Shown here: piece after piece, positions 1 to 38,994 of the stretch
Layout: the number at the start of each line of letters is the position of its first letter
Numbering within the stretch: the first letter of the stretch is position 1
DNA from: Methylophilaceae bacterium
GTDB lineage: Bacteria; Pseudomonadota; Gammaproteobacteria; Burkholderiales; Methylophilaceae
Length of the DNA stretch: 38,994 nt
Reading direction: 5' to 3'
NCBI GenBank assembly: GCA_014190615.1
Contig: BJGS01000001.1
Span: 1-38,994, forward strand
Position numbers and translations under genes: made by a program
The notes under the pieces: generated by a model
Told to the model about the DNA's origin: nothing
The model's input: only the letters and a program-made list of their open reading frames with translations
Databases searched by the model: none

Positions 1-156
1 TGCAACTCGTTTGTTCATAGTGTGAACACCTCTAGTGGGGGATTTCAGGAGGTTGGAAGGTATCAAAACTGGAGGGAAAGGCAAGCAAATACCTTATTAC
101 TACTTTATTACTTGTGTATAAAAAATGAATAAAATCAATGACTTACAAAATGATAA
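1..156. other. Unassigned left edge, probably the inner end of an integrated element
   Basis: No gene can be named here. The plus frame from base 1 is open to a TAA at 124-126 and could be the C-terminus of a gene entering from the left, but about 41 codons can stay open by chance. On the minus strand an ATG at 16-18 could begin a gene leaving the window; it has only a distant AGAGG upstream. A short inverted repeat, GTTCA-TAGTG-TGAAC, lies at about 14-28. Bases 132-146 (AAATCAATGACTTAC) recur on the opposite strand just beyond the tRNA-Pro 3' end. Lying directly before a tRNA 3' half, the stretch is best read as the end of an integrated element. Confidence 0.35.
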
Positions 157-206
157 ACAGACTCTTAATCCGTTTGTCGCGAGTTCGACCCTCGCATCCC
201 CCACCA
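157..206 (+). other. Displaced 3' half of tRNA-Lys(CTT), candidate attachment site
   Basis: The sequence contains an anticodon arm (loop 162-168, CTCTTAA, anticodon CTT at 164-166), a perfect T arm (179-183 paired with 191-195, loop TTCGACC), the acceptor 3' strand ATCCCCC at 196-202, discriminator A203 and encoded CCA at 204-206. No acceptor 5' strand, D arm or 5' half lies directly upstream. The anticodon stem has one A-C mismatch (157-161 against 169-173), as expected if its 5' strand came from a different parent. tRNA 3' halves starting near the anticodon are classic integrase attachment sites. I infer that this marks the right boundary of an element extending left of the window. Confidence 0.7.
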
Positions 207-207
207 A

Positions 208-648
208 TTAAATCATCTTCTCTTGTGGGATCTTTTCTATTGGGACGATATTATGAGGAATAGCCTCAGCAGGATGTCTCTTCTCGCCAAACAAAATAAT
301 TCCAATAATTACGATAGCTGCAAGAATCAGAATTCTATGTTCTTTTAATGATTCAAATATAGGCGGGGGCTCGCCATTATTTTCTTCATTCGAATAAAAC
401 GTTTGAGGCTCATAAACATTTTGATTTGTGAAGTTAGGTTGCAAAGATTCATCATATTTTCGTCTTGATTCTGGATCTAATAAAACCTCATGCGCGACAT
501 TAACATCCTTCATCATGTCTTCTGCATATTTTTGATTGTCGGGATGTTTATCTGGATGGTATTTTGAGGCAAGCCTGTGATATGCCTTTTTAATTTCATC
601 TGAAGATGCGGTACTTTTGACCTTAAGAACTTCGTAATAATTTTGCAT
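208..648 (-). CDS. Membrane-anchored J-domain (DnaJ-like) protein
   Basis: A 146-residue co-chaperone-like protein. The N-terminal J domain spans about residues 3-68 and carries the invariant HPD motif at 31-33, which stimulates Hsp70 (DnaK) ATPase. A polar linker rich in Asn, Glu and Pro follows, then one hydrophobic helix at about 105-121 and a short tail. There is no Gly/Phe region, zinc-finger or C-terminal substrate domain, so this is not DnaJ itself but a type III J protein that would bring DnaK to the membrane. The start has no obvious Shine-Dalgarno sequence. Its stop lies two bases beyond the tRNA-Lys CCA. It is divergent from the next gene. Client unknown. Confidence 0.8.
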
Positions 649-702
649 GCGAATATATTACAATGGGTTCTGGCACTTAACTTAATTAATTAGAGGATAT
701 CC

Positions 703-1017
703 ATGGCTACTGCTGTCATCATCAAACATCCGAATTCAGGCATGATTAAAATTGGTTACTATGGCTTTAGTTGGACGTACCTCTTTTTTGGATGGTTTGT
801 ACCGCTATTTAGAGGTGAATTGGGTGTCGCGGCCCTACATATGCTTTTTTCGATTATCACATTAGGGATATGGCAGTTTATTGTCGCTTTCTTATACAAC
901 AGACAATATATGACGCGCATGTTTCTGAGTGGATGGGTTTTAGCAGATTCGGAAGGTAATAACGAAATGGCTGCTCAAAGGCTTGGTGTTGTTCTACCTA
1001 AACGCGGACGTAAATAA
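703..1017 (+). CDS. Small HrgC-like inner-membrane protein
   Basis: A 104-residue protein with an N-terminal polar segment (IKHPNSGMIKIGYYGFSW, residues 7-24) followed by two hydrophobic stretches at about 25-45 and 46-66. The pattern GFSWTYLFFGWFVPLFRG resembles the FSWT...FFG...LFRG signature I associate with small proteins annotated HrgC, whose function is not established. The start has the purine-rich sequence AGAGGATA upstream. The gene converges on the following minus-strand gene with only four bases between the stops and no terminator hairpin. The family assignment is from memory and is moderate; the membrane location is well supported. Confidence 0.6.
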   Translation: MATAVIIKHPNSGMIKIGYYGFSWTYLFFGWFVPLFRGELGVAALHMLFSIITLGIWQFIVAFLYNRQYMTRMFLSGWVLADSEGNNEMAAQRLGVVLPKRGRK

Positions 1018-1021
1018 AGTT

Positions 1022-1402
1022 CTATTTCTTTTTGCTACAGACAAGCTTCAAATATAAATCGTTAAGCGTTTTAGCTTTAACGGCTTGCCAATCCAAAGCT
1101 TCGCCTTTATTAAATATAGCGCGTCCTTGACCCATAGGATCTGGATATAACGCATAAGCTAAAATTCTCATTTTCCGAGCCTTGCAATCAAATTCCGATC
1201 TATTTTTAATGGATCGATATTGAATATTTTTGATAGTTTGTGGTTCAGCATAATTTTGTAAATACCAAGCCCTTGTTTTGTGTCCACTCTTACTCATAAG
1301 CACATAATCAATATAATGATCAGCATCATCTTGATGAACTAAAGACCAGTCAGCATAAGATTGGATGGGGAAGATAAGCGAGAGGAGAAGTAAGAATTTC
1401 AT
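1022..1402 (-). CDS. Secreted surface-adhesin-E-like protein
   Basis: A 126-residue exported protein. Residues 1-17 form a signal peptide (short Lys-containing start, hydrophobic core, likely cleavage after SYA). The mature part has the layout of the Adhesin_E-like family: an early Trp, a YIDY strand, a RAWYLQNY strand, two Cys (in EFDC and LVCS) that could form a disulfide, and a GEALDW segment before the end. Members are small periplasmic or surface proteins, usually of unknown role in free-living bacteria. There is no operon partner; it converges with the HrgC-like gene. The fold assignment rests on pattern only. Confidence 0.6.
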   Translation of the reverse strand: MKFLLLLSLIFPIQSYADWSLVHQDDADHYIDYVLMSKSGHKTRAWYLQNYAEPQTIKNIQYRSIKNRSEFDCKARKMRILAYALYPDPMGQGRAIFNKGEALDWQAVKAKTLNDLYLKLVCSKKK

Positions 1403-1521
1403 GGGTCAAATGATCTCATTTAATAAACCTTTTCTCAACCTGAAACTTTTAAGAAATGATGGCTTGTTTATTACCTGAAGGCTGATCATAATAAAATATC
1501 GTTTAATTTAAGACAATAAAA

Positions 1522-2526
1522 ATGAAAAAAGTACGTTGGGGTATTCTAGGAGCAGCTCGTGTCAATGAACGTCTTCTTCCGGCTATTGCGAATAGTCCTT
1601 TTGGTGAACTCGTTGCTATTGGAAGTAGGAGGCAGAATGCAGCGACAGAATGTTTGGAAAAATACCAGCCTACACTTGTAGGAAAAGTTCAAACCTTCGA
1701 TTCCTTAGATGAAGTGATTAATCATCCTAATATAGACGCTATTTACATCCCACTTTCAAATGAAGAGCATACTAAGCCCGCTCTTAAAGCTATTTATAAT
1801 AAAAAACATGTGCTCATAGAAAAACCGATCACACTTCATTCAAAAGAAGTTGAATTAATTCAAGAAGCGGCTGATAAAAATCACGTTAAAGTGATGGAAG
1901 GTTTTATGTACGTCTTTCATCCACAGTTTAATCGTGTAAAAGAAATCATTAGCTCAGGATTGTTAGGTGATGTTCAGTATGTACATTCTATGTTTTCTTT
2001 TCCGATCCAACCCGCACGTTTTTATCGTATCGATCGATCAATTGAAAATGGTGGCGGTGCTCTCTGGGATATTGGGCCTTATGCTATTCATACGATTCGA
2101 CAATGCTTTAATCAGAACCCTCTATCAGTTATTGCAACAAGCCATCTCAACGATCACGCTGCAGATCTCACAACTTCAGGCATGATTGATTTTGGTCTGA
2201 ATCGACGCGCTCAATTTGATATTAGCTTTGAATGTATACGACGTTCTCAATTTGAAATATTTGGATCAAAAGGGAAGTTGATGTGTCACACCGTATGGCA
2301 GCATGAAAATGATGAGGCACAATTAACCATCACAACAGATGCAGATGGCTTAAAGAATGAGCGCATTGAAAAAGGCAATCACTTTGCACTTGAGATTGAT
2401 CACTTTAACCAATGCATCGTCAATGATACTTTGCCGAAACTTTCTCTAGATGATGCACTTTGGAATACAAAAACATTAGAAGCGATTCAGGCATCTATAA
2501 AAACAAAAGCCTGGATAAATCTTTAA
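1522..2526 (+). CDS. Gfo/Idh/MocA family NAD(P)-dependent oxidoreductase
   Basis: A 334-residue cytoplasmic dehydrogenase of the glucose-fructose oxidoreductase / inositol dehydrogenase family. The N-terminal Rossmann fold begins with GILGAARV (residues 8-15), and the family EKP motif is at residues 100-102. The C-terminal half carries the alpha/beta substrate domain, including GGGALWDIGPYAIH. Length is normal. Substrates of this family (sugars, inositol, biliverdin, polyol derivatives) cannot be told from sequence alone, and no sugar-pathway neighbours help. The start is ATG with only a weak purine stretch before it. A strong terminator follows 14 bases after the stop, so the gene is probably monocistronic. 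Confidence 0.88.
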   Translation: MKKVRWGILGAARVNERLLPAIANSPFGELVAIGSRRQNAATECLEKYQPTLVGKVQTFDSLDEVINHPNIDAIYIPLSNEEHTKPALKAIYNKKHVLIEKPITLHSKEVELIQEAADKNHVKVMEGFMYVFHPQFNRVKEIISSGLLGDVQYVHSMFSFPIQPARFYRIDRSIENGGGALWDIGPYAIHTIRQCFNQNPLSVIATSHLNDHAADLTTSGMIDFGLNRRAQFDISFECIRRSQFEIFGSKGKLMCHTVWQHENDEAQLTITTDADGLKNERIEKGNHFALEIDHFNQCIVNDTLPKLSLDDALWNTKTLEAIQASIKTKAWINL

Positions 2527-2539
2527 AAGCATTAAAAAC

Positions 2540-2569
2540 AAAAAAGCCCGCATTTAGCGGGCTTTTTTT
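2540..2569. terminator. Bidirectional intrinsic terminator between the oxidoreductase gene and pqqA
   Basis: A perfect GCCCGC-ATTTA-GCGGGC hairpin (2546-2551 paired with 2557-2562) is flanked by an A run on the left and seven T on the right. It can therefore end transcription on either strand, serving the plus-strand oxidoreductase gene and the convergent minus-strand pqqA. Confidence 0.9.
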
Positions 2570-2581
2570 AAATCTGAATAA

Positions 2582-2653
2582 TTATTTATTCATTACATAC
2601 ATTGTAACTTCGAAACCGAAACGCATTTCAGTAGCAGCTGGAGTTGTCCACAT
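2582..2653 (-). CDS. pqqA: PQQ precursor peptide PqqA
   Basis: A 23-residue peptide starting MWTTPAATEM, with the hallmark core RFGFEVTMY. Glu15 and Tyr19 occupy the exact positions cross-linked by the radical SAM enzyme PqqE when PqqA is converted to pyrroloquinoline quinone. Length and the E-x-x-x-Y spacing match known PqqA. A good ribosome site (AAAGGA) precedes the ATG. PQQ is the cofactor of periplasmic methanol and other alcohol dehydrogenases, so this peptide is a strong clue to methylotrophy. No pqqB, C, D or E lies in the window; they must be elsewhere if the pathway is complete. A terminator follows 13 bases after the stop. The gene is too short for ordinary gene callers. Confidence 0.93.
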   Translation of the reverse strand: MWTTPAATEMRFGFEVTMYVMNK

Positions 2654-2747
2654 GATGTTGATCCTTTTATTTAAGTTAATAAGAAATTACTTAAATGTAA
2701 TCTTACTCGAACTTAAAAAGTAAACACCTTAAGGATCATGAATGAGG

Positions 2748-2766
2748 TCTCATGAAAATCATGAGA
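2748..2766. promoter_or_regulatory. Perfect inverted repeat upstream of pqqA, possible operator
   Basis: TCTCATGA-AAA-TCATGAGA is a perfect 8-bp inverted repeat with a three-base spacer. A third TCATGA lies just to its left at about 2736-2741. It sits about 95 bases upstream of the pqqA start and downstream of the 22-residue peptide gene. No T run follows on either strand, so it looks more like a protein-binding site than a terminator. The binding protein is unknown. The 2654-2825 gap otherwise shows only AT-rich sequence and no promoter I would commit to. Confidence 0.4.
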
Positions 2767-2825
2767 GATATAACACTAAGCCAGGGTAATTATAAAAATA
2801 CTATATAAATCAATAGCTTGTAAAA

Positions 2826-2894
2826 TTATACCTTAGCTGGCTTAGGTTGTGGTTTTTTACCTTTAGATTCTTTTCTTTTATCTTTGCTGCCCAT
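2826..2894 (-). CDS. 22-residue Lys-rich peptide
   Basis: A very short open frame (starts MGSKDKRKESKGKK, ends in a Pro/Lys-rich tail) preceded by an excellent Shine-Dalgarno sequence, AAGGAGG, six bases before the ATG. The product is highly basic, has no hydrophobic segment and is probably disordered. The strength of the ribosome site and the biased composition suggest real translation. I do not recognise a function; binding to RNA, DNA or another acidic partner is only a guess. It lies 48 bases downstream of the 89-residue hypothetical gene on the same strand and upstream of pqqA. Confidence 0.6.
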   Translation of the reverse strand: MGSKDKRKESKGKKPQPKPAKV

Positions 2895-2942
2895 ATATAG
2901 CCTCCTTAATAGGTTGGTTAAATGAATATTGTATACGAAAGC

Positions 2943-3212
2943 TTAAAGCTTCAGCCGCTTCTTAATCTCTTTTTCATACTCGGGGAAATAGTGAGTAATG
3001 ACCTTTAAATCAAACTGAGAAAGTATGGAGTTATTCGATTCGCGCTCCAACAAAAACTCAAACGATACTATAATTAAATTTTCATAAGAAACCTTGCCTC
3101 CAGTAAGTAACTTATAAAACTCATTCGAGACATGAACCTCATGTTGAGTGATTGACTTTAATTCGACTGTCACTTTAAAATCGGACCCCTTAATTAATTT
3201 AACAGCAATCAT
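2943..3212 (-). CDS. Conserved hypothetical protein, 89 residues
   Basis: A small soluble protein with an N-terminal beta-rich half (MIAVKLIKGSDFKVTVEL) and a helical C-terminal half containing SFEFLLERESNNSILSQFDL and YFPEYEKEI. I recall similar small proteins with a FEFLLERE...SILxxFDL...YFPEYE pattern in many proteobacteria, without an assigned function. There is no signal peptide or membrane segment. Its ATG overlaps the stop of the upstream 98-residue membrane protein by four bases, indicating translational coupling. It ends the cluster that starts with the 57-residue acidic protein. Confidence 0.7.
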   Translation of the reverse strand: MIAVKLIKGSDFKVTVELKSITQHEVHVSNEFYKLLTGGKVSYENLIIVSFEFLLERESNNSILSQFDLKVITHYFPEYEKEIKKRLKL

Positions 3213-3505
3213 TTACGTCTTGATGCTGCCTCGTTACCCCAACGCCTTACAAGAAGATAGAGGATAAAAAAAGAAAAGGCTACAAAAGTAATTCTGATCG
3301 GAAAATATGTCAGATCAGAAAATATATACTGAAAAAATATATAGGGTGTTAAAAGTATTGCAGAAATAACTCGCGCCCAATATAAATTTTTTAATTGCTT
3401 ACTTTTTTTATTCTTTTGATAAATTTTCCATGAAAGGAACGCGAAAGAAAAAGCAGCTATTAAAAACAGGATGCCGCCATACATAATCACCATAAATACA
3501 TTCAT
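3209..3505 (-). CDS. Small membrane protein of unknown function
   Basis: A 98-residue protein with three predicted membrane helices, at about residues 4-27, 46-62 and 70-88, separated by a Lys-rich loop (KNKKSKQLKN) that should face the cytoplasm. A clear ribosome site (AAGGG) lies six bases before the ATG. It follows the SpmA/SpmB-like gene by 22 bases and overlaps the next gene by four, so it belongs to that transcription unit. I do not recognise a family. Confidence 0.65.
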   Translation of the reverse strand: MNVFMVIMYGGILFLIAAFSFAFLSWKIYQKNKKSKQLKNLYWARVISAILLTPYIFFQYIFSDLTYFPIRITFVAFSFFILYLLVRRWGNEAASRRK

Positions 3506-3527
3506 GCTTTACCCTTATTAAATAATT

Positions 3528-4802
3528 TTACCCAAAGAACCAATAACAAACAGCAATAGAAGCTAAGACGCCAACAAAGTCTGCAAATAGTGCGCAAGCA
3601 ACTGCGTGTCGTGCACGCTGAATACCAACTGCACCAAAATAAACTGCTAAAACATAAAAAGTAGTTTCAGTACTACCCTGCACAGTTGCTGCTAAAAGTG
3701 ACGGAAAGCTGTCTACACCGTGTGTTGTCATAGTATCAATGAGCATAGCTCTTGCGGCACTTCCAGAAAAAGGCTTCACAAGTGCTGTAGGTAACGCATC
3801 TACAAAACGCGTATCCCAGTTTAAACTTTCAGCACCATATCGAATCATATCTAGAGCCACATCAAGGGCACCTGATGCGCGAAGTACACCTACAGCACAT
3901 AACATAGCCACCAAATAAGGTAGTAAATTTTTTGCTACATCAAATCCTTCTTTAGCACCTTCAATAAAAGACTCATAAACATGAACTCTTCGTAAAATGC
4001 CGGCAAGTAAAAAAATAATAATTAATCCAAAGAGTGTTGTATTACCCAATAAAGATGAGAATGATGCTAAGGCTAACGCTGAGAGACTGCTTAAGAAAAA
4101 AATCAGTATACTTAAAAAAGTTGTTATACCTATTAACCAAGCAAGCACAATTGGGTCACGTAACTTAATTCGCTGAATAAAAGCTACAGATAAAAAACCT
4201 GCTAAGGTTGAAGCGCTGGTTGCTAAGAGTATAGGTAAAAAAACTAATGTCGGATCTGGCGCTCCTTGCTGCGCGCGATACATAAAGATAGATACTGGAA
4301 GTAAGGTTAGCGATGAAGCATTCATAACTAAAAATAAAATCTGTGCATTACTTGCAACTGTAGACTTTGGATTAAGTGACTGAAGTGATCGCATCGCTTT
4401 TAGTCCGATAGGGGTTGCTGCATTATCAAGACCTAATGCATTCGCAATAAAATTCATAGTCATAAGACCTACTGCAGGATGATTTTTAGGTACTTCTGGC
4501 ATTAAACGTTTAAATAATGGCGAAAGCCATTCCGCTATTTTTTTAACTAGTCCTGCATGTTCCGCGATCTTTAAAAAACCTAACCAGAGTGTCAGTGTGC
4601 CAAAAAGTAACACCATGACTTCGACGGATAATTTAGCCATAGAAAAAAGACTATCGACCATTGTAGCGAAAACTGCGGAATCACCTTTTCCAAACCACCG
4701 CCATATCGCACTGAAAGTAGCTATAAAGAAAAAACTTACCCACAATGAATTTAATACAGACCCACTAGTACTCGATAAGCCTTTGCTTTTGAACCAATAC
4801 AT
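3528..4802 (-). CDS. Fused SpmA-SpmB-type protein with nucleoside-recognition (Gate) domains
   Basis: About 424 residues, strongly hydrophobic with about ten membrane segments. It contains two Gate-type domains. The N-terminal half carries the SpmA-like motif NALGLDNAATPIGLKAM, and the C-terminal half carries the SpmB-like GSAARAMLIDTM plus a PSLLAATVQGSTETTFYV segment. In Bacillus, SpmA and SpmB are separate and act in spore core dehydration; in non-sporulating proteobacteria the fused form has no settled role and is annotated as a nucleoside-recognition transporter-like protein. I choose the ATG at 4802, preceded by GAGGA at proper spacing. A TTG at 4808 would lie directly against that ribosome site. 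Confidence 0.82.
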   Translation of the reverse strand: MYWFKSKGLSSTSGSVLNSLWVSFFFIATFSAIWRWFGKGDSAVFATMVDSLFSMAKLSVEVMVLLFGTLTLWLGFLKIAEHAGLVKKIAEWLSPLFKRLMPEVPKNHPAVGLMTMNFIANALGLDNAATPIGLKAMRSLQSLNPKSTVASNAQILFLVMNASSLTLLPVSIFMYRAQQGAPDPTLVFLPILLATSASTLAGFLSVAFIQRIKLRDPIVLAWLIGITTFLSILIFFLSSLSALALASFSSLLGNTTLFGLIIIFLLAGILRRVHVYESFIEGAKEGFDVAKNLLPYLVAMLCAVGVLRASGALDVALDMIRYGAESLNWDTRFVDALPTALVKPFSGSAARAMLIDTMTTHGVDSFPSLLAATVQGSTETTFYVLAVYFGAVGIQRARHAVACALFADFVGVLASIAVCYWFFG

Positions 4803-4804
4803 TC

Positions 4805-4978
4805 TCAATCCTCTAAGATATCGACGGACTCTATTTCTAAACCTTCTGAACTATCAGGAATAATGGTTCTTTGTAAAATTAAATCTTTAAATAAATCAAT
4901 TGCCTCATCTTCAGAATATGCTTCAATTTCTTCAGCATAAGATACCGTTTCAAATGCATATACCATGTATCTTTTCAT
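4805..4978 (-). CDS. 57-residue acidic hypothetical protein
   Basis: A short open frame starting MKRYMVYAFE and ending SVDILED, rich in Glu and Asp, without a signal peptide or membrane helix. Its stop lies two bases before the ATG of the SpmA/SpmB-like gene, and that gene's ribosome site (GAGGA) is inside its last codons, so the two are likely coupled. Its own ribosome site is weak. The alternation of hydrophobic and acidic residues looks like a small folded protein rather than random sequence. Function unknown. Confidence 0.55.
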   Translation of the reverse strand: MKRYMVYAFETVSYAEEIEAYSEDEAIDLFKDLILQRTIIPDSSEGLEIESVDILED

Positions 4979-5003
4979 ATGAATTTTCTAAATATGCGAT
5001 AGT

Positions 5004-5309
5004 TTATTTAGGTCTTGAAGCTTCATCGGCAGCCTTTTGCGCTTCATGTTTTGCACGAATTGCATCCATCGCACCCTTCTCATTTTCATGACAGGCCTGC
5101 ATTTGTTCGCGAGCTGTTGCAGCACTTGCACAGTTTAAAGCGGTTTGTAAAACTACCATCCTACTTTGGATGCCTTCGATATGCATTGCTTTATGTTTTG
5201 CGAAGTTTGCCTGTTTATTTGCATCATCACCCTTAGGATTGTTTTCAGCAAAAGCATTCATAGTAAATAAGAGAGAACTAACAATTGTTGAGACTAATAA
5301 CTTATTCAT
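5004..5309 (-). CDS. Small secreted hypothetical protein
   Basis: A 101-residue exported protein with a typical signal peptide (residues 1-21, likely cleavage after AFA). The mature part is helical, polar and rich in Ala, Lys and Gln, with two Cys (in LNCASA and QACHEN) that may form a disulfide, and a charged Lys/Glu tail. Ribosome site AAAGGA precedes the ATG. Probably periplasmic. It is followed after 25 bases by the 57-residue acidic gene and may head that transcription unit. I do not recognise a family. Confidence 0.65.
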   Translation of the reverse strand: MNKLLVSTIVSSLLFTMNAFAENNPKGDDANKQANFAKHKAMHIEGIQSRMVVLQTALNCASAATAREQMQACHENEKGAMDAIRAKHEAQKAADEASRPK

Positions 5310-5348
5310 AGCGTTTTCCTTTAATTAAAGATTAAGTATACAAGATTA

Positions 5349-6758
5349 TTAAATAGACATGCGATTGAGCCCATCAAGTGCTGCTGTTTTATAGCATTCT
5401 CCAAGTGTCGGAAAATTAAATACTGCATTTACAAAATAATCGATAGTGCCTTCGTGTGCCATGACAGCTTGCCCTATATGAATTAATTCACTTGCGCCTT
5501 CTCCAAGAATATGAATGCCAAGTATTTTTTTATCATCTGGATTGAAAATCAACTTTAGGATACCTGTGCTATCTCCAATAATTTGTCCTCGTGCAATTTC
5601 TCTATAGCGTGCCTTTCCAATTTCGTAGGGTATACCTTCGTCTGTGAGTTCATGTTCAGTTTTTCCTATAGTTGAAATTTCAGGTATGGTATAAATTCCG
5701 TAAGGAGAAAGTCCAATACCTGATTTAAGTTCATCATATATACCAAAAGCATGTCTAGCAGCAGCTCGTCCTTGTTCGTAAGATGCAGATGCTAATGCAG
5801 GAAATCCAATCACATCTCCAACAGCGTAAATATGAGGGATATTAGTCTGAAAATGTTCATTCACTGTGATGCGGTTACGATCATCTTTATTTATACCTGC
5901 ACGATCAAGAGCAAGACTTTCTGTTGCGCCGATGCGTCCAATAGAATAGAGACAGGCTTCAGCGCGAAGTACTTTACCGCTTTTTAATTTAACTTCGACT
6001 GTCTTTATATCACTTTCAATAATTTGCATGCTCACAACTTCTTCACTAAGTCGCATCGTAATATTATTTTGCTGGACGACATAAGTCAGTGCTGCGGAAA
6101 TCTCATGATCTAAAAATGGGAGTAATGTAGCTCTTTTATCGATAATCGTAACTTTGATACCAAGCGCCGCAAACATTGTTGCATATTCAACACCAATCAC
6201 ACCTGCACCAACAATAATAATTGATCGTGTAAGTTGTTTTAGGCCAGGTATATCGTCACTTGTAAATACTTGCTGCCCATCAAATGGTAAATTGCTATCA
6301 CGTGCCGCATCTGTTCCACATGCAATCACAATTTTATCTCCAGTAATCTGACGTTTTCCATCACCATTATTTGAAGTCAGTTCAATTCTATGGGGATCAA
6401 TAAAAGATGCCGCAGATTCAATGAGCTCAACACGATTTCTTGACATCTGATTTTTTACTAAATCAATTCCTAAATTAATCACCTGCTGAACTCGAAAGAG
6501 TAAATCCTCAATGCTAATGTCTTGCTTTACTCGATAAGATGACCCATATATACCCCGCTCGCGAAATCCAGAAAGATGAAGCGCTGCTTCTCTAAAAGTT
6601 TTAGATGGAATCGTTCCTGTATTAGTACATACACCACCAACAGATTTATTTTTTTCAATAATTGAAACGCGTTTACCAATTTTAGCTGCTTGAATTGCAG
6701 CGCGCTGACCAGAAGGGCCGGAACCAATAACAATAAGATCGTAATCAAATGAAGTCAA
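5349..6758 (-). CDS. sthA: Soluble pyridine nucleotide transhydrogenase
   Basis: A 469-residue FAD-dependent Si-specific NAD(P)+ transhydrogenase that reoxidises NADPH with NAD+ in the cytoplasm. Domains: N-terminal FAD fold with GSGPSG (about residues 12-17); the region of the disulfide-reductase active site, where a single Cys in CTNTGTIPSKT replaces the usual CxxxxC pair, as typical for SthA; a nucleotide fold with GAGVIGVEYA; and a C-terminal dimerisation domain. Length is normal. The start is TTG, since an in-frame stop lies four codons upstream; MTSFDYDLIVIGSG then aligns with known N-termini. The TTG overlaps the stop of a possible 13-codon leader frame (6755-6796). Confidence 0.93.
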   Translation of the reverse strand: MTSFDYDLIVIGSGPSGQRAAIQAAKIGKRVSIIEKNKSVGGVCTNTGTIPSKTFREAALHLSGFRERGIYGSSYRVKQDISIEDLLFRVQQVINLGIDLVKNQMSRNRVELIESAASFIDPHRIELTSNNGDGKRQITGDKIVIACGTDAARDSNLPFDGQQVFTSDDIPGLKQLTRSIIIVGAGVIGVEYATMFAALGIKVTIIDKRATLLPFLDHEISAALTYVVQQNNITMRLSEEVVSMQIIESDIKTVEVKLKSGKVLRAEACLYSIGRIGATESLALDRAGINKDDRNRITVNEHFQTNIPHIYAVGDVIGFPALASASYEQGRAAARHAFGIYDELKSGIGLSPYGIYTIPEISTIGKTEHELTDEGIPYEIGKARYREIARGQIIGDSTGILKLIFNPDDKKILGIHILGEGASELIHIGQAVMAHEGTIDYFVNAVFNFPTLGECYKTAALDGLNRMSI

Positions 6759-6813
6759 TTTATTCGATCAGTTTTCTTAGTAGCTTTCTTTATCATTTAA
6801 GAAATTGCTTCAT

Positions 6814-7179
6814 TTAATTCTCTGCATGCAGATGGAATATCTTATTCATAATTTTCCACTCACCATCCACTTTAAGTAGTGTAAAAAAGTCAGTAAATTT
6901 GTGACCTGTCCAATTATCTGATTCTAATCTTGCTGTTGCGATAGAACCTTCAATATCTATATGTGCAATCTTAGTGACGATGTCAGTAGCAGGTCCATTT
7001 TCATCATTCCAATCAAAAAGCTTTTGAATGGGTCCTGCAAATAAATCACTTCCAATGTAACCAAAAATGGTGGCATCTTTATGAAACGCAGGCTTCATAT
7101 CATCACCCTTACCTGATTTAGCTCCATCAATATAATGTTGGATTGTTGATTCAACTAGCTTGAAATCATCATTATTCAT
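6814..7179 (-). CDS. NTF2/SnoaL-like protein (putative lumazine-binding family)
   Basis: A 121-residue soluble protein of the NTF2-like fold. It has an N-terminal helix (VESTIQHYIDGAKSG), a DMKPAFHKDATIFG segment and C-terminal strands TDFFTLLKVDGEWKIMNKIFH. The latter resembles the end of the proteins annotated as putative lumazine-binding. Members include isomerases and scaffold or binding proteins, so the ligand cannot be stated. The ribosome site AAGGAAG precedes the ATG. A 9-bp direct repeat, TGGGTATAC, lies 21-41 bases upstream. The gene lies 55 bases upstream of sthA on the same strand, and co-transcription is possible. Confidence 0.75.
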   Translation of the reverse strand: MNNDDFKLVESTIQHYIDGAKSGKGDDMKPAFHKDATIFGYIGSDLFAGPIQKLFDWNDENGPATDIVTKIAHIDIEGSIATARLESDNWTGHKFTDFFTLLKVDGEWKIMNKIFHLHAEN

Positions 7180-7199
7180 TTAATCTTCCTTATTAAATG

Positions 7200-7220
7200 G
7201 TATACCCACTAGTATACCCA
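7200..7220 (-). repeat. Tandem 9-bp direct repeat upstream of the NTF2-like gene
   Basis: Read on the minus strand, TGGGTATAC occurs twice with a 12-base period (7212-7220, then 7200-7208). Each copy holds the palindrome GTATAC. It lies 21-41 bases before the ATG, where a promoter -10 element or an operator could be. TATACT (7210-7215) may serve as a -10, but no good -35 is visible. Confidence 0.4.
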
Positions 7221-7278
7221 TTGAGAAAAGAGAGAGGATTTGAGATTACCGCTTTTTCACGTAAGTCATTGATTTAAT

Positions 7279-7355
7279 TGGTCGGAGCGGTGAGATTCGA
7301 ACTCACGACCCCTTGCACCCCATGCAAGTACGCTACCAGGCTGCGCTACGCCCCG
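7279..7355 (-). tRNA. tRNA-Pro(GGG)
   Basis: A full 77-base cloverleaf with encoded CCA. The anticodon arm CTTGC-ATGGGGT-GCAAG gives anticodon GGG, reading CCC. The acceptor stem CGGGGCG pairs with CGCTCCG with one G-U pair. It lies directly downstream of the MerR gene in the ihfA transcription unit. The sequence immediately after its CCA (7261-7282) shares words with both sides of the tRNA-Lys remnant near base 200. Confidence 0.97.
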
Positions 7356-7374
7356 AAAATTAAAACAATGATAA

Positions 7375-7815
7375 TTACTTTTTAAGAAGCTCAATGATGT
7401 TGAGCAATTCGTTTTTGATCGATTTGATATTAAGACCAGCAAGAGAATTAGTTTGATTAAGATTTTCTAATGGCAATTCAACTTGGCCTTGCTTAGTCAC
7501 TTGAAATTCTTTAGGTGGCTCCGCTTGCTTTATTTCCTTAACAAAATTTTTATCTTTAAGTCTTTGTTTAGCGCCTTGAATCGTAAACCCTTCGTCATGA
7601 AGGAGTTCTCGAATTTTGCGAATAAGTAAAACTTCAGGCAATTGATAATAGCGTCGATTGCCACGTCGCTTCACATCTTTAAGTTGATCAAACTCTTGTT
7701 CCCAATAGCGAAGCACATGTGCTTTGACGAGACAAAGCTCACTTACCTCTCCGATTGCAAAATATCTCTTTGAAGGTATTTCAGGTAAGACGGGGGATTT
7801 AAGCTTTCTTTCCAG
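7375..7815 (-). CDS. MerR-family transcriptional regulator (ihfA-linked)
   Basis: A DNA-binding regulator of the MerR type usually found next to ihfA and tRNA-Pro in Betaproteobacteria. The winged helix-turn-helix reads [11 protein letters not shown]...[10 protein letters not shown] then [10 protein letters not shown] short C-terminal helix region follows; no metal-binding Cys pair is visible, so the ligand is unknown. The frame has no ATG, GTG or TTG before the first HTH helix. A GTG at 7716 would remove that helix. I extend to a CTG at 7815, which overlaps the end of ihfA by 17 bases and gives about 146 residues. An ATA at 7779 is the other candidate. The start is uncertain; the gene itself is not. 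Confidence 0.85.
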
Positions 7816-8101
7816 AGAAGTTCTCTTCTACGTTGCTTTTTAGTTTTTGACTTGCATGAAAGGTAACAACACGCCTTGCCTTGATTGGTATTTCTTCACC
7901 TGTTTTTGGATTGCGGCCAGGTCTTTCTGATTTTTTTCTTAATTCAAAATTACCAAAACCGGATAATTTAATGCTGTCGCCATTTTCAAGCGCATTGCGA
8001 ATTTCTTCAAAAAAAGCTTCGACCATGTCTTTGGCCTCACGTTTATTTAAACCTACGCGGTCAAATAATATTTCAGATAAATCTGCTTTAGTTAATGTCA
8101 T
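7799..8101 (-). CDS. ihfA: Integration host factor alpha subunit
   Basis: A 100-residue member of the HU/IHF family that, with IhfB, bends DNA at specific sites and assists recombination, replication and transcription. The N-terminal helices ([14 protein letters not shown]) lead into the core [15 protein letters not shown] and the DNA-binding arm with [12 protein letters not shown], whose Pro intercalates in the minor groove. The sequence fits IhfA in its position after pheT, as in enterobacteria. It overlaps the start of the downstream MerR gene. It lies 35 bases after pheT and is probably in the same operon. Confidence 0.95.
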
Positions 8102-8136
8102 AACGGCCTACTTTTAAATCGGTATTAAATAAGGGA

Positions 8137-10488
8137 TTAGTTGCGGAGCGTTGCACCAAATTGTTTTTCAAGTAATTCAACGATTTTTGATACAGAAGAA
8201 TCAGCTTCGCTATCAACTAATGTCTTTGAAGTATCCTGCATAAGTATCAGAAATGCAACACTTTTTTTGTTTTCTGGGATGCCTTTCCCTTGATAAACAT
8301 CAAATAATGCCATCTTATTTAAGAAGGGAATTTTGGCCTTATATACAGCATTTAAAATGGCATCGACTTCCACTGACTCATCAATCACGATGGCAATATC
8401 TCGCCTTAGGGGTAAGAATTTAGAGATTTCCTCATATTGGAATGCTTTTTCTTGTAAAAGCTTACTTACTTTTAACTCAAAAAGGTAAGGCGCTTTTGAA
8501 AGAGAAAAGTGTTGCTGCCATTTAGGATGCAATTTCCCAACCCACCCTAATGACTGCCCATCTAAAAAGATTTCTGCGGCCTGACCTGGATGAAGGGCCA
8601 AAGGTGTTTTATCACTACTTTTAAAATTTAATGTTTTCGATGTTAATGCTTCAACATGCGCTTTTATGTCATAAAAATCGACATCCCTTATTTTGTCTGC
8701 CCATTGCTCAGGCATAAAACTTCCGTAAGTTAAGCCTGCAATCACTTCAGTTTCAATAAACTCTTTTTGAGTGCCATGGAATGTTTGGGCCACTTCAAAA
8801 ATATTTAAGCGTGAAATTTGACGATTCAAGTTATAGCTTAATACCTCCAAGTGACTTCCCCATAGGGATGAACGCATCGTCGACATTTGACTTGCAATAG
8901 GATTTTGTAATTGAATGGGATGAAGATTGCCATGCAATGATTTTTCAATCTCATCTTCTATAAAACTATAAGTCACTACTTCATAAAAACCACGTGATGT
9001 TAACGCATCTTTTAGATGGTTGTCCTGTGAGCTCTTTTTTGGAAGCATAGCTTGATGAGTGATAGGATGATGTGAAGGTATTTTGTCATAGCCATATAGC
9101 CGAACAACTTCTTCAATAAGATCTTCTTCGATCGCAATATCAAATCGATAAGATGGGGGCGTGACTTTAAATCCCTCAATCGTTTTATTAACTTCAAAGC
9201 CTAACTCATGAAATATATGTTCAACATCTTGACTCGGGACTTCGATACCTAAAATAGCATTGAGCTTTTTAAGTCTTAGGTGAATTTGATTGCGAAGAGG
9301 AAGTGTGTTGATAACTTCAGTAATTTCTCCAGCCTCACCACCACAATATTCAAGTATGAGAGAAGTTGCACGCTCAAGCGCTTGACGTGTATTTGCAAAA
9401 TCCACACCGCGCTCAAAACGGTAAGAAGAATCTGTAGATAAATTATATGCTCTCGCTTTTCCTGCAATAACAACGGGATTAAAAAAAGCGCTCTCTAGGA
9501 AAATTGTTTTGGTAAGTTCTGTGACTGAAGATGGCATGCCACCCATCACACCTGCAAACGCAATCGCGCCATGATTATCTGCAATCACTAAATCTTTTTT
9601 AGATAATTTAACTTTTGTATCATTTAGTAAATGAATAGGCTCTTCATTTTTGGCGTAGCGCACTGAAATATCACCTTGTAATTTGTCATGATCAAATGCA
9701 TGAAGTGGCTGGCCAATTTCAAGTAATACATAATTGGTAATATCAACAATGGGACTAATTGATTTGATATTAGATCGCTCAAGTCGTGAAGCCATCCAAT
9801 CAGGTAATTTTTTTGTGTTATCAATATTTTTAATAATGCGCCCACAATAACGCGGGCATGCAGTTTTTTCTTCAACAGCGACTATTTTTTTATCGCTATG
9901 TTGTATTGGATTCACATTATAAATAACGGGGGTGACTTCTGACTCCAAGATTGCAGCTACTTCTCTTGCAACACCCCAGATACTTAAGCAATCACTTCGA
10001 TTGGGTGTTAATTTTAAAGTTGTAATCTGATCATTGAGGTCAAGCGCAATTCTTACATCGGTGCCATTTTTTAAATCATGTCTCATTTCTAAAATGCCCT
10101 CTGCCTCTTCGCTCAATCCTAATTCTTTCAAAGAACAAAGCATGCCGAATGATTCAACACCTCGAACTTTAGCTTCTTTGATATCAATGGCAGGTAATTT
10201 AGCGCCTACTAAAGCACATGCCACTTTAATACCCTGTCTTGCGTTGGCTGCACCACATACAATTTGTAATGTTTGATTGCCGATATTGACATCACAGACT
10301 TGAAGTCGGTCTGCGTCAGGATGTTTTTTAATGCCAACAATTTCACCCACGACCACATGACTAAAAGATGAGCCAAGAGGTTGGGAATCATCGACATCAA
10401 GGCCTGCCATAATCATGACATGATTAAGTGCATCACTATCGAGTGATGTATTTACATAAGACCTTAACCAGTTTTCAGAAAATTGCAT
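8137..10488 (-). CDS. pheT: Phenylalanine-tRNA ligase beta subunit
   Basis: A 783-residue beta chain of the alpha2-beta2 synthetase that charges tRNA-Phe. In order: a tRNA-binding OB fold (about residues 40-150, with KKHPDADRLQVCDV), the B3/B4 editing region that hydrolyses Tyr-tRNA-Phe, the B5 domain (about 400-470), the inactive class II-like core and a C-terminal anticodon-binding FDX-ACB domain (about 690-783, with LPLRRDIAIVID). Length is normal for the bacterial form. It starts 12 bases after the pheS stop, and the two are certainly co-transcribed. Confidence 0.97.
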   Translation of the reverse strand: MQFSENWLRSYVNTSLDSDALNHVMIMAGLDVDDSQPLGSSFSHVVVGEIVGIKKHPDADRLQVCDVNIGNQTLQIVCGAANARQGIKVACALVGAKLPAIDIKEAKVRGVESFGMLCSLKELGLSEEAEGILEMRHDLKNGTDVRIALDLNDQITTLKLTPNRSDCLSIWGVAREVAAILESEVTPVIYNVNPIQHSDKKIVAVEEKTACPRYCGRIIKNIDNTKKLPDWMASRLERSNIKSISPIVDITNYVLLEIGQPLHAFDHDKLQGDISVRYAKNEEPIHLLNDTKVKLSKKDLVIADNHGAIAFAGVMGGMPSSVTELTKTIFLESAFFNPVVIAGKARAYNLSTDSSYRFERGVDFANTRQALERATSLILEYCGGEAGEITEVINTLPLRNQIHLRLKKLNAILGIEVPSQDVEHIFHELGFEVNKTIEGFKVTPPSYRFDIAIEEDLIEEVVRLYGYDKIPSHHPITHQAMLPKKSSQDNHLKDALTSRGFYEVVTYSFIEDEIEKSLHGNLHPIQLQNPIASQMSTMRSSLWGSHLEVLSYNLNRQISRLNIFEVAQTFHGTQKEFIETEVIAGLTYGSFMPEQWADKIRDVDFYDIKAHVEALTSKTLNFKSSDKTPLALHPGQAAEIFLDGQSLGWVGKLHPKWQQHFSLSKAPYLFELKVSKLLQEKAFQYEEISKFLPLRRDIAIVIDESVEVDAILNAVYKAKIPFLNKMALFDVYQGKGIPENKKSVAFLILMQDTSKTLVDSEADSSVSKIVELLEKQFGATLRN

Positions 10489-10500
10489 GTATAAGTATCT

Positions 10501-11484
10501 TTAAATAAATTGCTGAAGAAAACGTAAATCATTATTAAAAAAGTGACGTAAATCTTGAACGCCATAACGCAACATCGTTAACCGTTCAACGCCTAATCCA
10601 AAAGCAAACCCTTGATATTGATTTGAATCAATACCTACATGTTTAAAAACTTCTGGATGCACCATGCCACAGCCGCCAATTTCTAACCAACCGCCTTTCC
10701 AAGTCATATCCATTTCAGCAGAGGGCTCTGTAAATGGAAAGTAAGAGGGTCTGAAACGTACTTTCAAATCTTTATTCTCAAAAAAGTTTTGTAAGAAATC
10801 TTCAATCACGCCTTTAAGATCAGCGAAGCTCACTTGTTGATCTACCCATAAACCTTCTACTTGATGAAACATGGGTGAATGCGTTGCGTCTGAATCGACT
10901 CGATAGACACGACCAGGTGAAATAATTTTCAATGGTGGTTTATTTTTTTCTAAATGACGAATTTGTACAGGCGATGTATGTGTTCTGAGCACAAAAGATT
11001 CATCGATATAAAATGTATCATGCATCGCACGTGCAGGATGCGACTCAGGAATATTGAGCGCAGTAAAATTATAAAAATCGGATTCAATTTGGGGTCCGTA
11101 CGCCACTGAAAAACCAATCGAGTGAAATAGTGACTCAATGCGATGGAGTGTTTGTGTAACTGGATGTAAACTGCCACGCTCTTCTTTTCTTGAAGGAAGA
11201 GTAACGTCTAAAGATTCTTCCGCAAGTTGTTTTGCTTGTGACTCATTTAAAATTGCTTGACGTTTTTTTTCTAGCGCTTCTTCAACGCCTTGCTTAACGA
11301 CATTAATCTCAGCACCTACTTTAGGTCTTTCCTCTGCAGATAATTTTCCTAATGATTTAAGGGCATCTGTTAAGAAGCCATTTTTTCCTAAGTATTTAGC
11401 TTTCGCTTGATCGAGATCCGTCAAAGACTGGCATTGATCAAAGTCTTTTTGAGCTTCTTTTAAGGTATGGTCGAGATTATTCAT
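10501..11484 (-). CDS. pheS: Phenylalanine-tRNA ligase alpha subunit
   Basis: The 327-residue catalytic chain. An N-terminal coiled coil (about residues 1-85) binds tRNA-Phe. The class II catalytic domain contains motif 2 ([10 protein letters not shown] region), [10 protein letters not shown] and the C-terminal motif 3 ([17 protein letters not shown]). It is preceded, 17 bases upstream, by a strong intrinsic terminator after rplT. The pheS ATG has no recognisable Shine-Dalgarno sequence; a five-codon frame (MIVNE, 11477-11494) overlaps its start out of frame. In Escherichia coli, pheST is attenuated through a pheM leader; there is no room for one here. Confidence 0.97.
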
Positions 11485-11500
11485 TGACTATCATTTTAAT

Positions 11501-11529
11501 AAAAAAAAGGAGGCTAGAAGCCTCCTTTT
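11501..11529 (-). terminator. Intrinsic terminator between rplT and pheS, possible attenuator
   Basis: On the minus strand GGAGGCT-TCT-AGCCTCC (7 bp, extended by A-T pairs) is followed by eight T. It is a textbook terminator placed 16 bases after the rplT stop and just before pheS. Either it ends the infC-rpmI-rplT transcript or it is conditionally read through to supply pheST. No competing antiterminator hairpin is obvious. Confidence 0.88.
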
Positions 11530-11544
11530 AAAAATTAATATTTT

Positions 11545-11907
11545 TTATGCTGCTCCTGAACCAGATTTAGCAATTTCGACAAACTTAGCAAAAGCTGCTT
11601 TATCGAATACTGCCATATCTGCCAATACCTTACGATCCACTTCAACCGAAGCTTTCTTAAGGCCATTCATGAAACGGCTATAGGTAAGACCACATTCACG
11701 CGATGCAGCGTTAATACGCGCAATCCATAGTGTTCTAAATTGACGTTTTTTCTGACGACGGTCACGGTATGCATACTGACCCGCTTTCATCACTGCTTGT
11801 TTAGCTATACGGTATACATTCTTACGACGACCGCGATAACCCTTAGCAAGTGCTAAAACTTTTTTATGTTTCGCTCTAGCGGTGACACCACGTTTTACTC
11901 TAGGCAT
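11545..11907 (-). CDS. rplT: 50S ribosomal protein L20
   Basis: A 120-residue basic protein that binds 23S rRNA early in large-subunit assembly. The extended N-terminal arm ([29 protein letters not shown]) and the globular C-terminal part ([18 protein letters not shown]) match bacterial L20, and the length is standard. In Escherichia coli, L20 represses its own operon by binding the rpmI leader; whether that occurs here is not visible. It follows rpmI by ten bases. Confidence 0.97.
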
Positions 11908-11917
11908 ATTATTCCCC

Positions 11918-12115
11918 TTATTGAGTTGGCATCATCGCGCGAACGCGTTTGATATCGGTTGCAGAAATGAGGACAGTGCCTCTGAGATTACGTTTTTGTT
12001 TCGTTGTTTTTTTGGTCAGGATATGACGTAAATGAGAACGCGTTCTCTTTACTAAACCGCTTCCTAAAAACTTGAAGCGCTTTTTCGCACCACTTTTTGT
12101 TTTCATTTTTGGCAT
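11918..12115 (-). CDS. rpmI: 50S ribosomal protein L35
   Basis: A 65-residue, very basic ribosomal protein with the standard start [15 protein letters not shown] and conserved [20 protein letters not shown]. It belongs to the large subunit. A strong ribosome site (AAGGAG) precedes the ATG. It lies between infC and rplT in the usual order. Confidence 0.97.
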
Positions 12116-12170
12116 TTTGATCTCCTTAGTTAGAGTAGTAAGAGTGCTTAGGCATGCCGTTTAAGCCGTA

Positions 12171-12725
12171 TCACTCAGAAACTTTTGCTTCAGTGGTTTT
12201 TGTTTTAACCTTTTTTTGCGGGGCTAAAACCATCACCATTTGTCGACCTTCCATTTTCGGAAATTGTTCGACGACTGCATAATCTAGTAAATCTTGTTCC
12301 ACACGTTTTAAAATTGCTAAACCATATTCTTGATGCGTAATTTCTCGACCTCTAAAACGTAAGGTAATTTTTGCCTTATCGCCATCTGAGAGGAACCCAA
12401 TGAGGTTTCGTATTTTGATGTTGTAATCACCATCATCTGTTCCCGGTCTAAACTTTACTTCTTTAATCTTGACCTGCTTTTGTTTCAAGCGAGTTTCGTG
12501 TTGCTTTTTACTTTCTGCATATTTAAATTTACCGTAATCGAGTAACCGACATACGGGGGGTAAGGCTTGTGGAGCAATTTCCACCAAATCAATATCTATC
12601 TCTTCTGCTTTTGCAAATGCCTCAGCTAGTGTCACTATGCCAAGCGCTTCGCCGTTTACGCCAATTAATCGAATTTCTGGAGCTGTAATATCCCCGTTAA
12701 TTCTGACTTCTTTCTCTTGAGCGAT
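12171..12725 (-). CDS. infC: Translation initiation factor IF-3 (AUC start)
   Basis: IF3 binds the 30S subunit, prevents subunit joining and checks the start codon. The N-domain begins [20 protein letters not shown], followed by the linker helix and the C-domain ([28 protein letters not shown]). There is no ATG, GTG or TTG at the N-terminus; the ATG-like alternative at 12635 would cut off 30 conserved residues. An ATC at 12723-12725 stands six bases after a strong AGGGGA ribosome site and gives 184 residues, close to the usual 180. IF3 genes often use AUU or AUC because IF3 discriminates against these codons and so represses its own synthesis. thrS ends 46 bases upstream. Confidence 0.93.
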
Positions 12726-12771
12726 AACAAATCCCCTGTAAATATAAAAGAAAAACCGCGCTACCTGATCA

Positions 12772-14679
12772 CTAGACTTTAGTTTGAACTTCCTGATTTA
12801 GTCGATCAATCAATAACTTAATCGACATGGATCCTAAGTCTTCGCCTTTTCGGGTTCGCACGGCAACTTGCCCAGCTTCCATTTCCTTTTCTCCTACAAT
12901 TAAGAGATAAGGAATCTTTTGTAAGCTATGTTCGCGTATTTTATAGGTTATTTTCTCATTTCTCAAGTCAGAATCGCATCGGATGTGGTTTTTCTTGAGT
13001 TCATCCATGACTTTTGAGGCGTAGTCTGCGTGTGCGTCAGCAATATTGAGGATAACTGCTTGTGTTGGGGCAAGCCAAAGGGGCATGGCACCTGAGTAAT
13101 GCTCAATGAGAATCCCGATAAAACGCTCCATAGACCCTACTATCGCCCGATGAAGCATGACAGGATGCTTGCGGCTATTGTCTTCAGTGACATATTCGGC
13201 ACCTAGGCGCTCTGGCAGGTTAAAGTCGAGCTGGATTGTGCCGCATTGCCAAAGACGGCTTAAACTATCTTTAAGGGTAAATTCGATCTTAGGGCCATAA
13301 AAAGCCCCCTCTCCCGGTTGAAGGTCAAATTCAAGCTTATTTTCAAGCAAAGCAGCTTTTAGGGCGGTTTCAGCCTTATCCCAAGTCTCGTCTGAACCTA
13401 CACGCTTTTCAGGACGGGTAGACAATTTAACCAAAACATCCTTAAATCCAAAGTCTTGGTAGGCCTTATAAAGCATGATGATAAATTTAGCGACTTCATC
13501 CTTAATTTGTTCTTCGGTGCAAAAAATATGAGCATCATCTTGGGTAAACTCTCGAACACGCATTAAGCCATGAAGCGATCCTGAAGGCTCATTGCGATGG
13601 CATGAACCGAATTCTGCAAGTCTTAAAGGCAGCTCACGATAACTATGCAGTGCATTATTAAAAATTTGAATGTGTCCAGGGCAATTCATAGGCTTAACTG
13701 CATAATCTCTATTTTCAGAAGAAGTCGTAAACATATTGTCCCGATAGTTCTGCCAATGCCCTGATTTTTCCCATAAGGACTTATCCATCACGGTAGGCGT
13801 CTTAACTTCCTGATATCCAAAATCTAAAAACATTTTGCGCATGTAATGTTCAACTTCAAGCCAAATTGACCATCCTTTAGGATGCCAGAACACCATGCCG
13901 GGTGCTTCATCTTGCATGTGAAATAAATCGAGTTGTTTGCCTAATTTACGGTGATCTCTTTTTTCTGCTTCTTCCAACATAAAGAGATAATTTTGTAAGT
14001 CCTCTTTATTCGTCCAAGCAGTGCCATAGATTCTTTGTAGCATTTCATTTTTAGAATCTCCACGCCAATAAGCACCGGCGACCTTCATTAATTTAAATAC
14101 TTTTAATTTACCAGTCGATGGCACATGGGGGCCTCGACAAAGATCTGTAAATTCACCTTCGGTATACAAAGAAACTTCCTGATCTGCGGGGATCGATTCG
14201 ATAATTTCAGCTTTATAATTTTCTTTAATTGATTTGAAGTATTGAACTGCGTCATTCCGTGGCATGACTTTTCGTGTAATAGGTAAATCGCGATTCGCGA
14301 TTTCCGTCATTTTTTTTTCAATTTTTTCTAAATCTTCAGGTGTGAAAGGTCTTTGATATGAAAAGTCATAATAAAACCCTTGATCAATCACAGGGCCAAT
14401 AGTGACTTGTGCATCTGGAAATAATTCTTTAACGGCGTAAGCTAAAAGATGCGCTGTTGAATGACGAATGACCTCAAGTCCTTCAGGATTTTTGTCAGTG
14501 ATAATTGCAAGATCGCTATCCTCACGAATCACAAATGAAAGATCAACTAGCTGATTGTTGACAAGGCCAGCAAGGGCAGCACGCGCAAGGCCAGCACCAA
14601 TATTTTGTGCAACCTCTGCAACAGTCACATCACTTTCGAATTGTCGCTTAGACCCGTCTGGTAATCTTATTTCAGGCAT
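12772..14679 (-). CDS. thrS: Threonine-tRNA ligase
   Basis: A 635-residue class II synthetase that charges tRNA-Thr. Domains: TGS (about residues 1-62), the N2 editing domain that removes Ser from tRNA-Thr (about 63-220, with [11 protein letters not shown]), the catalytic core with [10 protein letters not shown] supplying the zinc Cys, motif 2 [18 protein letters not shown], and a C-terminal anticodon-binding domain (about 535-635, with ILNIADAH). Length is normal. It begins the thrS-infC-rpmI-rplT group and lies 79 bases from tRNA-Val. Confidence 0.97.
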
Positions 14680-14758
14680 AGTTGAATTGAGTAATTAGAA
14701 TGCATCATTTTATAAGCTTTTCTGCCTTCTTGATAGCTTGAACAATGAAGCAAGAAAT

Positions 14759-14835
14759 TGGTAGGCGCGATTGGACTCGAACCAACGACCCCCACCATGT
14801 CAAGGTGGTGCTCTAACCAGCTGAGCTACGCGCCT
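14759..14835 (-). tRNA. tRNA-Val(GAC)
   Basis: A complete 77-base cloverleaf with encoded CCA. The anticodon arm CCACC-TTGACAT-GGTGG gives anticodon GAC, reading GUC and GUU. The acceptor is AGGCGCG paired with CGCGCCT. It lies between the SDR-like gene and thrS on the same strand. Confidence 0.97.
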
Positions 14836-14875
14836 AAAGAATTTAGGAGTTTGGATTCTATCCTATTGAAGAACC

Positions 14876-15724
14876 CTAATCAATCATCGCTTCGTAACCA
14901 TGCGTAAAATCAGGGTACTTCAATGTGAATCCAGTTTCATTTAATAAAATAGATCTTAATTGCTTACCCCCTTCAATGATAGGCAATTCGACAGTATCAA
15001 TCGACAATTGAAGACGCTTTCTAATCCACATTAATACATCATATTGTTTTGTGGGTACCCCATCAGTAACAACATAAAGTGGCTCGACAGATTTATGAGT
15101 GAGAACCTGTTTCATGAGAAATACAATAAAGCGAGCACCATCTTCTTCATGAATGCGATTAGACCAGTTGTTTGTCGCAGGCCAATTACCAGGGTTGCTT
15201 TGGGCTAATTGAATCATACGAGTACGATTAGGACCGTATATTCCTGAGAGGCGCAATACAGTGGCCTTACTTTTTAATTGCTGAGTAATTATTTCAGCCT
15301 CCATTAAAGCTTCACCGCCATAATCGGCAGGCTCTGCTTTATCCAATTCATTTAAAATCTTCGTTGTTTTCTGGCCATAAACTCTTGTGCTTGAAATAAA
15401 GAAAAGATGTTTGAAATTTTTGAGCTGTAAAATAGCTTCATAAGTTTTTTTGATGCCATTCACATAATGCTCTTGATAACTTTCAACTGATTGCGTATCT
15501 GCGGAGACTGTATAGACAATAATTTCAGGTTCAATTGATTTAATCATACCAATCGCCTCAGTCTTTAAAATATCGACCTGGTGCATCTCGATAGAGGGAG
15601 GAGATTTTTTTAAACTTCGACTAAAGCCATATGTTTTAAACATAAGAGGATCAATATTTTTTGCAATTGCGAAACCTAATTGACCGCAACCTATGATTAA
15701 AACTTTAAGAGGTACTATTTCCAA
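14876..15724 (-). CDS. SDR / NAD-dependent epimerase-like protein (YeeZ-type)
   Basis: A 282-residue cytoplasmic protein of the atypical short-chain dehydrogenase group. The Rossmann nucleotide motif GCGQLG is at residues 12-17. The segment FFISSTRVYGQ holds the Ser and Tyr expected near the active site, and LRLSGIYGPNR is typical of extended SDR/epimerase proteins. The substrate is unknown; some relatives are annotated as NAD(P)-binding YeeZ-like proteins. It overlaps the end of the DUF2818 gene by ten bases and so is the last gene of the nuo transcription unit, though no link to complex I is known. Confidence 0.82.
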   Translation of the reverse strand: MEIVPLKVLIIGCGQLGFAIAKNIDPLMFKTYGFSRSLKKSPPSIEMHQVDILKTEAIGMIKSIEPEIIVYTVSADTQSVESYQEHYVNGIKKTYEAILQLKNFKHLFFISSTRVYGQKTTKILNELDKAEPADYGGEALMEAEIITQQLKSKATVLRLSGIYGPNRTRMIQLAQSNPGNWPATNNWSNRIHEEDGARFIVFLMKQVLTHKSVEPLYVVTDGVPTKQYDVLMWIRKRLQLSIDTVELPIIEGGKQLRSILLNETGFTLKYPDFTHGYEAMID

Positions 15725-16002
15725 AGCGTTTTAAAAATAAATCCAGGAAAAGAAAAAACTAAAAACAAAAAGAAAGTCACTGCATAAAATTCCCATGCTT
15801 GTGATTGAATATGACCTACAACTTGAAGCTCAGTGAAAAGTGCAATACCGCCCGTTAGAAAATATAGAATCACCACTTCAAGCAAAGAAAAGAAAAAAGG
15901 CTTTTTATGTGATGGAAATTTTTTTACAAAAAGAAAGTCACTAAACATCCATGGAATATTAGCCATGATGATACTAATAAGAATAAGAATCCATTGTGTC
16001 AT
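15715..16002 (-). CDS. DUF2818 family membrane protein
   Basis: A 95-residue protein with three hydrophobic stretches, at about residues 3-25, 34-57 and 70-90. Its sequence (NIPWMFSDFLFV, LEVVILYFLTGGIALFTE) and its position immediately after nuoN fit the DUF2818 family, found at this site in Betaproteobacteria. The function is not established; a complex I assembly or accessory role is suggested only by location. It starts directly after the nuoN stop. Confidence 0.85.
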   Translation of the reverse strand: MTQWILILISIIMANIPWMFSDFLFVKKFPSHKKPFFFSLLEVVILYFLTGGIALFTELQVVGHIQSQAWEFYAVTFFLFLVFSFPGFIFKTLWK

Positions 16003-17454
16003 TTAATGAAAACTCAAAGCTACAGCTTGGGTTGTAGCTTCCATAAATGTGTGAGGAACTAAACCAATTACTAAAAGTGCTAACGCATTAGTTGAAAGTA
16101 TCCATTGCATATCAATTGGGACCTCAATATTGTTTTTTAATTTTGGCTCATCAAAATACATAAGCTTTACGATTCTCATGTAATAGAACATACCCACTAA
16201 AGCCATCAATACTGCATATACGACAAAGCCAGCAAAACCTGCATCAAGTGCAGCTTGCAACACCATAAACTTAGCATAAAATCCAATCGTGGGTGGAATA
16301 CCCGCCATACTTAACATCGTAATTAACATAAGAAAAGCATACCAAGGATTTCTCTTATTTAATCCTTTAAAATCTTCAAGTGTTTGGCAGTCAAAATTCT
16401 TGCTAGACATCATCATAAGAACTGCAAATGAAACTAGCGTCATAAACATATAACTGACCACATAAAATAAACTTGATGCATAACCATTAAGCGAACCACT
16501 CATCAAGCCAAAAAGAATAAAACCAATATGTGAAATAGTAGAGTAGGCATACATACGTTTAATATTTGTTTGTGCAATCGCAGTTATATTTCCAATACCA
16601 ATAGAAAGAATGGCCATGATGAGCATCATTTGCTTCCAATCTACCATCATCGACTGAAGTCCATCACCTAATAAGCGAAGAGTAATCGCAAAAGCTGCAA
16701 GTTTTGGTACTGAACTAATGAGCATTGCAATCGATGAAGGTGAGCCCTCGTATACATCAGGAACCCACATTTGAAATGGTACTGCGCCTAATTTAAATGC
16801 TAGCCCTGCCACCACAAATACAAGACCTAATACAAGAATGGCATGATCCATAGGATGATTTAATAGGGACGCTGCAATCACACTTAAATCTAAACTTGAA
16901 GTCGCACCATAGATCATGGACATGCCATAAAGAAGCAGGCCTGATGCAAGTGCGCCTAATACGAAATATTTAATGGCAGACTCTGTTGCTTTTTGATTGT
17001 CACGATCAAGGGCTGTAAGAGAATATAAACATAACGATAGAAGCTCTAAGCCCATATACACTAAAAGCATATTGTGACTTGAGATCATAATCATCATGCC
17101 AAGCAATGCAAAAAGCACAAGGGAAAAATATTCTCCCCGATATAAGTCACGATCTTTCATATAAGATCGGCTATAGAAAAAAATCAGTGACGTTCCCATA
17201 TAACTCATCATTTTTAAAAGATCCGCTAACCCATCACGGACAAACATGTTTGAAAAAGCAAATTGTGTTTCATGATTAAAATGCTGGCTTGTTAAATAAG
17301 CGCCACCTAATAAAGTCAATTGAGACAATGCAAAAATAATCCAACGAGAAGATGGCTTAATAAATAAATCTGTCATAAGCACAATCATAGCCATAGAAAG
17401 AACAAAGACTTCTGGGAGGATCAATGAAATATCAGATTGAATAAATTGATTCAT
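16003..17454 (-). CDS. nuoN: NADH-quinone oxidoreductase subunit N
   Basis: A 483-residue antiporter-like proton-pumping subunit of complex I in the inner membrane, with about 14 helices. The conserved ion-channel region includes LGLVFVVAGLAFKLGAVPFQMWVPDVYEGSP, with the key Lys in the broken-helix segment and Glu in LVYMGLELLSL. Length is normal. It abuts nuoM upstream and the DUF2818 gene downstream without gaps. Confidence 0.97.
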   Translation of the reverse strand: MNQFIQSDISLILPEVFVLSMAMIVLMTDLFIKPSSRWIIFALSQLTLLGGAYLTSQHFNHETQFAFSNMFVRDGLADLLKMMSYMGTSLIFFYSRSYMKDRDLYRGEYFSLVLFALLGMMIMISSHNMLLVYMGLELLSLCLYSLTALDRDNQKATESAIKYFVLGALASGLLLYGMSMIYGATSSLDLSVIAASLLNHPMDHAILVLGLVFVVAGLAFKLGAVPFQMWVPDVYEGSPSSIAMLISSVPKLAAFAITLRLLGDGLQSMMVDWKQMMLIMAILSIGIGNITAIAQTNIKRMYAYSTISHIGFILFGLMSGSLNGYASSLFYVVSYMFMTLVSFAVLMMMSSKNFDCQTLEDFKGLNKRNPWYAFLMLITMLSMAGIPPTIGFYAKFMVLQAALDAGFAGFVVYAVLMALVGMFYYMRIVKLMYFDEPKLKNNIEVPIDMQWILSTNALALLVIGLVPHTFMEATTQAVALSFH

Positions 17455-18957
17455 TTATATATCCATTGGTAATGATGTGACAGGTTTCATAAGATGTATA
17501 TGCTCTAAAAATTGAACCGTCGTCGCATTTGTCATATCCGTAATTATTTTAGGATAAACACCTATTAAAATAATAAGGATCGCTAATACCGAAAGAATAA
17601 AAAATTCACGCCATGAAATATCTTCTAATGATTTAATTTTTTGATTGCGTACCTCACCATAAAAGACTCGCTTGACCATCCATAATGAATACGCTGCACC
17701 AAAAATAAGTGATGTTGCTGCAATGAGCGCGATCCAGAAGTTATTTTGCATAGCGCTCATAATAACCATAAATTCACCAACAAACCCTGAAGTGCCTGGA
17801 AGGCCACAATTTGCCATAGCAAAAAATACTGCAAAGGCAGCAAAAGTAGGCATCGCATGAATTACGCCGCCATAATCTGCGATTTGTCTGGTATGTAATC
17901 TGTCATATAAAACACCAACAGATAAAAACATAGCTGCTGAAATAAATCCATGCGAAATCATTTGAACATAAGCGCCCTCAATACCGATTGCGTTAAACAT
18001 AAAAAGACCTAAAGTTACAAAACCCATATGTGATATTGAAGAATATGCAATGAGCTTTTTCATATCTTTTTGTACAATCGCAATAAGTGCAATATACAAA
18101 ATAGCAATCAGCGACAAAGTCACCATAAAATCTTTTAAATAAAATGCAGCTTCAGGTGCTATCGGCATTGCAAAGCGCATGAAGCTATATGCACCTAATT
18201 TCAACATTACAGCTGCCAAAACCACAGAGCCTCCTGTAGGCGCTTCTACGTGCGCGTCAGGCAACCATGTATGTAGGGGCCACATAGGAATTTTGACTGC
18301 AAACGCCATAAATAAAGCTAAGAAAATAAGGATCTGAGGATACAAGCCAAGTCCGGCATTATAAAAATTAACTATTTCGAACGAATGCGTATGTAAGTAG
18401 AGATAAATAAATGCTACTAACATCAATAAAGAACCTAAGACAGTATATAAAAAGAATTTAATTGTGGCGTAAATCCGATTAGGTCCGCCCCAAATACCTA
18501 TCACCAAGAACATAGGTATAAGCATGGCTTCCCAAAAGATATAGTAGAGCATGGCATCGAGCGCACTAAATACACCTATCATAAGACCCGACATGATTAA
18601 AAAGGCCGCCATGTATTGAGCCACACGATCTTCTATGGACGTCCATGATGCAATAACAACAATCATAGTTGTAAAGCTTGTGAGAAGAATTAGAGGAATC
18701 GCGAAACCATCTACACCTAAATGATAATTAATATGAAATGCGGGAATCCAATGAAAAAATTCCTGAAATTGAAATTGTCCAAAAGAAAAATCGAAAGATG
18801 AGTAAAGCGGTAATGTAATTAAAAAAGAAATGATACTGCTTATGAGTGATAACCATTTAGCTTGCGTATTACTCAACTTTGAACTTAACAAGAGTATTAA
18901 GCCGCCTAAAAATACAGGAGTCCAAATTGAATAACTTAATATGTGCGTTAAATTCAT
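17455..18957 (-). CDS. nuoM: NADH-quinone oxidoreductase subunit M
   Basis: A 500-residue antiporter-like proton pump of complex I with about 14 membrane helices. Recognisable segments are the Glu helix YYIFWEAMLIPMFLVIGIWGG, the Lys region FAVKIPMWPLHTWLPDAHVEAP, and KLIAYSSISHMGFV. It starts one base after the nuoL stop and abuts nuoN. Confidence 0.97.
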   Translation of the reverse strand: MNLTHILSYSIWTPVFLGGLILLLSSKLSNTQAKWLSLISSIISFLITLPLYSSFDFSFGQFQFQEFFHWIPAFHINYHLGVDGFAIPLILLTSFTTMIVVIASWTSIEDRVAQYMAAFLIMSGLMIGVFSALDAMLYYIFWEAMLIPMFLVIGIWGGPNRIYATIKFFLYTVLGSLLMLVAFIYLYLHTHSFEIVNFYNAGLGLYPQILIFLALFMAFAVKIPMWPLHTWLPDAHVEAPTGGSVVLAAVMLKLGAYSFMRFAMPIAPEAAFYLKDFMVTLSLIAILYIALIAIVQKDMKKLIAYSSISHMGFVTLGLFMFNAIGIEGAYVQMISHGFISAAMFLSVGVLYDRLHTRQIADYGGVIHAMPTFAAFAVFFAMANCGLPGTSGFVGEFMVIMSAMQNNFWIALIAATSLIFGAAYSLWMVKRVFYGEVRNQKIKSLEDISWREFFILSVLAILIILIGVYPKIITDMTNATTVQFLEHIHLMKPVTSLPMDI

Positions 18958-18958
18958 C

Positions 18959-20962
18959 TTATATTTTTATAAAGAAAGTTAGAAATAAAAATACGCCGAT
19001 CACCATAGCAAATGCGTAGTGATAAATATAACCTGATTGAATGACACGTATTTTTTCTGAAAGTTTTCCTATGGATCTAGCTGTTCCATTTACAAGCCAT
19101 CCATCAATAATTTTGATATCACCTATTTGCCAGAACTTTTCTCCTAAAAAGCGACTGCCGAGTGCAAAGAATTTTTCATTGAATGTATCAAAGCCATATT
19201 TATTTTCTAATATGCGATAAATGCCTTGTGTGCGACTAAAAACAAATTTAGGTAAATTTAAATTAATTTGATAACAGTAATAAGCTAAAAGAACCCCACT
19301 TGAAGCAAATAAGAAAGGTAGACTTATGATGCTATGTAATGCCATACCAAACGGTCCGTGATAAATTTCATGAAAGTGATGGCTTAAATGTGCCATCGTA
19401 GGATGCACTTCAGGATTTAAGAAAATACTTTTCGTAAAAAAACTACCAAATAACATTGGTTCAATAGTGATGTAACCGATTACAACGGATGGAATAGCAA
19501 GAAGAACTAACGGCAATGTAATACTTAAAGAACTTTCATGCGGATTATCTTTTGGACTCAAGCCATGATGGTGATCATCATGACGAGCTAATTTTTGAAG
19601 GCGCCATTTTTCTTTACCATGAAAAACAAGGAAATAAAGTCTGAATGAATAAAAAGCTGTTACAAATACACCTACCAATACAGAAAAATACGCAAAGCTA
19701 CTGCCAGCAAGATCTGACAGCTTCACAGCTTCAATTAAACTATCTTTGGAATAGAAGCCTGAAAATAATGGTGTACCTATAAGCGCTAAAGAGCCTATTA
19801 AAAAAGTAATCCATGTGATCGGCATGTATTTTCTTAAATTTCCCATGTGCTGAATGTTTTGATCATGATGCATACCTATGATGACTGACCCGGCACCTAA
19901 GAATAGAAGCGCTTTAAAAAATGCATGTGTCATTAAATGAAACATTGCGACAGAGTAAGCGGATGCTCCTAAAGCTACCGTCATGTAACCTAATTGTGAA
20001 AGTGTTGAATAAGCAATCACGCGTTTAATATCATTTTGAATGATGCCTAGTAAGCCCATGAATAAAGCAGTAATAGCTCCAATAATCATGACAAAAGAAA
20101 GCGCTGTGTCAGATAATTCAAATAAAGGTGATGTGCGTGACACCATAAAAATGCCCGCAGTCACCATTGTGGCTGCATGAATTAATGCAGATATAGGTGT
20201 AGGTCCCTCCATAGAGTCTGGAAGCCATACATGAAGAGGAACTTGTGCTGATTTACCCATCGCACCAATAAATAACAAAATACAAATGACTGTAATAACT
20301 GAAACAGGTTGGCCGAATAGCTGAATAGTATGTGCACTGATCACACCTACGTTTTTAAATACCGTCGCATAATCAAGAGAACCCGTCCAATAAAGAATCA
20401 TGGCGATACCTAAAATAAAACCAAAGTCCCCGACTCGATTAACTAAAAAAGCTTTCATATTTGCATAAATTGCAGTTGGTCTTTCAAACCAGAAACCTAT
20501 GAGAAGATAAGAAACAAGGCCTACAGCCTCCCATCCAAAAAAGAGCTGCATAAAGTTATTGCTCATCACTAGCATGAGCATTGAAAAGGTAAATAAAGAT
20601 ATATAGCTAAAGAATCTGCGATAACCTGGATCACCTTTCATATAGCCCATAGTGTAAATATGGACCATCAGCGATACAAAAGTCACAACGACCATCATCA
20701 TGGCAGTTAAATTATCAATTAAAAATCCAACTTCAAATTGATAATGTCCAGTGAGAAGCCATTGATAGATGGTCTGATTTAAAATCAAACCATTTAATGT
20801 TTCATTTAAGGTCATACATGAAAGCAGGAATGAAATAAAAACGGATGAAATAGTCATGCTTGATGCAAAAAACTCTGGAAGTTTTCGACCTAAAATACCT
20901 ACAATAAAAGAAGCAATGAGAGGTAGTAAAGGGACCGCTAGATATGAATAAATAGAATTCAC
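18959..20962 (-). CDS. nuoL: NADH-quinone oxidoreductase subunit L
   Basis: A 667-residue distal proton pump of complex I. It has an antiporter-like core of about 14 helices (FFGWEAVGLVSYLLIGFW, SAQVPLHVWLPDSMEGPTP, RVIAYSTLSQLGYM), then a His-rich cytoplasmic loop (DDHHHG, about residue 470) and the long C-terminal lateral helix that braces NuoM and NuoN. The last segment crosses the membrane again. Length is typical. Confidence 0.97.
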   Translation of the reverse strand: MNSIYSYLAVPLLPLIASFIVGILGRKLPEFFASSMTISSVFISFLLSCMTLNETLNGLILNQTIYQWLLTGHYQFEVGFLIDNLTAMMMVVVTFVSLMVHIYTMGYMKGDPGYRRFFSYISLFTFSMLMLVMSNNFMQLFFGWEAVGLVSYLLIGFWFERPTAIYANMKAFLVNRVGDFGFILGIAMILYWTGSLDYATVFKNVGVISAHTIQLFGQPVSVITVICILLFIGAMGKSAQVPLHVWLPDSMEGPTPISALIHAATMVTAGIFMVSRTSPLFELSDTALSFVMIIGAITALFMGLLGIIQNDIKRVIAYSTLSQLGYMTVALGASAYSVAMFHLMTHAFFKALLFLGAGSVIIGMHHDQNIQHMGNLRKYMPITWITFLIGSLALIGTPLFSGFYSKDSLIEAVKLSDLAGSSFAYFSVLVGVFVTAFYSFRLYFLVFHGKEKWRLQKLARHDDHHHGLSPKDNPHESSLSITLPLVLLAIPSVVIGYITIEPMLFGSFFTKSIFLNPEVHPTMAHLSHHFHEIYHGPFGMALHSIISLPFLFASSGVLLAYYCYQINLNLPKFVFSRTQGIYRILENKYGFDTFNEKFFALGSRFLGEKFWQIGDIKIIDGWLVNGTARSIGKLSEKIRVIQSGYIYHYAFAMVIGVFLFLTFFIKI

Positions 20963-20966
20963 GCTA

Positions 20967-21272
20967 TCATCCGTTAAGACGATTTAAATCGTCAACATTA
21001 ATAGAGCGTGTATTTCTGAAAATCAAAACAATGATCGCTAAACCTATTGCAGATTCCGCAGCTGCTACAGTTAAAATAAAGAATACAAAAATTTGGCCAG
21101 CAATATCATTTAAATAATGAGAAAAAGCTATGAAATTTATATTCACTGCAAGAAGCATTAGCTCAATAGACATCAACAATATAATGATGTTTTTTCGATT
21201 AAGAAAAATACCTACCACACTGATAGTGAATAAAATCGCAGCAAGAATAAGGTAATGAGATAAACCAATCAT
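20967..21272 (-). CDS. nuoK: NADH-quinone oxidoreductase subunit K
   Basis: A 101-residue membrane subunit with three helices, related to MnhC/MrpC. The conserved [10 protein letters not shown] holds the membrane Glu needed for proton translocation, with a second Glu in [10 protein letters not shown]. It overlaps the nuoJ stop by four bases, showing translational coupling, and ends four bases before nuoL. Confidence 0.97.
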
Positions 21273-21895
21273 GTTCTTTCCTTTGCTTTTGGTTTGACAT
21301 ACTTTTCCTCAGATTTCATTTGTACTAATCTCACACGATCTTTCCGTTTAACCGCAATTTGATCTGCAGGATTTGTTTTTTTACTATCTTTACGATCGCG
21401 AAGTGTTAATGCGATAGCTGAAACAATCGCAATCAGTAAAACCACAGAGGCTAACTCAAAAGGTAGGACATAATCTGAATACAAGGTATTACCTATTAAT
21501 TCTGTATTAGATGCGTTTGGAAGTGTTTCAGAGAGAGGTGGCAAATTAAATTGTTTAGTTTTAAACACCATTACCATTTCAACCATCATAAGAATACCTA
21601 TAAATCCTGCCATGGGAAGATAATCCCAAAAGCCTTCCCTTAATTTATCAAGATTAATATCCAGCATCATGACCACAAAAAGAAATAAAACCATTACAGC
21701 CCCTACATAAACCAGCACTAGTGCAATAGCCAAAAATTCAGCCTGCAAAAGAAGCCAAATGCCGGCGGCATTAAAAAAAGCTAGCACCAAAGAAAGCGCT
21801 GCAGTCACAGGATTTCTAGATGTGATTACACTTAATCCTGAAGCTATGAGCACTAATGACAATACGAAAAATACAAAATCTTTAAATTCAATCAT
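21269..21895 (-). CDS. nuoJ: NADH-quinone oxidoreductase subunit J
   Basis: A 208-residue membrane subunit with five helices. The third helix carries the conserved [17 protein letters not shown] segment involved in the coupling region between the quinone site and the pumps. The C-terminal 40 residues are basic and polar and should be cytoplasmic. It starts three bases after nuoI and overlaps nuoK. Confidence 0.97.
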
Positions 21896-21898
21896 AGA

Positions 21899-22390
21899 TT
21901 ATCGATATCTTTCATCTTGTGCGCGATCTTCTGCAATTTGTTTTTCGTACTTATCGCCAACGGCAAGTAGCATTTCTTTTGTATAAATTAAATCACCCCT
22001 TGATTCACCGTGATAATCTAAAATTCTTGTTTCAACAATTGAATCCACAGGGCAAGATTCCTCACAAAAACCACAAAAGATACATTTGGTAAGATCAATG
22101 TCATAACGTGTTGTACGTCTTGTTTTATCTTCACGCTCTTCTGACTCAATCGTAATAGCCATCGCTGGACAAACTGCTTCACATAATTTACATGCAATAC
22201 AGCGCTCTTCTCCATTTGCGTATCGACGAAGCGCGTGAAGCCCTCTAAAACGATTAGATTGTGGAGTTTTTTCTTCTGGATATTGCACAGTAATTTTTCT
22301 TGCAAAGAAGTAGCGCCCAGTGAGAAGCATCCCCTTTAGAAGTTCAATGAGCATCAAGCTTGATAAAAATTGTTTAGTTTTTTTAATCAT
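21899..22390 (-). CDS. nuoI: NADH-quinone oxidoreductase subunit I
   Basis: A 163-residue ferredoxin-like subunit with two 4Fe-4S clusters (N6a and N6b), bound by [12 protein letters not shown] and [12 protein letters not shown] (about residues 61-72 and 100-111). It passes electrons to the terminal N2 cluster in NuoB. An amphipathic N-terminal helix attaches it to the membrane arm. It abuts nuoH. Confidence 0.97.
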
Positions 22391-23422
22391 TTAATGGAAT
22401 AAATATCCCCATGAGGTTTGCATCATGCCGCCAATAAAAACTATCCAAGCGATCGTAATTGGAATAAAAATTTTCCAGCCTAATCGCATAATTTGATCGT
22501 ATCGATAGCGAGGGAATGTTGCTCTAAACCATATAAAACAAAATAATAAAAACGCAACCTTAATAAGTAGCCATAAAAAACTATCTGGGATAAATGGTAT
22601 CGGTGATAACCAACCACCTAGAAACATTAATGCTGCCAACATAGAAACTAAGATCATATTTGCATATTCTGCTAAGAAAAATACTGCAAAAGCCATGCCC
22701 GAGTACTCCACATGGAATCCAGCTACAATTTCTGACTCCCCTTCTGCCACATCAAATGGAGCGCGATTTGTTTCTGCAACTGCACTAATAAAATAGATAA
22801 TAAATAAAGGAAATAAAGGCCAGACATACCAATGCCAGAATCCGCCTGCTTGACCCATTACAATTTTTCCTAAATTGAGACTGTTAGCGCACATTAAAAC
22901 GCCTACTAATGTAAATCCCATGGCAATTTCATAAGATACAATTTGTGCAGCAGACCGCAAGCTTCCAAGAAAAGCATATTTTGAATTTGAAGCCCAGCCA
23001 GCAATAATTACTCCATATACAGCAATGGATGTCATAGCTAAGATATATAAAAGACTTGCATCAATATCGGCAATTACTAAATTTAAATCAAAAGGAATTA
23101 CAGCCCATGCTGCAAATGCAGGAGCAATTGCTAAAACGGGTGCTAAGAAAAATAAAACTTTATTAGATGCTGTAGGAAGAATGATTTCCTTGAATAAAAG
23201 TTTTAATGCATCGGCAATAGGTTGAAGCAAACCAAAATAACCTACACGATTCGGCCCTATACGCACTTGCATGAAGCCAATTACTTTTCTTTCAAAATAA
23301 GTTAAATAAGCAACTGATATCATTAAGGGGAGAACAACGGCTACAATCTTTAAAAGTATCCAGAATGTCTTCGCTATACTAGGTCCCCATAACCCAAAAA
23401 CAGATGTCATTAAAGCGTCCAT
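22391..23422 (-). CDS. nuoH: NADH-quinone oxidoreductase subunit H
   Basis: A 343-residue membrane subunit with eight helices that forms the quinone chamber. Signatures: [20 protein letters not shown] after the first helix, and the quinone-site loop [27 protein letters not shown] written in part here as [15 protein letters not shown], plus [18 protein letters not shown] near the end. It starts one base after the nuoG stop. Confidence 0.97.
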
Positions 23423-23423
23423 C

Positions 23424-25814
23424 TTAAGATGGACTCCCTGAAGTCATTTTTTTGACTGTAACATCGCCCCAAATGTCGCCTAAATTTGCTGTTTCATCAA
23501 TGCCACTTGGAATGAAGATAGATCCTTCTGGGATCCCTATATCTTCAATCACAATAAGACTAATTGATTGACTACCTTGAATTACTTTAATTTTGTCGTT
23601 TGTTTTAAGTCTTAATCCCTTCATTTCTATAGGATGAAGTTTTGCAATCGCTTTTGTCTTTTGGATTGCCACTTGTAAAGATGGCGCCCTTCTTACAATC
23701 GAGTCAATTCGATACTGATGAATTTCACCCACACGAGTAAATTGTTTAGGCTTAGATAAGCGAATCTTGTAATCATTTTTAATATTAATTTCATTAGACA
23801 ATTCTTTTGAAATAAACTGACTTTTAATCTTAATGTGCGCATTCTTAACATCTAAGCTAGATTCGTAATCAAATCCATCTAAGCCTAGATGATTAGCTAA
23901 TACTCTTAAAACTTTCCATGCTGGTCTAGACTGCCCCAAAGGCTGAGTAACCGCTGTGAAACTTTGTACTCTACCTTCCATATTAATAATCGTGCCAGAA
24001 GACTCTGTAAATGGAGAAATAGGCAAAAGGACATCAGCATCATTAAGATATTTAGACTGGTAAGAAGTTAACGCAACAGTAAAATTTGAAAAGGTAATAG
24101 CATCTTTCATTAATTGCGCATTTGACGAATCTAGTTGAGGTTCGATATTTAGCAAAAGATAAGCTTTTAATTTTTTCTCGAACATAGTCCGAGCATTTAA
24201 ACCGCCTTTTTCCGGTAAAACATTTGCAGCTTCAAGACCTACACTATTTAAATGTGACGGCAATACTCCAAATGAAGCTTGAGATAATTTTGAAATTTCA
24301 AAAGCAAGTTTATAAATAGTTGAATAATCCGGATGTTCTTCAGCTAACTGTCCTAATAATAAAGATGTATTACTTTTCTTGCCCTCTAAAACATTTTTCA
24401 TTAAATGTTGCGCTATTGCATCACTTGTTTTATCTGATTTAATTTTTTCAAGATCTGCTTTAATAAATTTAATATCTTTCTTTAAAACACCTTTTAACTC
24501 TGTCATTGATTTTAGAATTTTTGCCAGTTCTTGAGGCAGCTTATGAGTTGTTTGAATAACTTTTTCAGTCACAGTCATTAATGGATCACAGTCTATTGGA
24601 TTAACTATAAAAAGCTTTGCGCCGTGATTCACTGCTTTACGAATTCTTGAAGTTAATAAAGGCTGTTCATTTCTTAAATTACTGCCAATAACAAAGAACT
24701 GATCAAAATTCCCTATTGAGGCAATATGGTTTCCTAACCAATGAGCGCCTTGATGTTGCATTGAAAAATCAGATTGACGAATGCGATGATCGATATTAAA
24801 AGATTTTATTGATGTACTTATTTTTTTAGCTAATATGCCTTCTTCGCAAGAGCTTTGAGGTGAAATAAGTATGCCTAACTCTTCTGGGCCTTCATTATTT
24901 AGGAGAAGTTTTAACTTTTCACTCACAATAGTTAAAGCAGTTTCCCAGTCAGATTCTTTCCATTGACCTTTTTCTTTGATCATAGGAACTTGTAATCGAT
25001 CTTCGCTATTTAAACCTTCGTATGAAAAACGGTCCCGATCAGAAATCCAACATTCGTTAATGGATTCGTCTTCACGAGGAAGCATTCTAATAACTTTGTT
25101 TTGTTTAATATGTGCCTCAAGCGGCGAACCTAAACTATCATGGTGCGCTAAAGTTGGCCTTCTAATAAGCTCCCATGTACGAGCTTTATATCTAAATGGT
25201 TTGCTTGTAAGGGCTCCTACAGGACATAAATCAATGATATTTCCGGAAAGCTCTGATTGGATCGAACGATCGACATAGGCTGTTATTTCGGAATGTTCGC
25301 CACGACCAACCATGCCGAGCTCCATCATACCCCCTACTTCCTGCAAAAATCTCACGCATCGAGTGCACTGAATGCATCGCGTCATATCTGTAGAAATTAA
25401 AGGGCCTATATTTTTATTAAATACGACTCGTTTTTCTTCTTTATATCGCGTTTTCCCACTTCCAAATGCAACCGCTGTGTCTTGAAGTTCACATTCACCT
25501 CCTTGATCACAAATTGGGCAATCAAGCGGATGATTGATAAGTAAAAATTCCATCACACTTTGCTGAGCCTCGATGGCCATTTTAGATTGTGTTGAAACTT
25601 TCATACCATCAGCAACTAATGTTGCGCAGGCCGGTTTTGGATTATTAAATTTTTCAACATCAACTAAACACATGCGGCAATTTGCAGCAATCGATAGTTT
25701 TTTGTGATAACAAAAACGGGGAATTGGAATGCCAGCTTTATCGGCAGCAGCAATAATTGTCGTATTTTTTTCTACTTCAATTTTCTTGCCATCTATTTCA
25801 ATTGTTATTTTCAT
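23424..25814 (-). CDS. nuoG: NADH-quinone oxidoreductase subunit G
   Basis: A 796-residue peripheral-arm subunit. The N-terminal 2Fe-2S ferredoxin domain uses Cys35, Cys46, Cys49 and Cys63. It is followed by [14 protein letters not shown] (His-ligated 4Fe-4S, cluster N5) and [10 protein letters not shown] with a later CPVG (cluster N4). The large C-terminal domain is related to molybdopterin oxidoreductases but is not catalytic here. Length fits proteobacterial NuoG. Its ATG overlaps the nuoF stop by four bases. Confidence 0.96.
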
Positions 25815-27130
25815 TTAGCCTTAACCATTGAGTGACCATGTTGAATAAAATACTCAAACTCGGGTCTGAAGTGTTTAATGAAACTCAGGACAGGGGTTGC
25901 AGCTGAATCGCCTAAAGCACATATAGTTCTTCCAGAAATCTTTTTACTTACGTCTGTTAAAAGATCTAGATCGTCCATTGTGCCTTTGCCATCTACAATT
26001 CTTTTAATTACACGATAAACCCAACCTGTCCCTTCGCGACATGGCGTGCATTGGCCACAGGATTCTTCATAAAAGAAATAAGAAAGACGTTTGAGCGCAC
26101 TCACCATACAAGTAGAATCATCCATGATAATTACAGAACCAGCACCTAAGCTTGAACCTACTTTTTGAAGTCCATCGTAATCCATAGTTGCATTTTCAAT
26201 TAATGCTGCAGGTAAAACAGCCGTTGAGGGGCCGCCAGGAATGACTGCTTTTAATTTTCTTCGATGCCAAACGCCTCCTGCCATTTTTAATAATTCATTA
26301 AATGGAGTACCCATTTTAATTTCATAATTACCTGGCTTTTCAACATGGCCTGATACAGAAAATAATTTAACGCCACCGGAATTCTCCACGCCTAAATCTT
26401 GAAATGCTTGTCCGCCGTGTTCCAAAATCCAAGGTACAGATGCAAATGTTTCTGTATTATTTACATTAGTGGGCTTTCCATAAATACCATAAGTGGCCGG
26501 GAATGGAGGCTTATAGCGCGGCTGGCCTTTTTTTCCTTCAATGGATTCAATAAGCGCTGTCTCTTCTCCGCAAATATAAGCGCCATAACCATGGAATGCA
26601 TACAAATCAAAACTAAAGTCTGAGCCTAAAATATTTTCACCAAGGAAGCCATATGCTTTTGCTTCGTCGAGAGCTTTTTCAAAAAGTTCATATTCGAACC
26701 AAATCTCGCCATGAATATAGTTATAGCCTATACGTGTTCCCATCACATATGCTGCTATTGCCATGCCCTCAATAAGTTGGTGTGGGTTATATCTCAAGAT
26801 ATCTCGATCCTTAAATGTGCCCGGCTCTCCTTCATCAGAATTACATACAAGATATTTCATGCCTTCGTAATCGCGAGACATAAAAGACCATTTGATCGAG
26901 GTAGGGAAACCTGCACCACCACGACCTCTTAATCCTGAAATTTTTAATTCGGCCAAAATAGCTTCTGGTTTAACGTTCGTTTTGAGAATTTTTTTAAGCT
27001 GTTCGTAACCACCCATTTTCAAATAAGTATCGATTGAACTAGGGTCTTCATGCACCATAGTTCTTAAGCAAACCAAGTCTTGGTTTGGAAAAATTTTAGA
27101 TGGTTTAATAATGTCGATTTGCTTTACCAT
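25811..27130 (-). CDS. nuoF: NADH-quinone oxidoreductase subunit F
   Basis: The 439-residue subunit where NADH is oxidised. [15 protein letters not shown] (about residue 70) and [19 protein letters not shown] (about 190) bind FMN and [19 protein letters not shown] plus a later Cys (TICALGD) hold the N3 4Fe-4S cluster. It is cytoplasmic, at the tip of the hydrophilic arm. It begins directly after nuoE and is coupled to nuoG. Confidence 0.97.
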
Positions 27131-27604
27131 TTATTTAAGGCTCGCTATGAGCTTGTCAATTTTTTCAGTGGTTAAATGTTCGTGCATTGTGTGATTATTT
27201 ACTAAACATAAAGGTGCGCCGCTGCATGCGCCCATACACTCACCTTCTTTGAGTGAAAATTTTTTGTCTTTAGTTATCTCACCGAAACTAATGCCTAATT
27301 TTTTTTCTAAATGATGCACAATCTCAAATGAATTTCTCAACATGCATGAAATATTTGTACATACAGTAATCTGGTATTTACCTTTTGATTCCAAATTGAA
27401 CATGTTATAAAACGTCGCAACTTCCATAGCTGCTATTTCTGGCATACCAAGATAATTTGCTACATCTGAAATATGTTCGTGAGTAAGCCACCCATGTCTC
27501 GTCTGAACTATTCGTAATGCTGCAATCACTGCAGATTGCTTTTGATTGTCAGGAAACTTTTTTAATTCTTTATTAATTAATTTAATGTCATCAGCATGTA
27601 TCAT
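27131..27604 (-). CDS. nuoE: NADH-quinone oxidoreductase subunit E
   Basis: A thioredoxin-fold 2Fe-2S subunit (cluster N1a) of the NADH dehydrogenase module. Four Cys ligands lie in CTNISC and ECMGACSGAP, after the segment MEVATFYNMFN. I choose the ATG at 27604 (157 residues, starting MIHADDIKLINKELKKF), four bases after the nuoD stop. The longer frame to 27658 would add 18 residues read out of frame from the nuoD end and is unlikely. The ribosome site is weak, which fits coupling to nuoD. Confidence 0.95.
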   Translation of the reverse strand: MIHADDIKLINKELKKFPDNQKQSAVIAALRIVQTRHGWLTHEHISDVANYLGMPEIAAMEVATFYNMFNLESKGKYQITVCTNISCMLRNSFEIVHHLEKKLGISFGEITKDKKFSLKEGECMGACSGAPLCLVNNHTMHEHLTTEKIDKLIASLK

Positions 27605-27608
27605 TTTT

Positions 27609-28859
27609 TTACCGATCAATCTCACCAAATACAATATCTTGTGTACCAATGATGGCAACTAAGTCAGAAATCATATGGCCACGTGTCATTTCGTCTAGCG
27701 CTGCTAAATGCGGAAAACCTGCGGCACGAATTTTTAAGCGATATGGTTTATTCGCACCATCTGAAACTAAATAAATACCAAACTCACCCTTAGGATGTTC
27801 GACTGCTGCATAAGCTTCGCCTGCTGGAATATGAAAGCCTTCTGTAAATAATTTAAAGTGATGGATCATGGCTTCCATGTCTTCTTTCATGGCAGCTCGA
27901 TTGGGAGGTGCTACTTTATGGTTATCACTAATCACAGGGCCTGGATTTTTTCTTAACCAGTCTATACATTGCTTAATAATGTGATTAGATTGTCTAAATT
28001 CTTCGATACGGACAAGATATCGATCGTAACAATCGCCATTAACGCCTACAGGAATATCAAAATCAAGTTTGTCATATACTTCGTAAGGTTGTTTTTTTCT
28101 TAAATCCCATGCAATACCAGATCCTCTTAGCATTGGGCCGGTCATACCAAGGGCAATTGCGCGATCAGGATCAACCACGCCAATACCAACAGTACGTTGT
28201 TTCCATATACGGTTATCTGTTAATAAAGTTTCATACTCATCTACATATGTTGGAAAGCGATTTGCAAAGTCTTCAATAAAATCTAAAAGCGAGCCACTAC
28301 GATTTTGATTTAAACCATCTAATTCTTTTTTGTTTTTCAACGAAGATTCGTATTGAGGCATGCGATCAGGGAGGTCACGATAAACGCCACCAGGTCGATA
28401 GTAAGCTGCGTGCATTCTCGCACCTGATGCTGCTTCATAACAATCGAAGAGATCTTCTCTTTCTCGGAATGCGTATAAAAATACCGTCATAGCTCCGACA
28501 TCAAGTGCATGTGCACCCAGCCATAATAAATGATTTAAGATACGCGTAATTTCATCAAACATGACACGAATATATTGTGCGCGAATTGGTACATCGATAT
28601 TAAGTAGTTTTTCAATAGCTAAAACATAAGCATGCTCATTTGCCATCATAGATACGTAATCTAAACGATCCATATAAGGAACGGTTTGCAAATAAGTTCT
28701 GTTTTCAGCTAACTTCTCTGTACCACGATGAAGCAGTCCAATATGAGGATCTGCGCGTTGTATAACTTCACCATCTAACTCTAATACTAATCGCAAAACA
28801 CCATGTGCTGCAGGGTGTTGCGGGCCAAAATTCATCGTATAGTTTCTAATCTCAGCCAT
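27609..28859 (-). CDS. nuoD: NADH-quinone oxidoreductase subunit D
   Basis: A 416-residue 49-kDa-type subunit, related to the large subunit of [NiFe] hydrogenases, lining the quinone site with NuoB. Signatures: [20 protein letters not shown] and [16 protein letters not shown] near the N-terminus, and [12 protein letters not shown] near the C-terminus; the hydrogenase nickel Cys residues are absent, as in all NuoD. The chosen ATG at 28859 follows GAAGG and overlaps the nuoC end by eight bases. A GTG at 28877 is less likely. Confidence 0.96.
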
Positions 28860-29445
28860 TGTGGAAACCTTCTTCACGAATGATGCGCGGGACGTTATTT
28901 CTTTCTTCGATTGAAACAGGTTGATAAATTACGCGTTTTTGTGCGTCGTCATAACGGACTTCAACTTTACCAATCATCGGAAAATCTTTTCGAAATGGAT
29001 ACCCTACAAAACCATAATCAGTGAGTATGCGTCTAAGATCAGGGTGGTCAGTAAACATGAAACCAAATAAATCAAATGCTTCCCTTTCATACCAATTAGC
29101 AACTGGCCATAAATCAATGACCGATGGAAATAAGGGAAAGTCTTCTTCCTTAGAAAAAGTTCTTACACGAATACGATGATTATGTTCGATAGATAAAAAA
29201 TGATAAACCACGGCAAAGCGAGGTTTCGTCCAAGTGCCCTCACCATAATCTTTATAGTCAACGCCGCAAAGATCAATCAATTGCTGAAATTTAAATGTCT
29301 TGTGCTCTTTTAAAGTTTTGAAAGTAGACAAGAGATTGTCGATCTTTACTTCGATTGTGAGTTCGTTATGCTCTATAGATGTATGGCTTAATTCTTTACC
29401 AAAAACTGATTTTATTTCTTTAAGTAGTGTTTCGACTGAACTCAT
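28852..29445 (-). CDS. nuoC: NADH-quinone oxidoreductase subunit C
   Basis: A 197-residue 30-kDa-type subunit of the peripheral arm, without cofactors. The family signature ERE[18 protein letters not shown] is clear ([18 protein letters not shown]), as is the GYPFRKDFP segment. It is separate from NuoD, as in most Alpha- and Betaproteobacteria. It starts three bases after nuoB. Confidence 0.97.
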
Positions 29446-29448
29446 AAA

Positions 29449-29925
29449 TTAACGCGCAATCGTATTTGTACGTTTAATTTTATTTTGAAGCTGAATAATT
29501 CCAAACATGAGAGCTTCAGCTGTGGGTGGGCAACCCGGAACATAAACATCCACTGGAACAATACGATCGCAACCACGAACGACTGAATAAGAGTAATGAT
29601 AGTAACCGCCGCCATTTGCGCATGAGCCCATCGAAATGACCCAACGTGGCTCTGCCATTTGATCGTAAACTTTTCTTAATGCAGGCGCCATTTTATTCAC
29701 TAAGGTGCCTGCTACAATCATCACGTCTGACTGTCTTGGGCTTGGTCTAAATACAATACCAAATCGATCTAAGTCATATCGAGCTGCGCCAGCATGCATC
29801 ATTTCAACCGCGCAACAAGCTAACCCAAAGGTCATAGGCCATAAGGAGCCCGTGCGAGTGTAATTAATAAGGGTATCTAGATTTGTGGTAACAAACCCTT
29901 TTTCCATGACGCCTTCAATACTCAT
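29449..29925 (-). CDS. nuoB: NADH-quinone oxidoreductase subunit B
   Basis: The 158-residue subunit that binds cluster N2, the direct electron donor to quinone. The four Cys ligands are the paired Cys37-Cys38 ([10 protein letters not shown]), one in GSCANGGG and one in [13 protein letters not shown]. Length is typical. It starts three bases after nuoA. Confidence 0.97.
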
Positions 29926-29928
29926 ATA

Positions 29929-30285
29929 TTATTCCCAGTCAAGGGCGCCTTTCATCCATTCATAAATAAATCCAACCACCAAAATAGCCAGGAAAATCAT
30001 CATGGCAATAAATCCAAACATACCAATTTTTTGAATCACAACTGCCCAAGGGAAAAGAAATGTGATTTCAAGATCGAATAGAATAAAGAGAATAGCGACA
30101 AGATAATATCGGACATCGAATTTCATACGCGCATCTTCGAATGCTTCAAAACCACATTCGTATGGAGAATTTTTTTCGCTATCAGGTTTATTAGGGGAGA
30201 GAATGCTGCCGATTAGTAGTGGCCCTGCACCAACCGCAAGTCCTACACATATGAACAATAAAATTGGAAAATAATTTTCCAGCAC
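29929..30285 (-). CDS. nuoA: NADH-quinone oxidoreductase subunit A
   Basis: A 118-residue membrane subunit with three helices. The conserved loop [23 protein letters not shown] is recognisable by YECG and the [12 protein letters not shown] stretch. It is the first gene of the fourteen-gene nuo operon. tRNA-Leu(GAG) lies 38 bases upstream on the same strand, so the operon may be transcribed from further up. Confidence 0.97.
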
Positions 30286-30323
30286 ACCGATTCCTTAAAA
30301 AAATATTGCCTGATTTTCTTATT

Positions 30324-30408
30324 TGGTGCCGTCGGAGAGACTCGAACTCTCACGACTTTCGTCACTACCCCCTCAAGATAGCGTGTCTACCAATTCCACC
30401 ACGACGGC
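30324..30408 (-). tRNA. tRNA-Leu(GAG)
   Basis: An 85-base class II tRNA with a long variable arm and encoded CCA. The anticodon arm CTATC-TTGAGGG-GGTAG gives GAG, reading CUC and CUU. The acceptor GCCGTCG pairs with CGACGGC. It lies between secG and nuoA, the usual arrangement in Betaproteobacteria. Confidence 0.97.
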
Positions 30409-30427
30409 TTTATAGATTTAACAGTCT

Positions 30428-30781
30428 CTATTTTGGGATATTTTGAGCGCCATTTGATGAATTCGACTGAGCTTCACCGCTTTTAGTTTCAGGAGATTTT
30501 TGCACTTCTGATGATGTCTCAGTTGCTTTCACCACACTTCCGCTACCTGATTTTTGACCTGCGATAAATGCTAGGGAAATGCTGGTCAGAAAAAAGACTA
30601 AAACAAATATTGCTGTTGTTCTGCTTAAAAAATTAGATGAGCCGCTTACGCCAAATAAGCTTCCTGACGAACCGCTTCCAAAAGCAGCGCCCATATCAGC
30701 ACCTTTGCCATGTTGCATCAGCACCAAGCCAATGAGAGCCAAGCATGCAATCACATGAATAATCGTTACTAAATTTTCCAT
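30428..30781 (-). CDS. secG: Protein translocase subunit SecG
   Basis: A 117-residue small subunit of the SecYEG channel, with two membrane helices (about residues 3-21 and 53-75) and the conserved loop LVLMQHGKGADMGAAFG between them, then SGSLFGVSGSSNFLSRTTA. The Ser/Gly/Lys-rich tail after residue 80 is variable in this family. It lies 18 bases after tpiA, and tRNA-Leu(GAG) follows 19 bases after its stop. Confidence 0.95.
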   Translation of the reverse strand: MENLVTIIHVIACLALIGLVLMQHGKGADMGAAFGSGSSGSLFGVSGSSNFLSRTTAIFVLVFFLTSISLAFIAGQKSGSGSVVKATETSSEVQKSPETKSGEAQSNSSNGAQNIPK

Positions 30782-30799
30782 AATCCTATTTTCTTTGAT

Positions 30800-31552
30800 T
30801 TATATTTCGGCCGAATGACATATAGACTGGAAATCACTGGCATTTAAAGAAGCTCGCCCTACGAGTCCGCCGTCTACGTCTGGCATAGAGAATAATTGTA
30901 ACGCATTTTGAGGGTTTACGCTCCCTCCATAGATGATTTTGAGGCTCTTTCCAACCTTAGCATTTGGGGATAATTTCTCGCGAATAAACTGGTGCATCGT
31001 CTGAGCTTGTTCTGGGGAAGCTGCCATATCACTGCCTATCGCCCATACAGGCTCATAGGCAATGATAGTTTCATCAAAGATATCTTCACCATACATTTCA
31101 ACTATGGTATCCAGCTGCTTGGAAACTACTTTTTCCATAATGCCGGCTTCTCTCTCAATTAAGCTTTCACCTACACACAAAATGGGTGTCATATCTGCTT
31201 GTTTAACCATCATAAGTTTAGTGGCAATATTTTCATCAGACTCACAATAAGCTGTGCTTCGCTCGGAATGACCAATAATCACGTAGCTTGCTCCAAATTC
31301 TTTCAGCATGGATACGCTCACTTCGCCCGTAAAAGCCCCTGATTCGAATTTAGCAACATTCTGCGCACCCCAACGAATAGAAGAGTTTTTTAAATAAGAT
31401 TGCGTCTGAAATAAATAAGGATATGGCGCACATATAACGATATCTGTGGAGATCTTTTGAGGTATCTTTTCTACCAAGGCTTTAAGAAGTGCTTCATTAG
31501 AAGCCAAAGAACCATTCATTTTCCAATTACCTACAACAATTTTACGTCTCAT
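30800..31552 (-). CDS. tpiA: Triosephosphate isomerase
   Basis: A 250-residue TIM-barrel enzyme that interconverts dihydroxyacetone phosphate and glyceraldehyde 3-phosphate. Substrate Lys11 (GNWKMNG), electrophile His95 (IIGHSERS) and catalytic base Glu167 (AYEPVWAIG) are all present, with the phosphate-binding IIYGGSVNP and DGGLVGRASL. I choose the ATG at 31552, which gives the standard MRRKIVVGNWKMNG start. A longer frame to 31606 adds an unconserved 18-residue extension. It is probably co-transcribed with secG. Confidence 0.96.
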   Translation of the reverse strand: MRRKIVVGNWKMNGSLASNEALLKALVEKIPQKISTDIVICAPYPYLFQTQSYLKNSSIRWGAQNVAKFESGAFTGEVSVSMLKEFGASYVIIGHSERSTAYCESDENIATKLMMVKQADMTPILCVGESLIEREAGIMEKVVSKQLDTIVEMYGEDIFDETIIAYEPVWAIGSDMAASPEQAQTMHQFIREKLSPNAKVGKSLKIIYGGSVNPQNALQLFSMPDVDGGLVGRASLNASDFQSICHSAEI

Positions 31553-31624
31553 GACACTCTCTTCATTAGTTTGTTGAATTTTACTTTGTTGAGACAAGAT
31601 GGGCAATTACGCTATGACCCTCTT

Positions 31625-33307
31625 TTAAGATAGCATCCTTAACTGAATCTGGATTTTTTTATTACCATTAAACTCATTAGAATCAACCTGATAGATAGCT
31701 TTTATCTTGCGAGGAAGATGCTCGCTATGATTAAAATAGATAGCTTCAAATACCTTGTTTTGTAATAGAAGATTTAACTTTAAGTGTTTATCTGCAAGGA
31801 TTTTTTGTTGTACAACTTCAAATTCACCTTCAAAAATAGGAAGTGGAAAACCTTGTCCCCATACTTGCGAATTAATATGCTCAATATCCTCATACGTCAC
31901 TTCTGAAAAATTAAATGCTTCATCAACTTCAATAGTCAACTCAAGATCATCTGAAGTAATTAATCCCTGAACAGTTTCCTCAAATAAAGTAACAAAACGA
32001 TCAAAATCTTTTTCTCTAATCGTCAGTCCAGCTGCCATTGCATGGCCGCCAAATGTAATAAGAATACTGGAGTCTTTTTTTGAAATAAGATCAAGTGCAT
32101 CCCTTAAATGAAGTGATTGAATTGATCTGCCTGATCCCTTAAGAATACCTTCATCAGATTTTGCAAAAACAATGGCGGGTCGATGGTATTTATCTTTTAT
32201 ACGAGATGCAATAATACCAATCACACCCTGATGCCAAGTAGGATCATAAAGCGCAATACTAAATTGCGCATCACAATTGACATCATGTAACTGAATGGAA
32301 GCTCCATCTTTCATTTCAGATTCAATTGATCTTCTTTTAAGATTTAAAGCTTCAAGTGATGATGCAATAAAACGTGCATCCTCATAATTTTCTGATAAAA
32401 GACATTGAATGCCTAATGTCATGTCTTCAAGTCTACCTGCTGCATTAAGTCTTGGCGCAATACTAAAAGCTAAATCAGATGTATGAAACTGTGATGGATT
32501 TTTTTTAGTTAATGCCATCAATGCACGAATACCAGGATTAGCTTGGCCCGATCTAATTTTACGAATACCATATTCAACTAAAGTGCGATTATTACGATCT
32601 AAAGGTACTAAATCTGCAACCGTGCCTAAAGCAACAAGATCGATCAATTGCATGAGATTTGGCTCTGGTTGATCTTTAAAATATTCTCGCTTTCTAAGTT
32701 CCGCTCTTAACGCTAACATCACATAAAAAATTACGCCTACGCCACATAGATATTTACTTGGAAAATCACACCCATATTGATTTGGATTCACAATGCATTT
32801 AGCGCGAGGCAATTCGTCCCCAGGAAGATGGTGATCAGTCACTAAGACATCAATGCCATAAAGATTTGCTCTATCCACACCTTCAACGCTCGCAATGCCG
32901 TTATCCACAGTAATAATAATTTTAGGATTTTTTTCTTTTGCTAAATCAACAATTTCAGGCGTTAATCCATAACCAAATTCAAATCGATTAGGCACTAAAT
33001 AATCTACATCAGCACCCATCATTTTAAGTGCCCTTACCCCTACAGCCGTTGAAGTTGCCCCATCAGTATCATAATCACCAATAATTAAAATTCTATGTTT
33101 TTGCATAATGGCGTCAGCTAAGATTGATGCCATGAGATGATTGTTTGTCAACGCTTCTGGTGGAATAATTTTTTCAATAGAAAGTGTTGCGTCATCAATG
33201 TGCTTAATGCCTCGCGCTGAATAGAACTTTGCTAAGTGAGGATTAAGTCCTGAACTTATTAATGTATCTAGAGCTTTATAGTCAACTTTTTTTGATTTAA
33301 TGAACAT
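31625..33307 (-). CDS. recJ: Single-stranded-DNA-specific exonuclease RecJ
   Basis: A 560-residue 5'-3' single-strand exonuclease of recombination and mismatch repair. The DHH phosphoesterase core carries GDYDTDGATS (about residues 77-86), VTVDNGIAS and VTDHHLPG, whose Asp and His residues bind the catalytic metals. The DHHA1 domain shows FGGHAMAAGL. A C-terminal OB-like domain follows. Length is normal. It overlaps the RpfE-like gene by 11 bases. Confidence 0.96.
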   Translation of the reverse strand: MFIKSKKVDYKALDTLISSGLNPHLAKFYSARGIKHIDDATLSIEKIIPPEALTNNHLMASILADAIMQKHRILIIGDYDTDGATSTAVGVRALKMMGADVDYLVPNRFEFGYGLTPEIVDLAKEKNPKIIITVDNGIASVEGVDRANLYGIDVLVTDHHLPGDELPRAKCIVNPNQYGCDFPSKYLCGVGVIFYVMLALRAELRKREYFKDQPEPNLMQLIDLVALGTVADLVPLDRNNRTLVEYGIRKIRSGQANPGIRALMALTKKNPSQFHTSDLAFSIAPRLNAAGRLEDMTLGIQCLLSENYEDARFIASSLEALNLKRRSIESEMKDGASIQLHDVNCDAQFSIALYDPTWHQGVIGIIASRIKDKYHRPAIVFAKSDEGILKGSGRSIQSLHLRDALDLISKKDSSILITFGGHAMAAGLTIREKDFDRFVTLFEETVQGLITSDDLELTIEVDEAFNFSEVTYEDIEHINSQVWGQGFPLPIFEGEFEVVQQKILADKHLKLNLLLQNKVFEAIYFNHSEHLPRKIKAIYQVDSNEFNGNKKIQIQLRMLS

Positions 33308-34220
33308 TGAAATATTTTTTTACTGTATTAGTTTTTTTCCATAATTTAAGTATCTGCATAAATTGATTATCAATATGCAGTAAATGATCTTGATAACTTA
33401 CATAGATGTCCAGTGTCTTTATTTTTCTTTTTTTAAAGTTATTCCATATAAGCCCTAAAATCCGATCAATATCTTCGTCATTTTCAAGTGCAATTAACGT
33501 GTCTTGATTAAAGCTTGCTTGATCTAAGATATCTAATGGTTGAAGAGAAATTTGTGCGTCAATTGATATCAATTTCTTTAAGAATGCAGCATTAGAAAAT
33601 ATGGCCGCATAGCGATTAAGAATGCCCTTAGGCAATGATCCACCTCCTGAAAACCAAATACTATTAGCTGAAAGTGCTCCTCTTTTTGAGCGTTCATGAT
33701 TAATAGGATGGTCAAAAAGAAACATTTGAATTTCGTTCATAAAAGCATGCCATGACATCGCTTCCTCACCTTGCGGCATAAATAAATCGATAGATTGAGG
33801 TTTTATATGCGCAAACGATGTTGTTTTAATTTTTGGTCTTATTGTGAGTTCGAGAAATAAACGTCCCTCATGATTTAATGTAAATTTCTGAATATCACTC
33901 TGAAATATTTTATTAAGTGAGTCGCATAAATCTTTAATTTCATTTTGTGTAAAATCATCCGTAAATCTTTTTTCTAAAAAGAATGTATCTCTTTGAAGGC
34001 TCAAATAAACAGGGTCTGCATATAGGTAATAAGAGGCTTGGTTTTCTTGATAATCAATTGAAGCTAGTGGGTAATCTGGGCTTGGTTTTATGTCAAATAG
34101 CTGACATATTAATTCTTCATACGAAAGCTTTGTAGATTGAGCATGTCCGATCGTTAAAAATCGATCGAGTAATGGATGATTAAACTCAAGAGCAAACTTA
34201 CAAAGAAGTGTGGTATTCAA
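33297..34220 (-). CDS. RpfE-like protein of unknown function
   Basis: A 307-residue soluble protein. Residues 186-196 (NSIWFSGGGSL) resemble the NSLWFWGGG-type motif that I recall from RpfE-type proteins annotated as regulatory or phosphoglycerate-mutase-like; these commonly sit beside recJ, as in the Xanthomonas rpf region. The segment MSWHAFMNEIQMFLFDHPIN precedes it. No catalytic residues are assignable and the biochemical role is unknown. The start codon is TTG at 34220 with a poor ribosome site, 22 bases after tRNA-Leu(TAA), so the exact N-terminus is uncertain. The end overlaps recJ. Confidence 0.7.
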   Translation of the reverse strand: MNTTLLCKFALEFNHPLLDRFLTIGHAQSTKLSYEELICQLFDIKPSPDYPLASIDYQENQASYYLYADPVYLSLQRDTFFLEKRFTDDFTQNEIKDLCDSLNKIFQSDIQKFTLNHEGRLFLELTIRPKIKTTSFAHIKPQSIDLFMPQGEEAMSWHAFMNEIQMFLFDHPINHERSKRGALSANSIWFSGGGSLPKGILNRYAAIFSNAAFLKKLISIDAQISLQPLDILDQASFNQDTLIALENDEDIDRILGLIWNNFKKRKIKTLDIYVSYQDHLLHIDNQFMQILKLWKKTNTVKKYFNVH

Positions 34221-34242
34221 ACTACAAAGAAATAATAAAATG

Positions 34243-34329
34243 TGGTGCCCGGGGCCGGAATCGAACCGGCACGACCTTGCGATCGAGAGATTTTAAGTCT
34301 CTTGTGTCTACCAATTTCACCACCCGGGC
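34243..34329 (-). tRNA. tRNA-Leu(TAA)
   Basis: An 87-base class II tRNA with a long variable arm and encoded CCA. The anticodon arm AGAGA-CTTAAAA-TCTCT gives TAA, reading UUA and UUG. The acceptor GCCCGGG pairs with CCCGGGC. It is followed on the same strand by the RpfE-like gene. Confidence 0.97.
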
Positions 34330-34397
34330 CTTTTGAAATAAAACTAAGACCGAATTTTATCACTAATTATTCTTTAATATCCCTAAGCACTAATAAG

Positions 34398-34471
34398 TGG
34401 AGGCGCGAGCCAGAATCGAACTGGCGTCTACGGCTTTGCAGGCCGCTGCATAACCATTTTGCTATCGCGCC
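34398..34471 (-). tRNA. tRNA-Cys(GCA)
   Basis: A 74-base tRNA with encoded CCA. The anticodon arm GCGGC-CTGCAAA-GCCGT gives GCA. The acceptor GGCGCGA pairs with TCGCGCC, with discriminator T. It lies between a terminator and tRNA-Leu(TAA). Confidence 0.97.
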
Positions 34472-34486
34472 ACATGAATGTCTCCA

Positions 34487-34516
34487 AAATTAAAAAGGGG
34501 AAGACAATGCTTCCCC
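34487..34516 (-). terminator. Intrinsic terminator after tRNA-Gly
   Basis: A perfect 7-bp hairpin, GGGGAAG-loop of six-CTTCCCC (34497-34503 paired with 34510-34516), is followed on the minus strand by TTTTTAATTTT. It ends the pgsA/tRNA-Gly transcript and separates it from tRNA-Cys. Confidence 0.85.
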
Positions 34517-34526
34517 GATTATTATT

Positions 34527-34602
34527 TGGAGCGGGAAACGAGTCTCGAACTCGCGACCTCAACCTTGGCAAGGTTGCGCTCTACCAACTGAGCTATTCCC
34601 GC
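34527..34602 (-). tRNA. tRNA-Gly(GCC)
   Basis: A 76-base tRNA with encoded CCA. The anticodon arm CAACC-TTGCCAA-GGTTG gives GCC. The acceptor GCGGGAA pairs with TTCCCGC. It lies 69 bases downstream of pgsA on the same strand and is followed by a terminator. Confidence 0.97.
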
Positions 34603-34671
34603 GTAAAGAACCCAGTATTTTAGCGTTTTTTGAGCTACTGTCAATTTAAAGTCTTGTCTCATCCTTAAGGA

Positions 34672-35250
34672 TTACCTTATTTTTACGCTCTTTCTTAGGG
34701 TAGGCCAAGCCACACGGATGTAATAAGCCATCGAAATTACAGTCAAAAATGCGGCAATGTTGATCAATACATTCCCTATCCACTTTACATTGATAAACCA
34801 TAAATCGTCATGGTAAAGAAGAAATAAAATAGCGATCATTTGGATTACTGTCTTTAGTTTTCCAATGAACATAACAGCCATACCTCCAGGTCTCCCAATT
34901 GTTGCCATCCATTCTCGGAGAGAGCTAATAGAAAGCTCACGGCCAATGATGATTAGGGAAATAATTGCGTTTACTCGGTCAAGCTCTAATAAAACAAGAA
35001 GTGCTGCAATCACCATCAATTTATCTGCTACAGGATCGAAAAACGCACCAAATTTAGAGGCTTGGTTTAAATATCGCGCAAAAAATCCATCTAACCAATC
35101 TGTAATAGCTGCAAATAAAAAAATACCAGCCCCAATCCAATTCATCAAAGATTGATTAATTAAAGTATGTGGAAAGTAATAAATACCTACAAAACAAGGT
35201 ATCAAAACAACCCTGAAGAAAGTGAGCGCATTAGGAACATTAATTTTCAT
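34672..35250 (-). CDS. pgsA: CDP-diacylglycerol-glycerol-3-phosphate 3-phosphatidyltransferase
   Basis: A 192-residue inner-membrane enzyme that makes phosphatidylglycerol phosphate, the committed step to phosphatidylglycerol and cardiolipin. The CDP-alcohol phosphotransferase signature DG-x2-AR-x8-G-x3-D-x3-D is complete (Asp54, Gly55, Ala58, Arg59, Gly68, Asp72, Asp76). About four to six membrane helices surround it. It lies 13 bases after uvrC, an order also known in other proteobacteria, and tRNA-Gly follows. Confidence 0.95.
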   Translation of the reverse strand: MKINVPNALTFFRVVLIPCFVGIYYFPHTLINQSLMNWIGAGIFLFAAITDWLDGFFARYLNQASKFGAFFDPVADKLMVIAALLVLLELDRVNAIISLIIIGRELSISSLREWMATIGRPGGMAVMFIGKLKTVIQMIAILFLLYHDDLWFINVKWIGNVLINIAAFLTVISMAYYIRVAWPTLRKSVKIR

Positions 35251-35263
35251 AGGCTTTTATTTC

Positions 35264-37060
35264 TTAATGAAAGTAATCATAAATTTTTTCAGCTAATTTT
35301 TTATCAATGCCATCAACCATAATAATTTCTTCAATACTAGCATTTTTAATACGCTCTATACCGCCAAAATAGACGAGCAAATTCTTCCTCTTTTGTGAGC
35401 CAATCCCTTCAATATCTTCCAAAGAGGAAGTAATCCTTTTTTTAGCGCGCTTGGCTCTGTGGCCTGAAATTGCAAAACGATGGGCCTCATCTCTAATTTG
35501 CTGAATGAGATGAAATCCAACATTATCTTTTTTAACAATAATAGGCTCATTTTTTCCTTCTAAAAAAAGCTGTTCCAATCCCGGCTTTCTTCCCTCACCT
35601 TTTGCAATACCAACAAGCAATATGTCGCTTAAACCTAATTCTTGAATTACCTCAATAGCAATATTGAGTTGTCCTTTGCCGCCGTCAATAAAAATCAGAT
35701 CGGGTTTAATTCCTTCGCCAGTTGCAATCTTTTTATATCGTCGATTTAGCACTTCTCGCATAGCCCCATAATCGTCTCCGGGAGTAATGCCTTCGATATT
35801 AAAACGTCTATATTCTTTATTCTGAAGATTGCCCTTATCAAACACCACGCACGATGCCACTGTGCCTTCTCCCATCGTATGGCTAATATCAAAACATTCA
35901 ATTCTTGAAAATGAATCTGATAAATTAAAAATGGCTTTCAATGCTTCAACACGATTTTCTTGGCTCTCTGTTTGCATTAATTTTTGCTTTAAAGCAATCA
36001 GCGCATTTTTTTGTGCCATGGTGAGCCAAACGCGTTTATCGCCAATAGCCTTATTAATTACTTTAACTTCGATGTCATAATTTAATTTAAAAAATTCAGA
36101 TAGAAGTGATTGATTGACATGTTCTTGCGTCACAATTAATTTAGGTATCGTCTGATTTGTATAGTATTGCGCAATAAATGTTTCAATCACATCTTGAGTT
36201 TCAATATCCGCAGCGTTTTTAGGAAAAAAACTTTTATCTCCTAAATGCCTCCCTGCTCGAATCATCACTAAGTTTAAGCAATATTCACCAGCTTCTTCAA
36301 CGCACGCAATAATATCAGCATCACTCGCACTAAAATCGCTAACAAATTGTTTTGTTCTTACCTGTCTTAAGCTTTGAATACGATCTCGATATAAAGCAGC
36401 ATGCTCATATGCATGTGAGATTGCAGCATCATTCATTTGGTTTGTAAGCTGGCTAATAACTTCGCTATCTTTACCTTCTAAAAATAGCGATGCATGTTTA
36501 ATATCATTTTTATACTCATCCTCTTGAATAAGATCAACACAAGGGGCTGTGCATCTATGAATCTGATATTGAAGACAAGGTCGTGATCTATTTTTAAATA
36601 CTGAATTTTCGCATGTTCTTAATTTAAAAACTTTTTGCAAAAGCTGAATACTCTCTCTTACAGCATTTGTATTTGGAAAGGGTCCAAAATATTGATTTCC
36701 TTTTTTCTGAGCCCCACGATGAAAAGCTAAGCGCGGATATTTTTCGCCAGTTAATACAATATAGGGATACGATTTGTCATCTCTAAAAATAACGTTATAA
36801 CGGGGCATGTGAGACTTGATCATATTGTTTTCTAAGATCAAAGCCTCGGCTTCGGAGTGCGTGACGGTAATTTCAATATGGTCAATGTGGCCGACCATCA
36901 TTTTTGTTCTTGGACTTACAATAGTTTTAACAAAATAAGATGAAACTCTTTTTTTTAAATCCTTCGCTTTGCCTACATAAATAACTTCCCCTGCCTGGTT
37001 AATCATCCGATAAACACCAGGCAAATTAGGAAGCGTTTTTAAAAAGGGTTTTATATCCAT
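35264..37060 (-). CDS. uvrC: UvrABC system protein C (excinuclease subunit)
   Basis: A 598-residue nuclease that makes both incisions in nucleotide excision repair. Domains: N-terminal GIY-YIG nuclease for the 3' cut (about residues 14-95, GVYRMINQ...VIYVGKAKDLKKR), a Cys-rich segment (CLQYQIHRCTAPC), the UVR domain that binds UvrB, an RNase H-like nuclease for the 5' cut (DISHTMGEG, FIDGGKGQLNIA) and C-terminal helix-hairpin-helix DNA-binding motifs (IEGIGSQKRKNLL, VDGIDKKLAEKI). It starts four bases after the tautomerase-like gene. Confidence 0.97.
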   Translation of the reverse strand: MDIKPFLKTLPNLPGVYRMINQAGEVIYVGKAKDLKKRVSSYFVKTIVSPRTKMMVGHIDHIEITVTHSEAEALILENNMIKSHMPRYNVIFRDDKSYPYIVLTGEKYPRLAFHRGAQKKGNQYFGPFPNTNAVRESIQLLQKVFKLRTCENSVFKNRSRPCLQYQIHRCTAPCVDLIQEDEYKNDIKHASLFLEGKDSEVISQLTNQMNDAAISHAYEHAALYRDRIQSLRQVRTKQFVSDFSASDADIIACVEEAGEYCLNLVMIRAGRHLGDKSFFPKNAADIETQDVIETFIAQYYTNQTIPKLIVTQEHVNQSLLSEFFKLNYDIEVKVINKAIGDKRVWLTMAQKNALIALKQKLMQTESQENRVEALKAIFNLSDSFSRIECFDISHTMGEGTVASCVVFDKGNLQNKEYRRFNIEGITPGDDYGAMREVLNRRYKKIATGEGIKPDLIFIDGGKGQLNIAIEVIQELGLSDILLVGIAKGEGRKPGLEQLFLEGKNEPIIVKKDNVGFHLIQQIRDEAHRFAISGHRAKRAKKRITSSLEDIEGIGSQKRKNLLVYFGGIERIKNASIEEIIMVDGIDKKLAEKIYDYFH

Positions 37061-37064
37061 TGAC

Positions 37065-37244
37065 TTAACCTAACAAACTTCCTCCTACAGACCAATCTTC
37101 ACCTTTTACCTCATCAAATACAATGTAAGTATAAGAGGCAGGCTTATGTGCAACTTTTTCCATAAGCTGCGTTATTTCTTTTGCAATTGTTTCTTTTTGG
37201 TCGCGATTCAAAGTTCCTGCTAACTTGATATTGATATAAGGCAT
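37065..37244 (-). CDS. 4-oxalocrotonate tautomerase-family protein
   Basis: A 59-residue protein starting MPYINIKLAG. After Met removal, Pro becomes residue 1, the catalytic base of the tautomerase superfamily. The helix RDQKETIAKEITQLMEKV and strand YTYIVFDEVKGEDWSVGG match the small hexameric 4-oxalocrotonate tautomerase type. The substrate is unknown; the family enolises 2-hydroxymuconate and related dienols, yet no aromatic degradation genes are nearby. The ribosome site GGAGAG lies in the end of the glycosylase gene, whose stop is two bases upstream, and uvrC follows four bases after. The gene is below usual length limits but clearly real. Confidence 0.9.
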   Translation of the reverse strand: MPYINIKLAGTLNRDQKETIAKEITQLMEKVAHKPASYTYIVFDEVKGEDWSVGGSLLG

Positions 37245-37246
37245 AT

Positions 37247-37879
37247 TTAACTCTCCATTTCTCTTTTGATTGATTGAAAAACACTAAAAAACATTTCCTC
37301 TGTCAGTCTCTTCGTTTGTGTATTGTATCGACTGCAATGATAACTATCATACAAAACTAGTTGACTGGGTAAATCATGACGGGCGCCATGTGAAAATACA
37401 TAATCGGATTTTTTTAATTGAAAAGCGGTTAACACAGATTGGTGGGCAATACTTCCCAAAGCCAATATAAACGACTGAGGTTGAAGTGATTTTAATTCTG
37501 CCTTGAGATAGTGATTACATTGTTTTATTTCTTTAGGTTCGGGCTTATTTTGTGGGGGCAAACATTTCACTGCGTTTGTGATTCTGCAATTCATAAGACG
37601 TAATGGATCCTCGGCTGAAATCGACTCTTGTTGATTTGAAAACCCAAAATGAAATAATGCTTTATATAAAAGAATGCCTGCATGATCCCCAGTAAATGGC
37701 CTGCCCGTCCTATTCGCACCATGCATACCAGGAGCTAATCCTACAATCAATAAACGAATAGATGTATCGCCAAACGGGGGTACAGGCTTACAAAAATAAT
37801 CGGGCTGATCTAATTTGACTTGATCTAAAAATGAAGCAAGCCTGGGGCATTCTCTACAGTCTTCTTTGTATTGGGTCAT
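37247..37879 (-). CDS. Family 5 (UDGb-type) uracil-DNA glycosylase
   Basis: A 210-residue base-excision repair enzyme. Four Cys (Cys8, Cys11, Cys106, Cys121, spaced C-x2-C and C-x14-C) can hold the 4Fe-4S cluster of family 4/5 glycosylases. Motif 1 is GLAPGMHGANRTGRPFTGDHAG-like (about residues 47-68), with Ala in place of a polar catalytic residue, as in UDGb. The other motif reads YHCSRYN (about 181-187), where relatives I recall have His-Pro-Ser. UDGb enzymes remove uracil, hypoxanthine or xanthine. It heads the operon with the tautomerase-like gene, uvrC and pgsA. Confidence 0.85.
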   Translation of the reverse strand: MTQYKEDCRECPRLASFLDQVKLDQPDYFCKPVPPFGDTSIRLLIVGLAPGMHGANRTGRPFTGDHAGILLYKALFHFGFSNQQESISAEDPLRLMNCRITNAVKCLPPQNKPEPKEIKQCNHYLKAELKSLQPQSFILALGSIAHQSVLTAFQLKKSDYVFSHGARHDLPSQLVLYDSYHCSRYNTQTKRLTEEMFFSVFQSIKREMES

Positions 37880-37898
37880 TATTTAGTATCGTGAGAAT

Positions 37899-37927
37899 TC
37901 ACGTATTTTATCTATAAACTCTATAAT
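37899..37927 (+). promoter_or_regulatory. Candidate promoter for rlmJ
   Basis: A perfect -10 hexamer TATAAT (37922-37927) stands 28 bases before the rlmJ ATG, in the gap between divergent genes. The -35 position has only a weak match. The short inverted repeat CGTGA-GAAT-TCACG at about 37890-37903 overlaps it. Confidence 0.4.
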
Positions 37928-37954
37928 AGCCCATGTTCATCACGACCTCTATTC

Positions 37955-38794
37955 ATGCTTAGTTATCGACACGGTTTTCATGCAGGCAACCATGCAGACG
38001 TGCTAAAACATATTGTTTTAACGCTCATTTTGGATTACCTGAAGCAAAAAAATAAACCTTATTGGTTTATTGATACACATGCGGGTGCAGGTAAGTATTC
38101 ACTCGAAAGTGATTTCTCAAATAAAACATCTGAACATCTTGATGGTATTGGAAAGATCTTCCATGACGAAAAAAAACCATTAGCGTTATCAAAATATATT
38201 GAAATCATTCGTCATTTAAACGGTGGCGATCAATTAAAACAATATCCTGGCTCACCTTGGATTGCGAGCCAACTCTTATCTTATGAGGATAAAATAAGGC
38301 TGTTTGAATTACATCCTACTGACTTAACTTCGCTTCTTCATGTCTTAGGTAGAAAATCGAATACTAAAATCTATGGTGAAGACGGCTTTAACGGGTTAAA
38401 GGTAATGATTCCACCGCCACCAAAAAGAGCGCTTGTATTAACAGACCCCTCTTATGAAATTAAAAATGATTACCTTAAAGTCGTAGAATCCCTAAAAGAT
38501 AGCTTAAAGCGTTTTGAAACTGGAATCTATATGGTCTGGTGCCCTTTGATTGATCGAAGCGAACCCTTGGTAATGCTAAAACAACTACAAAAATTGAACA
38601 CTAAAGAATGGCTTTATATAAGTCTTTCGATCGCAAAACCTAGTGATGATATCGGCATGTTTGGAAGCTATCTTTTTATCATTAACCCCCCTTGGAAACT
38701 TAAAGAACAAATAGAAGAAATCATGCCTTATTTAAGCCATCAATTAGGCCTTAACGGCCACGGTTCTTATGAAATTGAAGCAAAAACGAGTTAA
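37955..38794 (+). CDS. rlmJ: 23S rRNA (adenine(2030)-N6)-methyltransferase
   Basis: A 279-residue SAM-dependent enzyme that methylates A2030 of 23S rRNA. The start MLSYRHGFHAGNHADVLKH is the family hallmark and fixes the start codon, although no clear ribosome site precedes it. The SAM-binding loop is DTHAGAGKY (about residues 40-48). The catalytic motif is Asp164-Pro-Ser-Tyr167, a DPPY-type variant. Length matches the Escherichia coli protein. It is divergent from the glycosylase operon and is followed after 31 bases by purB. Confidence 0.95.
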   Translation: MLSYRHGFHAGNHADVLKHIVLTLILDYLKQKNKPYWFIDTHAGAGKYSLESDFSNKTSEHLDGIGKIFHDEKKPLALSKYIEIIRHLNGGDQLKQYPGSPWIASQLLSYEDKIRLFELHPTDLTSLLHVLGRKSNTKIYGEDGFNGLKVMIPPPPKRALVLTDPSYEIKNDYLKVVESLKDSLKRFETGIYMVWCPLIDRSEPLVMLKQLQKLNTKEWLYISLSIAKPSDDIGMFGSYLFIINPPWKLKEQIEEIMPYLSHQLGLNGHGSYEIEAKTS

Positions 38795-38825
38795 AATAAC
38801 ACTATATATCTCATAGGATTTCTAC

Positions 38826-38994
38826 ATGCAATTATCAACACTCAATGCCCTCTCTCCGCTTGATGGAAGATATGCTAAAAAAGTAGATAATTTGCGCCAA
38901 TATTTTAGTGAATTTGCCCTGATCAAATTCCGTGTTGAAGTTGAGATTAAATGGCTCATTTCATTATCTGATGAAAAAGTAATTAAAGAGGTGA
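38826..38994 (+). CDS. purB: Adenylosuccinate lyase, N-terminal part (runs off the window)
   Basis: The first 56 codons of PurB, which removes fumarate from SAICAR and adenylosuccinate in purine synthesis. The N-terminus MQLSTLNALSPLDGRYAKKV and the following FSEFALIKFRVEVEIKWL match the gamma/beta-proteobacterial PurB start. AGGA lies about eight bases before the ATG. The rest is beyond the right edge, so integrity cannot be judged. Confidence 0.93.
   Translation, partial: MQLSTLNALSPLDGRYAKKVDNLRQYFSEFALIKFRVEVEIKWLISLSDEKVIKEV

Follow-up and report, generated by a model that had tools for sequence, protein, structure and literature searches.

Genomic islands integrated into tRNA genes have been catalogued in the Islander collection, which holds 2083 anticodon-centred islands and 3760 islands with a 3' fragment of the target gene, and no serine integrase is known to target a tRNA gene (PMC4383910). 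In its anticodon-centred class A, crossover takes place in the anticodon loop and the native 3' half of the tRNA gene is displaced, with an intact tRNA gene and a tyrosine integrase as the other parts. Closer to the present case is the additive flexible genomic island fGI-2 of 'Ca. Methylopumilus', located at tRNA-Lys(ctt); its repeats are described, in the part of the source used here, as 'the last 20 nt' of that tRNA (PMC10872708). The same part names tycheposons, for fGI-3; these are cargo elements of pelagic bacteria that are anchored at a tRNA and carry a tyrosine recombinase.

Here we describe the first 38,994 nucleotides of contig BJGS01000001.1 from a Methylophilaceae bacterium (hereafter the window), which open with the end of an island of this kind. 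It resembles class A in the displaced native 3' half and the crossover in the anticodon loop, and also in the intact tRNA and tyrosine integrase, which for the window are seen in relatives; it differs in that the displaced half adjoins the gene of a small serine recombinase (SerR). The Islander counts make this type of crossover an ordinary one, and the displacement event and its mechanism are of a well-known kind; the unexpected part is the second recombinase gene at the island edge. The tRNA and the locus are identical to those of fGI-2, and the genus is probably the same, 'Ca. Methylopumilus', since the 20-mer repeat reported for fGI-2 is present at tRNA-Lys(CTT) in the same-genus genomes. 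The fGI-2 account, in the portion that we consulted, mentions no displaced 3' half, no serine recombinase, and no promoter or arm parts of the repeat. The Methylophilaceae tycheposon of that portion sits at tRNA-Met, whereas the window's island sits at tRNA-Lys(CTT) (PMC10872708).

The tRNA fragment occupies positions 160-206 on the forward strand (47 bases, GACTCTTAATCCGTTTGTCGCGAGTTCGACCCTCGCATCCCCCACCA) and runs from the end of the 5' anticodon stem to CCA. It contains the anticodon loop CTCTTAA (162-168) with the anticodon CTT (164-166), the 3' anticodon stem, the variable loop, the T arm (179-195), the acceptor 3' strand (196-202), the discriminator (203), and CCA (204-206). It lacks a preceding D arm and 5' half in the window, and neither ARAGORN nor Rfam called a tRNA at 160-206. 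Compared with intact tRNA-Lys(CTT) genes, the 47 bases show no mismatch in several same-genus genomes and 0 or 1 in all copies scanned; the mismatch-free match excludes a chance resemblance. A preliminary description of this DNA had recognized a tRNA-Lys(CTT) 3' half with no 5' half, correctly, and had placed it at 150-208, which reaches about 10 bases too far left: bases 150-159 belong to the neighbouring element. The single mismatch it reported in the anticodon stem is real (5' side ACAGA in the window vs GCGGA in intact genes) and lies at the exact point where tRNA identity ends. Because window base 1 is also the first base of the contig, the fragment is located ~160 bases from a contig edge.

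To the right of the fragment the flank is that of the host. The 3' half was found in 11 of 15 same-genus relatives (93-100% identity over the matched stretch), there within an intact gene, and in most of these 11 the intact tRNA is followed by the gene that lies at 703-1017 (+) in the window. We use this conserved gene (MATAVIIKHPNSG..), whose identity across 19 loci is 87-97%, as the marker of the native 3' flank. Its distance from CCA is at most ~70 bases in seven relatives (G002, G004, G009, G010, G012, G013, and G015), in which its product shows 95-96% protein identity. Because an intact tRNA stands before the same downstream gene in relatives, the fragment sits on the native 3' side of the tRNA; its orientation relative to the conserved gene is also that of the target tRNA. 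By this comparison we read the window copy as the host's own tRNA end, and 1-159 as the end of an inserted element. A J-domain (DnaJ-like) gene on the reverse strand (208-648) separates the fragment from the conserved flank in the window. It differs from the relatives' usual flank; the usual next gene begins 497 bases further on, and G011 keeps only the start of the J-domain gene at the locus. The four relatives with no 3' half (G001, G003, G007, and G014) are all fragmented bins, and the single-contig genomes of the genus all carry an intact tRNA-Lys(CTT). The same-genus genomes measure 0.8-1.4 Mb, several of them in one contig. The window's source bin (G000, contig C1) has 134 contigs, 1.22 Mb, and 85.6% completeness.

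A complete example is provided by the finished genome G006, in which the intact tRNA-Lys(CTT) (461,794-461,869, reverse strand) is separated from a displaced 3' half (441,571-441,618) by an island of ~20 kb, and the displaced half is followed by the native flank. This island carries C5 methyltransferases, a DUF2779 protein, a WYL regulator, and other accessory genes, together with an inward-reading tyrosine integrase (PF00589) beside the displaced half. The layout that the preliminary description had predicted, an intact tRNA, an island with a tyrosine integrase, and a displaced half, is thus present in G006, except that the integrase is not beside the intact tRNA. Its reading of the 3' half as the end of an integrated element is borne out by three observations: the empty sites sought in relatives (an intact tRNA directly before the 703-1017 gene in the seven genomes), the full arrangement in G006, and the match of window 1-139 to the end of a complete island in G010. 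We consider it very probable that the window preserves the right end of an integrative island in the anticodon loop of tRNA-Lys(CTT), with the native 3' half displaced to that end. The island's right-hand boundary is in this way fixed to the base in a streamlined freshwater methylotroph.

In the model that we propose, the island would enter the chromosomal tRNA-Lys(CTT) gene by site-specific insertion at its anticodon loop. It most likely brings its own tRNA 3' half, which would join the native 5' half and keep the tRNA whole, and the native 3' half would be moved to the other end of the island, where it appears as 160-206. The body of the island would lie left of the contig start, 1-159 being its last 159 bases and ending in the inward-reading SerR gene, and a tyrosine integrase at the far end would catalyse integration, by analogy with the islands of G010, Polynucleobacter sinensis, and G063 (a betaproteobacterial MAG). 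Foreign sequence is joined to the tRNA at the anticodon loop in the window itself. We infer the restored tRNA, the size and cargo of the window's island and, by analogy, its tyrosine integrase; an intact tRNA-Lys(CTT), a tyrosine integrase for this copy, and the island body were not found in the incomplete bin, the contig starting at window base 1. The probable recombination core is GACTCTTAA (160-168, forward strand, anticodon loop), where identity between element end and tRNA begins. The starting point of that identity in the window, G006, and P. sinensis is GACTC or ACT, just ahead of the loop; in G010 it is the loop itself. A tandem direct repeat at 90-111 (+) (TACCTTATTAC/TACTTTATTAC, 11-nt spacing) may be an arm-type integrase site; a repeat of at least 8 nt at 10-12 nt spacing occurred in 17 of 2000 shuffles. 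The sequence AATAAAATCAATGACTTAC at 128-146 (+) is, by eye, partly common to the att-side sequence of another SerR locus (L112) and of the G010 island.

The only recombinase at the window's island end is of the serine family and not a tyrosine integrase. Positions 1-18 of the reverse strand (ATGAACAAACGAGTTGCA) encode the first six codons, MNKRVA, of SerR, with the start codon at 16-18, ~140 nt from the fragment; the gene reads into the element and is cut by the contig start. This start is identical in sequence to that of the G010 gene, whose protein has the Pfam domains Resolvase and HTH_7. The SerR leader (19-88) is nearly identical in G010 and in the MAG contig L105; window and G010 are nearly identical over 1-88 and match at 82% over 30-139. 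SerR was found in only 3 of 399 genomes of the order, a scan that added two further genomes; among GTDB contigs, its close relatives were located in several MAGs and in Polynucleobacter and Limnohabitans. Exact patterns of the SerR leader gave no match in GTDB contigs, and those of the leader and the tRNA core gave none in viral contigs. Phages yielded no SerR, and plasmids only distant relatives (44-47%).

The genomic neighbourhood of SerR points to a regular association with att sites. At least 14 of the 17 loci examined by eye have an att site or remnant within ~350 nt upstream of SerR (the SerR loci are L035, L105-L115, and L126-L131, with no att assignment given to L105, L115, and L131). 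Nine loci besides the window have SerR adjoining a tRNA gene or fragment. The intact genes nearby are tRNA-Lys(TTT), tRNA-Ser(GCT), tRNA-Ser(GGA), and tRNA-Ser(CGA), and the 3' fragments derive from tRNA-Lys(CTT), tRNA-Lys(TTT), tRNA-Arg(CCT), tRNA-Thr(TGT), and, as a 12-nt piece, tRNA-Ser. Other SerR att sites are what we take, from peptide ends, to be the end of guaA and, in three cases, the start of an oxoprolinase-like gene.

Three complete SerR islands show the arrangement of both recombinase genes. The G010 island (14.7 kb) has the order intact tRNA-Arg(CCT), tyrosine integrase, type I restriction genes, SerR, and tRNA-Arg 3' half. In P. sinensis the island (~9.3 kb) comprises tRNA-Lys(TTT) at 14,905-14,980, SerR, cargo, a tyrosine integrase, and a 3' fragment from 5,603, and the G063 island (~10.4 kb) comprises tRNA-Ser(CGA), SerR, two C5 methyltransferases, a tyrosine integrase, and a 20-nt fragment. 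Both recombinase genes read inward in all three, and therefore would flank the att site divergently in an excised circle. SerR proteins share 66-96% identity, while the tyrosine integrases share no more than 35% or have no significant match. This difference suggests that the integrase, and not SerR, probably sets the target. The constancy of SerR at the island edge, where the tyrosine integrase varies, raises the question of its job there; dimer resolution or module exchange would be our guesses. As a separate observation, G010 has two intact tRNA-Arg(CCT) genes ~15.6 kb apart (C1:852170-853310; L004 472-1611), with a displaced 3' half between both copies and only ~0.9 kb from the second.

The same tRNA is also occupied on its other side. 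Tandem cassettes, ~0.5-13 kb in size, lie upstream of the intact tRNA-Lys(CTT) and at secondary loci in genomes of the genus (loci L085-L101 in G002, G003, G005, G006, G008, G009, G010, G013, and G015), each bounded by a repeat that consists of a C-rich arm with the tRNA promoter plus the tRNA-Lys(CTT) 5' half. Among 47 scanned sites, 10 of them intact tRNA genes, the repeat of 16 (one class of cassettes) also includes a shared arm of ~105 nt (GCAGTATCAGTTAAATATC... AGCACACCTAAGCACACC) that precedes unrelated cargo. Some cassettes carry a tyrosine integrase, and the same ones recur in differing orders and loci. The repeat given for fGI-2 covers 20 nt only; these are in fact complementary to the opening 20 nt of the tRNA, although the source words them as its last 20. 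In Islander, 5' fragments are recorded for only 159 islands, and tandems of at least three number 4 (PMC4383910); against this rarity the cassette arrays of the genus are unusual, and tandem cassettes of promoter plus 5' half had been only partly described. Thus tRNA-Lys(CTT) is a two-sided integration hot spot, where islands displace the 3' half on one side and promoter plus 5'-half cassettes accumulate on the other.

These arrays bear on whether the target tRNA is whole. The island might have come with no replacement 3' half, so that tRNA-Lys(CTT) is truly broken and tRNA-Lys(TTT) reads AAG by wobble. The bin does have no intact tRNA-Lys(CTT), contig C82 ends in a tRNA-Lys(CTT) 5' half joined to other sequence, and another such half is present in C90. 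However, C82 (L050 3725-3885) and C90 (L049 1-199) are pieces of the genus-wide 5'-half array, which coexists with the intact gene in complete genomes, and the tRNA is restored in each of the complete anticodon-loop islands used for comparison (G006, G010, and P. sinensis). The array pieces explain both the break of the bin here and why the missing gene weighs little, and the fact that several fragmented bins have no 3' half likewise makes the absence of the intact tRNA from this bin weak evidence. We therefore regard a broken tRNA as unlikely. The two 5' halves were also considered as the left junction of the island and rejected as unproven, their flanks matching cassette-type sequence in other genomes. 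Slightly less probable again is that the 3' half is a relic of a deleted or scrambled island. Such remains exist, as Polynucleobacter 31A-FELB has a truncated SerR beside an intact tRNA-Lys(TTT) with core-like genes directly after, but in the window the SerR start codon and leader are intact and the 3' half is undecayed.

An assembly chimera, with the tRNA 3' half fused to the end of an unrelated contig, could be suspected 160 bases from the end of a contig, in a bin of 134 contigs and at a repeat-rich locus. We consider it very improbable, given that in G006, G010, and P. sinensis the island ends meet tRNA 3' halves at an identical position of the anticodon loop, and that SerR adjoins tRNA sequence at the nine other loci. 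A split or intron-containing tRNA gene was suggested by the perfect complementarity of 35-43 (GTGGGGGAT), as a 5' acceptor strand, with 196-204. This reading was rejected, since 35-43 belongs to the SerR leader and is conserved in G010 beside tRNA-Arg, with no partner there; there is no D arm, and the fold z-score is -0.95. We give it a negligible probability. The displaced native half at the end of an integrated island remains the reading that we prefer.

On a wider scale, we suggest only tentatively, at somewhat less than even confidence, that the window's island belongs to an undescribed group of freshwater betaproteobacterial islands, in which the att site would be flanked by two divergent recombinase genes, those of a conserved SerR and of an interchangeable tyrosine integrase. 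In the genus, the anticodon loop of this tRNA-Lys(CTT) would also be used in the opposite polarity by the tandem cassettes, each with the tRNA promoter and 5' half as an att site of ~230 bp; these cassettes would form an integron-like system with no integron integrase.

Two minor observations concern the same bin. Contig C42 of G000 (L051, 9.1 kb) codes for a tyrosine integrase and for a large protein similar to helicase/primase proteins of phage satellites, and its last 126 bases recur at position 34, from which it is probably circular or tandem. It was considered as the missing island body and rejected, as it has the integrase but no SerR or tRNA-Lys part, and its ends overlap. In the window, the Rfam antisense RNA HPnc0260 was matched at 14661-14797 (+), on the opposite strand of a tRNA-Val, with a score of 59.4 against a threshold of 59; this match is probably spurious.
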